A stretch of DNA of 64,000 nucleotides from Candidatus Poribacteria bacterium. Lineage in GTDB: Bacteria > Poribacteria > WGA-4E > WGA-3G. The notes beneath the pieces were generated by a model. The model worked only from the letters and a program-made list of their open reading frames with translations, was not told where the DNA came from and did no database searches. Below are positions 1 to 64,000 of this stretch, in pieces. The stretch covers positions 1 to 64,000 of the forward strand of contig JAPPBX010000095.1 of the NCBI GenBank assembly GCA_026702755.1. The letters run 5' to 3'. The number at the start of each line of letters is the position of its first letter. Within the stretch, counting starts at the first letter, position 1. Both the position numbers and the translations under genes were made by a program.

Positions 1-43
1 CTAAGGATACCAGATTTTAGATCAACTATCAAGATAATTGTGA

Positions 44-568
44 CAGACTACTAGGTCCGAAAGTGTCACGTTCAGTCCTGATGGGAAAACCGTCGCAAGT
101 GGCAATCACGACAATACGGTACGTCTCTGGGACGCTGACACTGGTGAGAACAAGATGACACTTACCGGACACACAGAGTGGATTAGAAGTATTGCGTTCA
201 GTCCCGATGGAAAAACAATCGCAAGTGGTGGGGGAGACAACATCATTTTTTTCTGGGATATAGAGACAGGAACAACCAAGATGAGACTTACGGGACATAA
301 AGATTGGGTGTACAGTTTAGCGTTCAGCCCCGATGGAAAAACAATCGCAAGTGGGTGTTTTGATGCCACGATCAACTTATGGGATACCTACACTGGCGAA
401 TACCAGAAAACACTGACGGGACATACATCTTCAGTCAACAGCATCGCGTTCAGTCCTGATGGAAAAACCCTCGTGAGTGGTAGTGGCGACGGTTCTGTGC
501 TCATCTGGGAGATAAATCCCCAAATACAACAACCTTTTGGCGAGGTTAGAGAACCTCGCCAGCGGTGA
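44..568 (+). pseudogene. WD40-repeat protein, 3' fragment
   Basis: The frame is open from base 44 and encodes three complete WD40 blades plus the end of a fourth. Each carries the pattern TGHT..V.S.AFSPDGKTIASG...LWD. The blade at the 5' end starts in mid-repeat (VTFSPDGKTVASG) directly after an in-frame TGA at 41-43. All three forward frames are closed between 1 and 60, and the first ATG is only at 155. The piece is therefore a 5'-truncated or frameshifted remnant, and a short protein from 155 is the only alternative. WD40 blades are scaffolds without catalysis. The last nine codons (GEVREPRQR) are supplied by a palindromic intergenic repeat, so the original C-terminus is probably also lost. 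Confidence 0.75.
539..565. repeat. GGCGAGGTT palindromic repeat, copy 1
   Basis: The sequence GGCGAGGTT-agag-AACCTCGCC is an inverted repeat followed by AGCGG. The same unit recurs at 9581-9607, 19354-19377 and, diverged, three times in 44499-44650. This copy forms the last codons of the WD40 fragment. It lies between that gene and the convergent oxidoreductase, where it could fold as a bidirectional transcription stop. Confidence 0.8.
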
Positions 569-598
569 CGGAATATCTACAGTAGATAGCAACTTGGG

Positions 599-1591
599 TT
601 ATTGTTGTAGTCCTGCTGCCCGTAGCACTGTTTCTTGAACTGTGAACTCGTGGTCGAGGGAGCGATCAGGGGATTTTTCGCCCCGAATATCAGCGACAAA
701 CGCCCGAAGACTTTCGACATAGCGCGGGCGCGGCTCCACAGGCACTGTCTGCCAACCTTTCGCATATCCATCCCGTTCCTCGTCAAGACACAATCGCAAG
801 GCTGGCGGTTCCAGTGGTTCAAGAATTGCGCTGCCGCGTGTCCCGTAGACTTCTAATCGTCTCGATTTCCCCGAATCGACTTCCAATGACGTTGACTCAA
901 GAATTGCTAACGCTCTCGGATATTCAAACACAGCTGCTGTATTGTTTCGATACCACGGCACGTCGTGTCCGTCGTGCCTCGAAAAGGGTGTCACCCGTGT
1001 GGGTTGTCCCAACAATGCGACGATAATATCGGTGAGATGACAGGCAAGGATAAACATAATTCCACCAGAGTGTTCACCGAGTGAATCCCAACGTTGCCAA
1101 TGTGCGTCACTTGAAGGGCCTGATGAGATACGTCCCCGCACTGAAAAAATATCACCGAGTTTGCCGGAGTGCACCCAGTCAAGGATAAACTGGAAGCCAG
1201 CATTGTATCGGAACATATAACCGAGTTGAACGAGCAGGTTTCTGTCGCGTGCGATGTCTAAAACCTCTCGAAATTCATCGAGGTTATCACCGGCAGGTTT
1301 ATCGAACCAAACATGCTTGCCGTGTTCAAGAATCTCCCGTGCAAAGGTGAGGTTCTGCGACACACGTCCCTGCGCTGCAACCCCAACGATTGTCTCATCT
1401 TCGAGTATTTCTTCTTTGGATGTGAACCAGTGGACACCGTCATAAACCGAACTTTGACCAAGGGTGTCTCGGACTTCTGGTGATGGCTCAAAGACACCGG
1501 CGAAGTCGATTTCGTCACTTGTCTTCATCACGTTGGCTTTCCCCCCAGCATGGTCGTGGGAAATACCGTATTGTGCAAGTCTGATTTTCAC
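599..1591 (-). CDS. Gfo/Idh/MocA family oxidoreductase
   Basis: A 330-residue protein of the NAD(P)-dependent sugar/inositol dehydrogenase family. The N-terminal Rossmann half (about 1-120) ends in a DKP variant of the family EKP motif at 97-99. The C-terminal half has the alpha/beta dehydrogenase fold, with a candidate catalytic His in the CHLTD segment near 185. The classical GxGxxG is not evident (YGISHDHAGG instead). The start is GTG preceded by AGGAGA. The gene stands alone and converges on the WD40 remnant. The substrate cannot be read from sequence. Family membership is sure; the reaction beyond a generic oxidoreductase is not. Confidence 0.85.
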   Translation of the reverse strand: MKIRLAQYGISHDHAGGKANVMKTSDEIDFAGVFEPSPEVRDTLGQSSVYDGVHWFTSKEEILEDETIVGVAAQGRVSQNLTFAREILEHGKHVWFDKPAGDNLDEFREVLDIARDRNLLVQLGYMFRYNAGFQFILDWVHSGKLGDIFSVRGRISSGPSSDAHWQRWDSLGEHSGGIMFILACHLTDIIVALLGQPTRVTPFSRHDGHDVPWYRNNTAAVFEYPRALAILESTSLEVDSGKSRRLEVYGTRGSAILEPLEPPALRLCLDEERDGYAKGWQTVPVEPRPRYVESLRAFVADIRGEKSPDRSLDHEFTVQETVLRAAGLQQ

Positions 1592-1649
1592 GTCTTTTTC
1601 TCCTATTTGAAACCTGTGATTGCCGAAAACATCTGGTAAGGTCTAACAT

Positions 1650-1666
1650 GATTCTATCATAGAATC
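1650..1666. promoter_or_regulatory. 17-bp inverted repeat upstream of oxidoreductase
   Basis: GATTCTA-TCA-TAGAATC is a perfect 7-bp inverted repeat about 60 bp before the GTG start of the oxidoreductase at 1591. A TATAAT-like box on the minus strand lies just upstream of it. Size and position suit a repressor operator. No regulator gene lies beside it, so the role is inferred. Confidence 0.35.
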
Positions 1667-1921
1667 CACATTGGTTCATTATAAAAAATGAGTGCGATTT
1701 TTGGCGACTTGTGCTAAACTCTGTGTTAATGGCAGTCAGCAGTCAGCAAGAGAAGAGTCGGGAATCGGAGTTCCCTCCTACAAGAGAATTGTGGCTCGTT
1801 TGCAATTCATGGATATGTGCTTTACGATATAGATTATCATTTCGCAATTTACGCCCGAAGTCAGATTGATTTTGGATTGACTGAAAAACGTGAACTTCAC
1901 TTCGGCTTTTAGGCGATTCTG
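1667..1921. other. intergenic region with repeat debris
   Basis: No gene is seen here. It holds a GTCAGCAGTCAGC tract (about 1733-1748), related to the CTGACTGCTGAC family found elsewhere in the window. It also holds a short inverted repeat GGGAA-tcggag-TTCCC (1760-1775). The divergent genes on either side must have their promoters in this stretch, but no clear one was found for the glutaredoxin-like gene. Confidence 0.5.
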
Positions 1922-2218
1922 TTGAAAACTACACCGATCCAACTCCAGTTCTACACGAAATCGGATTGCCCGCTCTGTGAAGATGCAAAGAGAGTGCTGC
2001 AAAGCATTGAAGCAAAATTATCGTTTATTACGGTTGAGGAAATCGATATCACCAAAAATCTGGGACTGTTCACGAAATACAAGCATCTGATTCCTGTGTT
2101 GGAATTAGATGGACAACAACTTTTTGTGCATCGTGCCACCTATTGGAAGTTAGTGTGGCAATTGCGATGGCACCGGTTTTGGAGGTTTATACCCCAAATA
2201 GGTAGGTGGGGTTTGTAA
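1922..2218 (+). CDS. glutaredoxin-like protein (DUF836/Glrx-like)
   Basis: A 98-residue thioredoxin-fold protein. The N-terminal beta strand (LQFYTKSDC) is followed by a CPLC pair (KSDCPLCEDA, about residues 16-19), where disulfide exchange occurs in the family. A cis-Pro region follows (HLIPVLELDGQQL, about 56-68). The start is a TTG codon with no good ribosome binding site, so it is uncertain. The C-terminus (WRFIPQIGRWGL) is short for the family. It is created by a half-copy of the GGCGAGGTT repeat: the stop TAA lies in GGTTTGTAACCTCGC, which is identical to a copy at 44633. The original 3' end may have been replaced. Confidence 0.75.
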   Translation: MKTTPIQLQFYTKSDCPLCEDAKRVLQSIEAKLSFITVEEIDITKNLGLFTKYKHLIPVLELDGQQLFVHRATYWKLVWQLRWHRFWRFIPQIGRWGL

Positions 2219-2277
2219 CCTCGCTAACTCTAAAATCTGCTATAAAACTTGCAATAAAAAAGAACAAGGAGATACGC

Positions 2278-3897
2278 ATGGCTTTTCCATCTCATGGTAC
2301 AACACACCGATCCACGGTAACGGGGACGCGCGGAATGGCAACAAGTGCTCACCCGCTTGCGAGTCTTGCTGGCGCACGTATGTTGCTCGCTGGGGGCAAT
2401 GCGTTCGATGCAGCAGTTGCAGTGGCTTCGACACTCAACGTCGTTGAGCCTTATATGTCGGGTATTGCTGGTAACGGGTATATGTTGATTTATAGTGCGA
2501 AGGAAAAAACACACCGCGTGATAGATTATCTGGGCACTGCCCCTTATGCAGCGACGCTGGATGTCTATCCGACACTCGAAAGTCAGCAGGTTGGCATCCG
2601 TGCGGGAATGGTGCCGGGTGGATGTGGCGGCTGGTTGGCACTCTTAGACCGCTATGGAAGCATGGATCGCGCCGACATCTTTGCTCCAGCGATTGAATCT
2701 GCTGAAAACGGATACGCTGTCACGGTCAAGAATGCGGAGTTCATTGCGGGCGCGCGTCCCTATTTTTCGGAAAGAGCCGAAGAGGTTATCGCCTCACGAG
2801 GGAGAACTCCACATCCCGGCGAGGTTTTGGTGCAGAAGGATCTTGCTCAAACGTTTCGCACGGTTGCGGAAGGCGGTGCAGAGGCGTTCTATCGCGGTGA
2901 GATTGCTAAGGAGATCGTCCGTTTTTCCGAGGAAACTGATGGACTGATTACCGAAAAGGATTTGGCTGACTTTGAAGTGGAGTGGCAGGAACCTATCTCT
3001 GTTACTTATAAAGATTACGAAGTCTACTGTCCACCTCCACCCTGTTCGGGTTTTCAATATCTGGAGACACTGAATATTTTAGAAAACGATGCGCTCGGTG
3101 AGCTCGGACACAATACCCCAGAATACTTGCATCTACTGATTGAAGCGATTAAATTAGCGAGTGCGGACAGAGCCGAATACGCCCCGCGTCCGAATCCACC
3201 GATTGAAAGGTTGTTATCAAAAGACTATGCACAGGCACAACGCGAACGTATTGGTGAACAGGCTGCAGTCAGTGGTGGTGAGCGTTGGTCAAAGGACAAA
3301 CTCCCCGGTGAGATTATCGCTAATGACTGGACAACCGAATGTACCACGCACTTCGACACTGCTGATGCAGAGGGCAACATCGTCGCTGTGACGCAGAGTC
3401 TTGGACAACCCTTCGGCTCAGGTGTAATTCTCGGTTCAACGGGGATGTTCCTCAACAACTTTATGAACTGGTTTGACAGGATTCCTGAGAGTCCGAACGC
3501 CGTTGGACCGCATAAACGGATAGAGATGTGCATGTCGCCGTGCCAAGTTTGGAAGGATGGGAATCCGTTTGCTGCGATTGGTACACCCGGAAGCCACGGC
3601 ATCCTTCAGACGACACTGCAGATGGTGTTGAATCTAATTGAACACGGCATGAACGTTCAGGCGGCGATTGAGGCACCACGCATTCGGTTAGTAAACCCCG
3701 GTACGCATGTCAGTATGGAGGGACGCATCCCCGCTGCCGTTCGTGCAGCGTTAGAAGCACGCGGGCATGAGGTAGAGGTGTTACCCGACTGGACAGCAAC
3801 TGTGGGAGGTGGGCACGGTATCGCTTTTGATCCCGAAGAAGGAAGCTTTATGGGTGGTGCTGACCCGCGGCGTGATGGATACGCGATAGGCGTATAA
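2278..3897 (+). CDS. gamma-glutamyltransferase family protein
   Basis: A 539-residue Ntn-hydrolase of the gamma-glutamyltransferase/cephalosporin acylase family. The proenzyme cleaves itself before a Thr that becomes the nucleophile. That region is visible as TTECTTHFDTADAEGNIVAV around residues 351-370. The large-subunit start has the typical GMATSAHPLAS and GGNAFDAAVA motifs, and the C-terminus GGADPRRDGYA is also typical. The start ATG has AAGGAGA upstream; an in-frame extension to 2206 overlaps the previous gene and is rejected. There is no signal peptide, so it may act in the cytoplasm, unlike classical periplasmic GGT. A second paralogue lies at 35407. Whether glutathione is the substrate is not shown. 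Confidence 0.88.
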   Translation: MAFPSHGTTHRSTVTGTRGMATSAHPLASLAGARMLLAGGNAFDAAVAVASTLNVVEPYMSGIAGNGYMLIYSAKEKTHRVIDYLGTAPYAATLDVYPTLESQQVGIRAGMVPGGCGGWLALLDRYGSMDRADIFAPAIESAENGYAVTVKNAEFIAGARPYFSERAEEVIASRGRTPHPGEVLVQKDLAQTFRTVAEGGAEAFYRGEIAKEIVRFSEETDGLITEKDLADFEVEWQEPISVTYKDYEVYCPPPPCSGFQYLETLNILENDALGELGHNTPEYLHLLIEAIKLASADRAEYAPRPNPPIERLLSKDYAQAQRERIGEQAAVSGGERWSKDKLPGEIIANDWTTECTTHFDTADAEGNIVAVTQSLGQPFGSGVILGSTGMFLNNFMNWFDRIPESPNAVGPHKRIEMCMSPCQVWKDGNPFAAIGTPGSHGILQTTLQMVLNLIEHGMNVQAAIEAPRIRLVNPGTHVSMEGRIPAAVRAALEARGHEVEVLPDWTATVGGGHGIAFDPEEGSFMGGADPRRDGYAIGV

Positions 3898-3969
3898 TCT
3901 GAGGCTGCCGTTAATTACCGATAAATTTTTCAAACTTCATATTTATCATAAAAGTTTTACGGAGGGAAC

Positions 3970-5019
3970 ATGAAAAGTTTACGTGTTTTGAGCAAATACC
4001 TTTTCTTAGCATTCGGACTATTTTTAATTTATGGTTGTGGTACGATTCAGGACGTAATTCTTTCTGAACCGTCAAGTGAAACAGATATTGCCCCGCTTCG
4101 TGTAACGATGATATATCCAAGCGATTGTGTTGGTTCTGCGGCTTACTGCACTGCATTCCATACCGGTGTAAGAGTTGCTGAGGAAGAACTTGGCATCACA
4201 CTAACCGAAGCAAACGGTAATGAAGATGATCCTGTAGCAACAGAGATGCTCCTACGAGATGCAGCGCAGAATTCGGAACTTGTTTTGACAGCGGGTTATC
4301 AGATGGAAGATGTGCTTGCGCGCGTCGCACCGGAATTTCCCGATGTCAATTTTGCGATATTTGATGTTGTGCTTGATATTCCAAATGTGGCTTCTGTGAA
4401 CTATAAATCCAACGAAGGATCGTTTTTGGTCGGGGCAATTGCGGCTTTAAAATCGGAAAATAACAAGATCGGCTATATCGGTGGTGCAGATGTCCCGCTG
4501 TTACAAGAATTTGAAGCAGGTTATGTTGCTGGGATTCACGCAATCAATCCAGACGCGGAAGTCGCTGTGGAATATATTAGCAAGGATGCGACAGGTTTCG
4601 GTCAACCTGAAAAAGCAAAGGAACTGGCTTTAGCGCAATATACAAACGGGATTGATGTAATTTACGTCGCTGCTGGTGGATCCGGTCAAGGCGTGCTTGA
4701 AGCAGCACAGGAACAAGAAGAGTTCATCATTTGGGTTGACTCCAATGGTAACCATCTTGCTCCTGGAATTGTCTTGACAAGTATGACAAAAGAGATTCCA
4801 ACTTCTGTACAGCGCATCATCCAGGAAGCCGCTGAAGACAATTTTATGGCGGGTATCCGATACTTCGGTATAGCAGATGGTGGTGTCAGTTATGCTGTTG
4901 ATGAACACAACCAACCATTGCTTTCAGACGACATCATAACGACTGTTGAATCGCTGAAGGCAGAAATCATTGCTGGCGAAATTGTTGTTCCTGATACGGT
5001 TTCGCTCCCACGCGAATAG
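3970..5019 (+). CDS. BMP family (PnrA-like) substrate-binding lipoprotein
   Basis: A 349-residue lipoprotein. The N-terminal hydrophobic stretch ends in LIYGCG, a lipobox at about residue 23. The rest is a basic-membrane-protein/Med-type type I periplasmic binding fold. It shows VTMIYPSDCVGSAAYCTAFH at the start of lobe 1, ASVNYKSNEGSFLVGAIAAL, the IGYIGGADVPLLQEF segment, and a C-terminal EIIAGEIVVPDTV tail. Family members bind nucleosides for an ABC importer. No ATPase or permease gene is adjacent, so it is an orphan here. The start is supported by GGAGGG. The ligand is inferred from the family only. Confidence 0.88.
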   Translation: MKSLRVLSKYLFLAFGLFLIYGCGTIQDVILSEPSSETDIAPLRVTMIYPSDCVGSAAYCTAFHTGVRVAEEELGITLTEANGNEDDPVATEMLLRDAAQNSELVLTAGYQMEDVLARVAPEFPDVNFAIFDVVLDIPNVASVNYKSNEGSFLVGAIAALKSENNKIGYIGGADVPLLQEFEAGYVAGIHAINPDAEVAVEYISKDATGFGQPEKAKELALAQYTNGIDVIYVAAGGSGQGVLEAAQEQEEFIIWVDSNGNHLAPGIVLTSMTKEIPTSVQRIIQEAAEDNFMAGIRYFGIADGGVSYAVDEHNQPLLSDDIITTVESLKAEIIAGEIVVPDTVSLPRE

Positions 5020-5059
5020 TGCCTAACAAATCTCATGTTTCTTCAAAATGGAGAATTTT

Positions 5060-5446
5060 ATGCTGAATCAATACCCGTATCCAGAGTCTGAAGGCAAACG
5101 GAGTCTCGTAGTTGGCATTTTGCTAAGTATAATTACTTGTGGTATCTACGGGCTTTATTGGCAATACAAGCAGATGGCGACACTCAATGCTTGGATGAGC
5201 AGAAATGAGTACTCTTTTTGGCTGTGGTTCTTTCTTTCGATTATCACTTGTGGCATCTTTGGTATATACTATGAGTACAAGATGGCGAACGGTATCAATA
5301 CCGTACAGGCTGACAATGATTTGGTATTCGATTCGAGTCTGCCAGTTATCTGTGTTTTGTTAGCGATTTTTGGTATTGGTATCGCTTCACTTGCTGTTCA
5401 GCAGCACCAAATTAACAGACTCTACGAGCGAAATCCTAATGTTTAA
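5060..5446 (+). CDS. DUF4234-type small membrane protein
   Basis: A 128-residue integral membrane protein. It holds two copies of a strikingly similar hairpin (LLSIITCGIYGLYWQYK near residue 25 and FLSIITCGIFGIYYEYK near residue 60), then a third hydrophobic segment. This internal duplication is the hallmark of DUF4234 proteins, whose function is unknown. The start at 5060 is preferred over an ATG at 5048 because GGAG lies at the proper distance. It overlaps the next membrane-protein gene by 8 bases, so the two are probably co-translated. Confidence 0.75.
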   Translation: MLNQYPYPESEGKRSLVVGILLSIITCGIYGLYWQYKQMATLNAWMSRNEYSFWLWFFLSIITCGIFGIYYEYKMANGINTVQADNDLVFDSSLPVICVLLAIFGIGIASLAVQQHQINRLYERNPNV

Positions 5447-5831
5447 CCATACGTCTCTCTCCCGTCTATTCCTTATTGGGTTGGGTGTAGTAGGACTCTA
5501 TACTGCAGTGTCTGAAATATCGCCAGCGGAGGTTTCGCTGATTCCGTGTATATTCCATTCGTTAACGGATTTGGTGTGTCCTGGGTGTGGGATGACACGA
5601 GCGTGCCTTGCCTTAACGCAGGGGCAGTTCACAGATGCCTGGGGTTACCATCCGTTCTCTTTTTTCGTTATTGGATTGACTATTGCAGCAGCATTCTTCC
5701 CGATATGGTTAAAAAAAACATGGAATCGTCGTTCACCAGTAACCCAGAATTTGATTGTTATCGGTGGAATTATTCTTTGTTTGTCTATCTGGCTAACAAA
5801 AATTAAAAATTCATTAGAGTTTGAATTCTAA
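5439..5831 (+). CDS. DUF2752 domain membrane protein
   Basis: A 130-residue membrane protein with about three hydrophobic helices. Its CPGCGMTRACLAL motif (about residues 48-60) defines DUF2752. The paired cysteines suggest metal or redox chemistry, but no activity is known. The start ATG overlaps the end of the DUF4234 gene (ATGTTTAA), and the two form a small operon. A longer frame from 5370 would run through the upstream gene and is not used. The stop overlaps the stop of the convergent propeller gene by three bases. Confidence 0.75.
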   Translation: MFNHTSLSRLFLIGLGVVGLYTAVSEISPAEVSLIPCIFHSLTDLVCPGCGMTRACLALTQGQFTDAWGYHPFSFFVIGLTIAAAFFPIWLKKTWNRRSPVTQNLIVIGGIILCLSIWLTKIKNSLEFEF

Positions 5832-6769
5832 TAACTCCGCAGAATTGTCCCTTTCGCGCCGACGATCCAACCGGCGTTTTTGAGGAGGTAAATGTCCTGC
5901 AAGTTGTGTTGCGCGGGAGTAGGATAGCGGTTCCATGTATTGCCGCTATCGGTTGTATGAAGGATTAACCCTTTTTCACCGACTGCCCACCCACGTTTTT
6001 CGTCACGAAACGCCACGTCTCGCAGATTTTGGTTGACAGGTGTCCGTTGTCGAGTCCATGTTATTCCGCTATCCGCGGTATGAAGAATCAATCCGTTTGT
6101 TCCAACGATCCAACCGCGTGTTAGGTTTGCAAAATGAACGGCGAATAAGGGTTGCTCGACGGTGCTTTTCTGCCGAACCCATCGTTTCCCGCCGTCTTGG
6201 GTGTGAAGTACTTCGCCTTCTTCGCCAACAATCCAGCCATGTTCTGGATCGACAAAATAGACACCCCATAGATGTTTATCTGACAAATCCAGTTGATTTT
6301 CCCAACGACTTCCCCCGTTTTCTGTTCGGAGCACAGTGCCTCTTCCGCCGACTGCCCAGCCTTCCGTTGTATTGACGAAATGCAGATCCAATATCCCCGG
6401 AGGTGTTTTACTCTTACCACGTGCTTGGTGTTGCAGACTCCACGAGGCACCACCGCTGCCTGTATAATGCACCTTCCCAATACTGACCGTCCAGCCATTG
6501 TTCGGTGTCATAAAATTAACCTGTGTTAGTGTGTCCGCTGAGACCGATGTCGCCTTCCAATTTATTCCACCGTCGACAGTGGATAGTACTGTCCCTCCAG
6601 TGCCGACTGCCCAGCCGTGTTTCGTATCTACGAAATGAACACCGTAAAGATGTTCGCCTGTGTTGCTTTCGAGTTTTCGCCACTCGAATTGCATTGAATC
6701 TTGCGAACAACCAAAGTAGGCAACAATTCCACACAAGATGATAAGCGCGAGGTAGTGTTTCTTCTGCAT
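5828..6769 (-). CDS. Ycf48/BNR-like beta-propeller lipoprotein
   Basis: A 313-residue exported lipoprotein (lipobox AYFGCS near residue 20). It contains about six repeats of the pattern GWAVG..G.[IV]L.T.DGG..W, spaced about 40-45 residues apart. This is the photosystem-stability-factor (Ycf48)/BNR type of seven-bladed propeller. No photosynthesis genes are present, so the fold is a generic assembly or binding platform. The ATG at 6769 is chosen with GGGGGTC as ribosome binding site; a TTG four codons earlier overlaps that site. A consensus promoter lies about 310 bases upstream. Confidence 0.82.
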   Translation of the reverse strand: MQKKHYLALIILCGIVAYFGCSQDSMQFEWRKLESNTGEHLYGVHFVDTKHGWAVGTGGTVLSTVDGGINWKATSVSADTLTQVNFMTPNNGWTVSIGKVHYTGSGGASWSLQHQARGKSKTPPGILDLHFVNTTEGWAVGGRGTVLRTENGGSRWENQLDLSDKHLWGVYFVDPEHGWIVGEEGEVLHTQDGGKRWVRQKSTVEQPLFAVHFANLTRGWIVGTNGLILHTADSGITWTRQRTPVNQNLRDVAFRDEKRGWAVGEKGLILHTTDSGNTWNRYPTPAQHNLQDIYLLKNAGWIVGAKGTILRSY

Positions 6770-6781
6770 TTTGACCCCCAA

Positions 6782-7439
6782 ATTAAATTTTTATTGCATC
6801 TATTTTTAAGTCGTGATAAACTATACTATTATAATCCAACTTACCACCCATACATAACTTTTGGGCGGAAGCAAACCGATCTATATACTGGCATTGAACG
6901 TATGTTATTTAGGCTTAGCAAGTTCCGTGCCAATCTGAACAGGACTATATTGGCGGAGTCTCCTGCAAAACTCAGAGAAAGTGCTGCACAAAATGGGGCG
7001 TTTTTTAGTCTCGACTGCACGAAATAGGGCATACTTACATAATTCAGATTGCCTATAACCTCTTAAGTAGCAATTTGGATTATTATACGAAATCTGTAGT
7101 GAGTTGTCAAGTGTTTACAGAAGTGCAAGCGTGTAAAGTTTTTGACGCGCGATTAATATAAAGTGCGGCCCTGTAGCATAGACTGTTGGTCTGTGGCAAG
7201 TGTTTCCCACTTCGCGAAAATCCGTGATTCACCTGAAAACCCTAAACAACTGCCAAAAGAACTGGATGGGCATCAGTGGCCGCCAAAGTAAGAAACAAAG
7301 GTTCTTCCATTAAATTCTTAGACCTCATTGAAAACACCAAGCGATGATGCACCAGTAATTATAAGCTTCACTATAACCCAAGAATCCAGCTGCGGATCAA
7401 AACTGGGATAACTGTCAGACAACCAAAGGAAAGACGAAA
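6782..7439. other. 658-bp gap: long leader and short repeats
   Basis: There is no convincing protein gene. The left half is the untranslated leader of the propeller gene, read leftward from the promoter at 7082-7110. It contains a 63-codon minus-strand frame (6841-7032) without a ribosome binding site. The right half (about 7160-7430) has no recognised feature. It ends with the ribosome binding site of the small gene at 7440. Confidence 0.5.
7082..7110 (-). promoter_or_regulatory. sigma70-type promoter, leftward
   Basis: Read on the minus strand, TTGACA (7110-7105) and TATAAT (7087-7082) are separated by exactly 17 bases, a full consensus match. Transcription would start near 7075 and run into the propeller lipoprotein gene with a leader of about 305 bases. 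Confidence 0.75.
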
Positions 7440-7634
7440 ATGAATCAAGACAAATTTGAAGAAATGGTGGTGTCTACATTAGAGAGCGTACGTGCCGACA
7501 TTTCCAATATTAAGTCAGACATTTCATGGGTCAAAGGGAAATTGGAGGGTCGGGCAGAGACACGCCATGTTATTTTAACAGCGATTTCTATTATCGTTGC
7601 TATCTGTGCTGTTGTCGTCGCTATTTTGAAATAA
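7440..7634 (+). CDS. small coiled-coil protein with C-terminal TM helix
   Basis: A 64-residue protein. Residues 1-40 form an amphipathic, heptad-like helix (ESVRADISNIKSDISWVKGKL). Residues about 43-63 form one hydrophobic helix, giving a tail-anchored layout. It resembles small XhlA-type or uncharacterised membrane-anchored coiled coils, but the assignment is not secure. The ATG has GGAAAGA upstream. Gene order gives no partner. Confidence 0.6.
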   Translation: MNQDKFEEMVVSTLESVRADISNIKSDISWVKGKLEGRAETRHVILTAISIIVAICAVVVAILK

Positions 7635-7740
7635 GGGCGGAGACCGCGTGTGGATCCCAAGCATACTACTTTAACAAACATCTCTCAAATCCTGGCTTCC
7701 AAAAACTTTACACATCGTAGGAGTGCTACATCCGCATATC

Positions 7741-8646
7741 ATGTACATCATCGGTATTGATGGCGGCGGGACGAAAACGATTGGAATCCTGACGACAGAA
7801 ACGGGGCAACACCTCGCGCAAGCACAATCGGGACCAACAAACTACCATGTCGTTGGCGAGGCGAAGATGCGGGAAGTTCTGGAAAGCATCATCGGTAAGC
7901 TCTGCAAAAAAGCGGGTGTCCCATCTACGAGTCCCATCCGCTTCTGTTTAGGAATGGCTGGTTTGGGGCGTGCCGAAGACCGAAGTGTAATTGGCAGGAT
8001 TTGCGATGAACTTGGCATCAGCGAGGACCGTATCTTGACGCACGATGCTCATATCGCTCTTGTCGGTGGTACGGAGAAACAGGAAGGTGTAATTGTCATT
8101 TCAGGGACCGGTGCGATTGTCTACGGTATCAACGCTGATGGCAAGGAAGCACGCGCGAGTGGATGGGGGTATCTGCTCGGTGATGAGGGGAGCGGTTACG
8201 ATATCGCCATAAAAGGACTCCGTGCTGTTGCGCGTGCCGCTGATGGTAGGGGTAATTCGACCGAATTGACAAATCGGATTCTCAGTAGACTTGAACTCAG
8301 TGAACCAAGTGAACTAATTCGCTGGGTGCACGCCGCGAGTCGAGATACCATTGCGCAGTTGGCAGAAATAGTGTTTGATACTGCCCAAACAGCGGACACG
8401 GTTGCAGAAGGTATTGTTGATGAGGCTGCTGATGAACTCGTTTGTGCCGCAGCGAGCGTTATTAAGCAGTTAGAATTCAAGGAACCGTTTGACATTGTTC
8501 TCAGTGGCGGTAACCTCATTCATCAACCGACGTTTGCGAGTAAACTGCGCCATCGGTTTGCGAAAGTTCAACCGGAAGCATCCGTTCAACTCCCGAAACA
8601 TGAACCTGTGTATGGTGCTGTGTTGTTAGCACAAGCGAATTTGTAG
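7741..8646 (+). CDS. BadF/BadG/BcrA-family amino-sugar kinase (GlcNAc/MurNAc kinase-like)
   Basis: A 301-residue ASKHA-fold ATPase of the eukaryote-type GlcNAc kinase family. Visible motifs are GIDGGGTKT (phosphate 1, residues 4-12), the Asp-containing ILTHDAHIAL, GTGAIVYGI (phosphate 2), GWGYLLGDEGSGYDIA and LSGGNLIHQP (adenosine). murQ follows 27 bases downstream. That pairing points to phosphorylation of N-acetylmuramic acid and/or GlcNAc, as in the clostridial MurK-MurQ pathway; this is inference. The ATG at 7741 fits the family N-terminus. A GTG at 7723 lies in the AGGAG and is less likely. Confidence 0.82.
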   Translation: MYIIGIDGGGTKTIGILTTETGQHLAQAQSGPTNYHVVGEAKMREVLESIIGKLCKKAGVPSTSPIRFCLGMAGLGRAEDRSVIGRICDELGISEDRILTHDAHIALVGGTEKQEGVIVISGTGAIVYGINADGKEARASGWGYLLGDEGSGYDIAIKGLRAVARAADGRGNSTELTNRILSRLELSEPSELIRWVHAASRDTIAQLAEIVFDTAQTADTVAEGIVDEAADELVCAAASVIKQLEFKEPFDIVLSGGNLIHQPTFASKLRHRFAKVQPEASVQLPKHEPVYGAVLLAQANL

Positions 8647-8673
8647 TCGGAATTATCACCAGTGAAGGGATGC

Positions 8674-9558
8674 ATGCAGTCCACAACGGAACAGCAAAAT
8701 CTGAATTCTGTTGACATTGATCTGAAGTCAACATCAGAAATCGTTCGGATTTTCCATGAAGAAGATAGGAAAGCGGTTGCGGCGGTAGAAGCAGAATCTG
8801 AGGCAATTGCGCGGGCTATAGAGTTGTGTATCAATGCATTTCGTTCTGGTGGCAGGTTATTTTATGTGGGTGCAGGAACGAGCGGTAGGCTGGGTGTCTT
8901 AGATGCCTCCGAGTGCCCACCGACCTTCAGCACACCCCCAGAGATGGTCCAAGGAGTAATCGCAGGTGGTGATGTAGCGTTACGACGCTCGGTGGAAGAT
9001 GAGGAGGATAAGCCTGAGAGCGGAGCGCGCGCTGCCCGAGAACAGCAACTTACACCTCAGGATGTGATCGTTGGAATTGCGAGCAGTGGACGGACACCTT
9101 ATGTTATAGGTGCCTTGAAGGAAGCACACACTGTCGGTGCGACAACAATATTCTTCTGCTGCGTCCCACCGCCTGAGGAACTAAAGGAGTGGATAACGCA
9201 TTTCATTACACCCATCGTCGGGCCGGAAATTATTGCAGGCTCGACTCGGTTGAAGGCAGGGACAGCCACGAAGTTGGTTCTCAACATGTTGACAACCGTT
9301 TCTATGATTAAACTGGGCAAGGTCTACAACAATCTGATGGTAGATGTGCACGCTTCTAACACCAAACTGATCGCGAGGAGCATTCGGATTGTTCAAGCCG
9401 TCACCAGAGTAGACGCAGCGACAGCTGAAATAGCATTAGCAGAGGCGGGTGGACGAGCGAAACTCGCCATTGTAATGCTTACAAAAGGACTAAATCCAAC
9501 AGATGCAAATGCACTGTTAGAAAAGCATTCTGGATTTTTGAGACAAATTCTTGAATAA
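8674..9558 (+). CDS. murQ: N-acetylmuramic acid 6-phosphate etherase
   Basis: A 294-residue SIS-fold lyase that cleaves the lactyl ether of MurNAc-6-phosphate to give GlcNAc-6-phosphate and D-lactate. The family signature VGAGTSGRLGVLDASECPPT carries the catalytic Glu. The second SIS motif (GIASSGRTPYV) and the KAGTATKLVLNMLTT helix are present, and length and colinearity match MurQ. The start ATG at 8674 has GAAGGGA close upstream; a GTG four codons earlier is possible. It forms an operon with the kinase before it, so the cell makes and recycles peptidoglycan. Confidence 0.95.
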   Translation: MQSTTEQQNLNSVDIDLKSTSEIVRIFHEEDRKAVAAVEAESEAIARAIELCINAFRSGGRLFYVGAGTSGRLGVLDASECPPTFSTPPEMVQGVIAGGDVALRRSVEDEEDKPESGARAAREQQLTPQDVIVGIASSGRTPYVIGALKEAHTVGATTIFFCCVPPPEELKEWITHFITPIVGPEIIAGSTRLKAGTATKLVLNMLTTVSMIKLGKVYNNLMVDVHASNTKLIARSIRIVQAVTRVDAATAEIALAEAGGRAKLAIVMLTKGLNPTDANALLEKHSGFLRQILE

Positions 9559-9580
9559 AACACAATTACGCAGCTTCTTC

Positions 9581-9607
9581 GCTGGCGAGGTTTGAAACCT
9601 CGCCAGC
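9581..9607. repeat. GGCGAGGTT palindromic repeat, copy 2
   Basis: GCTGGCGAGGTTT-G-AAACCTCGCCAGC is a near-perfect 27-base palindrome, 22 bases after murQ. It is the best-preserved copy of the family and could fold as a 13-bp hairpin. It could terminate the murK-murQ transcript, but it has no T-run. Confidence 0.85.
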
Positions 9608-9669
9608 GGCACGTGTTAGTCTATCCTTTCAGACGCGCTCTCTAAGCGCGCAATTTAAAGGAGAAATTG

Positions 9670-10620
9670 ATGGGTACCAAAGTTGGGCTTGCCAAAACCG
9701 GCAGGCGACGTTCTAATGTTTTTGAAGCGTTAGACAATATACGAGAGGAACTCACACCGAAGGTCCGTGAGCAGGTGTTATTGAAACCGAATTTCCTCTC
9801 CAGCACAAATCAACTCGCTTCGTCACATGTGGATGCAATGCGCGGCGCGTTGGATTTTCTGTTGAGCACGCCACAGCCGCCCGAAGAAGTCATTATTGCC
9901 GAAGGCGCGAATGAAAAATTTTCTGGCGAGGCGTTCCAGATTTTCGGTTATGAGGCACTTCAAGCAGAATACGATATCCCGATCCGACTTGTCGATTTGC
10001 ATCAAGAAACCGAATGGGCAGAAACCAAGGTCTTTCTCGCTGAGCGTAATGAGGATACCGTGAGGATGCCGAAGATCGTCCTGGATTGTCCTTGCACGAT
10101 CTCTGTCGCTATTGCCAAGACGCATGATGCCGGAGTCGTGACGCTCGCGATGAAAAACATGATTATGGGGACGCTGCACAAGGAAGACCGGATTAAAATG
10201 CACGGCTACCACAGCCACGCAGATCGGGTGCTCCCACGCGAAGCACAAACGCTCAATATCAACCTGCTCCGTGTCTCGCGCCATCTCAGACCCGATATCG
10301 CCATCGTTGATGGCACTGTTGGATTACAGGGCAATGGACCTGGAGGCACCGACTCTGTTCCACTCGGTATCGCAGTTGTGAGTGGAGACGTATTTGCAGC
10401 CGACGCTGTTACGACAAAAGCGATGGGATTTGAGCCGTTGGAGATTGGGCTTTTCCATTACGCAAACGAATTAGGCTACGGCATTGCAGATTTGAACGAG
10501 ATTGACATCGTTGGACCCGCTGTAGAGACGGTCGCGACATCGTTTAAACCGCATGAAACGGCTGAACTGCAGTTCCAATGGCAAGAGGCAAGTCCCGCAG
10601 AATATCTTGCCGCTGACTAA
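9670..10620 (+). CDS. DUF362 family protein
   Basis: A 316-residue DUF362 protein. Visible hallmarks are LLKPNFLSS (about 37-45), the PKIVLDCPCTISVAIAKTHD segment (about 137-156), AMKNMIMGTLHKEDR, and IVDGTVGLQGNGPGG. Family proteins of this length without ferredoxin clusters are uncharacterised; no CxxCxxC set is present. The ATG at 9670 follows AAAGGAGAAATTG. The next gene begins 13 bases later, so the two are probably co-transcribed. No function is claimed. Confidence 0.8.
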   Translation: MGTKVGLAKTGRRRSNVFEALDNIREELTPKVREQVLLKPNFLSSTNQLASSHVDAMRGALDFLLSTPQPPEEVIIAEGANEKFSGEAFQIFGYEALQAEYDIPIRLVDLHQETEWAETKVFLAERNEDTVRMPKIVLDCPCTISVAIAKTHDAGVVTLAMKNMIMGTLHKEDRIKMHGYHSHADRVLPREAQTLNINLLRVSRHLRPDIAIVDGTVGLQGNGPGGTDSVPLGIAVVSGDVFAADAVTTKAMGFEPLEIGLFHYANELGYGIADLNEIDIVGPAVETVATSFKPHETAELQFQWQEASPAEYLAAD

Positions 10621-10633
10621 TAGAAGGAGATTT

Positions 10634-11512
10634 ATGAAACGTTTCTATTGTGCGTTAATTCTGTGTTCACTCATTCTCACGACCCCGGTATGTGCATGGT
10701 GGGGCGGTGGACACGATATCCTCACACAGGCATCCGTCAAAGCACTTCCCGAAGAGATGCCTGAATTTTTCCGATCCGCCGAAAAAATGATCGCTCATTG
10801 CGTCTACGATCCTGATATATCAAAGGAACGTAGCACACCGCACGCCCGACAGGCTGAATACGGTGAACACTACATTGATGTAGAATTGCTAAAAGGGAAT
10901 CCGATTCCAGAGGGACGCGACGCGCATCTTAAATTATGTGCTGAACTCGGACTTGAACCCCGAAAGGTTGGCACCCTCCCCTATGCACTCGCGGAGTGGA
11001 CAGAGCGACTCGCTGTTGCTTTCGCAGAGCATCGCAAGTGGCCCGACAACCCGATGATCCAGAACAAATGCTTTCTCTATGCTGGTTTCCTGGCACACTA
11101 CGCGCAGGATATGTGTCAGCCTTTGCACCTAACCATTAATTTTGATGGGATTAGGCAAGAGGACGGAACACGCTTACATGCCGGTATCCATGAGAAAGTC
11201 GATTCAGCAATTGAGATGCTGAAACTGAACCCAATAGAACTCGCGAAAACACAAAAAGTAGAAGCTGTCGGCGATTTGATGCCTGCGATAGTGAAGCAAG
11301 TCGAAGCCGGATTCAGTTTAGTGGACAGTGTTTACGCAATCGCGGAAGATTGGAAAAATCTGAAAGACCCAACACCCACCCTGGTTGATTTTACGACTGA
11401 CCAGGCACGTGAATCCGTGCGTTGGACGGCTTCGCTCTATTTAACTGCGTGGAAACTCTCCGAAGGCATCAGGCTTCCCGGTTGGCTTGACCGCGCACAA
11501 AACGACCAATAA
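10634..11512 (+). CDS. exported S1/P1-nuclease / zinc phospholipase C-like protein
   Basis: A 292-residue protein. The signal peptide (residues 1-21) would leave Trp as the mature N-terminus (A|WWGGGHD). This matters because Trp1 binds zinc in P1 nuclease and phospholipase C. Other expected zinc ligands fit the spacing: His27 (mature 6), an Asp at 59 or 61, His79, the HxxxDxxxxxH run HYAQDMCQPLH (155-165), and HEKVD (His186, Asp190). Substrate could be nucleic acid or phospholipid. The ATG at 10634 follows AGAAGGAGA; a longer frame from 10553 overlaps DUF362 and lacks the signal peptide at its start. Confidence 0.78.
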   Translation: MKRFYCALILCSLILTTPVCAWWGGGHDILTQASVKALPEEMPEFFRSAEKMIAHCVYDPDISKERSTPHARQAEYGEHYIDVELLKGNPIPEGRDAHLKLCAELGLEPRKVGTLPYALAEWTERLAVAFAEHRKWPDNPMIQNKCFLYAGFLAHYAQDMCQPLHLTINFDGIRQEDGTRLHAGIHEKVDSAIEMLKLNPIELAKTQKVEAVGDLMPAIVKQVEAGFSLVDSVYAIAEDWKNLKDPTPTLVDFTTDQARESVRWTASLYLTAWKLSEGIRLPGWLDRAQNDQ

Positions 11513-11542
11513 CCGACAACTGATAAAAAGGAGAAATAAATC

Positions 11543-12934
11543 TTGTTACAACAGTGGAAACCTGACCCAACTTTTTACCCATCACCGAAAATGGCGATTG
11601 AGGCACCTATTGAAGATGTCGCTTATGTTGCTGCACCTCGGGACGACGACAAACCTGATGCTATGTGTGTTGTTGATCTCAACTCAGCGTCTGATACCTA
11701 TGGCGAAATCGTCAATAAGTTGGAGCTCGGCGTTCGTGACGAAATCCACCACTTTGGTTGGAACGCCTGTAGTGCAGCACTCTGTCCATACGCACCGCAC
11801 CCTTATATAGAACGGCGTTACCTCGTTGTGCCGGCACTACGGGGTTCTCATATCTACATCCTTGATGTGAAAGAAGACCCCAAGGCACCGAAGCTCATTA
11901 AAACTTTGGACGCTAATGAAGTTGAGTCGCGTTCTGGATATACCCGTCCGCATACGGTGCATTGTGGTCCCGAAGGGATCTATATCAGTGCTTTGGCTTC
12001 AGCCGGTTCGGAGGAAGGCCCTGGTGGCATTTTCCTCATGGATCACTATAACTTCAATATCCTGGGGCAGTGGGAAGTCGAACGCGGTTCTCAATCCCTC
12101 TCTTACGATTTCTGGTGGCATTTGGGCTATGATGTTGCTGTTACCAGTGAATGGGGATATCCTGCAATGATTGAGAACGGTGTGAGCCTTGAAGATTTAG
12201 GTGAGCGCAAGTTCGGGCATAAAATCCATATTTGGGATATCCGGCACAGGAAGAATATCCAAACGTTGGATTTGGGCGATGACTATCAGATGATCTTAGA
12301 ATTACGTCCCGCACACGATCCAACGAAGGCACATGGGTTCGTCAATGCCGTGTTGAATATGAATGATCTCTCCAGCTCGATTTGGACGTGGTACAAAGAT
12401 GGAGACGATTGGGGCATTCAAAAGATTATTGATATTCCCGCGCAGGCACCTGAAAACCCGGATGACTTACCTCCGGCATTGAAGGATATCGGAATGATAC
12501 CGCCGCTCGTTACCGATCATATTCTTTCGTTGGACGATCGGTTTCTGTATGTCTCTTGTTGGGGAACTGGGGAGATGTTGCAATACGACGTATCCGATCC
12601 GTTTAACCCGAAGCATACAGGTACTCTTGAAATCGGCGGAATTACAAAATCGCATCCGCATCCGGCTGCTGGACCCGTAAGTGGCGGTCCGCAGATGGTT
12701 GAATTGAGTCGAGATGGCAAGCGTCTCTACTTCACCAATTCCCTCTACGTTGCATGGGACAACCAGTTCTATCCCGACGGCGCAAACGGATGGATGGTGA
12801 AGGCTGATGTGAACGTGGAAGACGGCGGGCTGGAATTGGATCCCGACTTCTTCGTGGACTTTGGCGAGAGTCGTGCCCATCAGATTCGGTTGCAAGGTGG
12901 CGACAGTTCTTCTGATACTTTCTGTTATCCATAA
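11543..12934 (+). CDS. selenium-binding protein (SBP56/methanethiol oxidase family)
   Basis: A 463-residue SBP56-family propeller. The NACSAALCPYAPHP region (about 72-85), GYTRPHTVHC (about 132-141), the LGYDVAVTSEWG segment and ITKSHPHPAAGPVSGGP are typical. They hold the His/Cys residues proposed to bind copper or selenium. Some members oxidise methanethiol to H2S, formaldehyde and H2O2. No signal peptide is seen. The start is TTG at 11543, nine bases after AAGGAG. The gene is closed by a clear intrinsic terminator. The family is certain; the reaction is inferred. Confidence 0.9.
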   Translation: MLQQWKPDPTFYPSPKMAIEAPIEDVAYVAAPRDDDKPDAMCVVDLNSASDTYGEIVNKLELGVRDEIHHFGWNACSAALCPYAPHPYIERRYLVVPALRGSHIYILDVKEDPKAPKLIKTLDANEVESRSGYTRPHTVHCGPEGIYISALASAGSEEGPGGIFLMDHYNFNILGQWEVERGSQSLSYDFWWHLGYDVAVTSEWGYPAMIENGVSLEDLGERKFGHKIHIWDIRHRKNIQTLDLGDDYQMILELRPAHDPTKAHGFVNAVLNMNDLSSSIWTWYKDGDDWGIQKIIDIPAQAPENPDDLPPALKDIGMIPPLVTDHILSLDDRFLYVSCWGTGEMLQYDVSDPFNPKHTGTLEIGGITKSHPHPAAGPVSGGPQMVELSRDGKRLYFTNSLYVAWDNQFYPDGANGWMVKADVNVEDGGLELDPDFFVDFGESRAHQIRLQGGDSSSDTFCYP

Positions 12935-12964
12935 AACATAAAGGAAAAACGATAGGATAGAAGA

Positions 12965-12994
12965 AAGGGCTATTGCCTGCAATAGCCCTTTTTT
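12965..12994 (+). terminator. intrinsic terminator after SBP56 gene
   Basis: AAGGGCTATTG-cctg-CAATAGCCCTT is an 11-bp perfect stem with a 4-base loop. It runs into T residues (TTTTTT). It lies 30 bases past the stop codon. Confidence 0.92.
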
Positions 12995-13062
12995 AACGCA
13001 ATTCAAGTCTTCAACAACGTTGAAGGCGTATCTACGGCGACGGATCCCGTTTAAGGAATTCG

Positions 13063-13093
13063 CCTGAACGCACCGTTAGGAAAATTATAAAAT
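13063..13093 (+). repeat. partial start-linked leader repeat, copy D
   Basis: CCTGAACGCACCGTTAGGAA, continuing AAATTATAAAAT, ends directly at the ATG of the next gene. It matches the 3' third of the leader repeats at 35301, 48889 and 56872. It includes the AGGAAAATT that acts as ribosome binding site. Confidence 0.55.
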
Positions 13094-13735
13094 ATGGACA
13101 CTGTTTCATGGTTAGGTTACACGCTCCTCGGCGTATATCACGGCATTAATCCGGGGATGGGATGGCTTTTTGCAGTCGCTTTAGGCATGCAGGAAAAACG
13201 GAGAAGCGCGGTTATCGGTGCCCTTTTTCCAATGGCACTTGGACACGCAATATCCATCGCAGCCGTGGTTTTCGTCATCGCCTTGGCACAACGGCAGCTG
13301 CCGGAGGATGTTCTTCGCATTGCCTGTGCTGTCGTATTGTTCGGCTTTGGCGTGTACAAATTTTTCAGCGCGCGACATCCGAGATGGGTCGGAATGCGTG
13401 TTAACTTCAAAGACTTAACGATCTGGTCCTTCCTGATGGCATCGGCGCATGGGGCGGGCTTAATGCTGGCACCGCTTTTGTTGAGAACGCCTGCGACCGA
13501 GGCTTCAGGGCATACACACCACGCACCTGCAAGCATGGCGGGTGACGCTGCAATGTTATTATCGGCAGTTGGGGTACATACGCTCAGCTTTCTCCTTGTG
13601 ACGGGGATTGTGGCAGTTATCGTTTACGAGGTAGTAGGACTTGCGCTGCTTCGCAAGGCGTGGTTTAACATGGATCTGCTGTGGTCCATCGCTTTGATGA
13701 TTGCCGGTGTTGTTATCCTTTTCTGGAAGCATTAG
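13094..13735 (+). CDS. uncharacterised polytopic membrane protein with His-rich loop
   Basis: A 213-residue protein with about six predicted transmembrane helices. Two paired motifs stand out: YHGINPGMGWLFAVALG (about 15-31) and ASAHGAGLMLAPLLL (about 116-130). A His-containing loop SGHTHHAPAS (about 137-146) lies between helices. Internal His and Gly in helices plus a His loop resemble metal exporters of the RcnA/UreH/TauE sort. No family is recognised with confidence, so transport of a metal or anion is only a guess. It starts directly behind a partial leader repeat. Confidence 0.65.
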   Translation: MDTVSWLGYTLLGVYHGINPGMGWLFAVALGMQEKRRSAVIGALFPMALGHAISIAAVVFVIALAQRQLPEDVLRIACAVVLFGFGVYKFFSARHPRWVGMRVNFKDLTIWSFLMASAHGAGLMLAPLLLRTPATEASGHTHHAPASMAGDAAMLLSAVGVHTLSFLLVTGIVAVIVYEVVGLALLRKAWFNMDLLWSIALMIAGVVILFWKH

Positions 13736-13738
13736 AGT

Positions 13739-13849
13739 AGTAGGTTTGTTGGGTTTCGCTCTATCTATTTACCAGAAGCAGGTATTGGCGAACTGCAGTT
13801 TAGGTGGCGACACAAGGGCATTGAGTTTTTACCGCTCAACCCAACCTAC
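13739..13849. repeat. GTAGGTTGGGTTGA / CGAAACCCAACA element
   Basis: A 111-bp unit with one end GTAGGTTTGTTGGGTTTCGC and the other CGCTCAACCCAACCTAC, which are imperfect inverted repeats. A second copy in the other orientation lies at 21670-21774. It looks like a MITE-type non-coding element and carries no gene. Confidence 0.6.
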
Positions 13850-13951
13850 GGGACCAACGATAGGTGATGGCTACAAGAAATTGTCCAAAATTTAGTATTT
13901 AAGGATCATGGCTTTGTATAAGCCATACGCTGCTTTCTTGTTTCTCAGATG

Positions 13952-14539
13952 CTATATGCCTTCTTGATTCACCATAAGTTCTGTCCATGCCTGATTAATC
14001 GCTGCTGGGACATGATTAGTTTTCACAAACGGAATTCCTAACTTAAAACATTCTGCTTGGATCTCACGACTTTCCTTCTGATACCGGATAATCAGGTTCT
14101 CTAATTCATAGTCTGAGAGAGATGTTGTCCAATGATCCATTCGGGTATATGTCCGTATTTCAGTGATTTTTGCCTCAACATTGACATCCACGTAACCCAA
14201 AAACACGCACTTAAAGCCCTCTTTATGAAAAACAGAGGCGGTTTTGGGGGATATATGATACCCCTCTATGACAAAATTCAAACCTTCATATTTTGCATGT
14301 CGTGCCAATGCTTGGGTAAATGTCGAAAGTTTTTCACAAACGATTCGCGGGTTTGACGTGAAATGCGTGATATCAAGTTGGGGGAACGCGTCGTGCATCG
14401 AAGAGACGATTGCGTCCAAAGGGAAAATTGACGCTCCAAGTTTGTCTCGCAACTTTTTTGAAAGGCTTGACTTTCCAGATTGGGGTACACCCCCGATAAT
14501 AAAACAACACTGGTTTATTGCAGACATATATTTTTCCAT
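13952..14539 (-). CDS. P-loop nucleotide/small-molecule kinase-like protein
   Basis: A 195-residue P-loop NTPase. The Walker A is GGVPQSGKSS (about residues 16-25). It is followed by an Asp-containing strand (FPLDAIVSSMHDAF) and NFVIEGYHISP (about 98-108), as in AAA_33 or zeta-toxin-like kinases. A lid-like RTYTRMDHW follows. The phosphate acceptor is unknown. The ATG at 14539 has a weak ribosome binding site and an ATG at 14527 is equally possible. It is the last gene of a leftward trio (nucleotidyltransferase, tautomerase, kinase) that looks like accessory cargo. Confidence 0.65.
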   Translation of the reverse strand: MEKYMSAINQCCFIIGGVPQSGKSSLSKKLRDKLGASIFPLDAIVSSMHDAFPQLDITHFTSNPRIVCEKLSTFTQALARHAKYEGLNFVIEGYHISPKTASVFHKEGFKCVFLGYVDVNVEAKITEIRTYTRMDHWTTSLSDYELENLIIRYQKESREIQAECFKLGIPFVKTNHVPAAINQAWTELMVNQEGI

Positions 14540-14556
14540 GTGGTATAACTGCCTTG

Positions 14557-14943
14557 TTAAACCTTGATTTTATACTTTAGATCATTGGCTTCATCGCCTG
14601 TTATACCACGGAATCCCCAACAGTGGGGTGCTTGTTCTTTTATTGTGATTTCAACATCTGTAGGAGAAATCGACAATTGGCTTTCGATTTCTTTGAAGAG
14701 TGTTTTGATAAGTCTTTTTTGGGTTTCTGCTTGGCGACCTGCCATCATATTAATTTCAATGACGGTATAGGCATCTGTACGACCGCCGGGATAGTAAAAA
14801 TCTTCTTTATCCATAGGTACAAAGCGGTGTGCTCGCTTGTCCTCTGGCATACCAAGAACAGACTGCATACACCCGTGAATGACATTTGATAGTTTCGTCT
14901 TTATTGGGTTCAATTTTTCTCTGATTCCGTATACGATAATCAT
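14557..14943 (-). CDS. tautomerase-superfamily protein lacking Pro-1
   Basis: A 128-residue protein resembling the longer 4-oxalocrotonate-tautomerase-like proteins. It has VYGIREKLNPIKTKLSNVIH at the N-terminus, MAGRQAETQKRLIKTLFKEI (about 67-86) and SPTDVEITIKEQAPHCWGF near the end. The catalytic N-terminal proline is absent, because the protein begins MIIVYG. The start codon ATG overlaps the stop of the upstream nucleotidyltransferase (ATGA), so translation is coupled. Classical tautomerase chemistry is unlikely unless another start is used. Confidence 0.65.
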   Translation of the reverse strand: MIIVYGIREKLNPIKTKLSNVIHGCMQSVLGMPEDKRAHRFVPMDKEDFYYPGGRTDAYTVIEINMMAGRQAETQKRLIKTLFKEIESQLSISPTDVEITIKEQAPHCWGFRGITGDEANDLKYKIKV

Positions 14944-15455
14944 GATGCTTCCTTAATCTGCGTAGGGAGCAACTTAACGCCGTACTTCTTTTGCAATGCA
15001 CGTAGGTCAGCAAAGTCTGTATCTTGCAATGTATATCCAGTGTGTGAGCGCACCTGGTAATCCACCGATAAACATTGAACCTGCCTTCCACCAATAGTGC
15101 CTACAGCGTTTAGCTCCAATTCAGAGATAATCCAATCAATTTCCCCTGGACCGTAGATCGCGCCGCCATCCTCGGTCCGTTCAATTACATGAAAATCAAT
15201 CTTTCCGTGCAATTGATGTCCCATTACGAAGTTTCGATCCTTACGGTCGTCGGTGTAGATGTCAACAAAGCCGCGCTCGGAGAGTGCCTCGGTGAGTATT
15301 GCTGAATCTTCCCATGAGATGATAATATCCAAGTCTTGGTGCTTCCGAGTGCATTCGCCCAGCAGCGCGTCAACACCCCATCCGCCGTCAATCCAAACTT
15401 TAATACCGAGTTCATCAAACAGATCAAGAAACCAGTGAACTTTGTCAGCGGTCAT
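14940..15455 (-). CDS. nucleotidyltransferase, LnuA/ANT(2'')-like
   Basis: A 171-residue protein of the nucleotidyltransferase fold. The active site VWIDGGWGVDALLG (about 20-33) followed by TRKHQDLDI (about 36-44) supplies the GG/W and DxD elements. These are seen in lincosamide and aminoglycoside 2''-nucleotidyltransferases. A third acidic strand lies at GKIDFHVIE. Such proteins often transfer AMP to small molecules, and many chromosomal members have unknown substrates. An antibiotic-resistance role is not established here. It is the first gene of a three-gene leftward cluster. Confidence 0.75.
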   Translation of the reverse strand: MTADKVHWFLDLFDELGIKVWIDGGWGVDALLGECTRKHQDLDIIISWEDSAILTEALSERGFVDIYTDDRKDRNFVMGHQLHGKIDFHVIERTEDGGAIYGPGEIDWIISELELNAVGTIGGRQVQCLSVDYQVRSHTGYTLQDTDFADLRALQKKYGVKLLPTQIKEAS

Positions 15456-15483
15456 AAGATTTTTACATTCACAATCAGATAGA

Positions 15484-15563
15484 TTTCTATACAGATACCG
15501 CCCCTACGGGGCTTTGAACCCTGGGAGAAACGGTTTCTATACAGATACCGCCCCTACGGGGCT
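15484..15563. repeat. two direct repeats with internal palindrome
   Basis: A 30-base unit occurs at 15484-15513 and 15534-15563. It begins TTTCTATACAGATACCGCCC and contains the palindrome GCCCC-tac-GGGGC. The period is 50 bases, and the gap between copies is 20 bases. The unit lies between a nucleotidyltransferase and a truncated toxin gene. Confidence 0.75.
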
Positions 15564-15676
15564 GCGTTTTGGTGTGTTCAAGTTTATTTTTTTGCAAGTT
15601 GGATTTGTATGAGAAACTTTGAGAAAAATCAGAACGCTTTGAAAACTGGACATGACCCTGACAGAAATTGTCCAAA

Positions 15677-15757
15677 CTATAGTGTAACTACTTCTATGTT
15701 GTTTTCAAATAATTCTCGCAGCTGATGCGGCAGGTTTTCATCAAGCAATACGCGCAT
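15677..15757 (-). pseudogene. DUF5615 PIN-like toxin, truncated to 26 codons
   Basis: The minus-strand frame starts with ATG inside the end of the DUF433 gene (17-base overlap). It encodes MRVLLDENLPHQLRELFENN and six more residues, then TAG. The MRVLLDENLP..L N-terminus is the recognised beginning of DUF5615 PIN-like toxins, which normally run about 110-120 residues. The frame stops just where an unrelated sequence (AGAAATTGTCCAAA) begins. The toxin is therefore decapitated to its first strand-helix and cannot be an active ribonuclease. Confidence 0.75.
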
Positions 15758-15956
15758 CGGCAACCTCTAACGTCATCTCAAGGTACGCGACAGCCTGTTC
15801 TTGGGATACCGTCGGAAAGTCATCAAGAAACTTTTTGAGCGAGTCGCCTGCCGTTAGATACTGAATCAAAATCTCGACTGGCACACGAGTACCAGCGAAA
15901 ACTAAGGCTCCGTTCATCACTTTTGGGTTGCGCGAAACGATCTGTTCCTTTTTCAT
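15741..15956 (-). CDS. DUF433 antitoxin
   Basis: A 71-residue DUF433 protein with the helix-turn-helix-like core NPKVMNGALVFAGTRVPVEI and an acidic C-terminus. It pairs with DUF5615 toxins in VapBC-like modules and likely autoregulates. The ribosome binding site AAGGAGG is strong. The overlapping toxin is a 26-codon stump, so the antitoxin is left without its active partner here. Confidence 0.85.
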   Translation of the reverse strand: MKKEQIVSRNPKVMNGALVFAGTRVPVEILIQYLTAGDSLKKFLDDFPTVSQEQAVAYLEMTLEVADARIA

Positions 15957-16003
15957 TGGTGAACCTCCTTGAATCCTTGAAAAAATTTATATAAAATCTC
16001 TTG

Positions 16004-16333
16004 TCAGAGGACCTTCAACGCTGCTTCATACTTGTCTCTAACGATGTCTTGGACATCCTCTCGTAACTTCTGCCAACTCCGTTGTAGTTTTGCCTTAACC
16101 CACATTCTACCTTCATCAATTCCCATTCCATGATGAACATAAGCCAAATATAAAAGTGAAGGTCCTCCCTCAATATGGGACATGGCATCGGCATTAGCGA
16201 GACATGCTCCCTCTGCACTCCGATGTTTTACTGTTACACTCGCTCGGTGTGTTGCGATAGCGTCCTTGACAGCTTCCGTTTTTCCTTCTGGGTAGCCGAA
16301 ACGCTTAAGGAGTTTTTCTGCTTCAATCGGACC
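16004..16333 (-). pseudogene. HD-domain protein, C-terminal fragment
   Basis: The minus-strand frame is open for 109 codons from the transposon edge to TGA at 16004. It reads GPIEAEKLLKRFGYPEGKTE, then AIATHRASVTVKHRSAEGAC and LANADAMSHI. These are the second half of an HD-domain phosphohydrolase, including the late AIxxHR and NADAMSHI motifs. The first half is at 17821-17928 on the other side of the inserted element. The central piece, about 35-40 residues with the catalytic HD pair, is absent from both fragments. Confidence 0.8.
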
Positions 16334-16500
16334 GTCAACTACCCCGCGCTAAAGCGCGAGGCTTGTGTCAAACCGTCAAACAGCGATAACTGATTGGGGT
16401 TCTTCAAACCAAACGCTTCATTCGGGTTGTTTCTCGTTTCATAGAGGGTGGCAACCCACCGCTCTCCACGAAGGGCAGCAGCTGCCCTAAAGAGTATGTT
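16314..16500 (-). ncRNA. predicted omega-RNA with guide from HD-gene flank
   Basis: In TnpB elements the 3' end of the tnpB transcript is the guide RNA, and the guide is the DNA just outside the right end. By that rule the scaffold ends at ...GGGGTAGTTGAC (16334). The guide would begin GGTCCGATTGAAGCAGAAAA (16333 down to 16314). The 5' edge given here is arbitrary. Confidence 0.5.
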
Positions 16501-17610
16501 TATCGCAGCATTGTGGTCTCTGTCGATAGAGGCGCCACAAAACTGACAGTTAAAAGTGCGTATCGCCAACGCAACTTTCTTTGGCGACTTGATACCACAA
16601 CACGAGCAAGTTTGCGAGGTATGCTTGGGGTCAACTTGATGGAAGTGGAAACCGTCTCTTTCGGCTATGTTCCCAGCCCACTGAAAGAAGGTTGCCCAAG
16701 ACGCATCGCTGATACTCTTGCTGAGGTGTTTGTTCTGAACCATATTTGAGATTCTCAAATCTTCTGAAATGAGAACGTTGTTTTTCTGATGATGAAACAG
16801 TTTGAAAACCAATTTACCGATAAAGTCTTTGCGTTTGTTGCTTGTTCGCTCATGGTGTAAAGCGAGTTTGTGTTGCTGTTTACGCCAACGGTTACTTCCC
16901 AACTTCTTACGAGAGAGGTCTTTAGAATGTTTACGCGTCAGTCCTTCTGCTTGGCGATACCAACGCGGGTTGTCCTCTTTTTCGCCTTCGGAGGTCGTCA
17001 GATAGTGTGTTGTGCCGACATCAACCGCGATGGCATCGGTTGGTTCTACCTTCGGTGTATCGCCTATATCACAAGAGATGTGTGCGTACCAACCACTCGC
17101 TTTTTTAACGATTGTTACCTCTTTGGGATCGCCTTGAAGGGGGCGGTGCATGTATATCTTGACTTCGCCTAACTTTGGCACTTTTAAGCGATTGTGTCTA
17201 AAATCAGTTTCTATTATCGGATTTTGGCGGACACGTTCACCCGTCTTGAGTTTGTGCTTTCGCAAGCACCACGTCAGAGAACGGACACGCATTTTAAAGC
17301 GAGGGTAGCCCTTTTTCTCTGCTCCTTCTTTGCAACGCTTACGGAACGCATCAAAGGCTTTCTCAACGCGCTTGAGGACAGAAACTTGGAAATCTTGAGG
17401 GACTTCACGAAAGTCGTCATATTTCTCACGAGCAATCTTCAAAAGTTGTTCCTGGTCATATCGCGAAACAAAACGACCTTCTTCTTCGTGCGCATACTTG
17501 CGATTATTGCGCGCAGAATTCTGAAGTTCACAGAGGTGGTCAAACCACGCTAACAATGTTTGTTCCTGTGTTTGCGTAGGATACACAGGATACTTAAAGG
17601 TTAATCTCAT
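16339..17610 (-). CDS. tnpB: RNA-guided TnpB nuclease (IS605 OrfB family)
   Basis: A 423-residue TnpB, apparently intact. The RuvC residues are Asp197 (AVDVGT), Glu283 (LISEDLRI) and Asp363 (SIDRDHNAAINIL). The zinc ribbon cysteines are C335/C338 and C355/C358. The N-terminal RNA/TAM-reading region starts MRLTFKYPVYPT. The last seven codons (ASRFSAG) are encoded by the right-end hairpin and the stop lies in GGGGTAGTTGAC, so coding sequence and guide-RNA scaffold overlap. TnpB proteins cut DNA under an omega-RNA guide and help retain their transposon. The start ATG has no clear ribosome binding site but is the first after a structured leader. Confidence 0.93.
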   Translation of the reverse strand: MRLTFKYPVYPTQTQEQTLLAWFDHLCELQNSARNNRKYAHEEEGRFVSRYDQEQLLKIAREKYDDFREVPQDFQVSVLKRVEKAFDAFRKRCKEGAEKKGYPRFKMRVRSLTWCLRKHKLKTGERVRQNPIIETDFRHNRLKVPKLGEVKIYMHRPLQGDPKEVTIVKKASGWYAHISCDIGDTPKVEPTDAIAVDVGTTHYLTTSEGEKEDNPRWYRQAEGLTRKHSKDLSRKKLGSNRWRKQQHKLALHHERTSNKRKDFIGKLVFKLFHHQKNNVLISEDLRISNMVQNKHLSKSISDASWATFFQWAGNIAERDGFHFHQVDPKHTSQTCSCCGIKSPKKVALAIRTFNCQFCGASIDRDHNAAINILFRAAAALRGERWVATLYETRNNPNEAFGLKNPNQLSLFDGLTQASRFSAG

Positions 17611-17651
17611 GGACGTTCACGTATCACGCGTTTATCCCCTGACAAGTGGGA

Positions 17652-17698
17652 GGAAACCAGCACGTAACCGAGAGGCTACGCTTGTCATGCTGGTTTCC
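17652..17698 (-). promoter_or_regulatory. large hairpin in tnpB leader
   Basis: GGAAACCAGCA pairs perfectly with TGCTGGTTTCC (11 bp). Inside it CGTAACC pairs with GGCTACG, with one wobble. It begins within a few bases of the expected transcription start and ends about 40 bases before the tnpB ATG, so it would cap the mRNA 5' end. Confidence 0.7.
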
Positions 17699-17712
17699 AA
17701 CGTGATATGTAT

Positions 17713-17741
17713 ATTAAACCATATTTTCGCAAAAAAGTCAA
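17713..17741 (-). promoter_or_regulatory. tnpB promoter
   Basis: On the minus strand TTGACT (17741-17736) and TTTAAT (17718-17713) are 17 bases apart, inside the element and pointing to tnpB. Confidence 0.7.
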
Positions 17742-17820
17742 GTGTTTTTTATCAAAAACGCTACGGTCTAACACACGAGGACAAGCATTCCTCCCCGCCT
17801 TAAAAGGCGAGGCTTCCTGC

Positions 17821-17928
17821 TCGTTTAATCTGGTGATGGGTCCAAATGTCATAACCGAAAATGTTGGTGTCAGCAGCACAAGCCTGTTCAACAATCTGTT
17901 CAAGTTTGTTTCTTATAGTTTCAATCAC
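17821..17928 (-). pseudogene. HD-domain protein, N-terminal fragment
   Basis: A GTG start with AAAGGAAA upstream opens a frame of 36 codons ending FGYDIWTHHQIKR at the transposon left end. In family members this is the N-terminal segment just before the HD motif. The frame then runs seven codons into the element and stops. Together with 16004-16333 it shows that one HD phosphohydrolase gene was broken by the element, with loss of its central active-site part. Confidence 0.75.
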
Positions 17929-17980
17929 GGAAAGTTTCCTTTTTTAGATATGAGCTTACAAGTCGTTTTCAGGAATACTA

Positions 17981-18009
17981 AGAATACCACAAAACTGAAA
18001 CTTAGACAA
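17981..18009 (-). promoter_or_regulatory. promoter of the broken HD gene
   Basis: TTGTCT (18009-18004) and TATTCT (17986-17981) on the minus strand, 17 bases apart, about 50 bases before the GTG start. Confidence 0.5.
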
Positions 18010-18076
18010 TTGAAAGTTGTGTTTGATAGAGATTGCGCGATCGCTTCTACACATTTGAGATTTCAGAACGAAAGGT

Positions 18077-18105
18077 TTGCTTTTTTTTGCTAACTGTGCT
18101 ATAAT
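18077..18105 (+). promoter_or_regulatory. promoter of DUF4432 gene
   Basis: TTGCTT (18077-18082) and a perfect TATAAT (18100-18105) with a 17-base spacer, about 105 bases before the start codon at 18213. Confidence 0.6.
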
Positions 18106-18212
18106 TTCTTCGGTTTATACAAGACTTTGATCCCTCTTCTTAACATGGGCTTGAAAACAATGCCCTTAGATCGAAACTCTCAAGCTGCACCCAAAAAGGA
18201 GAACCTTATTTA

Positions 18213-19298
18213 ATGAACCTATATGGAACAACGTATGACAGAATGCAACTGCTTCGTCACGTTGGAGATGTGTCACAAATTGCCCATGCCAAAACGTACC
18301 AGCTGACAGATGGCAACGAAAAGGGTGTTGACGCAATCGACTTCCGAACAGGTAGCGGTCTTAACTTCACTGTACTGCCGAGTCGAGGGTTAGATATCTC
18401 TTATGCGGAGTATCAGGGTGTTCCCCTCTGTTGGCGTTCAAGTACGGGTGATGTCAATCCCGCGCATTATGAACCCGAAGGACTCGGCTGGCTACGGGGT
18501 TTTTACGGTGGCTTGCTGACGACCTGTGGGATGCGGCAAGTCGGCGTGCCGAATAAAGATGACGATGAGGCATTAGGGCTTCACGGTAGAGTCTCATATA
18601 CCCCGGCAAAAAATGTTTGGGTCGACAGCCGGTGGGAAGGACAACGCTACATGCTATGGGCACAAGGCAGGGTTAAAGAGACCGCCGCTCTGGGCGAAAA
18701 CCTCTCTCGCACCCGTAGGATTTGGACCGAGTTAGGTTCGCGTACGTTGCATGTTGAGGATATTGTCGAGAACTTGGGATACCACGATTCACCACACATG
18801 TACCTTTTCCATATTAATGTTGGATTTCCAATCCTTACGCAGGACAGCGAACTGCTTGCCCCCTCCTCACAGGTCACACCACGCGACGAACATGCTGCCG
18901 CAAGTTTGAACAATTATAATCTCTGCGACCCGCCAACTGTTGATTTCCAAGAGCAGGTTTACTACCATGAAATGGAACCAGATGTTGATAATCACATCCA
19001 CGTCGCGCTTGTAAACCGAAGTTTTAACAAAGGGCAAGGCATCGGCGTATCGGTACGCTACCACAAGACGCAATTCCCACGTTTTGTCCAGTGGAAAATG
19101 TGTGGTGAAGGCACCTATGTCCTCGGCTTAGAACCATCAAACTGTGGCGTAGAGGGTAGGGCAAAAGAACGTGAACGGGGTACCCTACAGCATATTGAAC
19201 CCGGTGGACGCAGACACTATGAAGTTGAAATCGGCGTGTTAGCCTCTAACGAGGAGATTGATGCGCTTCAGGAAAAAATTACACAAACCCAAAATTGA
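18213..19298 (+). CDS. DUF4432 aldose-epimerase-like protein
   Basis: A 361-residue galactose-mutarotase-fold protein of DUF4432. Conserved stretches include NFTVLPSRGLDISYAEYQGV (about 51-70), GWLRGFYGGLLTTCGMRQVG (about 92-111), LGLHGRVSYTP with a likely active-site His, and LFHINVGFPIL. The family is thought to act on sugars at the anomeric carbon, but the substrate is unknown. Ribosome binding site AAAAAGGAGAA. It follows the wreck of the HD gene and has its own promoter. No sugar operon surrounds it. Confidence 0.82.
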   Translation: MNLYGTTYDRMQLLRHVGDVSQIAHAKTYQLTDGNEKGVDAIDFRTGSGLNFTVLPSRGLDISYAEYQGVPLCWRSSTGDVNPAHYEPEGLGWLRGFYGGLLTTCGMRQVGVPNKDDDEALGLHGRVSYTPAKNVWVDSRWEGQRYMLWAQGRVKETAALGENLSRTRRIWTELGSRTLHVEDIVENLGYHDSPHMYLFHINVGFPILTQDSELLAPSSQVTPRDEHAAASLNNYNLCDPPTVDFQEQVYYHEMEPDVDNHIHVALVNRSFNKGQGIGVSVRYHKTQFPRFVQWKMCGEGTYVLGLEPSNCGVEGRAKERERGTLQHIEPGGRRHYEVEIGVLASNEEIDALQEKITQTQN

Positions 19299-19307
19299 TA
19301 CCACTTA

Positions 19308-19397
19308 GGACTTACGCAATTTGCTGATGAGCACCTACATCCCGCACGCCGGTGGCGAGGCTTTAAACCTCGCCAGCAAAGGGTGCTGTGTAAGTTC
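19308..19397. repeat. MITE-like nested inverted repeat
   Basis: Outer arms GGACTTACGCA (19308-19318) and TGTGTAAGTTC (19387-19397) are imperfectly complementary, and inner arms AGCACC/GGTGCT are exact. The centre is a GGCGAGG..CCTCGCC palindrome (19354-19374, then AGC). It is thus a compound element in which copy 3 of the palindromic family sits at the apex of a larger hairpin. Confidence 0.65.
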
Positions 19398-19455
19398 TGA
19401 CGACTAATTTAGCGAGGACGTACCAATAGGTTGTCCCACGTTTCAGGAGAAATTG

Positions 19456-21459
19456 ATGATGAAGAGATGTTTGTCTTTACCCCTTATTGTGTTAGCACTA
19501 CTGACGACGTTTATATTCGTTGGTTGCGGTGCGAAAGAGACACCCCCGACACCAGCTATCGCTGAAGCACCACCCGTACAAGAATCAGAGGAGAGCCACG
19601 AAGAACGGGAAACTGTAGAACAGAAATCAGAAGAAGCACAGGGAGAATTACACGCGGCTGAAGAGGAAATGGAGCATGAGCCTGAACCTGAAGAGGTGAT
19701 GCCAACGATAGAAATTCCGAGCAGCAGTGTTTTGCATCTGATACCCCAACAAACATTTGGAATTATTTATTGTCCGAGTTTAGCTGAACTGGACGATCGG
19801 GTTAATATGTTAGCAATGGACTTGATGCCGACCGCTGAAAATCCAGAAATAATTGCCAAAATCTTGGCAGATAGATTCGGGGCTGGCTTTGAGAGCCTTG
19901 CTGAGTTACAGGAAATTGGGCTGGACCTGAATCAAGATTTTGCAATGTTCATGACATCCTCGAACCCGTCTGACCTGTCCGCAACCGTACATCTAACAGA
20001 TTCTGCAGCCATGAAACAGGTAATTGAGGCGGAAAGCGAAGGGAGTGCCGCCACGGAATACAACGGTGTCAGCTATTGGAACGCGGCTGGCGGCGGCGGA
20101 AGCTTTGCTATCATAGATGACATTCTCGTTTTCACTCGGTCGCCTGAGGTCTGTGAAAGTGTCATTGATACCTACAAAGGGACAAAACCGTCTATCATAA
20201 CCCATCCAGCTTACAGTCCGTTTCTCCATAGCGTTTCAGAAGGGAAAGCACAACTCGCGGTGCACTTTGGTTTTGAGTCAATTGCACCTGCTCTGAATAC
20301 TTCGATTGAAGAGCAGTCGGAATTAATAAGGGACGGTCTTGAAAGCGATCCCGCCGCTATGGCGGCAGCACCTTTCTTTGAAGGTATATTTGCCTCAATG
20401 ATAGACACGCTTATGCAGGTGGAATCTCTAAGCGCGACGCTCGTAGTGGAGGGCACCGATGTACAACTCGCACCTTTCCTGAAATTCAAAAGCGACAGTA
20501 AAATTCAGAACATGTTAAAAGAGATGACCCCTAATGAATTAACACGCCTCGGCGAGCTCCCAAATCGGGCGTTTATGAACGGTGCTTTTCAAGGTAAACC
20601 CGAATTGATGGTTCAGATGAGTATGTTCTGGCTAAAGGTGTTTTCACAAGACTCTGACCCAGAACAGGCTAAGATACTTGAGTCGCTTATTAAACAGTCA
20701 GAGGACTTTTATGAGGCTCTCGCTGAGGAATGGAGTTTTTCCGCTAATTTTAGAGGTAGTTTCCTCCCTGACTATTTAATCGTCTATGGACTCAAAGATG
20801 AACAGAAGGCGAAGACCTACATGGAAGAGGAATTACTTAAACAACTCCAAACCTCAATGGAATTCGCTCAAAAGATGATAGGAGATGTTCCCAGTCTCGG
20901 CATGTACGAAGGCGCGCATCAAGGAGAATCCACGATGCACAACGGCGTTGAGATCAAAAGTTACATCTTCCCTAATTTCGGTGCTGCCCTTGGAGAGATG
21001 CCACCCGAAGCTGCTGGATTGATGCCCGACGAATGGCACTGGTACTATGCCTTTGCCAATGATCAATTACTGATGGCTATCGGAAGCAAGGAGTTAATAA
21101 CGATGAGTCTGGATAACAACGCAGGGGGTGATACCGGACCTCGTTTCTCTGGAGAGCCAAGTTATGAAAAACTCGTCGCGACCTTGGGATTGGAAAATAA
21201 TCTATTTTTAGCAATTTCACCAATGACCATGGTTAAAGACCTCTTACCAATTATCGCGGAGATGTCAGATCCGAATACTGCTGCAGGAATGCAGATGTTG
21301 TCCGGAATGTTTATGAATCTACCGGAGAACTACAGCATCGGTTTTTCTGCCAAGGTGCAGGATGGCGGAATTGGTACGAAGCTGCTACTCACTCTCGGCG
21401 ATTTCAAGCAGCTTATCCATACCTTTGCGATGATGCAAAGTATGGGACAGATGCAATAA
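19456..21459 (+). CDS. large DUF3352-like lipoprotein
   Basis: A 667-residue exported lipoprotein with lipobox FVGCG at about residue 24. An acidic, Glu/Pro-rich linker (about 30-78) leads to a long domain of repeated modules. These contain FAMFMTSSNPSDL, GSFAIIDDILVFTRS and FANDQLLMAIGSKELITMSL, resembling DUF3352-type surface proteins of unknown function. The ATG at 19456 follows AGGAG; a TTG and a second ATG are adjacent. The gene ends in an intrinsic terminator. Confidence 0.7.
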   Translation: MMKRCLSLPLIVLALLTTFIFVGCGAKETPPTPAIAEAPPVQESEESHEERETVEQKSEEAQGELHAAEEEMEHEPEPEEVMPTIEIPSSSVLHLIPQQTFGIIYCPSLAELDDRVNMLAMDLMPTAENPEIIAKILADRFGAGFESLAELQEIGLDLNQDFAMFMTSSNPSDLSATVHLTDSAAMKQVIEAESEGSAATEYNGVSYWNAAGGGGSFAIIDDILVFTRSPEVCESVIDTYKGTKPSIITHPAYSPFLHSVSEGKAQLAVHFGFESIAPALNTSIEEQSELIRDGLESDPAAMAAAPFFEGIFASMIDTLMQVESLSATLVVEGTDVQLAPFLKFKSDSKIQNMLKEMTPNELTRLGELPNRAFMNGAFQGKPELMVQMSMFWLKVFSQDSDPEQAKILESLIKQSEDFYEALAEEWSFSANFRGSFLPDYLIVYGLKDEQKAKTYMEEELLKQLQTSMEFAQKMIGDVPSLGMYEGAHQGESTMHNGVEIKSYIFPNFGAALGEMPPEAAGLMPDEWHWYYAFANDQLLMAIGSKELITMSLDNNAGGDTGPRFSGEPSYEKLVATLGLENNLFLAISPMTMVKDLLPIIAEMSDPNTAAGMQMLSGMFMNLPENYSIGFSAKVQDGGIGTKLLLTLGDFKQLIHTFAMMQSMGQMQ

Positions 21460-21470
21460 ATGTGTTTTTG

Positions 21471-21510
21471 ACTCGCTCATAACTTGGTTGTGGGCGAGTT
21501 TTTATTTTTT
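21471..21510 (+). terminator. intrinsic terminator
   Basis: ACTCGCTCA pairs imperfectly with TGTGGGCGAGT, followed by TTTTTATTTTTT, 12 bases after the lipoprotein stop codon. Confidence 0.75.
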
Positions 21511-21553
21511 AACGCACGCTTGCCACGTTTAAGACGTTTGGCTCTCATTTTGT

Positions 21554-21581
21554 TTGTTTATTTTTTCAATAATGCTATAAT
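21554..21581 (+). promoter_or_regulatory. putative promoter of porin gene
   Basis: TTGTTT and a perfect TATAAT (21576-21581), 16 bases apart. A strong AGGAGGT follows at about 21613, but no sensible start codon lies behind it. The leader to the porin start is about 325 bases and includes a dispersed repeat. Confidence 0.5.
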
Positions 21582-21669
21582 AGACCTATAATTACGAAAT
21601 TGTAATATAATAGGAGGTAACCCTCATACGCTTTTATCGGTTGAATTCGCACTGTTTTGCCAAGTTTCT

Positions 21670-21774
21670 CGTAGGTTGGGTTGAACGGAGACAAGCAAAT
21701 TACCACTTCTGAAAAAAGGTGTTTTGGAACGCGAAACCCACCCTCCACGAAATACAGTGAAACCCAACATCTTT
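21670..21774. repeat. GTAGGTTGGGTTGA / CGAAACCCAACA element, second copy
   Basis: It begins GTAGGTTGGGTTGAACGG and ends GAAACCCAACAT, the reverse arrangement of the copy at 13739. It lies in the leader of the porin gene and carries no gene. Confidence 0.6.
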
Positions 21775-21911
21775 GCTGCTTAAATCGTTATAATGTTTAT
21801 TGTTTTTCCAAGGCAGCAACTTAGATTATTCTTTATCACGGTTAGACAGTATTACCAAACCAAGGAGGGAAGTTTTGTGCCTAAATATGGAAGGCACAGA
21901 ATTTTTTTATT

Positions 21912-23192
21912 ATGAAAAATTGGAAATATCAATACACCTTTGGGTTCAGTATTGCACTTCTGCTATTTATTTCTTTATTTGCTACTGCTGATACAACTGA
22001 AGAAGCGACTGAGGCTGTTGAAGCTGCAGTCCCCCAAAAAAGCCCGATTAAGGTCGGCGGGGCGATGCGTGTAAATTACGCCTATGGTGCTTATGGCGAT
22101 GAGGATAATCCACATCCCCGAGGCGAAAAAATCGGTGATGTTGACCTTGAGATATTCCGTCTCAATGCCGACCTTGACTATAACAACATCATCGGTCGGC
22201 TTGAATACCGGTGGTATGATGGCTACAGTATGATACACACTGCATGGTTGGGGTATAATTTGGGTGATTTTGGTACACTTAAAGCAGGTATTGTACGGGC
22301 ACCCTTCGGACCGACCGCCTATGGTGTTTCTACGAGTTGGTTTTTTGATCAGCATTTTTATGTCGGGCTCGCCGACGATATGGACTTAGGGGTCACATGG
22401 AATGATACCTTCGATAAGCTGACGCTTGATGTGGGCTATTACCCTATGAGTGATCCTCAGTTGATAAAGTATAGCAGCCTGGCGAGTTCTCGCTACAGTT
22501 ATGATGTCGTCAAATGGGAAGAGAAAGCGGATGCGAAGGGAAATGTTGAATGGGGTGCTGGTGAAAACGGGTTTGATGAACAGCACCAATTTAACGTTCG
22601 TGCAATCTATTCTCTTGAGAACATCGCAGATGTCGGTGTATCGCTACAATACGGATTGCTGAAGGGGACGAATGTTGGGAGCGATGATGGTGGTAACCAC
22701 TATGCTGTCTCCGCACATGCGAAGAACACCTTCGCGGATTTCACGCTCTTTTCGCAATTTTCTTATTACGCGCATAATATCACTGACAAAACCCCCTGGG
22801 GTACCGGGGACCTCATTCCAATGGGGGCTTACGACTTCGCATGGCCTGTCGCATCAAAAGGATTAATACCTGCCCTATCGCTGCGATACGGCGGTATAGA
22901 TACTTCTGGCATCTCATGGATTGACAGTGTTACGCCTTATGCAGAGTGGAGCACTATTCTCAAAACTGTAGATGACTACAATCCGAGTATGCTCGTGACA
23001 CTCGGCGCAAGTTGGACAGTCTTGGGCGCACTGTATGTGTATAGTGATTTCGCACTCTCCGACGGTAATTTTTTTGTCGGTAATACGGATGATGACTACG
23101 GGAATATCCTTACAGGGGTGAATCATGTTGGTGCCAATGGAAATAACGTGTTGCATTGGCGAGTTAATTTCAACTTCGGTTATTATTTCTAA
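21912..23192 (+). CDS. outer-membrane porin-like protein
   Basis: A 426-residue protein with a signal peptide (about 1-26), a short acidic linker, and then alternating amphipathic strands to the last residue. The C-terminal NFNFGYYF with terminal Phe is the usual outer-membrane assembly signal. Segments such as GRLEYRWYDGYSMIHTAWLG, and DFGTLKAGIVRAPFGPTAYG, are typical of phosphate/carbohydrate-selective porins. The cell is therefore didermic. The start has no clear ribosome binding site. Substrate is not predictable. The BCCT transporter follows and might serve the same solute. Confidence 0.75.
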   Translation: MKNWKYQYTFGFSIALLLFISLFATADTTEEATEAVEAAVPQKSPIKVGGAMRVNYAYGAYGDEDNPHPRGEKIGDVDLEIFRLNADLDYNNIIGRLEYRWYDGYSMIHTAWLGYNLGDFGTLKAGIVRAPFGPTAYGVSTSWFFDQHFYVGLADDMDLGVTWNDTFDKLTLDVGYYPMSDPQLIKYSSLASSRYSYDVVKWEEKADAKGNVEWGAGENGFDEQHQFNVRAIYSLENIADVGVSLQYGLLKGTNVGSDDGGNHYAVSAHAKNTFADFTLFSQFSYYAHNITDKTPWGTGDLIPMGAYDFAWPVASKGLIPALSLRYGGIDTSGISWIDSVTPYAEWSTILKTVDDYNPSMLVTLGASWTVLGALYVYSDFALSDGNFFVGNTDDDYGNILTGVNHVGANGNNVLHWRVNFNFGYYF

Positions 23193-23298
23193 TCGGTTCT
23201 CTGCTCTCGGCTTTCAAAAACCATTGGACATGAGAAGACCTCTTTGCTGAAAGCCGACGGCTGACTGCTGACAGCCATTAAAAAAGGAGAATTTTGAA

Positions 23299-24918
23299 AT
23301 GCACGAAGAAGGACAACAACCACAATACATGCAGGAAAGAGAGTACAAGAAGTTATTCGGTTTAGAGATTTATCTCACACCTGTATTTGTTATTTCCAGT
23401 ATCGCTATCATTGTTTTTATCATAGGTTCTCTCATTTTCCAAGAGGGTGCAACAAAACTTTTTGGAGATCTCAGAGTCTGGCTCACCACAAACCTCGATT
23501 GGCTGTTCATGATTACCGCCAATTTAGTCTTTCTCTTTTGTCTGGTTGTGGCATTCTCGCCACTCGGTAAAGTGCGTCTCGGCGGTGCAGATGCGAAGCC
23601 TGAATATTCCTACTTAACATGGCTTGCTATGCTTTTTGCTGCAGGCGTGGGTATTGGGCTTCTCTTCTTTGGCGTGTCGGAGCCGGTTACCTATTTTCAG
23701 GGTGGTAGTTATTCGCCGCTGGGGACAGAAACGGTTTATGACCCAAAGACGGTCTATACTGCTGAAAATGTCCCAGACGCTGAGGATCCCAAGGTTCAAA
23801 CGGCGGCTTCCTTGGGGATAGCGACGACGGTCTTCCACTGGGGTTTACAAGGGTGGGCGATCTACGGTGTCGTAGGACTTGCTCTCGCATTTTTCGCCTA
23901 CAATCGGGGTTTGCCGCTCCTCATCCGATCCGCTTTTTATCCGATATTTGGTGACCGGATATGGGGGTGGCCCGGGCACATCATTGATATCCTCGCCATA
24001 TTCGCAGGTATCTTTGGACTCGCAACTTCTCTCGGTTTGGGGGTACAACAGGTAACCTCCGGACTTGACTATCTGTTTGGGATCCCGGCGAACAGTCTCA
24101 CTATGGTCGTGCTGATTGTAATAATTACGGCCATCGCTCTGGTATCAGTAATGACTGGGATTAATGTCGGTATCAAACGTCTTAGTCAATTCAACATAAT
24201 TCTTGCCTTTGTATTATTGGCGGCTGTTATCCTTCTGGGGCCAACGCTCTACATTCTTCGGACGCTTTTCTCTGGACTTGGCACCTATATTATGAAGATT
24301 GTGCCGCTCAGCAACTGGATTGGGCGTGAAGACACTGCCTTCTTCTACGATTGGACGACGTTCTACTGGGCATGGTGGATCGCTTGGGCACCGTTCATCG
24401 GTACATTTATTGCTCGCATTTCAAAGGGACGCACGGTTCGTGAGTTTGTAATCTTTGTCTTGCTTCTACCAACGTTGCTATGTTTGATATGGTTTAGTGC
24501 CTTTGGTGGCACTGCTATTCACCAGTTCCTCACTGGGGGTTACACGGGTGTAACCGAAAATGTTGAGACATATACTTACGAACTTGCCCTATTCAAAATG
24601 TTTGAAGGACTTCCGTGGACAACGCTGCTCTCTTGTGTCGGTATGACGTTAACGATCGTCTTTTTCGTTACTTCGTCGGACTCCGGTTCTTTGATTATTG
24701 ACATCATCGCAGCGGGTGGCAAGGTTGACGCGCCGATACCGCAACGTGTGTTTTGGTGTACTGCGGAGGGATTAGTCGCTATTGCACTCTTACTTGGCGG
24801 AGGGCTAAAAGCGTTACAAGCTGCTTCCCTCGCGACAGGTTTTCCCTTCGCGATTGTGCTGTTGGGAATGGGAGTCTGTGTCTGGATCGGGCTTAGTAAG
24901 GAGGCACGTCAATCTTAA
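23299..24918 (+). CDS. BCCT family betaine/carnitine/choline transporter
   Basis: A 539-residue, 12-helix transporter. The BCCT signature lies at about residues 354-378 (WTTFYWAWWIAWAPFIGTFI then ARISKGRT). The Gly-rich helix FAAGVGIGLLFFGVSEPVTYF (about 112-132) and FFVTSSDSGSLIID (about 455-468) are also typical. Members carry quaternary ammonium compounds with Na+ or H+, often as osmoprotectants. An insert around 150-170 (VYTAENVPDAEDPKV) enlarges one loop. The ATG follows AAAAAAGGAGAATTTTGAA. The 5' flank is a CTGACTGCTGACAGCCATT repeat. Confidence 0.92.
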   Translation: MHEEGQQPQYMQEREYKKLFGLEIYLTPVFVISSIAIIVFIIGSLIFQEGATKLFGDLRVWLTTNLDWLFMITANLVFLFCLVVAFSPLGKVRLGGADAKPEYSYLTWLAMLFAAGVGIGLLFFGVSEPVTYFQGGSYSPLGTETVYDPKTVYTAENVPDAEDPKVQTAASLGIATTVFHWGLQGWAIYGVVGLALAFFAYNRGLPLLIRSAFYPIFGDRIWGWPGHIIDILAIFAGIFGLATSLGLGVQQVTSGLDYLFGIPANSLTMVVLIVIITAIALVSVMTGINVGIKRLSQFNIILAFVLLAAVILLGPTLYILRTLFSGLGTYIMKIVPLSNWIGREDTAFFYDWTTFYWAWWIAWAPFIGTFIARISKGRTVREFVIFVLLLPTLLCLIWFSAFGGTAIHQFLTGGYTGVTENVETYTYELALFKMFEGLPWTTLLSCVGMTLTIVFFVTSSDSGSLIIDIIAAGGKVDAPIPQRVFWCTAEGLVAIALLLGGGLKALQAASLATGFPFAIVLLGMGVCVWIGLSKEARQS

Positions 24919-24968
24919 TCACAATCGGCTGTCAGCAGCAGACAGTCGGAAGAATGGTCATTGGTTAT

Positions 24969-25022
24969 CGGCAGTTGGTTAAGAAGTTTTGATTGCGTCA
25001 AACATTGCTTAACCAACCGCCG
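24969..25022. promoter_or_regulatory. 15-bp inverted repeat before accA
   Basis: CGGCAGTTGGTTAAG (24969-24983) is the complement of CTTAACCAACCGCCG (25008-25022) except for one wobble, with a 24-base loop. It ends 20 bases before the accA start. It may be a leader hairpin or a repeat element, and there is no T-run. Confidence 0.55.
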
Positions 25023-25042
25023 AAAGCCGAAAGCGAATAAAT

Positions 25043-26014
25043 ATGAATACAACAGAATTAGAATTTGAGAAACCTCTTATTGAGTTGGAACGGCATCTTG
25101 CCCAATTAAATGCTTTTTCGGAAACGCACCCTGAGTTAGACCTCACGGATGGGATTACGGCACTAAAGGAGAATGCGGACACGCTCACAAAACAGACGTT
25201 CCAAAATTTAAGCCGCTGGGATAAAGTGCGGTTAGCAAGGCATCCGCAACGTCCGCAAGCCTCCTTCTATATTGACGCACTTCTTGATGAGCCTGTTGAA
25301 CTCCACAGCGATAAACTCTACGGTGATGACCGCGCACTCATCGGGGGCTTCGCATGGTTCGACGAGCAACCTATCGTTTACCTCGCACAGCAGAAAGGCA
25401 CGAATCTTCAAGAGCGGCAGGAAATGAATTTTGGTTACACACATCCAGAGGGCTACCGCAAGGCGAGACGGTTGATGCAGTTAGCAAATAAGTTCAACCG
25501 ACCCTTAATTTGCCTTGTTGATACCCCTGGAGCGCATTTTGATCTCCGCTCCGAGGAGTATGGGCAGGCGATGGCGATCGCTGAAAATCTTGCGGAGATG
25601 ATGACGATGCGTGTCCCAATTCTCGTCGTTATTATTGGCGAAGGTGGGAGTGGCGGGGCTTTGGCAATCGCAGTCGGAAACCGTGTTTTGATGATGGAAT
25701 ATGCCGTCTACTGTGTTGCGCCCCCCGAAGCCTGCAGTGGCATTGTGTGGAAGGACAAGGGCGAACATGCACCAGAGGCGACCGAAGGCTATAAACCTAC
25801 CGCCCCAGATCTGCTTAAATTAGGGATCATTGACCAAGTTGTTCGTGAACCGCTCGGTGGTGCACATAGGAATGCAGAGGCTTCTGTACGCAACGTCAAA
25901 CGTGCGGTGCGGAAACACTTCACCGAATTGATGCAGATGACCCCTCAACAACTCATCCAACAAAGATACGAACGTTACCGACACATCGGGCTTTATGGCA
26001 AAGATACTGCTTGA
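25043..26014 (+). CDS. accA: acetyl-CoA carboxylase carboxyltransferase subunit alpha
   Basis: A 323-residue AccA. The N-terminal helix region (IELERHLAQLNAF) leads to the carboxyltransferase core with LQERQEMNFGYTHPEGYRKA, then LICLVDTPGAHFD. The oxyanion/acyl-CoA loops VIIGEGGSGGALAIAVGNR and EPLGGAHRN are intact. It joins AccD to carboxylate acetyl-CoA for fatty-acid synthesis; accD is not in the window. The usual AYPGIGAEERGQ loop reads AHFDLRSEEYGQ, a noticeable departure. There is no clear ribosome binding site. Confidence 0.92.
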   Translation: MNTTELEFEKPLIELERHLAQLNAFSETHPELDLTDGITALKENADTLTKQTFQNLSRWDKVRLARHPQRPQASFYIDALLDEPVELHSDKLYGDDRALIGGFAWFDEQPIVYLAQQKGTNLQERQEMNFGYTHPEGYRKARRLMQLANKFNRPLICLVDTPGAHFDLRSEEYGQAMAIAENLAEMMTMRVPILVVIIGEGGSGGALAIAVGNRVLMMEYAVYCVAPPEACSGIVWKDKGEHAPEATEGYKPTAPDLLKLGIIDQVVREPLGGAHRNAEASVRNVKRAVRKHFTELMQMTPQQLIQQRYERYRHIGLYGKDTA

Positions 26015-26180
26015 ATAGTTATCAGTTAACGGTTAACATACCTCACAGTGAGAGTCGTTAAGAGGGTTTCCTTTGATTAGAGAAGATACCTCTTTAGAAA
26101 CTAACAGTGAAAAAGGGCTTTGTGTAACCCAAATCTCTTGTAACTGACAACCGATGACTGACAACTGATGACTAAAACAC

Positions 26181-27311
26181 ATGAAGATACGAACGATCAC
26201 GACAGGTATTCCACTCCCTTTTTCCCCTTACCAACTTCAACGTGCGGCAAAATTTAACACCGCCTGTCGAACCTGCTTTGAAGGGAACGGTTACGAAGTC
26301 CAAACGACACGTGTCAGCTGCCAAATCTGGGATGAGGCACGGGATATAGATACAATCCTTACATTGGAGTCCGATGCACAAGCATTGGGAATTGAATTCC
26401 TAAACTTAGGGACAATCCTACCGGAAAAGCGATACACAGAAACGCATCTCGCTTGTGTTGCCGATGTGATTGTCCAAAGTGAGATGCTCTACGCCACCGT
26501 CACCCTTACGACCCAATCTGAACGTATAGCATTGGATATCACTGAAAATACTGCAGACATCATCCGACAGATCGCACATCGTACCGATGCTGGCTATGGA
26601 AACCTCCGCTTTGCAGCATTGATGAACTGCCAGCCAAATACGCCCTTCTTCCCAGCGGCGTACTGGCACGACACTCGGACTAACTTCAGTATCGGATGGC
26701 AGGCTATAGACCTTGTGCAAGACGCTTTCACGGATGCCCCGAATTTAGAAGTCGGCTTGCAGAACCTGAAAACCGTCATGGAAGCGGAAGGACAAAAGAT
26801 TGTCGCACTCGCACAAACGTTGGCGCAGGAATGGGGCATAAAGTTTGTTGGTATAGACGCATCGCTGGCACCGATGGGCGATGAAAGCATCGCTTACGCC
26901 ATGGAACAACAACTCCCCGGTTATTTTGGCGAGCGCGGCACATTGACAGTCGCTGCTGGTCTCACTCACACACTCCAATCCCTCGAACTGCCGCTCTGTG
27001 GATATTCAGGATTAATGCTCCCTGTCCTTGAAGATGTAGGTTTAGGAGAGCGAAGTGAAGCGGGTTATTTTAATCTTGACAGCCTCCTTCTCTATTCCAC
27101 TGTCTGTGGGACGGGGTTGGATACAATTCCGATACCCGGCGATGCTTCCACATCTCAGATTGCCGCTATTCTGACGGATGTCGCCACACTCTCCATACAG
27201 TTGAACAAGCCGCTATCGGTACGCCTTTTTCCAGTTCCCGGGTGCAACGCAGACTGCATGACAGAATTTGATTCCCCCTATCTAACAAATACCACAGTGA
27301 TGCAGATATAA
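26181..27311 (+). CDS. DUF711 family protein
   Basis: A 376-residue protein of DUF711. It begins with the family start MKIRTITTGIPL and carries GIDASLAPMGDESIAYAMEQ, and then a Gly-rich C-terminal half (GYSGLMLPVLEDVGLGERSE). The family is related to glycyl-radical-like folds but has no assigned reaction. The start is at the end of a CTGACAACTGATGACT repeat and has no strong ribosome binding site. The gene is closed by an intrinsic terminator. Confidence 0.78.
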   Translation: MKIRTITTGIPLPFSPYQLQRAAKFNTACRTCFEGNGYEVQTTRVSCQIWDEARDIDTILTLESDAQALGIEFLNLGTILPEKRYTETHLACVADVIVQSEMLYATVTLTTQSERIALDITENTADIIRQIAHRTDAGYGNLRFAALMNCQPNTPFFPAAYWHDTRTNFSIGWQAIDLVQDAFTDAPNLEVGLQNLKTVMEAEGQKIVALAQTLAQEWGIKFVGIDASLAPMGDESIAYAMEQQLPGYFGERGTLTVAAGLTHTLQSLELPLCGYSGLMLPVLEDVGLGERSEAGYFNLDSLLLYSTVCGTGLDTIPIPGDASTSQIAAILTDVATLSIQLNKPLSVRLFPVPGCNADCMTEFDSPYLTNTTVMQI

Positions 27312-27338
27312 TCAATAATCCTCCGTTATCATAATCTT

Positions 27339-27388
27339 CAGCGTCAAAACTCCGTCTCTTAGGTCGGAGATGTAGACGCTGTTTTTTA
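27339..27388 (+). terminator. intrinsic terminator after DUF711 gene
   Basis: CAGCGTC (27339-27345) pairs with GACGCTG (27375-27381) around an inner TCCG/CGGA stem, and TTTTTT follows. Confidence 0.8.
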
Positions 27389-27489
27389 TTGACACAAGTT
27401 GTTAAATTCGCTATCATATTTAGCGTAATCGGCAGCTGACTGCTGATTGCCATTGGAACTTTTCCTTTGCCAATTGTCACAACATTTGG

Positions 27490-27877
27490 TGATAGCACCC
27501 ACTACCTAAAGGTAGGGGCTTCGGCTTCGTAGACAGTGCGGTTTTCTCAAAGAGTAGACCGTCTTAATCCGTCTCCACCAGCAGGCGATTCCCCTTGGGT
27601 CAAAAAAGTTCCCTTGGGCATATCAAGTTAACACGTTCTTGGCTATCCCCGCCTGCCTCTCTCCGAAATGGAGAGAAAAGTTGAAGGTGAGACCGCAATA
27701 CAACGTGCAGGCTTTGACCTCTGCCCCGATTCACACTTTCGTGCAATTACGCGTCAACGGTCTCTTATACTTTTTAGGTGGTATTGACACCTGACACCAT
27801 TTGACCACCTCTTACCGTGGCGGATACCTCCTGCACAAGGTTTGTGCAGGGTAAGAGCGGTATCCAAGTGTCAGTAT
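27490..27877 (-). ncRNA. candidate structured non-coding RNA
   Basis: The first about 105 bases after a consensus promoter contain five perfect helices. P1 is 27868-27874 with 27791-27797 (CTGACAC/GTGTCAG). P2 is 27859-27865 with 27822-27828 (GGATACC/GGTATCC). P3 is 27842-27850 with 27830-27838 (CCTGCACAA/TTGTGCAGG). P4 is 27850-27857 with 27809-27816 (CTCTTACC/GGTAAGAG). P5 is 27804-27810 with 27776-27782 (AGGTGGT/ACCACCT). P4 crosses P2 and P5 crosses P1, so pseudoknots or alternative folds are possible. A further hairpin CTCTCC/GGAGAG lies at about 27658-27674. The 3' end is set at the right-end hairpin by analogy with omega-RNA. Confidence 0.5.
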
Positions 27878-27882
27878 TATTA

Positions 27883-27911
27883 ATTATACCACATTTTTAG
27901 GGAAATGTCAA
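27883..27911 (-). promoter_or_regulatory. perfect sigma70-type promoter for the ncRNA
   Basis: On the minus strand TTGACA (27911-27906) and TATAAT (27888-27883) are separated by 17 bases. There is no start codon with a good reading frame downstream, so the product is probably RNA. Confidence 0.8.
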
Positions 27912-28053
27912 ATGTTTTTTACTCACAAACCCAATGCCGGCCTACATCCCGCAAGCTGAAGCATGGGGTCTTGGCGGGAAGATTGGTAAGGTGGCGTGAA
28001 CGGAATTTAACGAGCCTTATCCATCCAATTGATGTCCATCGGAGGTATTCACA

Positions 28054-28782
28054 ATGTATATGCGACATTGGTTACAGAGTCCTTCAAGTCTGACGCACGG
28101 TAACATCATTAAGCGCGAGATCTTTAGCAAAAGCAACGGAGACGCTACAGATAAAGAGGGCGCAATTCTGAGGTACGTCGATAGTTTCTCTCGATGCTAT
28201 CTTGAACCGAAAATATCTTCAGTTCCTACGGCATTAGATGATCGACAACTTATTTTCTACATTGTTGACGGTTCCGGTGTGTTTGAGGCAGGAGACTTGA
28301 AACAGCAGGTTGGAGAGGGGGATGCAATCCTTGTCCCGCCCGGACTCAACCACGTTTTGAATAATTTGGAAGATGCCCCGTTAGAGTTTTTGATATTGGA
28401 AGAGGTAATCCGGGACGGCGTAGAGGCACCACGCAAGGACGCGCTCATCCGAAACTATCGCGAACGCCCCTTGGGGCAAGGACATTGGACACATCTCGTA
28501 CATCCGATTTTCGGTCCAGATGACGGCTTAGTGACGCTGCATTCAGTGCTGATGGTGCGGATTGAGGCGATGCAAACACCCGATACACATGGACACGGTC
28601 CTGATATGGATGAGGTCTGGTATATGCTTGAGGGTAATGGCATTCACGTTGTCAGCAGGAATGTTTATCGTCAGATGCCGGGCGATGCTGTCTCTGTGGC
28701 TTCGTCAAATCCAGGGCATAGCCTTATCAATGACACGGATGAACCGCTTAAGACCTTCTACTTTGCACGTTACGATCGCTAA
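28054..28782 (+). CDS. bicupin protein
   Basis: A 242-residue protein with two cupin barrels. The first is about 60-120 (FYIVDGSGVFEAG ... GDAILVPPGLNHVLNN). The second is about 165-235 (HGHGPDMDEVWYMLEGNGIH ... PGDAVSVASSNPGHSLIN). The second has the fuller set of metal ligands (HxH..E..H). Ribosome binding site GGAGGT is eight bases before the ATG. It runs 11 bases from the sulfatase gene, so the two are co-transcribed and may act on the same (perhaps sulfated sugar) substrate; that link is inferred. Confidence 0.8.
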   Translation: MYMRHWLQSPSSLTHGNIIKREIFSKSNGDATDKEGAILRYVDSFSRCYLEPKISSVPTALDDRQLIFYIVDGSGVFEAGDLKQQVGEGDAILVPPGLNHVLNNLEDAPLEFLILEEVIRDGVEAPRKDALIRNYRERPLGQGHWTHLVHPIFGPDDGLVTLHSVLMVRIEAMQTPDTHGHGPDMDEVWYMLEGNGIHVVSRNVYRQMPGDAVSVASSNPGHSLINDTDEPLKTFYFARYDR

Positions 28783-28793
28783 AAGGAATGACT

Positions 28794-30251
28794 ATGGCTG
28801 ACAAACCACACGTTCTGCTCATCTCGACTGACCACTGGCCCAACTCACTTCTGGGTGTCAGCGGACATCCGGCTATTCAGACACCGACGCTTGATTCGAT
28901 CGCTCGTGCTGGTACCCGCTTTACGCGCGGCTACAGTGAATGCCCAGTCTGTGTTCCAGCGCGAAAGACGTTGATGACCGGCGCAACAACGCGGACCCAC
29001 AAAGACAGGGTTTTCAACGATCAGAAAGATATAGGTGGACTACCGACAATCGCACAGACGTTTCGCAATGCCGGGTATCAGGCTTACGCCGTCGGTAAGC
29101 TGCACGTCTATCCCCAACGTGACCGCATTGGATTTGACGATGTACTGTTAGGTGAGGAGGGCAGATTACAATACGGCGTGGTTGATGACTATGAACTCTT
29201 CCTCGGTGACAGAGGGTATGCGGGACAGCAGTTTGCCCACGGAATGTGCAACAACGATTACCTCAACCGTCCTTGGCACCTTCCTGAAGATTGTCACGTT
29301 ACGAACTGGAGTACGCAGTAGATGGTGCGGATGATTAAACGCCGCGACCCGACTCGTCCCGGATTCTGGTACCTTTCCTACTGCCACCCGCATCCGCCTT
29401 TAGCACCGCTTCAATGCTACATGGATATGTATCGCGATATTGATGTGGATATGCCCTATTGTGGTGAGTGGGCTAAAGAAACTGAAAATTTACCTTTACC
29501 ACTCAGATCACGCCAAGCGCAGAATTCTCTTTACAATGAAGATCTGATTCGTTCCGCACGCCAAGCGTTTTATGCACTTTGTACGCACATCGACCATCAA
29601 CTGCGCGTCGTTATCGGGACTCTACGGGAAGAGGGCATGCTGAACAACACGATTTTACTGTTCACCTCTGACCACGGAGATATGCTCGGAAATCATCAAA
29701 TGTGGGCAAAACGGCTATATTATGAAGATTCCGCCAACGTCCCTATGCTCCTTGTTGGTACTGCAGGCGATGAACGGGTCGGGCATCATAGGGTTGATGA
29801 CCGGCTTGTTGGATGGCAGGATGTTATGCCGACCCTTCTCCACCTCGCAGGTATCGATATCCCAGACACAGTAGACGGAATACCGATGGTAGGCGACGAG
29901 AAACGGGAATGGTTGTACGGCGAATGTGGCGAGGGTGGAAGTGCAACCCGAATGATTCATGAGGGACGCTTCAAGCTCATCTACTACGCCACCGGTAATT
30001 ACCGGCAGCTCTTCGATTTAGAAAAGGATCCGAGAGAGTTAAACGATCTCGCCAATTCACCTGAGTATGCCGAAGTGCTTGAGCGATTAACGAATCACTT
30101 AATCGGTGAACTCTATGGCAGCGATGAAGAATGGGTAGAAGATGGCAAACTCATCGGTCTGCCCGATCGTGAGTATCGTCCATCTCCCAATCGTGCCTTA
30201 TCGGGCCAACGCGGACTTCATTGGCCACCACAACCCTCCACCGGACGTTGA
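28794..30251 (+). pseudogene. type I sulfatase interrupted by an in-frame amber codon
   Basis: The frame encodes a sulfatase of 486 codons broken only by TAG at 29319-29321 (codon 176). It reads ...NWSTQ[TAG]MVRMIKRRDPT without a frameshift. The active site CVPARKTLMTG (Cys53, to be converted to formylglycine) and metal-site STDH (Asp13) lie before the stop. LLFTSDHGDMLGNH and the substrate/metal residues lie after it. A single C-to-T change from CAG (Gln) would explain it. Possible readings are a nonsense mutation, amber readthrough or a sequence error. The ATG at 29322 allows only a catalytically dead C-terminal piece. Ribosome binding site AAAGGA serves ATG 28794. Confidence 0.85.
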
Positions 30252-30268
30252 ATAGTCTCCCCAAAAGT

Positions 30269-30324
30269 AGGTGCGGTTTTGCGGCGGACTCGCTCAAATG
30301 CGATCTGCATTCCTAACCGCACCT
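30269..30324. repeat. 10-bp inverted repeat
   Basis: AGGTGCGGTT (30269-30278) and AACCGCACCT (30315-30324) are perfectly complementary across a 36-base loop. It lies just after the sulfatase and has no T-run, so it is a repeat or a weak terminator. Confidence 0.6.
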
Positions 30325-30395
30325 CTCAATTTGTGTCCTCCCACTCTCCGCTTAAATCCTTGATTCAGATAACAAATATTTCCCGATTGAAATCA

Positions 30396-30424
30396 TTGAA
30401 TTTCTATGCCAAGTGTGATATGAT
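30396..30424 (+). promoter_or_regulatory. promoter of AlbA_2/HATPase gene
   Basis: TTGAAT (30396-30401) and TATGAT (30419-30424), 17 bases apart, 31 bases before the chosen start codon. Confidence 0.55.
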
Positions 30425-30455
30425 TTTAATGAGGATAAGGATTCGGAGAAGACTC

Positions 30456-32216
30456 ATGAATTTCAGGAATGAAGATATTAAACGTCAAATACGTTTAGGC
30501 GAAGACAGTTACTGGGAATTCAAGGAAATTGCATTCGTGGGAAACGTTCCCAAGAGTCCCCGTCGTGACGATCTGGCGGATGAACTTGCCGCTTTTGCTA
30601 ACACGGATGGCGGTGTGTTGCTGTGTGGTGTGACAGACAGTGGAGATGTCCAAGGTATGTCCCGCAAGCAAATGGATGCCTTGGAGCGACTCTTGACTGA
30701 GATTTACACCGATGCGATTAAACCTCCGGTTCGACCTACCATTCTTCGCAAGGAAATAAAGGAAGGCAAACCGTTTTTACTCGTTGAAATACCGCAGGGT
30801 TATGCGTTACACAATAGTCCTGGTGGCAGTTATCATAGGGTGGGTAGTACGAAACGCCAGATGACAACAGATGAGCAGCTACGTCTCGCGCAGCGGCGTG
30901 GGCAGGCACGCTTCCTCTGGTTTGACAAACAACCGGTATCAGGAACAGGTTTTGGATCATTAGATGAATCCCTTTGGAAATCGCTATTGAGTGCCGAAGG
31001 TGCTACTGCTCCTGAATTGGCATTGGAAAAAATGGGGCTTCTAACCAGCGACGAAAATGGAACTCTGCGCGCTACCGTAGCAGGTGTCCTTTTGTGCACC
31101 CGTTCTCCTGAAGAATGGCTACCGAACGCCTGTATCTCCTCAACCTGTTACCGAGGCACAGATCGTGCATCAGGACAGATAGATGCCCAGACAATTACCG
31201 GTCCGCTGAACCAACAAATTGCTGAGGCGGTTGCCTTTGCCGTGCGTAATATGCGCGTCGGTGCCTACAAGAATCCGGCTCGTACGGACTTACCCCAATA
31301 CAGCGAAAGAGCACTGTTTGAAGCTATTGTCAACGCTGTTGTCCACCGCGACTATGCCATTTCCAGCAGTCGAATTCGGCTCTCAATGTTCGCTGACCGC
31401 ATTGAAATAAATTCGCCCGGCGGTTTACCCAATAATCTGACAATTGATAGCATGGCTGTCCGCCAGTCAACACGAAACGAGGCACTTGCCTCAATACTCG
31501 GACGAATACCTGTTGAAAGCATCAGGGGTTCGGGGGAACGGCAATTCTTCATGGAGCGGCGAGGAGATGGTGTACCAACGATCTTTCGTGAAACGGAGGC
31601 TCTGAGTGGGAAAGCTCCAGAGTATCAACTTATTGATAATTCAGAACTTGTTCTTACAATCCCAGCTGCTGATACAGATCTTACACCTGCAACTGCTGGC
31701 ATTCTTGTCCATTATAGTAGCAATCCGCTGTCTGGAGTTGAACTATTAATGCTATTCCCAAATAAAACGTGGAAAAGGGCAACCACCGACGAGAATGGGT
31801 ACGCACAAGTTGATCTGCACACAACGCACCTTCCAATGACGGTGTTTGCAGCCGCCCCCGGTTTTGCTGCACACCTTGAGAATAACTGGGTGCCAGCGAA
31901 AGGAGGACTTGCACTTGAAATGCAGAGCCTCCAAGATGGCGGATCCGTAATTTTTTCTAATGCAACAGGTAACATCCCGGGCTTGTCCGGGCATTTAAAT
32001 CCGATTCGCGACACTCAAGATCGAACCTATCTCTACGCTTCCAATATCGCCATAAACGCAGGACAGCAGCAACCGGTTCATTTCATTCTTGGAGAGGATT
32101 TGCATCTTACTGATACAGATGGCAAAGAATTGATGGTGCGCGTCATTGCTATCATGGGCAAATCGGCACTGCTGGAATATCGACCTTATTCTAAAGGAGC
32201 CAAAGGACACGCTTGA
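30456..32216 (+). CDS. AlbA_2/Schlafen-type ATP-binding protein with extra C-terminal domain
   Basis: A 586-residue protein. Residues about 8-130 are an AlbA_2 (divergent AAA-4/Schlafen-like) domain: SYWEFKEI, AAFANTDGGVLLCGV. Residues about 270-390 are the HATPase_c_4-like part: ERALFEAIVNAVVHRDY and RIEINSPGGLP. Most relatives end with a winged helix. Here residues about 405-586 instead look like a carboxypeptidase-regulatory/Ig-like beta domain (TPATAGILVHYSSNPLSGVE, TDENGYAQVDLHTTHLPMTV), then a small barrel-like tail. The ATG at 30456 has GGAGAA. Relatives act as transcriptional regulators or defence-linked ATPases; the role here is open. Confidence 0.75.
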   Translation: MNFRNEDIKRQIRLGEDSYWEFKEIAFVGNVPKSPRRDDLADELAAFANTDGGVLLCGVTDSGDVQGMSRKQMDALERLLTEIYTDAIKPPVRPTILRKEIKEGKPFLLVEIPQGYALHNSPGGSYHRVGSTKRQMTTDEQLRLAQRRGQARFLWFDKQPVSGTGFGSLDESLWKSLLSAEGATAPELALEKMGLLTSDENGTLRATVAGVLLCTRSPEEWLPNACISSTCYRGTDRASGQIDAQTITGPLNQQIAEAVAFAVRNMRVGAYKNPARTDLPQYSERALFEAIVNAVVHRDYAISSSRIRLSMFADRIEINSPGGLPNNLTIDSMAVRQSTRNEALASILGRIPVESIRGSGERQFFMERRGDGVPTIFRETEALSGKAPEYQLIDNSELVLTIPAADTDLTPATAGILVHYSSNPLSGVELLMLFPNKTWKRATTDENGYAQVDLHTTHLPMTVFAAAPGFAAHLENNWVPAKGGLALEMQSLQDGGSVIFSNATGNIPGLSGHLNPIRDTQDRTYLYASNIAINAGQQQPVHFILGEDLHLTDTDGKELMVRVIAIMGKSALLEYRPYSKGAKGHA

Positions 32217-32295
32217 TGTTAACGATTTTTGTTTCTATCCAACAGATATTGCATATTCCCAAAAATGGATAGTTCCCAAAAATGCACTAAAAATC

Positions 32296-32324
32296 TTGAC
32301 AAAGTTTTTAAAAGCAACTATATT
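32296..32324 (+). promoter_or_regulatory. promoter of STAS gene
   Basis: TTGACA (32296-32301) and TATATT (32319-32324), 17 bases apart, 82 bases before the STAS start codon. Confidence 0.65.
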
Positions 32325-32406
32325 AACATATTGGAAATTTCTTCGTTAGGGCATATTTATAAGCCCGTATTGATTCTTAACGCGAACAATTAAGAAAGGA
32401 AAATAG

Positions 32407-32760
32407 ATGTTAGCAGAAATACGTCAAAGAGAAGGGGTTATTGTTATTCGACCCACCGGCCGCATGATCGGTGCGGCAAATGCTGAAATTAGAGAACAAA
32501 TTAATGAAGAATTGGAAGAGCATTTTGACTCTCCAAAGGTTATCTTTAACCTTGAGAATGTTACCCGCATGGATAGTAGTGGTCTCGGTACGTTGGTCTC
32601 TGTAAACGTGACTGTTTCCCGCAAAGGTGGACGTACTGCGCTCGTCAATGCAGGCGCGCACATTCGTAACCTTCTCATCCTCGGCCGCTTAATGAGCGTT
32701 TTTGAGAATTACAACAGTGAAGAAGAGGGAATCCTCGCCCTAACCTCTGAAGAGAGTTAG
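32407..32760 (+). CDS. STAS-domain anti-sigma factor antagonist
   Basis: A 117-residue SpoIIAA-like STAS protein. The phosphorylation-site loop is RMDSSGLGTLVS (about 58-69), with Ser in the usual place. It would bind an anti-sigma kinase and be switched by Ser phosphorylation. No kinase or sigma gene is adjacent, so its partner is elsewhere. The HATPase protein just upstream is of a different family and is not an obvious partner. Ribosome binding site AAAGGAAAA. Confidence 0.92.
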   Translation: MLAEIRQREGVIVIRPTGRMIGAANAEIREQINEELEEHFDSPKVIFNLENVTRMDSSGLGTLVSVNVTVSRKGGRTALVNAGAHIRNLLILGRLMSVFENYNSEEEGILALTSEES

Positions 32761-32899
32761 TGGAAACAGTGGAGCCATTTAGTTTCTCTTGATGCGACGA
32801 TAAGCGCAATCAAAGTTAAATGGCTCTGATAGGCAAAGTGATTCCCCTTCGCGCTTAGGAAAGTTTCCAAGAGGAACCAAAATACAAAAAAGGAGATTT

Positions 32900-34054
32900 A
32901 TGGCAAATCAAGATCTTCCGACGCTCACTGTCGATGCCGGTTCCCACGACCGAGACGGATGTCCGGTTAGTGTTAGCCTTGAGCATCCCGGCGTGAGTCA
33001 ACTTCACGATCATGCCGTCATCTTGACAGATGTTGCGTCCGGTGATGTCATCTCAGCGCAATGTTACGCTGGCGAAGATGGCACTACGACTTTAACTTGG
33101 ATACTTGATGGACTTGCTGCCGGTGACACACGCACCTATACCCTTTCGGAGGGAAGCGTCGCTGGAGAGACAGGTGTTCAGTTAAAAGACGACACCGAAA
33201 CGATCGTTGTCACGCTTAATGACCGGCACTTCACAACATTTCGCTATGCTAAAACACAGTTCCGCCCCTATTTCTTTCCCGTTCACGGGCCCAATGGACG
33301 CGAAGTAACACGTGGTGAAACAAGCGAGATCTCAACAGACCACGTTCATCATCGCTCTCTCTATGTCGCTTATGGTGAAGTCAACGATGTTGACCTGTGG
33401 GGTGAAGGCGGTAATTCAGGAAAAGTTGTGCCGCAAAACTTCACACAAAAACAGGGCGGAGCTGTTGTCGGTAGAATTTACACCGAAAATAGTTGGCAGA
33501 CACAGGCAGGGGACGTATTGATGACGGACAACCAAAACTTCCGCATTTACAACCTACCTGAGGATGCTACAATTCTTGACTTAGATCTGCGTTTTATCGC
33601 TTCCACTGGGGATGTTCATTTCGGAGACACCAAGGAGGGCGGTATTATCACAGTTCGGGTGCATCCGTCAATGAACGCTTCAGATGGCGGAAAGATAGAG
33701 AACGCTTTCGGTGGTATCAATCAGCCGGAAACTTGGGGTAAACGTGCGAACTGGTGCGATTATTCCGGTGTTGTTGACGGAACACCAGTCGGCATTGCTG
33801 TGTTCGATCATATTGTCAATCCACGCTATCCGACGTATTGGCACGTGCGTAACTACGGGTTAATGGGAACCAACATTTTCGGGGGTGGCACCTTTGAAAG
33901 CGACCCTTCTAAAGACGGTTCCTACACACTTAAGCAGGGCGAAGAGATGCACTTCCGCTTCCGTGTCCTTATCCACGCTGGCGATGCAACCCATGGAAAA
34001 GTAGCACAGAAATATCACGATTTCATTAACCCACCTGCCGTTGAAATCTCCTAA
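32900..34054 (+). CDS. DUF6807 (PmoA-like) protein
   Basis: A 384-residue protein matching DUF6807 in its central half. It shows TQFRPYFFPVHGPNGREVTR (about 121-140), then DHVHHRSLYVAYGEVNDVDL (about 147-166) and YWHVRNYGLMGTNIFGG (about 314-330). The His-rich segment may bind metal or sugar. The family is often found with Gfo/Idh/MocA enzymes, and one follows here after 123 bases. No signal peptide. Ribosome binding site AAAAAAGGAGATTT. Confidence 0.8.
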   Translation: MANQDLPTLTVDAGSHDRDGCPVSVSLEHPGVSQLHDHAVILTDVASGDVISAQCYAGEDGTTTLTWILDGLAAGDTRTYTLSEGSVAGETGVQLKDDTETIVVTLNDRHFTTFRYAKTQFRPYFFPVHGPNGREVTRGETSEISTDHVHHRSLYVAYGEVNDVDLWGEGGNSGKVVPQNFTQKQGGAVVGRIYTENSWQTQAGDVLMTDNQNFRIYNLPEDATILDLDLRFIASTGDVHFGDTKEGGIITVRVHPSMNASDGGKIENAFGGINQPETWGKRANWCDYSGVVDGTPVGIAVFDHIVNPRYPTYWHVRNYGLMGTNIFGGGTFESDPSKDGSYTLKQGEEMHFRFRVLIHAGDATHGKVAQKYHDFINPPAVEIS

Positions 34055-34069
34055 CCCTCCTAATAGTCG

Positions 34070-34166
34070 GTCAGTGGTTAGTAGAACGTGTGGCAGTTGC
34101 GAACGTTTCTAACTGACACAAGCGAGTTGCTGATAACTGACAACTGATAACTGATAGCCATTAAAG
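34070..34166 (+). repeat. CTGATAACTGAC-family repeat before ribosome binding site
   Basis: A tract of imperfect ACTGATAACTGACA units (for example TGATAACTGACAACTGATAA) ends TAGCCATTAAAGGAG, that is, directly at the ribosome binding site of the next gene. Related tracts lie before 23299, 26181 and 47488, and at 27425-27450 and 59745. Confidence 0.7.
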
Positions 34167-34177
34167 GAGATTCACAA

Positions 34178-35245
34178 ATGCCAATTCCTACGATTCATGT
34201 TGGATGCACCCATTTCGCGCACGGTCGCTTGCAAGCACAGGTCAATTCGCACGGGTTAGAACCTGTCGCGTGTGTGGACATCAATCTTGAAGAGGCACGG
34301 GCAGGTGTCGCATCAATCAACGGCGCGCCTGAAGGCTTGACAGAGCGTATCTACACAACAATCACCGAGGCGAAAGAGAAACACGATGCACAGGCGTGTC
34401 TTATCTATGCGTCAACAACGGTTCACGCCAAGTTAATTGTCGAAAGTCTAAATCTCGGCATGCATACTCTCTGTGTTAAACCGATTGCAACGACCCAAGT
34501 AGAATTCCACGATATTATCCAGGCACACAAGGCGAACCCGGGTTTGATACTCGTCCAAGGACAGAACAAACGGTGGAACCCTGCCGCCGCAAAAATGCGG
34601 GAATGGCTCCGCGAAGATGGTGGTATTGGTGAAATGTTAGCTGGGGAGTGTCGATTCTGGATCCGCCAAAATTTATACACAGGTACTGATTCTCGGCAGC
34701 CAGACGCTTATGTTGATGGACTCTTCTTCCATGCTGGCACGAGTCATCAGTTGGATCAGCTTGTCGCCGCGAAAGGGCTTCCGAAGTACGTCACAGCGCA
34801 TGTTCACAACCGTCGCGATCCGGAACTTGGGCAAATCGAGGCTTGGGGGACAGCCGGGGGCAACGCCCTCATGGAATACGCAAACGGCGCGCCTTTTTCT
34901 TATGCCGGAACACGAGCGGGACATGCCGGTCCCTTCGGTTGGAGTGGAAGTTGGAGTTTCCACGGAGAGGATGGAGACCTCCGACGAGACGCGGGACACC
35001 TACAACTCTTCCGACTCGGCAAAACCATTGAAGATTTAAACCTCCAAGATTTACACGCCGGTTTAATAGAAGATGATAGGCTTCAATTCGATGCCTTTGC
35101 ACAGGCAATTGTCAACGGCACGGATCGAGATTGGATGCAAGACACAACCCTCGGCACATGGATACTCATGGAAGCGTGCAACGAGTCGGCGCGAACGCAC
35201 GAACGCGTTGATGCTGAAGCGTTTGCTAAGAAGATGCTTACCTAA
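34178..35245 (+). CDS. Gfo/Idh/MocA family oxidoreductase
   Basis: A 355-residue NAD(P)-binding oxidoreductase. N-terminal Rossmann domain (about 1-120) with a VKP variant of the EKP motif at 100-102. The C-terminal half holds QGQNKRWNPAAAKMREWL and GTSHQLDQL, where a His-x-x-x-Asp pair is expected. It is shorter in sugar-binding loops than myo-inositol dehydrogenases. It follows DUF6807, a common partner in sugar catabolism. Ribosome binding site AAAGGAGATT. The substrate is unknown. Confidence 0.85.
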   Translation: MPIPTIHVGCTHFAHGRLQAQVNSHGLEPVACVDINLEEARAGVASINGAPEGLTERIYTTITEAKEKHDAQACLIYASTTVHAKLIVESLNLGMHTLCVKPIATTQVEFHDIIQAHKANPGLILVQGQNKRWNPAAAKMREWLREDGGIGEMLAGECRFWIRQNLYTGTDSRQPDAYVDGLFFHAGTSHQLDQLVAAKGLPKYVTAHVHNRRDPELGQIEAWGTAGGNALMEYANGAPFSYAGTRAGHAGPFGWSGSWSFHGEDGDLRRDAGHLQLFRLGKTIEDLNLQDLHAGLIEDDRLQFDAFAQAIVNGTDRDWMQDTTLGTWILMEACNESARTHERVDAEAFAKKMLT

Positions 35246-35300
35246 GAGACGCAATTTTCAAACTCTTGAATTTGTCTCTTTCCTGTTTTAAAGAGAGTGC

Positions 35301-35406
35301 AGCCCGTAATGAAATAGAGGGGTTTTGCTTGGGTATTTTTTCAGATGTACGGGAAGGGACATCAAAGGTCAAATCCACCTGAACGAACCGCAAGGAAAAT
35401 TAAAAA
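35301..35406 (+). repeat. start-linked leader repeat, copy A
   Basis: It begins AGCCCGTAATGAAATAGAGG, passes through TTTTGCTTGGGT and TCAAAGGTCAAATCCACC, and ends CCGCAAGGAAAATTAAAAA directly before the ATG of the gamma-glutamyltransferase gene. It is strongly similar to copies at 48889 and 56872. The AAGGAAAA in its tail is the ribosome binding site. Confidence 0.85.
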
Positions 35407-37035
35407 ATGCAATCTCCACACGGCTCAGCGTTCCGTCCGTCTGTGATGGGCAGGAACGGAATGGTTACATCAGGACACGTACTTGCTTCCCAAGCAGGTA
35501 TTCAGACAATGATGGCAGGCGGCAACGCCGTTGATGCTGCCATCGCAACCGCTGTTGCCCTCGGTATGGTTGAACCTGCTGGCTCTGGACTCGGAGGCGA
35601 CGGCTTTATCCTCATCTATTGGGCGGATACCGGGAAGGTCGAAGCGGTAAACGGAACTGGACCCGCCCCGCGTGCTGCGACACGGGAAACCTATCTCAAA
35701 GATGGTGGAATCCCGATGAAAGGCATACGAAGTGTTTCGGTGCCAGGAATCGTTGACGCATGGCTTCTCGCACACGAACGCTACGGCGCGCTCAAGTTAG
35801 AAGACGTTTTCGCGCCAGCAATTTCGCTCTGTGAGGACGGTTTTCCTGTCAGTCATAGGCTCGCTGGTGGGCTTAGAGGTGAGAACGAACGTTTCGCCGC
35901 TGAACCGGACAGTCGTGCTATTTTCACAAACGATGGTGAACCGATCTCCGCTGGTCAGTTCATCGCCAACCCTAATCTCGGTACCACACTCCGAAAGATA
36001 GCAAAAGATGGCAGAGATATATTCTATAAAGGCGAGATTGCTAAGACTATTGGAGAGTTCAGCCGCGCCCACGATGGACTCTTGACCGCCGAAGACCTCG
36101 CTAATTACCACGCACACTGGGATGACCCGATACACGTCAACTACCGCGGTTACGAAGTCTATGAGATGCCACCCAATTCAAGTGGGCATATCTTGCTTCA
36201 AGAATTGAACATGGTTGAGTTATTTGATTTGCAAAGTTTGGGATGCAATACCGCCGAAAGTGTGCATCTGATGGTGGAAGCGAAAAAACTTGCCTTTGCT
36301 GATCGAGAGAAATATATGGCAGATCCAGAGTGGGTGGATGTTCCGATAGAAGGGATGTTATCCAAATCTTACGCTGCTGAACAAGCAGAACGTATCGACT
36401 TGGATAAGGCAGCTTTTGATGTCCCTGCTGGCGGTCCAGAGGCACACGAAGATACAACCTGCTTCTGCACCGCGGATCGCGCGGGCAACCTTGTCTGCGT
36501 GCTGCAGAGTATCCAATCCGGGTTCGGTTCCAGCTTAGTCGCGGGTGACACAGGTGTCCTTTTGAACAATCGTATGACCTATTGGCATCTGGAAGAGGAC
36601 CATCCGAACTGTTTGATGCCGGGCAAACGTGTCCGCCACACCATGAATCCTGTCATTGTTACAAAAGATGGTCGTCCCTTCTTAGCGTGCGGTACACCTG
36701 GGGCAGATACACAGGTCCAGACGAACCTGCAGCTCGTTACGCATATTGTTGACTTCGGAATGACACCACAAGAAGCGGTCTCCGCGCCACGTTGGCGCAG
36801 TTTACAGAACCCGATGGAATCGACTATCCCACACACTTGTTCCAATGATCTTCAGTTAGAAACCCGGTTCGCTTCTGATACACAGGAGGGGTTAGCGGAG
36901 AAAGGACATGCGCTTCAACTCGTTGGAGATTGGGGTGGTCCGGGGAGTGCTCAGGCGATTATGGTTCATCCCGAATCTGGCGCGCTCATTGGAGGTTCCG
37001 ATCCAAGAACAGACGGGTACGCCGTCACTTTTTAG
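35407..37035 (+). CDS. gamma-glutamyltransferase family protein (second paralogue)
   Basis: A 542-residue Ntn-hydrolase of the GGT family. Recognisable parts are MVTSGHVLASQAGIQTMMAG, GGNAVDAAIATAVALGMVEP, and the autoprocessing site AHEDTTCFCTADRAGNLVCV (about 352-371), with Thr as expected nucleophile. The C-terminus GGSDPRTDGYAV is typical. It lacks a signal peptide, like the paralogue at 2278, from which it differs clearly. It starts exactly at the end of leader repeat A, which gives the ribosome binding site. The substrate is not known. Confidence 0.87.
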   Translation: MQSPHGSAFRPSVMGRNGMVTSGHVLASQAGIQTMMAGGNAVDAAIATAVALGMVEPAGSGLGGDGFILIYWADTGKVEAVNGTGPAPRAATRETYLKDGGIPMKGIRSVSVPGIVDAWLLAHERYGALKLEDVFAPAISLCEDGFPVSHRLAGGLRGENERFAAEPDSRAIFTNDGEPISAGQFIANPNLGTTLRKIAKDGRDIFYKGEIAKTIGEFSRAHDGLLTAEDLANYHAHWDDPIHVNYRGYEVYEMPPNSSGHILLQELNMVELFDLQSLGCNTAESVHLMVEAKKLAFADREKYMADPEWVDVPIEGMLSKSYAAEQAERIDLDKAAFDVPAGGPEAHEDTTCFCTADRAGNLVCVLQSIQSGFGSSLVAGDTGVLLNNRMTYWHLEEDHPNCLMPGKRVRHTMNPVIVTKDGRPFLACGTPGADTQVQTNLQLVTHIVDFGMTPQEAVSAPRWRSLQNPMESTIPHTCSNDLQLETRFASDTQEGLAEKGHALQLVGDWGGPGSAQAIMVHPESGALIGGSDPRTDGYAVTF

Positions 37036-37419
37036 ACACTAACTTTAGACAACAGACAAGTCAACAGAAAGCCAATTCCGTATTACATTTTGCTGTTGTT
37101 ATTTTCTTAATTCAAGTTGCTATCTTATGGAAAATAAGGGGCAGGATACCATAGAATACCAGGATTAGAGGAAATTCCTTGTATTTTCAATCAAAAACGG
37201 TAGATGTTTGTCTAAAATGTTGCGAGTAACAGCTTGGGTTATTTAAGTTTAAATCTTGCCTGTCACAGGCTAAAATCCCTATGATATTGTTCTGCGGGTG
37301 CTTTACGACACGAATGTAATTGTTCCCAAGAACAAAACTTTAGGGTGACGATCTGCGTTAGGGATGCAAGGAAGAATTGAACGTCCCTAACTTAATCGAT
37401 CCCCAATAGGAGAATTATC
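37036..37419. other. 384-bp intergenic gap
   Basis: No gene, promoter of good quality, or clear hairpin was seen. The last bases (AATAGGAGAATTATC) give the ribosome binding site of the next gene. Confidence 0.5.
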
Positions 37420-38274
37420 ATGAATAGCAGCATTATTGGAGTCGTCGTCCGTGCGATTCTTGTAACGATCTTTTGTCTCGGAACACCATGGGTGTGGGCA
37501 GCTGATACTGTTCTCTTTGAAGAAGATTTTGAAGATGTAGCACTCGAATCCAGCATAATGGAACAGGTTAAGGATGACAAAGTTTGGTCGGGTACACCAC
37601 CTGACGGCTGGGAAATTACAAACGAGAACCCGAAGGACCTCGGTATGCCTGAATGGAGAACCTGGGCGATTGTTGACCTTGAGTGGTGGACACGAACAGC
37701 AGAAGACCAGAGGCGTAGTGAATTCACTGGGGTACACAATGATGGCAAAGGCATAGGTAAGGGAGCTGTTTCTGATCCTGATGAGTGGGATGATTGGGCC
37801 GGAAATGGCGATCCTGACGCGTTGAGTCGTTGGAATGGACACTTAATTACCCCACTCATTAAAATCAAGGGCGCAGCAGCAAAATCGCTTGTCTTAACAT
37901 TGGATTCGAGTTGGCGACCTGAAGATACCCAAAATGGTGAGATAACAGTAAGTTTCGACGGTGGTGCGGAAGAACGAATCCTATTCTTCAAAAGTGTCGG
38001 TATCGACGCAGGCGCGCATACCCTTGTTACGATTCCTACCCTTAAGCTAAAAGAAGAAAAATTAAACGATGGGGAACAGATAAACGAAACGTTAGAAATC
38101 CCGATCGACAACCCCGCTGGTGCCACTGAGATGACTATTAGTTTCGGTGTCGTTGACGCACAGAACGATTGGTGGTGGGCGATAGATAATATAAAGCTCA
38201 TAAGCACTGCTTTTGATGTAGAACCGAGAGGTAAATTGGCAGTGAAATGGGGAGAAATAAAGTTCTTACAATAG
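37420..38274 (+). CDS. secreted protein with KLAxxW C-terminal motif
   Basis: A 284-residue exported protein. Signal peptide about 1-27 (cut near VWA|AD), then a beta-rich domain of concanavalin/LamG-like character: VLFEEDFEDV at the start, HLITPLIKIKG, and WWWAIDNIKLIS near the end. The last 18 residues (VEPRGKLAVKWGEIKFLQ) resemble those of the secreted protein at 41329. No catalytic site is apparent. A long antisense frame covers it but shows no family features. A clear terminator follows. Confidence 0.65.
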   Translation: MNSSIIGVVVRAILVTIFCLGTPWVWAADTVLFEEDFEDVALESSIMEQVKDDKVWSGTPPDGWEITNENPKDLGMPEWRTWAIVDLEWWTRTAEDQRRSEFTGVHNDGKGIGKGAVSDPDEWDDWAGNGDPDALSRWNGHLITPLIKIKGAAAKSLVLTLDSSWRPEDTQNGEITVSFDGGAEERILFFKSVGIDAGAHTLVTIPTLKLKEEKLNDGEQINETLEIPIDNPAGATEMTISFGVVDAQNDWWWAIDNIKLISTAFDVEPRGKLAVKWGEIKFLQ

Positions 38275-38333
38275 ACGTTCTTTGCCGAATTGTGAAAATT
38301 CAGCACTGCTTACAATCCCGCAAAGATGATCCT

Positions 38334-38373
38334 AAAAAGAGTGATGTACTTCCCTCAAGTGTATCACTCTTTT
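38334..38373 (+). terminator. intrinsic terminator
   Basis: AAAGAGTGAT-gt-ACTT-ccctc-AAGT-gt-ATCACTCTTT forms a stem of about 14 bp with a small internal bulge, ending in TTTT. Confidence 0.85.
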
Positions 38374-38392
38374 ATGCCTTGGAGAAAAAGTC

Positions 38393-39445
38393 ATGAAAAT
38401 ATTGGTCACAGGTGGTACGGGTCGTATCGGATCAAATCTCGTCAAAAGGCTGTTAGAAAAAGGACACGATATCCGCAGTTTTGTCTATCCGGGTGATGTC
38501 AATCGTGTTGGAAGATGGGATGGTGCTGAGCGTGTAGAGACTGTCCTCGGAGACCTGCGCGAATATGAGGATGTCAAGAAAGCCGTTGATGGGGTAGATG
38601 CCATCTATCATATCGCTGCAGCGTTTGGGGGTCCCTTTGATAACCGCCAGTACTTGGCAATCAACGGCATGGGAACGCTCAACATTTTAGAGTGTATCCG
38701 CGAGTTCAATCGGAATATCCATCGCCTTGTCTATGCCTGTACTGAGGCGATTTATTGGGAACTCACTGAAAAGGGTCGGTTTTTCGATAAACTGATTACC
38801 GAGGATATGGTCGCTAAATACCATCACATGCCCTATTTCCTTACCAAATGGATTGGCGAGGAGTTGTGCATGTCCTATCATCATCAATACGGTGTGCCTT
38901 CCACGGTTTTCCGGTTCACGACTGTCATTGAACCGAGCGAATTTCTCAACGAAGACGATTTGCCAAAACAATTTGTCTTTAGTCCTATCTATAACCGATA
39001 TAAGAATTATAAAGGCGACGATCCTGCCGAGTTAGAGACTGCAGAGACCGTCAAACGCCTTTGGGATGGACAAGAAAAGTTTATACTCAAACGCAATCCT
39101 AACGGACGACCCTATAAAGAGCATTTCACCGATGTCCGGGATATTGTGCAGGGACTGGTTTTAGGGATCGAAAAGGATGCAGCGGTCGGCGAAGAATTCA
39201 CACTCGGTGGAAACGGGGTCTTCAAACACGAAGAGGTCGCCCCATACCTATCCGAACGCTACCATAAGGATTTTGTCGATGTGAAACTCCCGCAACCCCT
39301 CCACTTTGAATTTGATTTAAGCAAAATCAAAACGCTGTTGGACTATGAACCGCAACACGACTTGGCAAGTATCCTTGATGCCGCTGAAGCGATGCGTCGT
39401 GGTGAAGATATTGGCATCATCCCGACAGGCGTTCGATGGAATTAG
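38393..39445 (+). CDS. NAD-dependent epimerase/dehydratase (extended SDR)
   Basis: A 350-residue extended short-chain dehydrogenase. N-terminal NAD site TGGTGRIGSNL (GxxGxxG, about 6-16), AIYHIAAAFGG (about 72-82), and the catalytic YxxxK pair in PYFLTKWIGE (about 147-156). In such enzymes C4 epimerisation, dehydration or reduction of a sugar nucleotide is usual, but the neighbours give no pathway. Ribosome binding site GGAGAAA. The gene stands between two terminator- or gap-bounded units. Confidence 0.85.
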   Translation: MKILVTGGTGRIGSNLVKRLLEKGHDIRSFVYPGDVNRVGRWDGAERVETVLGDLREYEDVKKAVDGVDAIYHIAAAFGGPFDNRQYLAINGMGTLNILECIREFNRNIHRLVYACTEAIYWELTEKGRFFDKLITEDMVAKYHHMPYFLTKWIGEELCMSYHHQYGVPSTVFRFTTVIEPSEFLNEDDLPKQFVFSPIYNRYKNYKGDDPAELETAETVKRLWDGQEKFILKRNPNGRPYKEHFTDVRDIVQGLVLGIEKDAAVGEEFTLGGNGVFKHEEVAPYLSERYHKDFVDVKLPQPLHFEFDLSKIKTLLDYEPQHDLASILDAAEAMRRGEDIGIIPTGVRWN

Positions 39446-39618
39446 TATCCACTTTTTGACGATTCTTTTGTTCAATCTCCGACTTGTGCCCTCATGGTTT
39501 TGGCAATTTTCCTTGATGTCTTGTGAATGATTGGGTTAAAATTAAACTACCTACACATTGTGCTTTATTTGCATACCGGCCCAACCTAATTAAACACTAA
39601 ATTGGGAGATTCGTTGTT

Positions 39619-41271
39619 GTGAAAACTTCTTTTGGAACGCCCATTTTTTACCCGCTTATCCTCCTTATTTTTTCCCTCTTGACGTTCGGTTGCACCAAAA
39701 CTACGGTTACACCTACGCGACAAGTTTCATCAAGCACGAAGCACCTGGACCGGCATATCAATGCGGTGCTTAAAAGGGAAGGGATTCAACCCTCAAAGGT
39801 GTCCAAGGATACAGAGTTTTTGCGTCGCGTCCATCTTGATATGACTGGCAGAATTCCGATGCCCGAAGAGGTCTTGGATTTTCTCAAGGACGGTTCCTCA
39901 ACCAAACGGCAGAAAAAAATTGAGGAGCTGTTAGCCAGTGAGGATTATCTTGATTATTGGACCGAGTTATGGGTGAATTGGTTAATCGGTAGACGCGGGG
40001 ATGGCGACAGTCAACGCCTCGGATTAAGACTTTGGGTCCGGGAGGCTTTGGCAAAAAATATGCCGTACAATCAGTTTGTTCAGGAACTCATCGCCGCCGA
40101 TGGAGAATTACGGGACAACGGCGCGGGAAACTATATCTTGCGTTACGAGCGTTCGCCTGTCTCTCTGACTTCGCACGCCTCCCGACTCTTCTTAGGACTC
40201 CCTATGCAGTGTGCGGAATGCCATGATCATAAAACAGAAGTATGGAGCCAAGAGGATTTCTTTCGCGTGGCTGCCTTCTTCACCGGCATTGAAAGTGAGC
40301 AGAAAGGATTCATCGAAAGTATGGATATGGTTGGTAATGAGAGAAGAATCGATAATTTTCTTCTTACCAACAAACCCGAAGATTCAATCTGGGTGAGAGA
40401 CCTTGAGAAGCATGTCCGCCCACACTTTTTGGATGGAACAGAATATCAGGGTTCACGCCTCAAAAAGCGCGAAGCACTCGCACAATGGATGACCGATAAA
40501 TCAAATCCGTATTTTAGTCAGGCACTCGTGAATCGGATTTGGAAACGCTTTCTGGGACGTGCCTTTGTTGAACCTGTTGATGGGTTCGGAGAAGAAAACC
40601 AAGCCACGAATCCTGAACTCCTGAAGTGGCTCGCAAATGATTTCGTGATCCATGACTACGATTTACAACACTTGATGCGGACAATCCTGAATTCAGAGAC
40701 GTATCAACGTACATCGCAAACAAATAAAAGTAACGAGAATGACGAGCTCCATTACTCGCATGCCTACGTCAAACCCCTAACGGCTGAACAATTTTTCTAT
40801 TCGCTCCTGCAAGCCACCGGTTTTGAAAGGCTACAACAGGTTAAAATGGAAGGTATCAAGAAGCACGGGGGCGAAGACCGCAGGGGAATGCTACGCTCGC
40901 TTGAACAAAAGAAACGCGAACATCTCCAAAAGTTTCTTTTTCTCCTCGATAACGGCGAGATGGAAGAGATCGAAGCCTTCAACGGCACCGTGCCACAGGC
41001 ACTCATGATGATTAACGGGGATATGGTGAATGATAGCGCGAGTCATGAAGAACACGGCAGCTTCATAAATTACGTACTTGAAAAATGGCGCGAACCCGCA
41101 GACCGATTGGAGTATATCTATCTCAACGTCCTCTCTCGATTGCCAACGACCAAAGAGAAAACCTATTTCCAACGCTATATGGAACGAAGCCTCTATCGTA
41201 ACAAAGACTTGGCTTATGAGGATCTCTATTGGGTCTTGCTCAATTCAGCCGAATTTTCGCTCAACCATTAG
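39619..41271 (+). CDS. DUF1549/DUF1553 lipoprotein
   Basis: A 550-residue lipoprotein (lipobox LTFGC near residue 25). DUF1549 occupies about 40-245 (FLRRVHLDMTGRIPMPEEVL). It contains the single CAECHDHK motif (about 197-204), a CxxCH of the kind that can bind haem c. DUF1553 occupies about 290-545 (ALVNRIWKRFLGRAFVEPVD, MRTILNSETYQ). It lacks the extra N-terminal cytochrome domain of planctomycete PSD1 proteins. A periplasmic or surface redox role is plausible. The start is GTG with GGGAGA upstream. Confidence 0.85.
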   Translation: MKTSFGTPIFYPLILLIFSLLTFGCTKTTVTPTRQVSSSTKHLDRHINAVLKREGIQPSKVSKDTEFLRRVHLDMTGRIPMPEEVLDFLKDGSSTKRQKKIEELLASEDYLDYWTELWVNWLIGRRGDGDSQRLGLRLWVREALAKNMPYNQFVQELIAADGELRDNGAGNYILRYERSPVSLTSHASRLFLGLPMQCAECHDHKTEVWSQEDFFRVAAFFTGIESEQKGFIESMDMVGNERRIDNFLLTNKPEDSIWVRDLEKHVRPHFLDGTEYQGSRLKKREALAQWMTDKSNPYFSQALVNRIWKRFLGRAFVEPVDGFGEENQATNPELLKWLANDFVIHDYDLQHLMRTILNSETYQRTSQTNKSNENDELHYSHAYVKPLTAEQFFYSLLQATGFERLQQVKMEGIKKHGGEDRRGMLRSLEQKKREHLQKFLFLLDNGEMEEIEAFNGTVPQALMMINGDMVNDSASHEEHGSFINYVLEKWREPADRLEYIYLNVLSRLPTTKEKTYFQRYMERSLYRNKDLAYEDLYWVLLNSAEFSLNH

Positions 41272-41328
41272 TTTGCACAGCCTAACACGCTATGCTACAC
41301 GAAATACAAGTTATAGGAGAATACTATC

Positions 41329-42051
41329 ATGAACAGACGTAATGTGTTCATTACTGTTTGTACAATCACACTTGGCATTGCCGCGCTGGCGATGTCGCAA
41401 ACCTATTTTGAGGATAATTTCGATGATCCGAAAGAATCCGAAAAGAAATGGGTGCCCCTTTTTGGAGAATGGGAATTAAAAGCTGATGAATACCATCAGC
41501 TCCAAAATACACCGAACTGTATGAGTGTCGTCGCTGACGAATTTTGGGATGACAAGTGGAATGATTACACTTTCGAGGTGAGAGGCAGCAAAATTAGTGG
41601 TGCCGAAGGTTTCCTGATTATGTTCCGGTGCCAAGGCTTAATGCAACCCCGTGGTCAAGCACTCGAAGACCATCCACCACGTATGGAGAAACTTAAACCC
41701 TCGTTGGAGTACTGGTGGAACCTCGGTGGTTGGGGAAACACACGCTCACAGGTTGAATCGTGGGGCGGTAAAGGTGGTGCTAATAGCAATCACACTATCG
41801 ATGAAAAAGATTGGTATAACATCAAGATTATCAATGAACCCGGTAGTTACACGCTCTTCCTCAATGATGAAGAGGTCGCGAAGGTGGACGATGACACCGA
41901 AAACGGTGTTGGGAGAGTCGGTTTAGCGACGTGGAGCACGGTTGCAAAGTATGACGATGTCGTTGTCTACGGACCTGATGGTCCCTCGTTACCGGTTGAT
42001 GCGAGGAGTAAACTCGCGACGACTTGGGCACATCTCAAATCCGTAAAATAG
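41329..42051 (+). CDS. secreted LamG/DUF1080-like protein with KLAxxW C-terminal motif
   Basis: A 240-residue exported protein. Signal peptide about 1-23 (MSQ|TYF), then a concanavalin-like domain: YFEDNFDDP at the start, DYTFEVRGSK, DWYNIKIINEPGSYTLFLND and GRVGLATWSTVAKYDDVVVY. This fold usually binds glycans. The tail VDARSKLATTWAHLKSVK parallels that of the protein at 37420. Ribosome binding site ATAGGAGAA. Confidence 0.75.
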   Translation: MNRRNVFITVCTITLGIAALAMSQTYFEDNFDDPKESEKKWVPLFGEWELKADEYHQLQNTPNCMSVVADEFWDDKWNDYTFEVRGSKISGAEGFLIMFRCQGLMQPRGQALEDHPPRMEKLKPSLEYWWNLGGWGNTRSQVESWGGKGGANSNHTIDEKDWYNIKIINEPGSYTLFLNDEEVAKVDDDTENGVGRVGLATWSTVAKYDDVVVYGPDGPSLPVDARSKLATTWAHLKSVK

Positions 42052-42123
42052 ACTTTGAAACTGTTAATAACTTGTCGCGCAAGGTCTTACCGCCTCGCGC
42101 TACCTTTATGCAAAAAATTTCAA

Positions 42124-43293
42124 ATGCACAACTACTTTTTACCCCCGCGAATTGAATTTGGCGATGGAACTATCCAAAACTTAGGTGAACATGTCAAAGC
42201 CTTTGATGGCAAAAAGCCACTCTTGGTGAGCGATGCTGGTGTTATCAACGCCGGTATTCTTGCGAAAGCGATAGAGGCGTTGGACGCAGTTAGTTTATCG
42301 CACACCACATATTCAGATATTGAACCGAATCCGACGGACATCAGTATCACAGACGGTGTGGAAGCCTACAAAGCCGAAGCGTGTGATGTCGTTATTGCTG
42401 TGGGTGGCGGGAGCGTGATGGATGCCGCCAAAGCCATACGTCTTTTGACAACTCATGAACCGCCTTTGGAACCATATTACGCTGATGTCGGTGGACTCGA
42501 ACGCATTCGTGACAATATGCCGCCATTGATATGTGTCCCGACAACGGCTGGCACCGGTAGTGAAGTCTCACAGGGTTCGATCATTACGGATACATCTTTA
42601 AACACGACCGACCGATGGCGCAAGCGGGCACTCGTTACGCCGTTCAACATGTCAAACATAGCACTTCTGGATCCGGGGATAACACTCGGTATGCCGCCTG
42701 CCCTTACTGCTGCTACAGGTATGGATGCTATTACGCACGGTATTGAGGCGTACGTCGCGACGAAGTATCACCCTATCGCTGAGGGGGTTGCACTGCAGGC
42801 ACTCAGAATGTTGAGTGCGAATATCCAAAAGGTCTACCACGACGGTAGTGATGTAACAGCGCGCGGCGAGATGCTCTTAGGCTCCTGTATGGCGGCGTTT
42901 TCGTTCCAGAAAGGACTCGGCGCGGTTCATTCTCTGGCGCATCAACTCTCTACAGATGCCCCTATCCCGCACGGCGTAGCGAACGCGATTCTCCTTCCGC
43001 CTGTTATGGAATTCAACTTTTCTCATGCGAGAGAGAAATACGCCGAGGTTGCTCGTGCTTTAGGGATAGATACGAGTGACATGGATATAGATGAAGCGGG
43101 GCATGCTGCCATTGAGAAAATCAAAGCATACAATATAGAACTGAATATGCCCACCGGTCTCGGAGCTGCTGGTTTAGACCGAGAAAAAATTCCGAAACTC
43201 GGAGCAGATGCAATGCTTGATCACTGCCACAAATTCAATCCGAGAGAGTGTACGGAAGAAGATATGGTCGCGCTGTTTGAAGCAGCGTTTTAG
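42124..43293 (+). CDS. iron-containing alcohol dehydrogenase
   Basis: A 389-residue group III alcohol dehydrogenase. The NAD loop is VIAVGGGSVMDAAKAIRLL. Metal ligands lie in GMDAITHGIEAYVA (Asp, His), LGAVHSLAHQLS and PIPHGVANAILLP (His). The start at 42124 gives the standard MxNYFLPPRIEFGDG N-terminus. A longer frame from a TTG at 42055 would overlap the upstream leader and adds an unmatched 23 residues. No ribosome binding site is evident. The substrate is open; relatives reduce aldehydes or diols. The stop overlaps the convergent gene by four bases. Confidence 0.87.
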   Translation: MHNYFLPPRIEFGDGTIQNLGEHVKAFDGKKPLLVSDAGVINAGILAKAIEALDAVSLSHTTYSDIEPNPTDISITDGVEAYKAEACDVVIAVGGGSVMDAAKAIRLLTTHEPPLEPYYADVGGLERIRDNMPPLICVPTTAGTGSEVSQGSIITDTSLNTTDRWRKRALVTPFNMSNIALLDPGITLGMPPALTAATGMDAITHGIEAYVATKYHPIAEGVALQALRMLSANIQKVYHDGSDVTARGEMLLGSCMAAFSFQKGLGAVHSLAHQLSTDAPIPHGVANAILLPPVMEFNFSHAREKYAEVARALGIDTSDMDIDEAGHAAIEKIKAYNIELNMPTGLGAAGLDREKIPKLGADAMLDHCHKFNPRECTEEDMVALFEAAF

Positions 43294-45575
43294 CGGAGGT
43301 CAACGGGCACAATCCACCCCTTCGTCAGGGCAGGTTTATACGCATTATCGCGCAAATAATCCGACGTTTGCCACAGGCAAAGATGTTTACCGTCAGGCAT
43401 CCAGACGACAGATGTTAGTTTCATTGGCGTGCGAGCGATAGGGAATTTCTTACCGCTGTCAAGATCGTAGACCCATACCTTCCAACGGATGCCTACGCAG
43501 TCCTCACGTTCCAGATATGCCAGTCGTTTACCTGTCGGGGACCACGATGGGGACGTATGTTTCAGAATCTGACTCTGCGTCAAAGTTGACACCGTTTCTG
43601 ACAGGTGCAGCTGCTTGTCGACCAGCTGACCGGGACGGTTACCACCGGACAAGACATAAGCCAGCTGCGTTCCATCTGCTGACCAGTTCAGTTGATGTAC
43701 CTGTTGATGCTGCGTCTGAATCTCTTTTATCCGTTGACCCTCTATATCCTGGATACGAACACCGATGTATTTTGAGTTGTTCACGCCAAAGGCGACGCGG
43801 GTGCCATCAGGTGCCCAAGATGGTGCAGATAGATAGGTATAAGAACGCTGCGGACGTTCAATTGGAACACGAGCAATAGCCCCTAACCCACTGCCATCGC
43901 TGTTGATTCGATAGACAACATCTAATCCCCCAGTTAGAGAGAAGTCGCGTCTTCTGAACACCAAACGGTTGGACGTGGGTGAAAAGGCGGGTCCATCTCC
44001 ACGAGCCAATTGTCTAATCCGTCCAAACTTCCAATCCACTGTATAGATATATCGCTCACCCGCTTCGTCAACCTCAAACGCCAAAAGCCTACTGTCAAGC
44101 GACCAAGAAATGTATGGATTGTAAAACTGTCCAGTATAGAGTTTTCGTACTCGCTCTCCTTTCCGATCCATAATCCACAATTCATTCGCACGCCAATACC
44201 GACTGCCAAGGTCTCCTCTTTTCAAAAATGCAATAAACTCCCCATCGGGACTCCAACGTGGGAATTCCGCACCTTCAATCAATTGCACCCTATACGGAGC
44301 CACAGTTGATTGATCTTCGCTGCGACAGAAATCGGTATTGAACATGATGCCGTCTGTCTCTTCAAACTCCCCGAAGGCGAATTTGTTCATCCATCCGCGA
44401 ACACCGTTCGGGAGCTCAATCTCATACCATCCATCCGAAACTTGCACGATAGGTAGGTGCACCGCATCGTTGAGTTCTAACAATACAGAAGACCCTTCGC
44501 TCGCAGGATTTGTAACCCCGCCTTTTCTGGTGTAAACAGGGGCAGCGTCGTGCGTTACAACACCGTGCCGTCGCGTATCTGTTGTGCGATTCCCGCTGGC
44601 GAGGTTTGCAACCTCGTCCCCTCTGCTGGCGAGGTTTGTAACCTCGCTTGCGTTTGTAAACGCATAAACGTTACCATCGCCAGATGCAGCGTAGAGGATG
44701 CCATCAGAGATAGCAGGCGCAGCACTTACAAAGCCGCCGAGTTGATATGCCCAAGTTTCGGCTTTAGATGCTTCGTCGAACGCGTGAAGCTGCCCGTCGC
44801 GTGCCCCGATATAGACGATCCCATTTGCCGTTACAGGATAACTCTCACTCCCATCTGTGTAACCTCGCCACAGATTCGCATTGTGTTCCGGAAAGATAGG
44901 GCGGAACACGCCTTTTGCACACCCATATTCAATACCTTGAATGTGGACTGTCCGTTCACGCATTGCTTCAAGTTCACCTGTCCTCGCGTTTAACAGATAG
45001 ATTTTTGACCGGAATGCGCCGACATAAACTTTATTGTCAGAAACGACCGGTGGTGCCTCCATCCAGCTTTTTGTCTTGAATTCCCATAGTTTTTCGCCTG
45101 TTTTCGTATCCAATGCGTAAACTTTGTTATTCCGGGCATTGAAATAAACCTGATTCCCCAAGACCGTCGCAGAATAGCGGATAGCATCCCCCGCATCAAA
45201 AACCCATTTAACACCCCACTGCTTTGCATCAAGCGCGTACAATTTGCCGTCAGTTGAGCCGATATATAGGATACCATTTGCAGTCACAGGGGAAGCATGG
45301 AGGGGGCCACCCGTCTTGAATTTCCAAAGCAATTTCAACGGTGGTGTGAGGTTTTTATCAGGGCTGATCCCCGAAAAACCTAAATCGTGCATGAACGTAT
45401 GCCAATCTTCAGCACGTGGAGGAGGGGTAACAAGTTCCGTAGCTTCAGAGGCGGATTCTTGTTGCGTTTCGGATTGACGGGTCTGATTCGTTTGCTGTGA
45501 ATCACATCCCCACACAAGCAGAAACATGAACACAATTAGGTATTTTCTGTTCCGCAATCGTCTGACAATATACAC
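43290..45575 (-). CDS. PQQ-like propeller / SH3 / TolB-like propeller lipoprotein
   Basis: A 761-residue lipoprotein (lipobox LLVWGC at about residue 24). Residues about 55-320 are a PQQ-like propeller with repeats such as ANGILYIGSTDGKLYALDA. Residues about 365-410 are SH3-like (LPIVQVSDGWYEIELPNGVR). Residues about 420-755 are WD40-like/TolB blades (PRWSPDGEFIAFL, FSPTSNRLVF). Between propeller and SH3 lies a low-complexity stretch, where SEVTNLASRGDEVANLASGN and VTNPASEG come from three in-frame copies of the GGCGAGGTT repeat. The start is GTG. A scaffold or ligand-binding envelope role is likely. Confidence 0.82.
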   Translation of the reverse strand: MYIVRRLRNRKYLIVFMFLLVWGCDSQQTNQTRQSETQQESASEATELVTPPPRAEDWHTFMHDLGFSGISPDKNLTPPLKLLWKFKTGGPLHASPVTANGILYIGSTDGKLYALDAKQWGVKWVFDAGDAIRYSATVLGNQVYFNARNNKVYALDTKTGEKLWEFKTKSWMEAPPVVSDNKVYVGAFRSKIYLLNARTGELEAMRERTVHIQGIEYGCAKGVFRPIFPEHNANLWRGYTDGSESYPVTANGIVYIGARDGQLHAFDEASKAETWAYQLGGFVSAAPAISDGILYAASGDGNVYAFTNASEVTNLASRGDEVANLASGNRTTDTRRHGVVTHDAAPVYTRKGGVTNPASEGSSVLLELNDAVHLPIVQVSDGWYEIELPNGVRGWMNKFAFGEFEETDGIMFNTDFCRSEDQSTVAPYRVQLIEGAEFPRWSPDGEFIAFLKRGDLGSRYWRANELWIMDRKGERVRKLYTGQFYNPYISWSLDSRLLAFEVDEAGERYIYTVDWKFGRIRQLARGDGPAFSPTSNRLVFRRRDFSLTGGLDVVYRINSDGSGLGAIARVPIERPQRSYTYLSAPSWAPDGTRVAFGVNNSKYIGVRIQDIEGQRIKEIQTQHQQVHQLNWSADGTQLAYVLSGGNRPGQLVDKQLHLSETVSTLTQSQILKHTSPSWSPTGKRLAYLEREDCVGIRWKVWVYDLDSGKKFPIARTPMKLTSVVWMPDGKHLCLWQTSDYLRDNAYKPALTKGWIVPVDLR
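44499..44650. repeat. three GGCGAGGTT palindromic repeats inside a coding region
   Basis: Copies at 44596-44620 and 44626-44650 (GCTGGCGAGGTTTG.AACCTCG) and a diverged one at 44499-44523 (GCTCGCAGGATTTGTAACCC). All lie in the same frame and orientation, and each is read on the minus strand as (E)V(T/A)NLAS or VTNPAS. Confidence 0.85.
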
Positions 45576-45665
45576 GAATAGATGCCTCTCTGTACAAAAT
45601 TCTAATGCCTATCAGTTTAGCACGATTCCCAATATAACACAACTGAAATATTAGCAACTTTTTTC

Positions 45666-45694
45666 TTGAAAGCCTCGCGAGAAGATGTTAAAAT
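45666..45694 (+). promoter_or_regulatory. promoter of mini-ORF
   Basis: TTGAAA (45666-45671) and TAAAAT (45689-45694), 17 bases apart, 25 bases before the mini-ORF start codon. Confidence 0.6.
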
Positions 45695-45719
45695 AGAGAA
45701 AAAAGAGGAGACATTAAAA

Positions 45720-45746
45720 ATGAGACACAGGGACTTTGCACAATAG
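45720..45746 (+). CDS. 8-codon mini-ORF with strong start signals
   Basis: ATG preceded by GAGGAG at nine bases and by a good promoter encodes only MRHRDFAQ before TAG. It may be the stump of a lost gene whose start region survived, or a leader peptide. It is about 320 bases from glyA, which has its own promoter, so control of glyA by attenuation is not obvious. Confidence 0.35.
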   Translation: MRHRDFAQ

Positions 45747-45973
45747 ATTATCTTCATTCAGTTTTCGTTTCTATCCTTCCACGTCTCTATCCTTCAGATT
45801 GGTTGCGTCGTAACGGCGTGTCCCCATTTTCAGAGGCATTCAATTGTCGAATCATCTGTATCGCGGCTGACACAGACGACACAGATTTTTAGCTATTCGT
45901 TATCCGAAACCGATTCGGGGTCTGGTGGTTTTTCCAGAGAATTGAATGACTCTGTCCCGACTCTTAGAAAAAT

Positions 45974-46002
45974 TTGAATTTGTAGCGAATTTGTGTTAAA
46001 AT
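45974..46002 (+). promoter_or_regulatory. glyA promoter
   Basis: TTGAAT (45974-45979) and TAAAAT (45997-46002), 17 bases apart, 67 bases before the glyA start codon. Confidence 0.65.
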
Positions 46003-46069
46003 TTAACCTCTACAAATACAACGCTATCTCGTATTTTAATTACAATTTAATTACAAGCGGTGAACGGAA

Positions 46070-47332
46070 ATGAACACATTGGAATCCAAATTAGGTGAAG
46101 TCGACCCACAGATTGTTGAAATCACCGCCAAAGATTTAAAACGTCAGCAAGATTCTCTCATGCTAATCCCTTCCGAAAATTATGCCAGCCGTGCTGTTAT
46201 GGAGGCGCAAAGCAGCATTCTCGCCAACAAATACGCCGAGGGTTATCCCGGTGAACGCTACTATAACGGATGTCAGTTTATGGACGATGTTGAATCCCTC
46301 GCGATTGAACGCGCGAAGGAACTCTTTGGCGTTGATCACGTCAATGTCCAACCGCACGCTGGCAGCCAAGCGAATATGGCGGTCTACCACGCGCTGCTCG
46401 AACCGGGGGACACGATCCTCGGTATGTCTCTCAGTCAAGGTGGACATCTCACGCATGGTGCAGGTGTTAACTTCTCAGGAAACTATTATAACATTGCTGC
46501 TTATGGTGTAGATGCTGAAACTGAACGGATCGACATGGAAGAGATCACGCGTCTTGCTAAGGAGCATCGTCCCAAACTTATCGTTGTTGGTGCGACAGCC
46601 TATCCTCGACACTTTGATTTTGCCGCATGGCGACAGGTTGCTGATTCCGTGGGTGCCTACTTACTTGCAGATATAGCGCATATTGCGGGACTTATTGCTG
46701 GTGGTGCGCATCCGGATCCTGCTCCATACAGCGATGTGATCACTACAACAACACACAAGACCTTACGCGGTCCCCGCGGTGCCATGATTATGTGTAAAGC
46801 CGAGCATGCGGATAAGATTGATCGCGCGGTGTTTCCGGGTTTACAGGGTGGCCCTTTTCTCCATACAATCGCTGCGAGAGCCGTTGCCTTCAAGGAAGCG
46901 AGTGAACCCGCTTTCAAAACATATCAGGCACAGATTGTGAAAAATGCTAAAGCACTCGCTGCGAGGTTAATTGAAAATGGATTCCGATTGGTGAGCGGTG
47001 GAACCGACAATCACTTGATGCTGATAGATCTCACCTCCAAGTATGAGAAACTCAGTGGAAGACAAGCCGCCGATCATTTGGAAGATGCCGGAATTATTGT
47101 GAATAAAAACACGATTCCTTTCGACAAAAGGAAACCGAGGACAACAAGCGGGCTACGCCTCGGTACACCGATGATCACGACACGCGGGATGAAAGAGGAT
47201 GAGATGGTCCAGGTTGCGGATTTCATCGCGGAGACGCTTGAAAACAGGCAGAAATCCTCTATCAAAAAGCAAATCCGAGAGAAGGTCAAAGAACTCTGCA
47301 CACAATTTCCGATTTATAAATATTTAGAGTAG
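46070..47332 (+). CDS. glyA: serine hydroxymethyltransferase
   Basis: A 420-residue PLP enzyme that converts serine and tetrahydrofolate to glycine and methylene-tetrahydrofolate. [20 protein letters not shown] and [18 protein letters not shown] at the N-terminus, [14 protein letters not shown], and the PLP lysine in [16 protein letters not shown] (about residue 229) are diagnostic. Length is normal. Ribosome binding is weak (ACGGAA). folC follows, giving a one-carbon/folate pair. Confidence 0.97.
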
Positions 47333-47336
47333 TTAT

Positions 47337-47487
47337 CGGTGATCAGTTTTCAGTCATCAGACCGCTTCGCTTTCAGTTTTCAGTTAAGGGAGTTGGTGTA
47401 GCATCTACAATGAACTGGACTGCCACAAGTAATTAACCGACAACTGATAACTGAAAGGTTTTTCGCAGAAAAACCGAACTGACAACT
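47337..47487 (+). repeat. CTGATAACTGAC-family tract between glyA and folC
   Basis: Mixed units such as TCGGTGATCAGTTTTCAGTC and CGACAACTGATAACTGAAAG end with ACTGACAACT immediately before the folC ATG. It also holds GGTTTTTCGCAGAAAAACC, a small hairpin. The only candidate ribosome binding region of folC lies in this tract. Confidence 0.65.
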
Positions 47488-48876
47488 ATGGATTATGAAG
47501 CAGCACTCGCCTATATCGAATCATTTATTGACTATGAAAGAAGTCCTGATTTTTCACGGCAGGCGCGGTTATATAATTTAGATAGGATCTCTTTATTATT
47601 GGAACTGCTTGATAATCCACACGATAGATTGAAGGTTATCCACATCGCAGGAAGTAAGGGGAAAGGCTCCACGGCTGCACTCGTGGCATCGGTGCTTACA
47701 CATGCTGGCTATAAAACAGGTCTGTTTACATCCCCGCATCTCATTACGCCTCGAGAACGGTGCCGTATAGATGGTGAGTTAATTTCAGAGACAGACGTTG
47801 CGTTCTATATTGAGAAACTCAAGCCTGCGATAGAAACTGTTTCCGCTTCTGAATTCGGACGTGTTTCGTTTTTTGAAATATACACTGCGCTTGCTTTTTC
47901 CTATTTCGCCGACAAGGCAACGGACTTTGCCGTTATTGAGGTCGGTTTGGGCGGTAGACTCGATGCAACGAACGTTGTCACGCCGGTCACAACTGTTATT
48001 ACACCAATCGGTTTGGAGCACACTACGATATTAGGCGAAACTTATGCTGAGATAGCAGGCGAGAAGGCGGAAATCATTAAACAGGAGTGCCCCTTGGCAC
48101 TCGCTCCCCAGCGTCCGGAGGCGCAAGTTATATTTGAAAAAGTGGCTGGTGAACGCAAGGCACCGATTCTTGAAGCAAAGGGTTTCGTTGGAAAAAATCC
48201 TTGTGTGTCAATTCCTTGCCTCGTTCAGGATACCGATGGTGTCCCTGTAGCACAGCAATTTGACGTGGAAACGGATTCGGAGCGTTATTCGCAGCTCACC
48301 ATGCCGCTTTTAGGGCACCATCAGTTTGTAAACGCGACAACGGCTATTGCAGCGATTGAATGCCTGAAACAGAAAGGATACATAATTCCAAAAACCAGTG
48401 TTTACGCGGGATTTAAGAATGTGCAGTGGCATGGACGAATCCAGCGAATTATGTCCTCACCGATTATCATACTTGATGGTGCACATTCGCCGGTCTCAAT
48501 GGAGGCGTTATGTTGTACGATCCGTCAGAGCTTTCGTTACACTCAGGTGACCTTTATCGTTAGTCTAATGAAAGATAAAAATCTGACAGCAATTGGCGAC
48601 ATTATCTCACAAACAGCAGATTCCGTGATTACTACGCAAGTTCCCAATAACCCGCGTGTGATGCCAGCTGAAGAGATACAGTATACTTGGAAGGGTATAT
48701 GCAAGAGAGTGGCTACATGTTCAACGCCGGAAAAAGCGATCAGGAAGGCGTTATCCGACGCCTCGCCAACAGATTTAATTTGTATTACAGGTTCGCTCTA
48801 TCTTGTTGGTCAAGCACTTAAAATATTTAAATCGAATTTTTCAGCGAAAGATCGTATTGAAATTCCTTTTTCTTAG
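47488..48876 (+). CDS. folC: folylpolyglutamate / dihydrofolate synthase
   Basis: A 462-residue Mur-ligase-type enzyme that adds glutamate to folates. ATP loop IAGSKGKGSTAALVASVL (about 52-69), GLFTSPHLITPRER, the second substrate motif DFAVIEVGLGGRLDATNVV (about 147-165), and the C-terminal-domain IILDGAHSPVSMEA (about 327-340) are all present. It follows glyA across a repeat tract and has no normal ribosome binding site, so its translation may be weak or coupled. Confidence 0.95.
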   Translation: MDYEAALAYIESFIDYERSPDFSRQARLYNLDRISLLLELLDNPHDRLKVIHIAGSKGKGSTAALVASVLTHAGYKTGLFTSPHLITPRERCRIDGELISETDVAFYIEKLKPAIETVSASEFGRVSFFEIYTALAFSYFADKATDFAVIEVGLGGRLDATNVVTPVTTVITPIGLEHTTILGETYAEIAGEKAEIIKQECPLALAPQRPEAQVIFEKVAGERKAPILEAKGFVGKNPCVSIPCLVQDTDGVPVAQQFDVETDSERYSQLTMPLLGHHQFVNATTAIAAIECLKQKGYIIPKTSVYAGFKNVQWHGRIQRIMSSPIIILDGAHSPVSMEALCCTIRQSFRYTQVTFIVSLMKDKNLTAIGDIISQTADSVITTQVPNNPRVMPAEEIQYTWKGICKRVATCSTPEKAIRKALSDASPTDLICITGSLYLVGQALKIFKSNFSAKDRIEIPFS

Positions 48877-48888
48877 GGAAAGATCGTA

Positions 48889-49006
48889 AACCCGTAATGA
48901 AATGGAGGGATTTTGCTTGGGTGTTTCTGCGGATTTCTCCAGATCTACGGAAAGGAACTTCAATGCTCAAACACACTTCATCAAACCGCAAGGAAAATTA
49001 AAAAAA
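48889..49006 (+). repeat. start-linked leader repeat, copy B
   Basis: It begins AACCCGTAATGAAATGGAGG, with an insertion of about 10 bases relative to copies A and C. It ends CCGCAAGGAAAATTAAAAAA, 18 bases before the pyrophosphatase ATG. Here a second ribosome binding site (AGAGAGG) lies behind the repeat. Confidence 0.8.
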
Positions 49007-49023
49007 GAAAAGAGAGGTTTTTA

Positions 49024-51381
49024 ATGCGTGATATCACTTGCAAGAGAGGGTGGCTAAATTGGAAATCATTTCTGATACTCCTACCCATCCTAAATTTAGC
49101 CACCGAGGCTTTTGCCCAAACAGACCCCCAACCTGCTCTGCCACCGGTATGGTGGATTGCCCCTATCGGTGCGCTTATCGCTTTGGGATTTGCTTATCAC
49201 TTCTACCGTGCTGTGATGAAACAGGACGAGGGCAATGAAAAAATGCGAGACATCGCACAATCTGTGCGCGATGGTGCGATGGCATATCTCAGGCAACAAT
49301 ACAAAGTGGTAGGCATCGTTTTTGTTGTCCTCTGCCTTATTTTTATCTTCATGGCTTTCGTCCTTGATGCCCAGAACAAAGTTGTTCCATTTGCCTTTCT
49401 CACAGGCGGTTTTTTCTCAGGCCTCTGCGGTTTCCTCGGCATGAAGACAGCGACGAATGCCTCTGCCCGCACGACAAGTGCCGCAATGCAAGGACTCAAC
49501 GCCGGCTTAAAAGTTGCGTTCCGTGCTGGAGCAGTTATGGGATTAATAGTCGTCGGATTCGCGCTCCTTGATATTACCGGATGGTTTCTTATTCTCTACT
49601 ACCTGTTCCCTAAGATACTGCCCGGATTTTTAGAAGTAAATCCGCTACCGCAAATTACTGTGATTATGCTCAGTTTTGGTATGGGTGCCTCAACCCAAGC
49701 ACTCTTTGCTCGTGTTGGCGGTGGTATCTATACCAAAGCAGCAGATGTTGGGGCAGACCTGGTTGGAAAAGTTGAAGCCGGAATCGCAGAAGATGACCCG
49801 CGTAACCCTGCTGCTATCGCAGATAACGTCGGCGATAACGTCGGCGATGTCGCGGGCATGGGGGCAGACCTCTACGAATCCTACGCAGGTTCAATCCTCG
49901 CGACGGCTGCGCTTGGTGTTGCTGCTGTCGCTGCCAAAGATCATGGGAACCTTGTCCTCCAACTTAAATATCTCTCGGCACCGATGATTATTGCCGGTAT
50001 CGGCGTAATTCTCTCCATTTTGGGTATCTATATGGTGAGAACAAAAGAGGGTGCGTCGATGAAACAACTGATGGGCTCACTGAACTTCGGCATTAATGGC
50101 AGTGCAATAGGCATCGCCGTCTTATCTCTGCCAGTGCTTATCTACCTTGACCTTCCCAACAAGTGGCAAGTGTGGGGCGCAATTATCGCTGGTCTTGTAG
50201 CAGGCTTAGTTATCGGCAAAGTCACCGAAATCTTTACCTCCCACGATTATTCTCCAACGCGTGCCATTGCGAAGCAGGCACAAACCGGACCCGCGACAGT
50301 AATTATTGAAGGCATCGCTGTTGGCATGGAATCAACGGCAATTCCGGTTATAACTATCGTTGCAGCGGTTGCTATTAGTTACTACCTTCCTGGTGGAGCA
50401 ACCGAACCACTGATGGGACTTTACGGTGTCGGCATTGCTGCTGTCGGTATGTTGGCAACGCTCGGTATTACCCTTGCCACAGATGCCTACGGACCCATCG
50501 CAGACAATGCTGGTGGAAACGCTGAGATGGCGGAACTCGATAAAAGTGTCCGAGAGCGTACAGATCAGTTAGATGCCCTCGGTAATACGACAGCCGCAAC
50601 TGGTAAAGGATTTGCGATCGGTTCAGCCGCGCTAACAGCACTCGCGCTCTTGGCTGCGTATTTAGAGGAAATCCGATACGGCTTGATCCACTTGGCAGGC
50701 AAGGAAACACTGGATATTGAAGGCGAAGGCACGATTGATACATTGAAGGTCACCGTCAGCCAATTTATGGATTACTACGATGTCACGCTGATGAATCCAC
50801 AGGTCCTTATTGGATTGTTCATCGGGGCAGTGATGGCGTTCTATTTCTGTGCATTGACAATGAAAGCCGTGGGACGTGCCGCTGGAGCTATGGCCGCGGA
50901 AGTCCGTCGTCAGTTTCGTGAGAAGCCGGGCATTATGAAAGGCGAAGAAAAACCGGACTACGCACGATGTGTCGAAATTTCAACCGTTGGGGCACAACGA
51001 GAAATGATTTTTCCATCACTCATCGCCATTATTGTGCCTGTCGCTGTCGGTCTAATTTTTGATGTCGGTGGTGTGTTAGGATTGCTGGCAGGTGGATTGG
51101 CGACTGGGTTTGTTCTCGCAATTATGATGGCAAACGCCGGTGGTGCATGGGATAACGCCAAGAAGTTCATTGAGGAAGGCAGCCATAAGGACGAATACGG
51201 TGAAAAGGGGTCCGAGCCTCATAAAGCTACCGTTGTTGGTGATACTGTCGGGGATCCGTTCAAAGACACTTCTGGCCCCTCGCTTAACATCCTCATTAAG
51301 TTGATGTCTATGGTGTCTGTCGTTTTTGCGGGTCTCATTGCGAAGTATGGTGGTGTGTTTAACAACTGGTTGGGTATGTAG
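49024..51381 (+). CDS. hppA: membrane-bound ion-translocating pyrophosphatase
   Basis: A 785-residue, roughly 16-helix pump that uses PPi hydrolysis to move H+ or Na+. The PPi/Mg site is DDPRNPAAIADNVGDNVGDV then AGMGADLYES. A second acidic site is DAYGPIADNAGGNAEMAELD, and a third is DTVGDPFKDTSGPSLNIL. GNTTAATGKGFAIGSAAL has Ala where K+-independent enzymes have Lys, so the K+-dependent class is indicated. H+ versus Na+ cannot be decided. An in-frame extension to 48913 is only leader-repeat sequence; ATG 49024 has AGAGAGG. Confidence 0.96.
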   Translation: MRDITCKRGWLNWKSFLILLPILNLATEAFAQTDPQPALPPVWWIAPIGALIALGFAYHFYRAVMKQDEGNEKMRDIAQSVRDGAMAYLRQQYKVVGIVFVVLCLIFIFMAFVLDAQNKVVPFAFLTGGFFSGLCGFLGMKTATNASARTTSAAMQGLNAGLKVAFRAGAVMGLIVVGFALLDITGWFLILYYLFPKILPGFLEVNPLPQITVIMLSFGMGASTQALFARVGGGIYTKAADVGADLVGKVEAGIAEDDPRNPAAIADNVGDNVGDVAGMGADLYESYAGSILATAALGVAAVAAKDHGNLVLQLKYLSAPMIIAGIGVILSILGIYMVRTKEGASMKQLMGSLNFGINGSAIGIAVLSLPVLIYLDLPNKWQVWGAIIAGLVAGLVIGKVTEIFTSHDYSPTRAIAKQAQTGPATVIIEGIAVGMESTAIPVITIVAAVAISYYLPGGATEPLMGLYGVGIAAVGMLATLGITLATDAYGPIADNAGGNAEMAELDKSVRERTDQLDALGNTTAATGKGFAIGSAALTALALLAAYLEEIRYGLIHLAGKETLDIEGEGTIDTLKVTVSQFMDYYDVTLMNPQVLIGLFIGAVMAFYFCALTMKAVGRAAGAMAAEVRRQFREKPGIMKGEEKPDYARCVEISTVGAQREMIFPSLIAIIVPVAVGLIFDVGGVLGLLAGGLATGFVLAIMMANAGGAWDNAKKFIEEGSHKDEYGEKGSEPHKATVVGDTVGDPFKDTSGPSLNILIKLMSMVSVVFAGLIAKYGGVFNNWLGM

Positions 51382-51425
51382 GAAAGTAGCAGATCTATTA
51401 TCAATTTGTAGGAGAACAGAAAGAA

Positions 51426-53105
51426 ATGTCCAATAAGCTGAAACCCCGAAGTTATGCGATTACCGATGGACCCGACCGCGCCGCTGCACGCACCATGCTC
51501 ATGTTTGGCGATGGCGGGTTATCACCCGAAGACCTTGACAAGCCGATTATCGGGGTTGCCAATACATGGATCGAAATCGGTCCCTGTAACTTCCACTTAA
51601 GAAGACTTGCCGCCAAAGTCAAAGAGGGCATCCGTGCTGCAGGCGGAACACCACTTGAATTTAACACCGTTAGTATCTCCGATGGTATCACGATGGGGAC
51701 TGAGGGTATGAAAACCTCGCTCATCAGTCGCGAAATCATCGCCGATTCAATTGAGTTGGTTTCCATCGGCAACATGTTTGATGCTGTCGTTGCTCTCTGT
51801 GGTTGCGATAAGACCGTCCCTGGCACCGTCATGGCGTTGGCACGGTTAGATATTCCATCGCTCACCCTCTACGGTGGTTCAATCATGCCGGGCAATTTTC
51901 AGGGACGCGATGTCACCATCCAAGATGTGTTTGAGGCAGTCGGGCAGCATGCAGAAGGCACTATCACGGTCGAAGAATTGGACGATCTAATTAGTAAAGG
52001 GTGTCCCGGTCCGGGGGCATGTGGTGGACAATTTACCGCCAATACCATGGCAACAGCCGTTGAGATGTTAGGGATTGCCCCCTTGGGAAGTGGGAGTGTC
52101 CCCGCCGTCGCAGAAGACAAGGATCAGGAGGCATACAAAGCTGGACAACTCGTCATCGACATGCTCGCTGATGACCGGCGACCGAGTCAGATTATCACTC
52201 GTAAGTCACTTGAAAATGCGATTACCTCTGTCGCTGCAACCGGTGGTTCTACGAACGGTGTTTTGCATCTCCTCGCCATCGCACACGAGGCACAGATTCC
52301 ATTGACGCTTGAGGACTTTCATGCCATTAGTCAAAGAACCCCGGTATTGGCGGACCTCAAACCCGGCGGACAGTTTGTCGCTACCGACCTCTATGAAGCG
52401 GGAGGCATTCCGTTCTTGGCAAAACGCTTGGCAGAAGCAGGTTTGCTCCACACCGATGAACTTACCGTTACAGGGAAAACCATCGGTGTAGAGGCAAACG
52501 CAGCGACCGAAACTGAAGGACAACAGGTCGTCAGACCGGTAGATGCACCGCTCAAACCGACGGGCGGCTTTGCGATCTTGAGGGGGAACCTCGCCCCGGA
52601 TGGATGTGTCATCAAGTTAGCCGGACAGGACAGAACGCTCCATCGCGGTCCCGCACGTATATTTGAACGTGAAGAGGATACTTTTGCCGCCATTAAAGGT
52701 GGAGAGATTAAACCAGGTGATGTGGTCGTTATTCGTTATGAGGGACCCACCGGTGGTCCCGGTATGCGGGAGATGTTGGGCGTAACAGCAGCAATCGTCG
52801 GCGCAGGCTTGAGCGAAGATGTTGCCCTCTTAACCGATGGCAGGTTCTCTGGCGCAACGCACGGCTTCATGATTTGCCACGTCGCGCCCGAAGCAGCCAG
52901 AGGTGGTCCGATTGCTATCCTCCAAGAAGGGGACGAAATCGTAATTGACGCAAAGGAACGACGGCTCAACGTTCAACTCTCCGACGCGGAAATTCAAGCA
53001 CGCTTTGAACAGTGGACACCCCCTGAACCGCGCTATGCTCGCGGGGTTATGGCGAAATATGCGAATTCGGTTTCTTCTGCCTCTGAAGGGGCTGTGACAG
53101 GATAA
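51426..53105 (+). CDS. ilvD: dihydroxy-acid dehydratase
   Basis: A 559-residue Fe-S dehydratase of valine, isoleucine and pantothenate synthesis. Cluster cysteines lie in [12 protein letters not shown] (about 50-55), [11 protein letters not shown] (about 121-131) and [20 protein letters not shown] (about 192-211). [20 protein letters not shown] is near the C-terminus. Ribosome binding site TAGGAGAA. No other ilv gene is near. It lies 44 bases after hppA and may be transcribed with it. Confidence 0.96.
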
Positions 53106-53125
53106 AACGCTTAAATGCGGTTATC

Positions 53126-53932
53126 TTAGCGATTAGCGAGTTGCCGACGGAGACGCTCTATCTCGATTTCTGCTTCCCTGCGCCGTTGTGTTTCTTCTGC
53201 TGCGCGCGTTTCTGCTTCTATCCGAAGTTGCTGCTCCTCTATCCGAAGTTGCTGCTCCTCTATCCGAAGTTGCTCTTCCTCCATGGAAGTCGTAATCGGG
53301 GTGCCATCTGGTAAATACGGACGCAAAAGCCTGACGTGGGTATCCAGTTGATCTTCCCATCGAAAATAGAGATTTAACGCTTCGCTGAACAAGCCTCCTT
53401 GTGCATCCGGTGAAAGTTCTACGATGTTTCCTGATGGATTTCGCTGCCATCCGCGAAACTCCGAAGGTTTCTCCATTTCGGGTTGATGGATAAAGTACTC
53501 TTGAGCCGCCATATCCCTCAGATAGCGTTGGACTTTTTCATGCCGATCCTGATTCGCTGTTGCATCGGAAAGAAATTCAAAAATAGCCGCAGGAACAGCA
53601 CCTTCTGACCAGGTATAAAAACTCCGCCGCTGTGGAAATTTATCAACACCAAAGACGACGTAAACATCGGGTGCGACGAATTTTGTGATGTCGCCTTCAC
53701 GGTAGTAAATGAAACTGTCAATGCCAATGTAAATGTGTGGGTTGATCGCAAAGTATCGCGAGATTTGATCAGAAAAGATACGGATCTGATCAGCGTGAAA
53801 TCCTGTCGCCGCCATCGGTTCATCGTCCTCACAAGGGTAGCCTTCAATGTAAATGGTGGGTTTTCCTGTTGCTTTTGGAAAAGTAGGCATATATTTTCTT
53901 TGTTTGAATTCAAATTCCTTTAGGGTATCCAT
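53126..53932 (-). CDS. Uma2 family (DUF820) nuclease-fold protein with heptad tail
   Basis: A 268-residue protein. Residues about 25-200 are the Uma2 PD-(D/E)XK fold. They show YIGIDSFIYYREGDITKFVA with PDVYVVFG, then PAAIFEFLSDATANQDRHEK (Asp and Glu-x-Lys-like positions) and YLRDMAAQEYF. Residues about 215-268 are a charged coiled coil with three tandem EEQQLRI-type heptads. Those come from a 21-base tandem repeat at about 53212-53280. Members are abundant in cyanobacteria and related genomes with unknown purpose. Ribosome binding site GGAGAT; a consensus-like promoter lies upstream. Confidence 0.85.
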   Translation of the reverse strand: MDTLKEFEFKQRKYMPTFPKATGKPTIYIEGYPCEDDEPMAATGFHADQIRIFSDQISRYFAINPHIYIGIDSFIYYREGDITKFVAPDVYVVFGVDKFPQRRSFYTWSEGAVPAAIFEFLSDATANQDRHEKVQRYLRDMAAQEYFIHQPEMEKPSEFRGWQRNPSGNIVELSPDAQGGLFSEALNLYFRWEDQLDTHVRLLRPYLPDGTPITTSMEEEQLRIEEQQLRIEEQQLRIEAETRAAEETQRRREAEIEIERLRRQLANR

Positions 53933-54026
53933 GATCTCCTCCGTATCAGTGTTTGAGCGTCTTCACTTACATAAGGGAATGAAACCACTGTCAAACGTTT
54001 TGAAAATTGCCGAAACGTTTTCTATA

Positions 54027-54055
54027 ATTTTAGCGAACCGCCTATTTTTTGTCAA
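54027..54055 (-). promoter_or_regulatory. promoter of Uma2 gene
   Basis: On the minus strand TTGACA (54055-54050) and TAAAAT (54032-54027), 17 bases apart, about 95 bases before the start codon. Confidence 0.7.
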
Positions 54056-54150
54056 GTAAAACACAAGGATTTTGGCTCGCAAACTCCAGCACATTGACGG
54101 ATGTGTAAATATTTTACGGTTGGTTGCTTGTCTGTCCTATCGGAAAAATC

Positions 54151-54179
54151 TTGTAAAATCGCTGCCAATTTGTTAGACT
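54151..54179 (+). promoter_or_regulatory. promoter of small cupin gene
   Basis: TTGTAA and TAGACT, 17 bases apart. The expected start point falls at or next to the ATG at 54187, and no ribosome binding site is present, so the mRNA may be leaderless. Confidence 0.4.
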
Positions 54180-54186
54180 ATATCTC

Positions 54187-54585
54187 ATGGATAAACAACA
54201 ACCTATTATCCTTAATCAAGCAGAACTTGACTGGGAAACTTGGGACGATCCAGACCTCGCTGCCAAAAGTCCAATTCGTTGGAAGATCCTCATATCGGGT
54301 GAACGCGGACCCAGTAGTCGGCTTGCCACCGGAATAGCAGAGATGGCTCCGGGGACCTTGCTACCGCTCCATCACCATGAACCCGCGGAGACATATTATG
54401 TCATCAGTGGTTCTGGATATGTAACGGTAGACGATCGCGAAGCATCATTGGGCCCCGGAGCGTCGGTTTTCATACCCTCTAATGCCAAGCATTCACTCCG
54501 TTGCACCGGCACCGAGAAGTTGGTTTTCCTGTTCACCTTCGCAGCGGATCGGTTCGATGAAATCGTCTACCATTTCGATGTGTAA
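54187..54585 (+). CDS. single-domain cupin protein
   Basis: A 132-residue cupin. The first motif is PLHHHEPAETYYVISGSGYV (about 59-78), with three His and one Glu as metal ligands. The second is GPGASVFIPSNAKHSLRCTG (about 88-107) with the last His. It could be a small metal-dependent isomerase, dioxygenase or sensor. The neighbours do not tell. The ATG directly follows a promoter-like sequence with no ribosome binding site. Confidence 0.8.
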   Translation: MDKQQPIILNQAELDWETWDDPDLAAKSPIRWKILISGERGPSSRLATGIAEMAPGTLLPLHHHEPAETYYVISGSGYVTVDDREASLGPGASVFIPSNAKHSLRCTGTEKLVFLFTFAADRFDEIVYHFDV

Positions 54586-54634
54586 TGCTTCTTTACCGAA
54601 CAGTTTGAGAATGCTTCTAAGGTAAATTGTCGAG

Positions 54635-55624
54635 ATGTCAACATTAAAAACAACAGACACTAAACCTATCATTTCCAATGCGGATGCCAGTCTGATAGAC
54701 ATCGGCGATGGCATCGCCCGGTTTGAATTGCATAGCAAGTTGAACATCATCGGGGACGAAATGCTGAAGATGTTCGATGCGGCGTTAGACGAGGTAGAAA
54801 CGAACTATGCGGGCATGATTGTTGCTACAGAGGCGAAGCATTTTTCGGTGGGACTTAACCTCATCCTTCTTCTGGAGCGTGCGAAGAGCCAAAATTGGGA
54901 CGCTATTTCAGGAACACTCCGCAAACTACAAACCGTCTGCACAAGACTTCGGACAGCGTCAAAACCGGTCGTTGCGGCGACAGTAGGTATGGCACTCGGC
55001 GGCGGGTGCGAACTTGCATTCGGGGCGGATGCGGTCCAAGCCTTTACAGAAAGTCGCCTTGGTCTCGTTGAACTCCGCGTGGGGCTTATTCCCGGTGGCG
55101 GTGGTACTAAGGAGATGGCACTCCGATGTCTGGACGGACAGACGCTGCCTGCGCCGATTCAGGATCTGTTTCCACATGTTAATAAGGCTTTTGATACCAT
55201 CCGAGAATCCACGATTTCACAAAACGCAGCAGAAGCAGTGGGCCTCGGTTACCTTCGCCGGACGGATGCTATCTCATTGAATCAGGAAATGCATCTCGAA
55301 GATGCCAAAAGACTTGTGCTGTCAAGGCATGAAATAGGGTATAACCCACCCGAACCACCACAAATATTTGTGCTTGGTGAGGAGGGGATCGCTCGTCTCA
55401 ATCTACAAACACATCTCCTTCGGCAAGCGGATGCTATTGATGACTATACGCAGCACCTCGCCAATCAATTGGCTTACGTCCTCTGTGGCGGCACACTTTC
55501 GACTCCACAATTCGTCACCGAACAGTACCTACTTGACTTGGAACATGAAGTATTTCTCAGCCTTTGTGGGGAACAGGAAACGCATGCAAGGATAGAAGCA
55601 ACGGTGTTAAAAGGTAAAAAGTAA
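54635..55624 (+). CDS. enoyl-CoA hydratase domain protein (FadN C-terminal-like)
   Basis: A 329-residue crotonase-fold protein. The oxyanion-hole segments are TEAKHFSVGLNL (about 65-76) and VGMALGGGCELAFGADAVQA (about 115-134), and RVGLIPGGGGTKEM follows. A long C-terminal extension (about 210-329) looks like the tail of FadN/YusL-type bifunctional proteins. There, an N-terminal 3-hydroxyacyl-CoA dehydrogenase precedes this domain, but none is encoded here. The thiolase follows with a one-base overlap (TAATG), as in fadN-fadA operons. Confidence 0.82.
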   Translation: MSTLKTTDTKPIISNADASLIDIGDGIARFELHSKLNIIGDEMLKMFDAALDEVETNYAGMIVATEAKHFSVGLNLILLLERAKSQNWDAISGTLRKLQTVCTRLRTASKPVVAATVGMALGGGCELAFGADAVQAFTESRLGLVELRVGLIPGGGGTKEMALRCLDGQTLPAPIQDLFPHVNKAFDTIRESTISQNAAEAVGLGYLRRTDAISLNQEMHLEDAKRLVLSRHEIGYNPPEPPQIFVLGEEGIARLNLQTHLLRQADAIDDYTQHLANQLAYVLCGGTLSTPQFVTEQYLLDLEHEVFLSLCGEQETHARIEATVLKGKK

Positions 55625-56811
55625 TGCAAACACCATCAGACGTAGTTATCGTATCTGCGGTGCGCACAGCTGTAGGAAGAGCAGGAAAAGGAACGCTGAG
55701 AAACACGCGACCCGATGAACTCGCCGCTGCCGCGCTCCGCGGGGCAGTTGATAGACTCCCGCAGCTTGACTTGGACACTATAGATGATGTCATCATTGGA
55801 TGCGCTACACATGAGGGACCGCAAGGTTACAACGTCGCTCGGATTGCGAGTTTACGTTCAGGGTTTCCGGTTTCCATACCCGCCATTACGATCAATCGGT
55901 TCTGTGCTTCCGGTTTGGAGACAATAGCTATGGGTGCTGAGCAGATTCGATCTGGACGTGCCGATGTGGTTATCGCGGGTGGTGTGGAGAGTATGAGTCA
56001 AGTGCCGTTCGGTGCTAACCTCTCGCCGAACCCTACGCTTATAGCGCATGCGCCGGATGCCTATCTCAGCATGGGATTAACTGCCGAAAATCTGGTGCGA
56101 AAATATGGTATATCTCGCACTGCACAGGACGCTTATGCATATCAGAGCCATCGCAAGGCGATCTCGGCGATTGATGCAGGCAAATTTCGAGAAGAAATCG
56201 TTCCGTTCACGGTAGAAGAAACGCATCTCAATTCGGAAGGAGTTTCTGAAACGAACAGTTCTGTCTTTGATACGGATGAAGGACCCCGCCGAGATACATC
56301 GCCAGAAGCATTGGCATCTCTCAAACCCGTTTTTCACGTGGATGGCACAGTGACGGCTGGCAACGCCTCCCAGATGAGTGACGCTGCCGCCGCTGTCGTC
56401 CTCATGTCCGAGGCGCGCGCCGAGGCGGCAGGTTACGAACCTTTGGCTCGCTTTGTCAGTTACGCCACAGCCGGTGTTTCGCCCGAAATCATGGGAATCG
56501 GACCTGTGCCTGCGATTCCTAAGGCACTCGCGTCTGCAGCGTTAACTTTGGCTGATATAGACGTTATAGAACTCAACGAAGCATTTGCTGTGCAAGCCCT
56601 CGCTGTAATTGAAGAGGCACAGTTGCCACCCGAAAAAGTAAACGTCAACGGCGGGGCAGTCGCGTTGGGACATCCCCTCGGTTGCACTGGAACAAAGCTC
56701 ACCGTGAGTCTGATTAATGAGATGCGGAGGCAAAATCACCAGTACGGCATGGTAACAATGTGTATCGGCGGTGGTATGGGTGCCGCTGGCATTTTTCTTA
56801 ATCCGACGTAG
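55624..56811 (+). CDS. fadA: acetyl-CoA acyltransferase (thiolase)
   Basis: A 395-residue thiolase that releases acetyl-CoA in beta-oxidation. Catalytic Cys in NRFCASGLETIAMGAEQI (about residue 97), His in VALGHPLGCTGTKL (about 352), and the second Cys in MCIGGGMGAAG (about 382). Length fits degradative thiolases. It is translationally coupled to the hydratase gene before it (TAATG). A biosynthetic acetoacetyl-CoA thiolase role is a less likely alternative given the partner. Confidence 0.92.
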   Translation: MQTPSDVVIVSAVRTAVGRAGKGTLRNTRPDELAAAALRGAVDRLPQLDLDTIDDVIIGCATHEGPQGYNVARIASLRSGFPVSIPAITINRFCASGLETIAMGAEQIRSGRADVVIAGGVESMSQVPFGANLSPNPTLIAHAPDAYLSMGLTAENLVRKYGISRTAQDAYAYQSHRKAISAIDAGKFREEIVPFTVEETHLNSEGVSETNSSVFDTDEGPRRDTSPEALASLKPVFHVDGTVTAGNASQMSDAAAAVVLMSEARAEAAGYEPLARFVSYATAGVSPEIMGIGPVPAIPKALASAALTLADIDVIELNEAFAVQALAVIEEAQLPPEKVNVNGGAVALGHPLGCTGTKLTVSLINEMRRQNHQYGMVTMCIGGGMGAAGIFLNPT

Positions 56812-56871
56812 AAAAAAAGGAGGCGGTGTTCCTCCCCTTCCGCCACACCCACGAAGTTTTAATGCGCGCAT

Positions 56872-56978
56872 AGCCCGTAATGAAATGGAGGGGTTTTGCT
56901 TAGGTGTTTTTTCAGATAGACGGAGAGAAACGTCAAAGGTCAAACCCACTTCAACGAACCACAAGGAAAATTAAAAAT
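56872..56978 (+). repeat. start-linked leader repeat, copy C
   Basis: It begins AGCCCGTAATGAAATGGAGG, passes through TTTTGCTTAGGTGTTTTTTC and GTCAAAGGTCAAACCCACTT, and ends CCACAAGGAAAATTAAAAAT directly at the lactonase ATG. It is very close to copy A. Confidence 0.85.
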
Positions 56979-57995
56979 ATGCAAACTCATGTCTATCTCT
57001 CCATAGCAGGAGAAAACAGAATCGCCATTTACACGTTTGATGCTTCTGATGGTAGCATCGAATTTCAGGAAAATATTGATGTTACCGGTTCTCCGGGTCC
57101 GTTAGCACTTTCAACTTGTGGCAACTACCTATATGCTGGTCTACGCTCCAGTCGCGAAATCGCAAGTTTCCGCATTGACGAGGAGACAAAACGCCTCTCA
57201 CACTTGCGGACAGTCCAGTTAGACGCGGATACGTGTTATATTGCGCCAGACAAAACAGGGCGTTTCCTGTTTTCCGCCTATTACGGTGCTGGCAAAGTTA
57301 CTGTACATACAATCGGCGACGATAAAACTGTCCAAGGCGAAACGCTTCAGACCGTCGAAACCGATATACACGCTCACTTTATTGAGACGGATGCCTCAAA
57401 TCGGTTTGCCTTTGTGCCGCACACAGTCCCCCGGAACGCTATCTACCAGTTCCATTTTAACGAGGATACAGGCACACTTACGCAAAATCCTATAGGAAAT
57501 CTCAATCCGGGTGCCCCAATTGGACCCCGGCATCTCTGTTTTCATCCAAGCAAACCGATTCTCTATTCTTCAAATGAGCAAGGATCGAGTGTCTCCGCAT
57601 ACACTCTTCGGGAAGGAGGAGACCACCCCGGAATCTTAGTAGATCTACAGGAAGACCTCTCTACGCTCCCCGTAGATTTTGATGCGGATAATACTTGCGC
57701 GCAGATTCACATCGATCCACAAGGAGCGTTTCTTTACGTCTCCAATCGCGGGCACGACAGCATTGCTGGATTCGCAATTGATGAAGAGAGTGGCGAATTG
57801 ACTGCCATCGGGCATCAGTTAACGGAACCCACCCCACGCGTTTTCAACATCGACGGAACTGGCAATTATCTCTTTGTCGGTGGTCAGGGTTCGGGTAGAC
57901 TCGCTACCTACCGCATCAATCGGGAAAGTGGAGCGTTGGCACCGATTGCCAACTATACGGTTGGCGAAAACCCGATGTGGGTACTTTTTGTATAG
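56979..57995 (+). CDS. YbhE-like lactonase (6-phosphogluconolactonase-type propeller)
   Basis: A 338-residue seven-bladed propeller of the lactonase_7/Pgl (YbhE) family. It shows HVYLSIAGENRIAIYTFD at the start, GNYLYAGLRSSREIASFRID, GPRHLCFHPSKPILYSSNEQ, FLYVSNRGHDSIAGFAID and a closing GENPMWVLFV. YbhE hydrolyses 6-phosphogluconolactone, but related proteins act on other lactones. The longer frame from 56904 is just the leader repeat. The ATG at 56979 follows its AAGGAAAA. tmk begins 10 bases after the stop. Confidence 0.87.
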   Translation: MQTHVYLSIAGENRIAIYTFDASDGSIEFQENIDVTGSPGPLALSTCGNYLYAGLRSSREIASFRIDEETKRLSHLRTVQLDADTCYIAPDKTGRFLFSAYYGAGKVTVHTIGDDKTVQGETLQTVETDIHAHFIETDASNRFAFVPHTVPRNAIYQFHFNEDTGTLTQNPIGNLNPGAPIGPRHLCFHPSKPILYSSNEQGSSVSAYTLREGGDHPGILVDLQEDLSTLPVDFDADNTCAQIHIDPQGAFLYVSNRGHDSIAGFAIDEESGELTAIGHQLTEPTPRVFNIDGTGNYLFVGGQGSGRLATYRINRESGALAPIANYTVGENPMWVLFV

Positions 57996-58005
57996 AAAGA
58001 GGAAA

Positions 58006-58620
58006 ATGGCACGACGCGGAATTTTTATTACATTTGAAGGCATAGAAGGCGCAGGGAAGACGACGCAATCAGAACGTTTAGCAACCGCATTGGGACCGGA
58101 CATTGTACTCACCCGTGAACCTGGCGGCACACACATTTCTGAACGGATTCGCGACCTCTTTCTGACATCGGACGGCATAACGCCGATGACAGAGTTGTTG
58201 CTGATAGCTGCCGCGCGCACACAACACGTCAACGAACTTATACGTCCCGCATTAGACGCGAAGCGAACCGTCATCTGTGATAGGTTTATCGATGCTACTG
58301 TCGCTTATCAAGGCTATCGCGGGGGCATCGACCTTGCGTTTATTCACCAATTAAATCACACTGCTACTGACGGTTTGATCCCTGACATCACCTTTATCCT
58401 CGATCTGTCCCCAGAGATAGGACTATCACGCCAACAGCAAGGAGGTGTGCACCGGGACCGGCTGGACAGAGAGTCGTTGGAATCTCATCGGAAGGTTCGC
58501 GAGGGATACCTATCCGTCGCGAAAGCGAACCCACATCGTATCAAACTGATAGACGCTACACAGTCTCCAGACACTGTCCATGCTGCGATCTTAGCTGAAT
58601 ATCAAGATTATGTATGGTAA
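58006..58620 (+). CDS. tmk: thymidylate kinase
   Basis: A 204-residue kinase phosphorylating dTMP. P-loop FEGIEGAGKTTQSERL (about 10-25), DR[FY]-type motif VICDRFIDATVAYQG (about 88-102), TREPGGTHISERIRDL (about 36-51). The lid RQQQGGVHRDRLDRES has its Arg pattern. Ribosome binding site AGAGGAAA; the longer frame from 57874 overlaps the lactonase. It is followed by holB, a frequent pair. Confidence 0.95.
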   Translation: MARRGIFITFEGIEGAGKTTQSERLATALGPDIVLTREPGGTHISERIRDLFLTSDGITPMTELLLIAAARTQHVNELIRPALDAKRTVICDRFIDATVAYQGYRGGIDLAFIHQLNHTATDGLIPDITFILDLSPEIGLSRQQQGGVHRDRLDRESLESHRKVREGYLSVAKANPHRIKLIDATQSPDTVHAAILAEYQDYVW

Positions 58621-58752
58621 GCGATGAAAGTCTTGTAAAGTGTGCGAAAGTTATGAATGCCTCGCAGTGAGAGTAAAGTTGAAAGAGGCTTCTGGTGCAA
58701 TAACAACTTTAGATCACTTGGCAACTTTCTTACTTCCCTCTTGGAAGAAAAA

Positions 58753-59709
58753 ATGCAAAATCCAATCATTGGACACCAACAAATTGTCGAACAACTCCAA
58801 CGAACTGTCGCATCGGATCGTATTGCTGGTGCTTACCTCTTCTATGGCCCGGAAGGCGTTGGAAAGGAAACGGTCGCTTGCTATTTTGCGCAACTCATCT
58901 TCTGTCAGCAAGACGCGCAGCCTCCCACGGTATGCGGCGCATGTCTCGCCTGTCGGAAGGTGAACTCTCGAAACCATCCCGATCTACAGCTCATCCGACC
59001 TGAGGGGAGTGAACTCAAAATCGGGCAGATCCGAGAGTTACAAAAACAAATTATCTACGAACCCCTTGAAGCAAATCGGAAGGTCTATATATTAACAGAC
59101 GTAGACCGGATGAATGATTATGCCGAAAACGCACTCCTCAAGACCCTTGAGGAACCACCCGCTTCCTCTGTTTTGATCTTACTCACATCGAACATCCGAG
59201 TGTTGCTGCCAACCACCCGTTCCCGATGCCAAATTCTACAATTCCACCCGATGCCGACACAGGAATTAGCCGAAATCTTGGTGAAAAGATTTTCTGTGGG
59301 ACCAGAGCAAGCAACGACACTTGCCATTGCGGCAGATGGCGCGATCGGAAAAGCACTCACGCAACTTGAAAAAGGCGACGTACACACTGAAAGCGTTCCA
59401 GAAGTCCTCAAGGAGACAGATTTATTAGCCGCTTTCAGACTTGCTGAAAACTTCAAAGATAATCCAGAGACTTTAAGTGAGCTGGTGACTTGGTATCGCG
59501 ATCTTCTCTTTTTACAACAGGGCGCGCCCAGCGAACTCATAACACATATCCATTTCCTTGACGAACTCCGATCAATTGTTCCGCGCTACTCTCGACTGCG
59601 CATACAGCAAGCCATCCAGACTATCTTTGACACCAAATCCCTCATCGAAAACACAAACACAAACGCTACCTTGGCTTTAGAGGTAATGTGTTTGAAGTTA
59701 CTGAAATAA
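58753..59709 (+). CDS. holB: DNA polymerase III subunit delta'
   Basis: A 318-residue clamp-loader AAA+ subunit. Starting IIGHQQIVEQLQRTV, with a Walker A-like FYGPEGVGKETVA (about 30-42), zinc-type cysteines VCGACLACRKV (about 58-68), and a sensor region LLKTLEEPPASSVLILLTSN followed by RSRCQILQF. The long N-terminal extension from 58657 is not family-like. ATG 58753 has GGAAG. Confidence 0.93.
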   Translation: MQNPIIGHQQIVEQLQRTVASDRIAGAYLFYGPEGVGKETVACYFAQLIFCQQDAQPPTVCGACLACRKVNSRNHPDLQLIRPEGSELKIGQIRELQKQIIYEPLEANRKVYILTDVDRMNDYAENALLKTLEEPPASSVLILLTSNIRVLLPTTRSRCQILQFHPMPTQELAEILVKRFSVGPEQATTLAIAADGAIGKALTQLEKGDVHTESVPEVLKETDLLAAFRLAENFKDNPETLSELVTWYRDLLFLQQGAPSELITHIHFLDELRSIVPRYSRLRIQQAIQTIFDTKSLIENTNTNATLALEVMCLKLLK

Positions 59710-59772
59710 GTGTTACCCTTCCTCTGATGACGAGCTACCGACTGCTGATGGCTGATAGTCAAGAAACAGAGA

Positions 59773-59801
59773 TTGACAAACGTGTTTCCTGATGGTATAA
59801 T
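59773..59801 (+). promoter_or_regulatory. perfect promoter of metG
   Basis: TTGACA (59773-59778) and TATAAT (59796-59801), exactly 17 bases apart, about 60 bases before the metG start codon. Confidence 0.85.
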
Positions 59802-59861
59802 TTCTTAACAAATGAGTCAATGCTGACTGAACGGGAACCCCAAAAAACAGAAGGAAATACC

Positions 59862-61757
59862 ATGAGCGCATTTTACATCACCACACCCATCTATTACGTC
59901 AACGATGAACCGCATGCGGGACACGGTTATAGTACCATTGTCGCAGATACTTTGGCGCGCTATCACCGCCTCAAAGGCGATGAGGTGTTCTTTTTGACCG
60001 GCGTTGATGAGCATGGCGCAAAGATACATAAAGCCGCTGAAAAGGCAGGACTTACCCCGCAAGATTATTGCAATAAAATAGCACCTACATTTATCAAATT
60101 TTGGAAACGGCTGAATATCTCACACGACATCTTCATGCGCACGACAAGCGATATGCACAAGCGCGGCGCGGCGAAATTCCTCACTGCCCTCTACGAAAGT
60201 GGGAATGTCTATAAAGGGACTTATAAAGGATACTATTGCCTCCCCTGCGAGCGGTTCGTTCCAGAAAAAGAATTGACGGACGAAAAAATCTGCCCGATTC
60301 ATAAATTGCCCTTGGAATGGCTGGAAGAGGAAAACTATTTCTTTAGACTTTCCAAGTATCAAGATCGCTTACTCGCGCATTTTCGTGAAAACCCAGACTT
60401 TGTCTACCCTGCAGCACGGCGCAATGAGCTCCTGAGCGTCCTCAACTCTGGATTGGAAGATATAAGCATCTCTCGCTCCTCAGTCTCATGGGGAATTTCC
60501 TTACCGTTTGATCCTAAACATATCGTCTACGTCTGGATTGAAGCATTGATGAATTATATGACAGCACTCGGTTATGAAACCGATAGTGAACAGTATCACA
60601 CTTTTTGGCCCGCTGATGTCCACATGATGGGGAAGGACATCACCCGCTTCCATGCGCTGATCTGGCCCGCAATGTTGATGGCTGTAGACTTACCACTTCC
60701 CAAGCAGATCGTCGCACACGGGATGATGACGAAAGATGGCGAAGCGTTGAGTAAAACGCGAGGTATTTTCGTTGACCTGAATGCAGACATCGCGCAATAC
60801 GGATTGGATGCGTTCCGTTATTACCTCCTACGCGAATTTAGTTTCGGCAATGATGGTGATTACCGTCCTGCACGTTTGCACGCCCGCTACAACGCCGATC
60901 TCGCGAACGATCTCGGCAATCTGCTCAATCGCGTCCTCGGTTTAGTCAACAAGAACTTTGAGGGGATTCCCGCACCGACAACACCGGGGGAATTCGACGA
61001 TGAAATCGAGGCGATGGCACAGACCACTATTGATCAATTAGACGAACACATAAGCGCGTTCGCGTTTGATGATGCATTGGAAACCATCTGGGAGTTTGTG
61101 CGGCGCATTAATCGCTATGTTCAACAGACACAGGTCTGGACGCTCGCGAAGCCGGAGACGAAACCGAGAATGGGAACGATCCTCTACAATAGTTTAGAGG
61201 CGTTGCGGTTCATCTCTGTGCTCATCTCGCCTTTTGTTCCGAATACTGCTGAAAAAATTCAGAAGCAGATCGGTCTGCCGGAATTTGATACCGTCTCAGA
61301 ATGGGGACATTTGCCCGCAGGACTAACGGTCAGCAGAGGCGAACCTATTTTCCCACGTGTTGATACCAAAAAACAGAAACAGCCGCAACCGAAAACGGAA
61401 GCCGAACCGAAACAGAAGAAGGTAGAAAAAACGAGCGAGCTCGTCTCCTTTGCCGATTTCCAAAAGTTGGATCTTCGGGTGGCATGTATCCTCGCTGCTG
61501 AATCTATTGAAGGGGCTGACCGACTTCTCAAATTGCAGGTTGACCTCGGCACGGAGAAACGGCAGTTGGTCGCTGGGATTGCTGAACATTATACGCCAGA
61601 GGCATTGATAGGAAAACAGGTAATAGTTGTCACGAACTTAGAACCCGCCACCATTCGCGGTGTTGAGTCGCAAGGTATGGTTCTCGCGGGGAGTGGTGAC
61701 TCTGTGGTCTTGGCAACCCTTGAAACGGAAATGCCGCTCGGCACAGAAATAAAATAG
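59862..61757 (+). CDS. metG: methionyl-tRNA synthetase
   Basis: A 631-residue class I synthetase. The HIGH-like sequence is HAGHGYS (about 18-24). Zinc-site cysteines lie in YCLPCERFVPEKELTDEKIC, and the KMSKS-like loop is GEALSKTRG (about 296-304). The anticodon-binding helices follow. After a Lys/Gln/Pro linker (about 505-528), an Arc1p/Trbp111-type tRNA-binding domain (about 530-631) occupies the C-terminus. Start 59862 has AGAAGGAAA; an in-frame ATG at 59820 has none. It has its own perfect promoter. Confidence 0.96.
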   Translation: MSAFYITTPIYYVNDEPHAGHGYSTIVADTLARYHRLKGDEVFFLTGVDEHGAKIHKAAEKAGLTPQDYCNKIAPTFIKFWKRLNISHDIFMRTTSDMHKRGAAKFLTALYESGNVYKGTYKGYYCLPCERFVPEKELTDEKICPIHKLPLEWLEEENYFFRLSKYQDRLLAHFRENPDFVYPAARRNELLSVLNSGLEDISISRSSVSWGISLPFDPKHIVYVWIEALMNYMTALGYETDSEQYHTFWPADVHMMGKDITRFHALIWPAMLMAVDLPLPKQIVAHGMMTKDGEALSKTRGIFVDLNADIAQYGLDAFRYYLLREFSFGNDGDYRPARLHARYNADLANDLGNLLNRVLGLVNKNFEGIPAPTTPGEFDDEIEAMAQTTIDQLDEHISAFAFDDALETIWEFVRRINRYVQQTQVWTLAKPETKPRMGTILYNSLEALRFISVLISPFVPNTAEKIQKQIGLPEFDTVSEWGHLPAGLTVSRGEPIFPRVDTKKQKQPQPKTEAEPKQKKVEKTSELVSFADFQKLDLRVACILAAESIEGADRLLKLQVDLGTEKRQLVAGIAEHYTPEALIGKQVIVVTNLEPATIRGVESQGMVLAGSGDSVVLATLETEMPLGTEIK

Positions 61758-61782
61758 TAGGCACTCCGTGTGCCGTGACAAA

Positions 61783-64000
61783 ATGCGAGATATAGAAAAC
61801 ATCCTTAAAACCCGCATTGAAAACGATGAGGCGAATACCTTTGTCGCCATTGTACCGACCGATTCTGCGCGTTTGAAACGTCAGCGCGAATTGGTCGGTT
61901 ATCATCCAAACAGGGCAGTTGCCAATTTGCGTGTGCATACCAGTGTAGAATTTATTCAAAAGTTATACAGACAAGCTCAGTCGTCAAGACAATATATTTT
62001 ATCAGGAATCCAACACCTTTGGCTTCACGAAATGGTAGATCCTGACACTGACGATATTGATACCTACCGATATAACGCATTTCGCCCAATTCAAAATGCT
62101 GCCATCCCTGATAGCACACTTTCCCTCATCTTAGACACAATAAATCACCTTAAGGATCAAGGAGAGACTGAGCCGAACTTTGTAGAAGATAATCTAACCA
62201 AAGTAGACCTCGCTCGTATTTACAGCGATTATGAAGCGAGACTTGGAAGCCGATGGATAGATGAGAAGGGAAGACATTACTACCTGGCAAACAATTTTAA
62301 AGAAGAGTTCATCAAGAACGCATTTCCTGGCGTTGACCTTGCTGTTTTTGAGGGTTTTACTTTGCTTTCAAAAGCCGATACTAAACTCTTAAAACACATT
62401 GCTGAAATACCTGATATAGAGATGTGGTTCCGCACTGATTGTGTTGAAAGGAATGAAGACCTTTATAAAAATATTATCGACCTCGTTTCACAATTTAGAG
62501 ACACAGGTGCTCACATCGATGCTGACTATGGACGGCACCCTGATCGACACAGACCTTTCGCTGAGAATCTGTTCAGAACAAATATTCCCTTAGACCATAA
62601 AACGGATCTAACAGATAAAATTAAGGTTTTAAAACCAGCTGATCGATCCGAGGAAGTAGAGCAGATCGCTCACCTAATTCAGAATCATGTCTCAAGTGCT
62701 GACTGTAAACTGAGTGAAATCTGTGTTGTATTCTACAATATAGGTAATTACCAACAGCGAATTGCAGAAATTTTTCCCACTTATGGCATCCCATATTCAC
62801 TCGCTGAAAGTGTTCCGTTGATGAAATCAGAAGTTGTCAAAGAAATCTTTTCTCTTCTTTCACCGCAGCAAACTTCTATTGGTAACACCTATTTCCCTGA
62901 CGTTAAATCTGAACTATGCCCAGTAGAGTTGCATCCCGACGAATTTAAGAATTACATTGACAGCTTTCTCGAACCTGCGAAAGTTATTTCCACTATTTTA
63001 AACCCGATGCTATTGAAAAATAGAAAAATTGCTGAAGGGGAGGTAAACGCATTCCAGCAATTCCAGAAAATAGTTAAAGGGCTTTGTGACATGCTAAAAT
63101 CTGAAGAAGATAGGTTATATAAATCTGAAGATTATATTAATAAACTCAGATACATTGCAAAACATACTCACTATCAAAATAGAGCACCGGTAAATGAGGA
63201 AACCGTTAAGATTTTCTCACTTAGTGACCTCACAAGTTTAGCATATAATAATGGCCTCAGAAGTTTAGAGTTTGATACCGTCTTTTTGGGCGATTTTGTA
63301 GAGGGTAGGTTTCCAGAAAATTATCGTCCAGATCCGTTATTACCAGAAAACCCTTATCGTAACGAAGAAGAACAACTACTTGATAACCGATTCGTATTTT
63401 ATCGAGTTCTCAAGTCTTTTCGTAAGCGACTCTACCTGCTTGTACCACAACGTGAACGCGAATCGGAGCTAATCCCTTCTCCGTTCCTTGGACAATTAAA
63501 AGCAATCGCCGACGTTGAGACGATTGAAGTCGCGAATCCTGAACAAGGCAGCGTTCCCGGTTTTCTCAGTATATACGGCAACCACGTATGGACTACACCT
63601 ACACCGTCCAACCAAGAATTCCCAGATAACTTAGCAGACATGCGTTCTCTGATAGACCATGTAATTGCGGTTGAAAAGAGTCGCGAGGAAACACACGAGC
63701 ATTTGGATTATGAAGGCGTGTTAACGGCTGAAATTCTTTCTGCCCAAAGTCAAACGCAGTTAGAAAATCGGAGGCAGAAAATTTATTCCGTCACAGAATT
63801 GGAAACTTACGCAAAGTGCCCTTTTCAATACTTTGTTGATGGTGTTTTGAGGTTCCGTCCTGAAGAAGAGGAAACAGAAGATGAGTTATCCAGCCTTGAA
63901 AGAGGGTCATTGCTTCATGATGTTCTCCGCGCATTCTACAACAGTCGACGCGAGCAAGGATATCCAAGTATCGGACAATGTAGCGAGGAAGTTTTTGAAG
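61783..64000 (+). CDS. AddB-like PD-(D/E)XK nuclease protein, cut by window end
   Basis: The frame is open for 739 codons from ATG 61783 to the window edge, so the gene is partial at its 3' end. The middle resembles AddB/RexB-type helicase-nucleases: VVFYNIGNYQQRIAEIFPTY, then FDTVFLGDFVEGRFPENYRP with LLDNRFVFYRVLKSFRKRLY. The visible tail begins a nuclease domain (YSVTELETYAKCPFQYFVDG, then ERGSLLHDVLRAFY). The first Cys is suited to an iron-sulfur cluster. No Walker A loop is seen at the N-terminus. Its likely task is DNA-end processing with an AddA partner beyond the window. The ATG lacks a good ribosome binding site; a GTG at 61768 is in frame. Confidence 0.8.
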   Translation, partial: MRDIENILKTRIENDEANTFVAIVPTDSARLKRQRELVGYHPNRAVANLRVHTSVEFIQKLYRQAQSSRQYILSGIQHLWLHEMVDPDTDDIDTYRYNAFRPIQNAAIPDSTLSLILDTINHLKDQGETEPNFVEDNLTKVDLARIYSDYEARLGSRWIDEKGRHYYLANNFKEEFIKNAFPGVDLAVFEGFTLLSKADTKLLKHIAEIPDIEMWFRTDCVERNEDLYKNIIDLVSQFRDTGAHIDADYGRHPDRHRPFAENLFRTNIPLDHKTDLTDKIKVLKPADRSEEVEQIAHLIQNHVSSADCKLSEICVVFYNIGNYQQRIAEIFPTYGIPYSLAESVPLMKSEVVKEIFSLLSPQQTSIGNTYFPDVKSELCPVELHPDEFKNYIDSFLEPAKVISTILNPMLLKNRKIAEGEVNAFQQFQKIVKGLCDMLKSEEDRLYKSEDYINKLRYIAKHTHYQNRAPVNEETVKIFSLSDLTSLAYNNGLRSLEFDTVFLGDFVEGRFPENYRPDPLLPENPYRNEEEQLLDNRFVFYRVLKSFRKRLYLLVPQRERESELIPSPFLGQLKAIADVETIEVANPEQGSVPGFLSIYGNHVWTTPTPSNQEFPDNLADMRSLIDHVIAVEKSREETHEHLDYEGVLTAEILSAQSQTQLENRRQKIYSVTELETYAKCPFQYFVDGVLRFRPEEEETEDELSSLERGSLLHDVLRAFYNSRREQGYPSIGQCSEEVFE

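Follow-up and report, generated by a model that had tools for sequence, protein, structure and literature searches.

A protein-free IS200/IS605-type element of Candidatus Poribacteria with a pseudoknotted 5' RNA domain and an omega-RNA-type scaffold

The element and its insertion site

The window, a stretch of 64,000 nucleotides, is part of contig C95 of the 5.8-Mb genome of a sponge-associated bacterium. It carries a tnpB gene preceded by a leader RNA and a 497-nt element without a protein gene, which runs on the minus strand from 27985 to 27489. The main features, all on the minus strand, are as follows.

16339–17610, minus: tnpB gene, 423 aa, with PF01385 and PF07282 above the cut-off; a relative of the presumed trans partner
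17603–17714, minus: 5' leader RNA of the window's tnpB, homologous to the element's 5' module (model R2, E = 3.9e-15)
27469–27488, minus: flank in guide position, CAAATGTTGTGACAATTGGC; outside the element, matching the sequence after TTAC/T in the empty sites of relatives
27489–27985, minus: whole element, left end 27985, right end 27489; 12 empty sites and dispersed copies
27490–27657, minus: scaffold of omega-RNA type; its homologue in tnpB elements is the 3' end of tnpB together with the right end
27499–27518, minus: right-end hairpin, seen in the sequence and in conserved stems
27642–27647, minus: 5' strand of the scaffold pseudoknot, GATAGC, whose partner GCTATC lies at 27496–27491, the extreme 3' end
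27690–27763, minus: linker with helices P7, P8 (GAAA loop) and P9, which covary
27767–27877, minus: 5' RNA module, in which helices P2 and P3 cross (model R1 match of 112.8 bits; covariation)
27883–27911, minus: sigma-70 promoter, TTGACA-17-TATAAT
27986–27989, minus: TTAC, insertion target and expected target-adjacent motif, adjoining the left end

Both the span of the element and its insertion 3' of TTAC follow from empty sites in 12 relatives, and these replace the limits of 27990–27490 given in a preliminary description of this DNA. The uninterrupted site corresponding to the window's own locus reads CATCTTAC, or a close variant, and then CAAAAGTTGTGACAATTGG in these relatives, which puts the insertion point after TTAC/T with no target duplication. 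IS608 has the same mode of insertion, 3' of its motif and without duplication (PMC8612924). At a second locus (L044), the comparison with empty sites is blurred for some relatives by repeats in the flanks.

The same genome holds a second full-length copy on contig C107 (75% identity) and many loci with only the ends of the element, including one with a tnpB gene between those ends (C33:52024-53475). The whole unit recurs many times across 60 relatives, with element counts per genome being tallies from searches. We aligned 45 copies with MAFFT; the counts given here use 38 to 41 copies, among which related copies are counted many times. The left end adjoins TTAC or TTAT in 34 of 41 copies, TATCAC is the terminus of all 41, and their flanks are unrelated, with a mean identity of 25%. 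Units have no M-start open reading frame longer than 48 aa on the sense strand. The right-end hairpin of IS200/IS605 type noted earlier is present, and subterminal hairpins and ends are common to the element and its autonomous IS200/IS605 relatives. The element is a non-autonomous IS200/IS605-type mobile element. A Y1 transposase, TnpA, would mobilize it in trans, and four tnpA genes above the cut-off occur in the same genome.

The promoter matches the sigma-70 consensus at 12 of 12 positions with TG before the -10 box, as the earlier reading of a perfect minus-strand promoter had it, and is kept in most copies. Its context is 77% identical over 48 nt to that of the tnpB element (17713–17759), a resemblance that had likewise been seen before. 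From its position, the RNA is expected to start near 27876 on the minus strand.

RNA domains of the element

The 5' module is built from the following helices and strands.

27874–27868/27797–27791, minus: P1, conserved in 38 homologues
27865–27859/27828–27822, minus: P2, crossing P3, conserved in 38 copies
27857–27851/27815–27809, minus: P3, crossing P2, conserved in 38 copies
27850–27842/27838–27830, minus: P4, conserved in 38 homologues
27821–27817/27808–27804, minus: local stem, whose strands vary together
27784–27797, minus: B1 and B2, tandem strands that each complement strand A (27874–27868)

Five perfect helices of 7 to 9 bp fit within 27776–27874, against a mean of 0.26 and a maximum of 3 in 2000 dinucleotide shuffles, and the fold has a z-score of -4.5. 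The preliminary description had listed these five helices and called for a covariation check in homologues. All five are in the sequence, and four are conserved by compensatory changes in 38 homologues. Across these copies, P1 to P4 and the local stem have 93.4% canonical cells, and double-sided changes number 248 where shuffles give 78 ± 8.5; the covariation score of 0.536 compares with 0.197 when shuffled and at most 0.126 when the strands are slid. The fifth helix (27804–27810/27776–27782) was rejected, as it is paired in 65% of cells, no better than shuffles; its 5' strand covaries locally with 27817–27821 instead. One of the two crossings described earlier fell with this helix, while P3 proved to be a true crossing. 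The pseudoknot of P2 and P3 is well supported because the two helices are paired in 99.6% and 100% of cells, respectively, and cross each other. The pairing of strand A with B2 is less strict in the units (80.8% of cells); the order of B1 and B2 is preserved, and where copies have diverged most the strands have changed in concert.

At the other end, the 167 nt at the unit's 3' terminus align with tnpB elements over roughly the last 45 nt of the tnpB gene and the right end. The comparison of 3' ends suggested earlier finds homology that includes the 3'-terminal pseudoknot. Of the 42 sequences in which the scaffold stems and pseudoknot are kept, five come from tnpB elements; the pseudoknot is 100% canonical throughout the 42, with a G-C to C-G exchange in nine. 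Both pseudoknot subtypes of the units also occur in tnpB elements. In these alignments, each pairing of the 3' domain has its homologue in the omega-RNA scaffold of tnpB elements. Part of the conservation of this domain could serve DNA, since the stems are tied to ends that TnpA must recognize.

Between the two domains lies the linker, for which blastn finds no counterpart in tnpB elements. The 24 public stretches that contain its motif all derive from Candidatus Poribacteria, and IMG/VR has no exact match to it. The P9 loop, GGTGAAA, resembles the 690 loop of 16S rRNA, possibly by chance.

tnpB leaders and distribution

Model R1, built from protein-free units, also matches weakly about 1.2 kb upstream of right ends, and these matches are tnpB leaders with the same helix order. 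In 15 tnpB leaders of Poribacteria the structure is 99.4% canonical, and strand A (the 5' strand of P1) can pair with either B1 or B2, which lie in tandem; both pairings covary. B2 stands directly upstream of the tnpB start codon. In the window's own tnpB leader (17603–17714, minus strand), A, B1 and B2 form a switch-like arrangement. The units keep the 5' domain, but none of the 41 retains the ATG. Because this domain is kept both before start codons and where nothing is translated, translation control by itself cannot account for it; it must have a role that is independent of translation. The preliminary description had read the pseudoknotted RNA as a guide similar to an omega-RNA or as another new structured RNA. 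The unit does carry an omega-RNA-type scaffold, but the pseudoknot-capable part is the equivalent of the tnpB 5' leader.

With model R2, the leader RNA is absent from five tnpA-bearing loci, and it is so far confined to elements without tnpA. One of these five loci is a tnpA-tnpB element of the same genome (L125 380-1908, minus strand; G000:C87). The tnpB genes of this genome look intact, and the closest solved structures include ISDra2 TnpB. We found no report in the open-access literature of a tnpB leader pseudoknot, of Poribacteria tnpB RNAs or of stand-alone TnpB guides. The conserved tnpB leader is apparently a second structured RNA that is undescribed.

Strong R1 matches (E below 1e-10) occur in 22 of the 38 genomes of the genus and weaker ones in two more genera of the family, with none elsewhere (98 genomes). 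In the two other genera, the matched loci include protein-free units (L112-L123) that share the 5' pseudoknot domain and differ in linker, scaffold-like 3' part and right end. Most leaders matching R2 belong to this family, and a few to one further family. In a FastTree scaffold tree, built from short sequences, the state (unit or tnpB element) changes three times, against 15.9 in shuffles, so the protein-free state is old and diversified.

Possible mechanism and alternative readings

Since the unit has no protein gene and its RNA ends in a guide-RNA scaffold, borrowing of the DNA-cutting and DNA-moving proteins of its relatives is probable. We consider it likely that this is a non-autonomous element that lacks tnpA and tnpB, has kept the RNA and is served by TnpB and TnpA in trans. 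The left-end promoter would start an RNA near 27876, which would fold into the 5' pseudoknotted domain, the linker and a complete omega-RNA scaffold and run past the right end into the flanking DNA, so that the flank becomes the guide. In ISDra2, the TnpB guide is likewise taken from the right-end flank, and cleavage falls beside the insertion motif (PMC8612924). TnpB supplied by the genome's own tnpB elements may load the scaffold in trans and cut chromosome copies without the element, at TTAC plus the flank (target TTAC-CAAATGTTGTGACAATTGG). Repair of the cut copies would restore the element and lead to its retention, and TnpA, also in trans, would excise the element and insert it 3' of TTAC. 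The 12 empty sites have the layout of motif and flank expected for a guide target, and the flank at 27469–27488 may act as such a guide. The homologues support the earlier proposal of a protein-less unit with a promoter and a free-standing guide similar to an omega-RNA, the guide function itself being predicted.

If TnpB were simply borrowed, neither the 5' module nor the linker would seem necessary. TnpB is able to process its own RNA at the 5' end (PMC10278001). The 5' domain may protect or control the young RNA, whether by stabilizing its 5' end, by acting as an antitermination leader or by binding TnpB or TnpA, a tentative suggestion with roughly a one-in-three standing. A further, speculative possibility is that the 5' pseudoknot domain represents a new class of RNA, in which a conserved choice of pairing partner, one of two, operates independently of translation and allows an element with no protein to capture or control TnpB, TnpA or RNA polymerase. 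If so, the unit would be the bacterial counterpart of a SINE, an RNA-only transposon with its own guide.

If borrowing in trans is correct, a selfish element lives on a guide RNA alone, parasitizing the RNA-guided nuclease of its relatives. It would also be a natural case of TnpB-type guides acting in trans and of a guide RNA parted from its nuclease gene; such a separation has been proposed as a step in how CRISPR guides arose.

Alternatively, the unit could be an ordinary palindrome-associated transposable element (PATE), formed by internal deletion in a tnpB element, moved by TnpA in trans and carrying RNA folds that are functionless leftovers. PATEs derived from IS605-type elements have been described (PMC3119063), and L074 (898-1340) is a plain deletion derivative of this kind here, with a tnpB remnant and without the 5' strand of the scaffold. 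However, all three RNA domains show compensatory changes, tnpB elements lack the linker, and the lineages are old and separate, none of which would be expected of decaying folds; we regard this explanation as unlikely. Equally improbable, in our judgment, is that the RNA serves a partner other than TnpB (another nuclease acting in trans, the transposase or RNA polymerase) and reuses the scaffold, for example by competing for TnpB to regulate tnpB elements. The large 5' module and linker do exceed the needs of a guide RNA, and the 5' module is common to units and tnpB leaders; however, the scaffold retains every tested pair, including the pseudoknot beside the guide position, and both of the units' pseudoknot subtypes recur in tnpB elements. 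IS605-type elements with introns are known, and the crossing order P2a-P3a-P4-P2b-P3b resembles ribozyme folds, but a self-splicing or self-cleaving RNA (an IStron-like intron or an HDV-like ribozyme) is very improbable, as there is no match to an Rfam intron or ribozyme family at E up to 10 and the alignment shows none of the typical HDV junctions. In Rfam, the window, the unit and the tnpB leaders have no credible match and none at gathering score, the families IS605-orfB-I, HEARO and group I introns included. We dropped the HDV-like, group I intron and HEARO readings.

Several known systems come close to the unit. Similar to the omega-RNA (reRNA) of ISDra2-type TnpB, its RNA lies at the right end with a 3'-terminal pseudoknot, the flank is in guide position, and the insertion motif doubles as the expected target-adjacent motif; unlike it, the unit has no tnpB in cis and has its own 5' module and linker upstream. 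The ISDra2 pseudoknot joins the 3' end to a strand about 100 nt upstream (PMC10097598), whereas the arms are about 150 nt apart in the unit. The Rfam family IS605-orfB-I (RF03065), which takes its name from IS605 orfB genes, is likewise a structured RNA, but the unit, the window and the tnpB leaders all lack a match to it at gathering score. Stand-alone IscB omega-RNAs have been reported in Ktedonobacter. These are also guide-type RNA loci with no adjoining nuclease gene, but they belong to another nuclease family, have the guide at the opposite end of the RNA and lack such a 5' module. Like PATEs, the unit has IS605-type ends, no protein gene and no target duplication, and, being too short for a transposase gene, it falls within their definition (PMC3119063). 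The PATEs described so far are deletion products with fused ends, whereas the unit keeps a long promoter-driven RNA through compensatory changes. The deletion derivative L074, from which part of the scaffold is missing, is a natural contrast to the conserved units.
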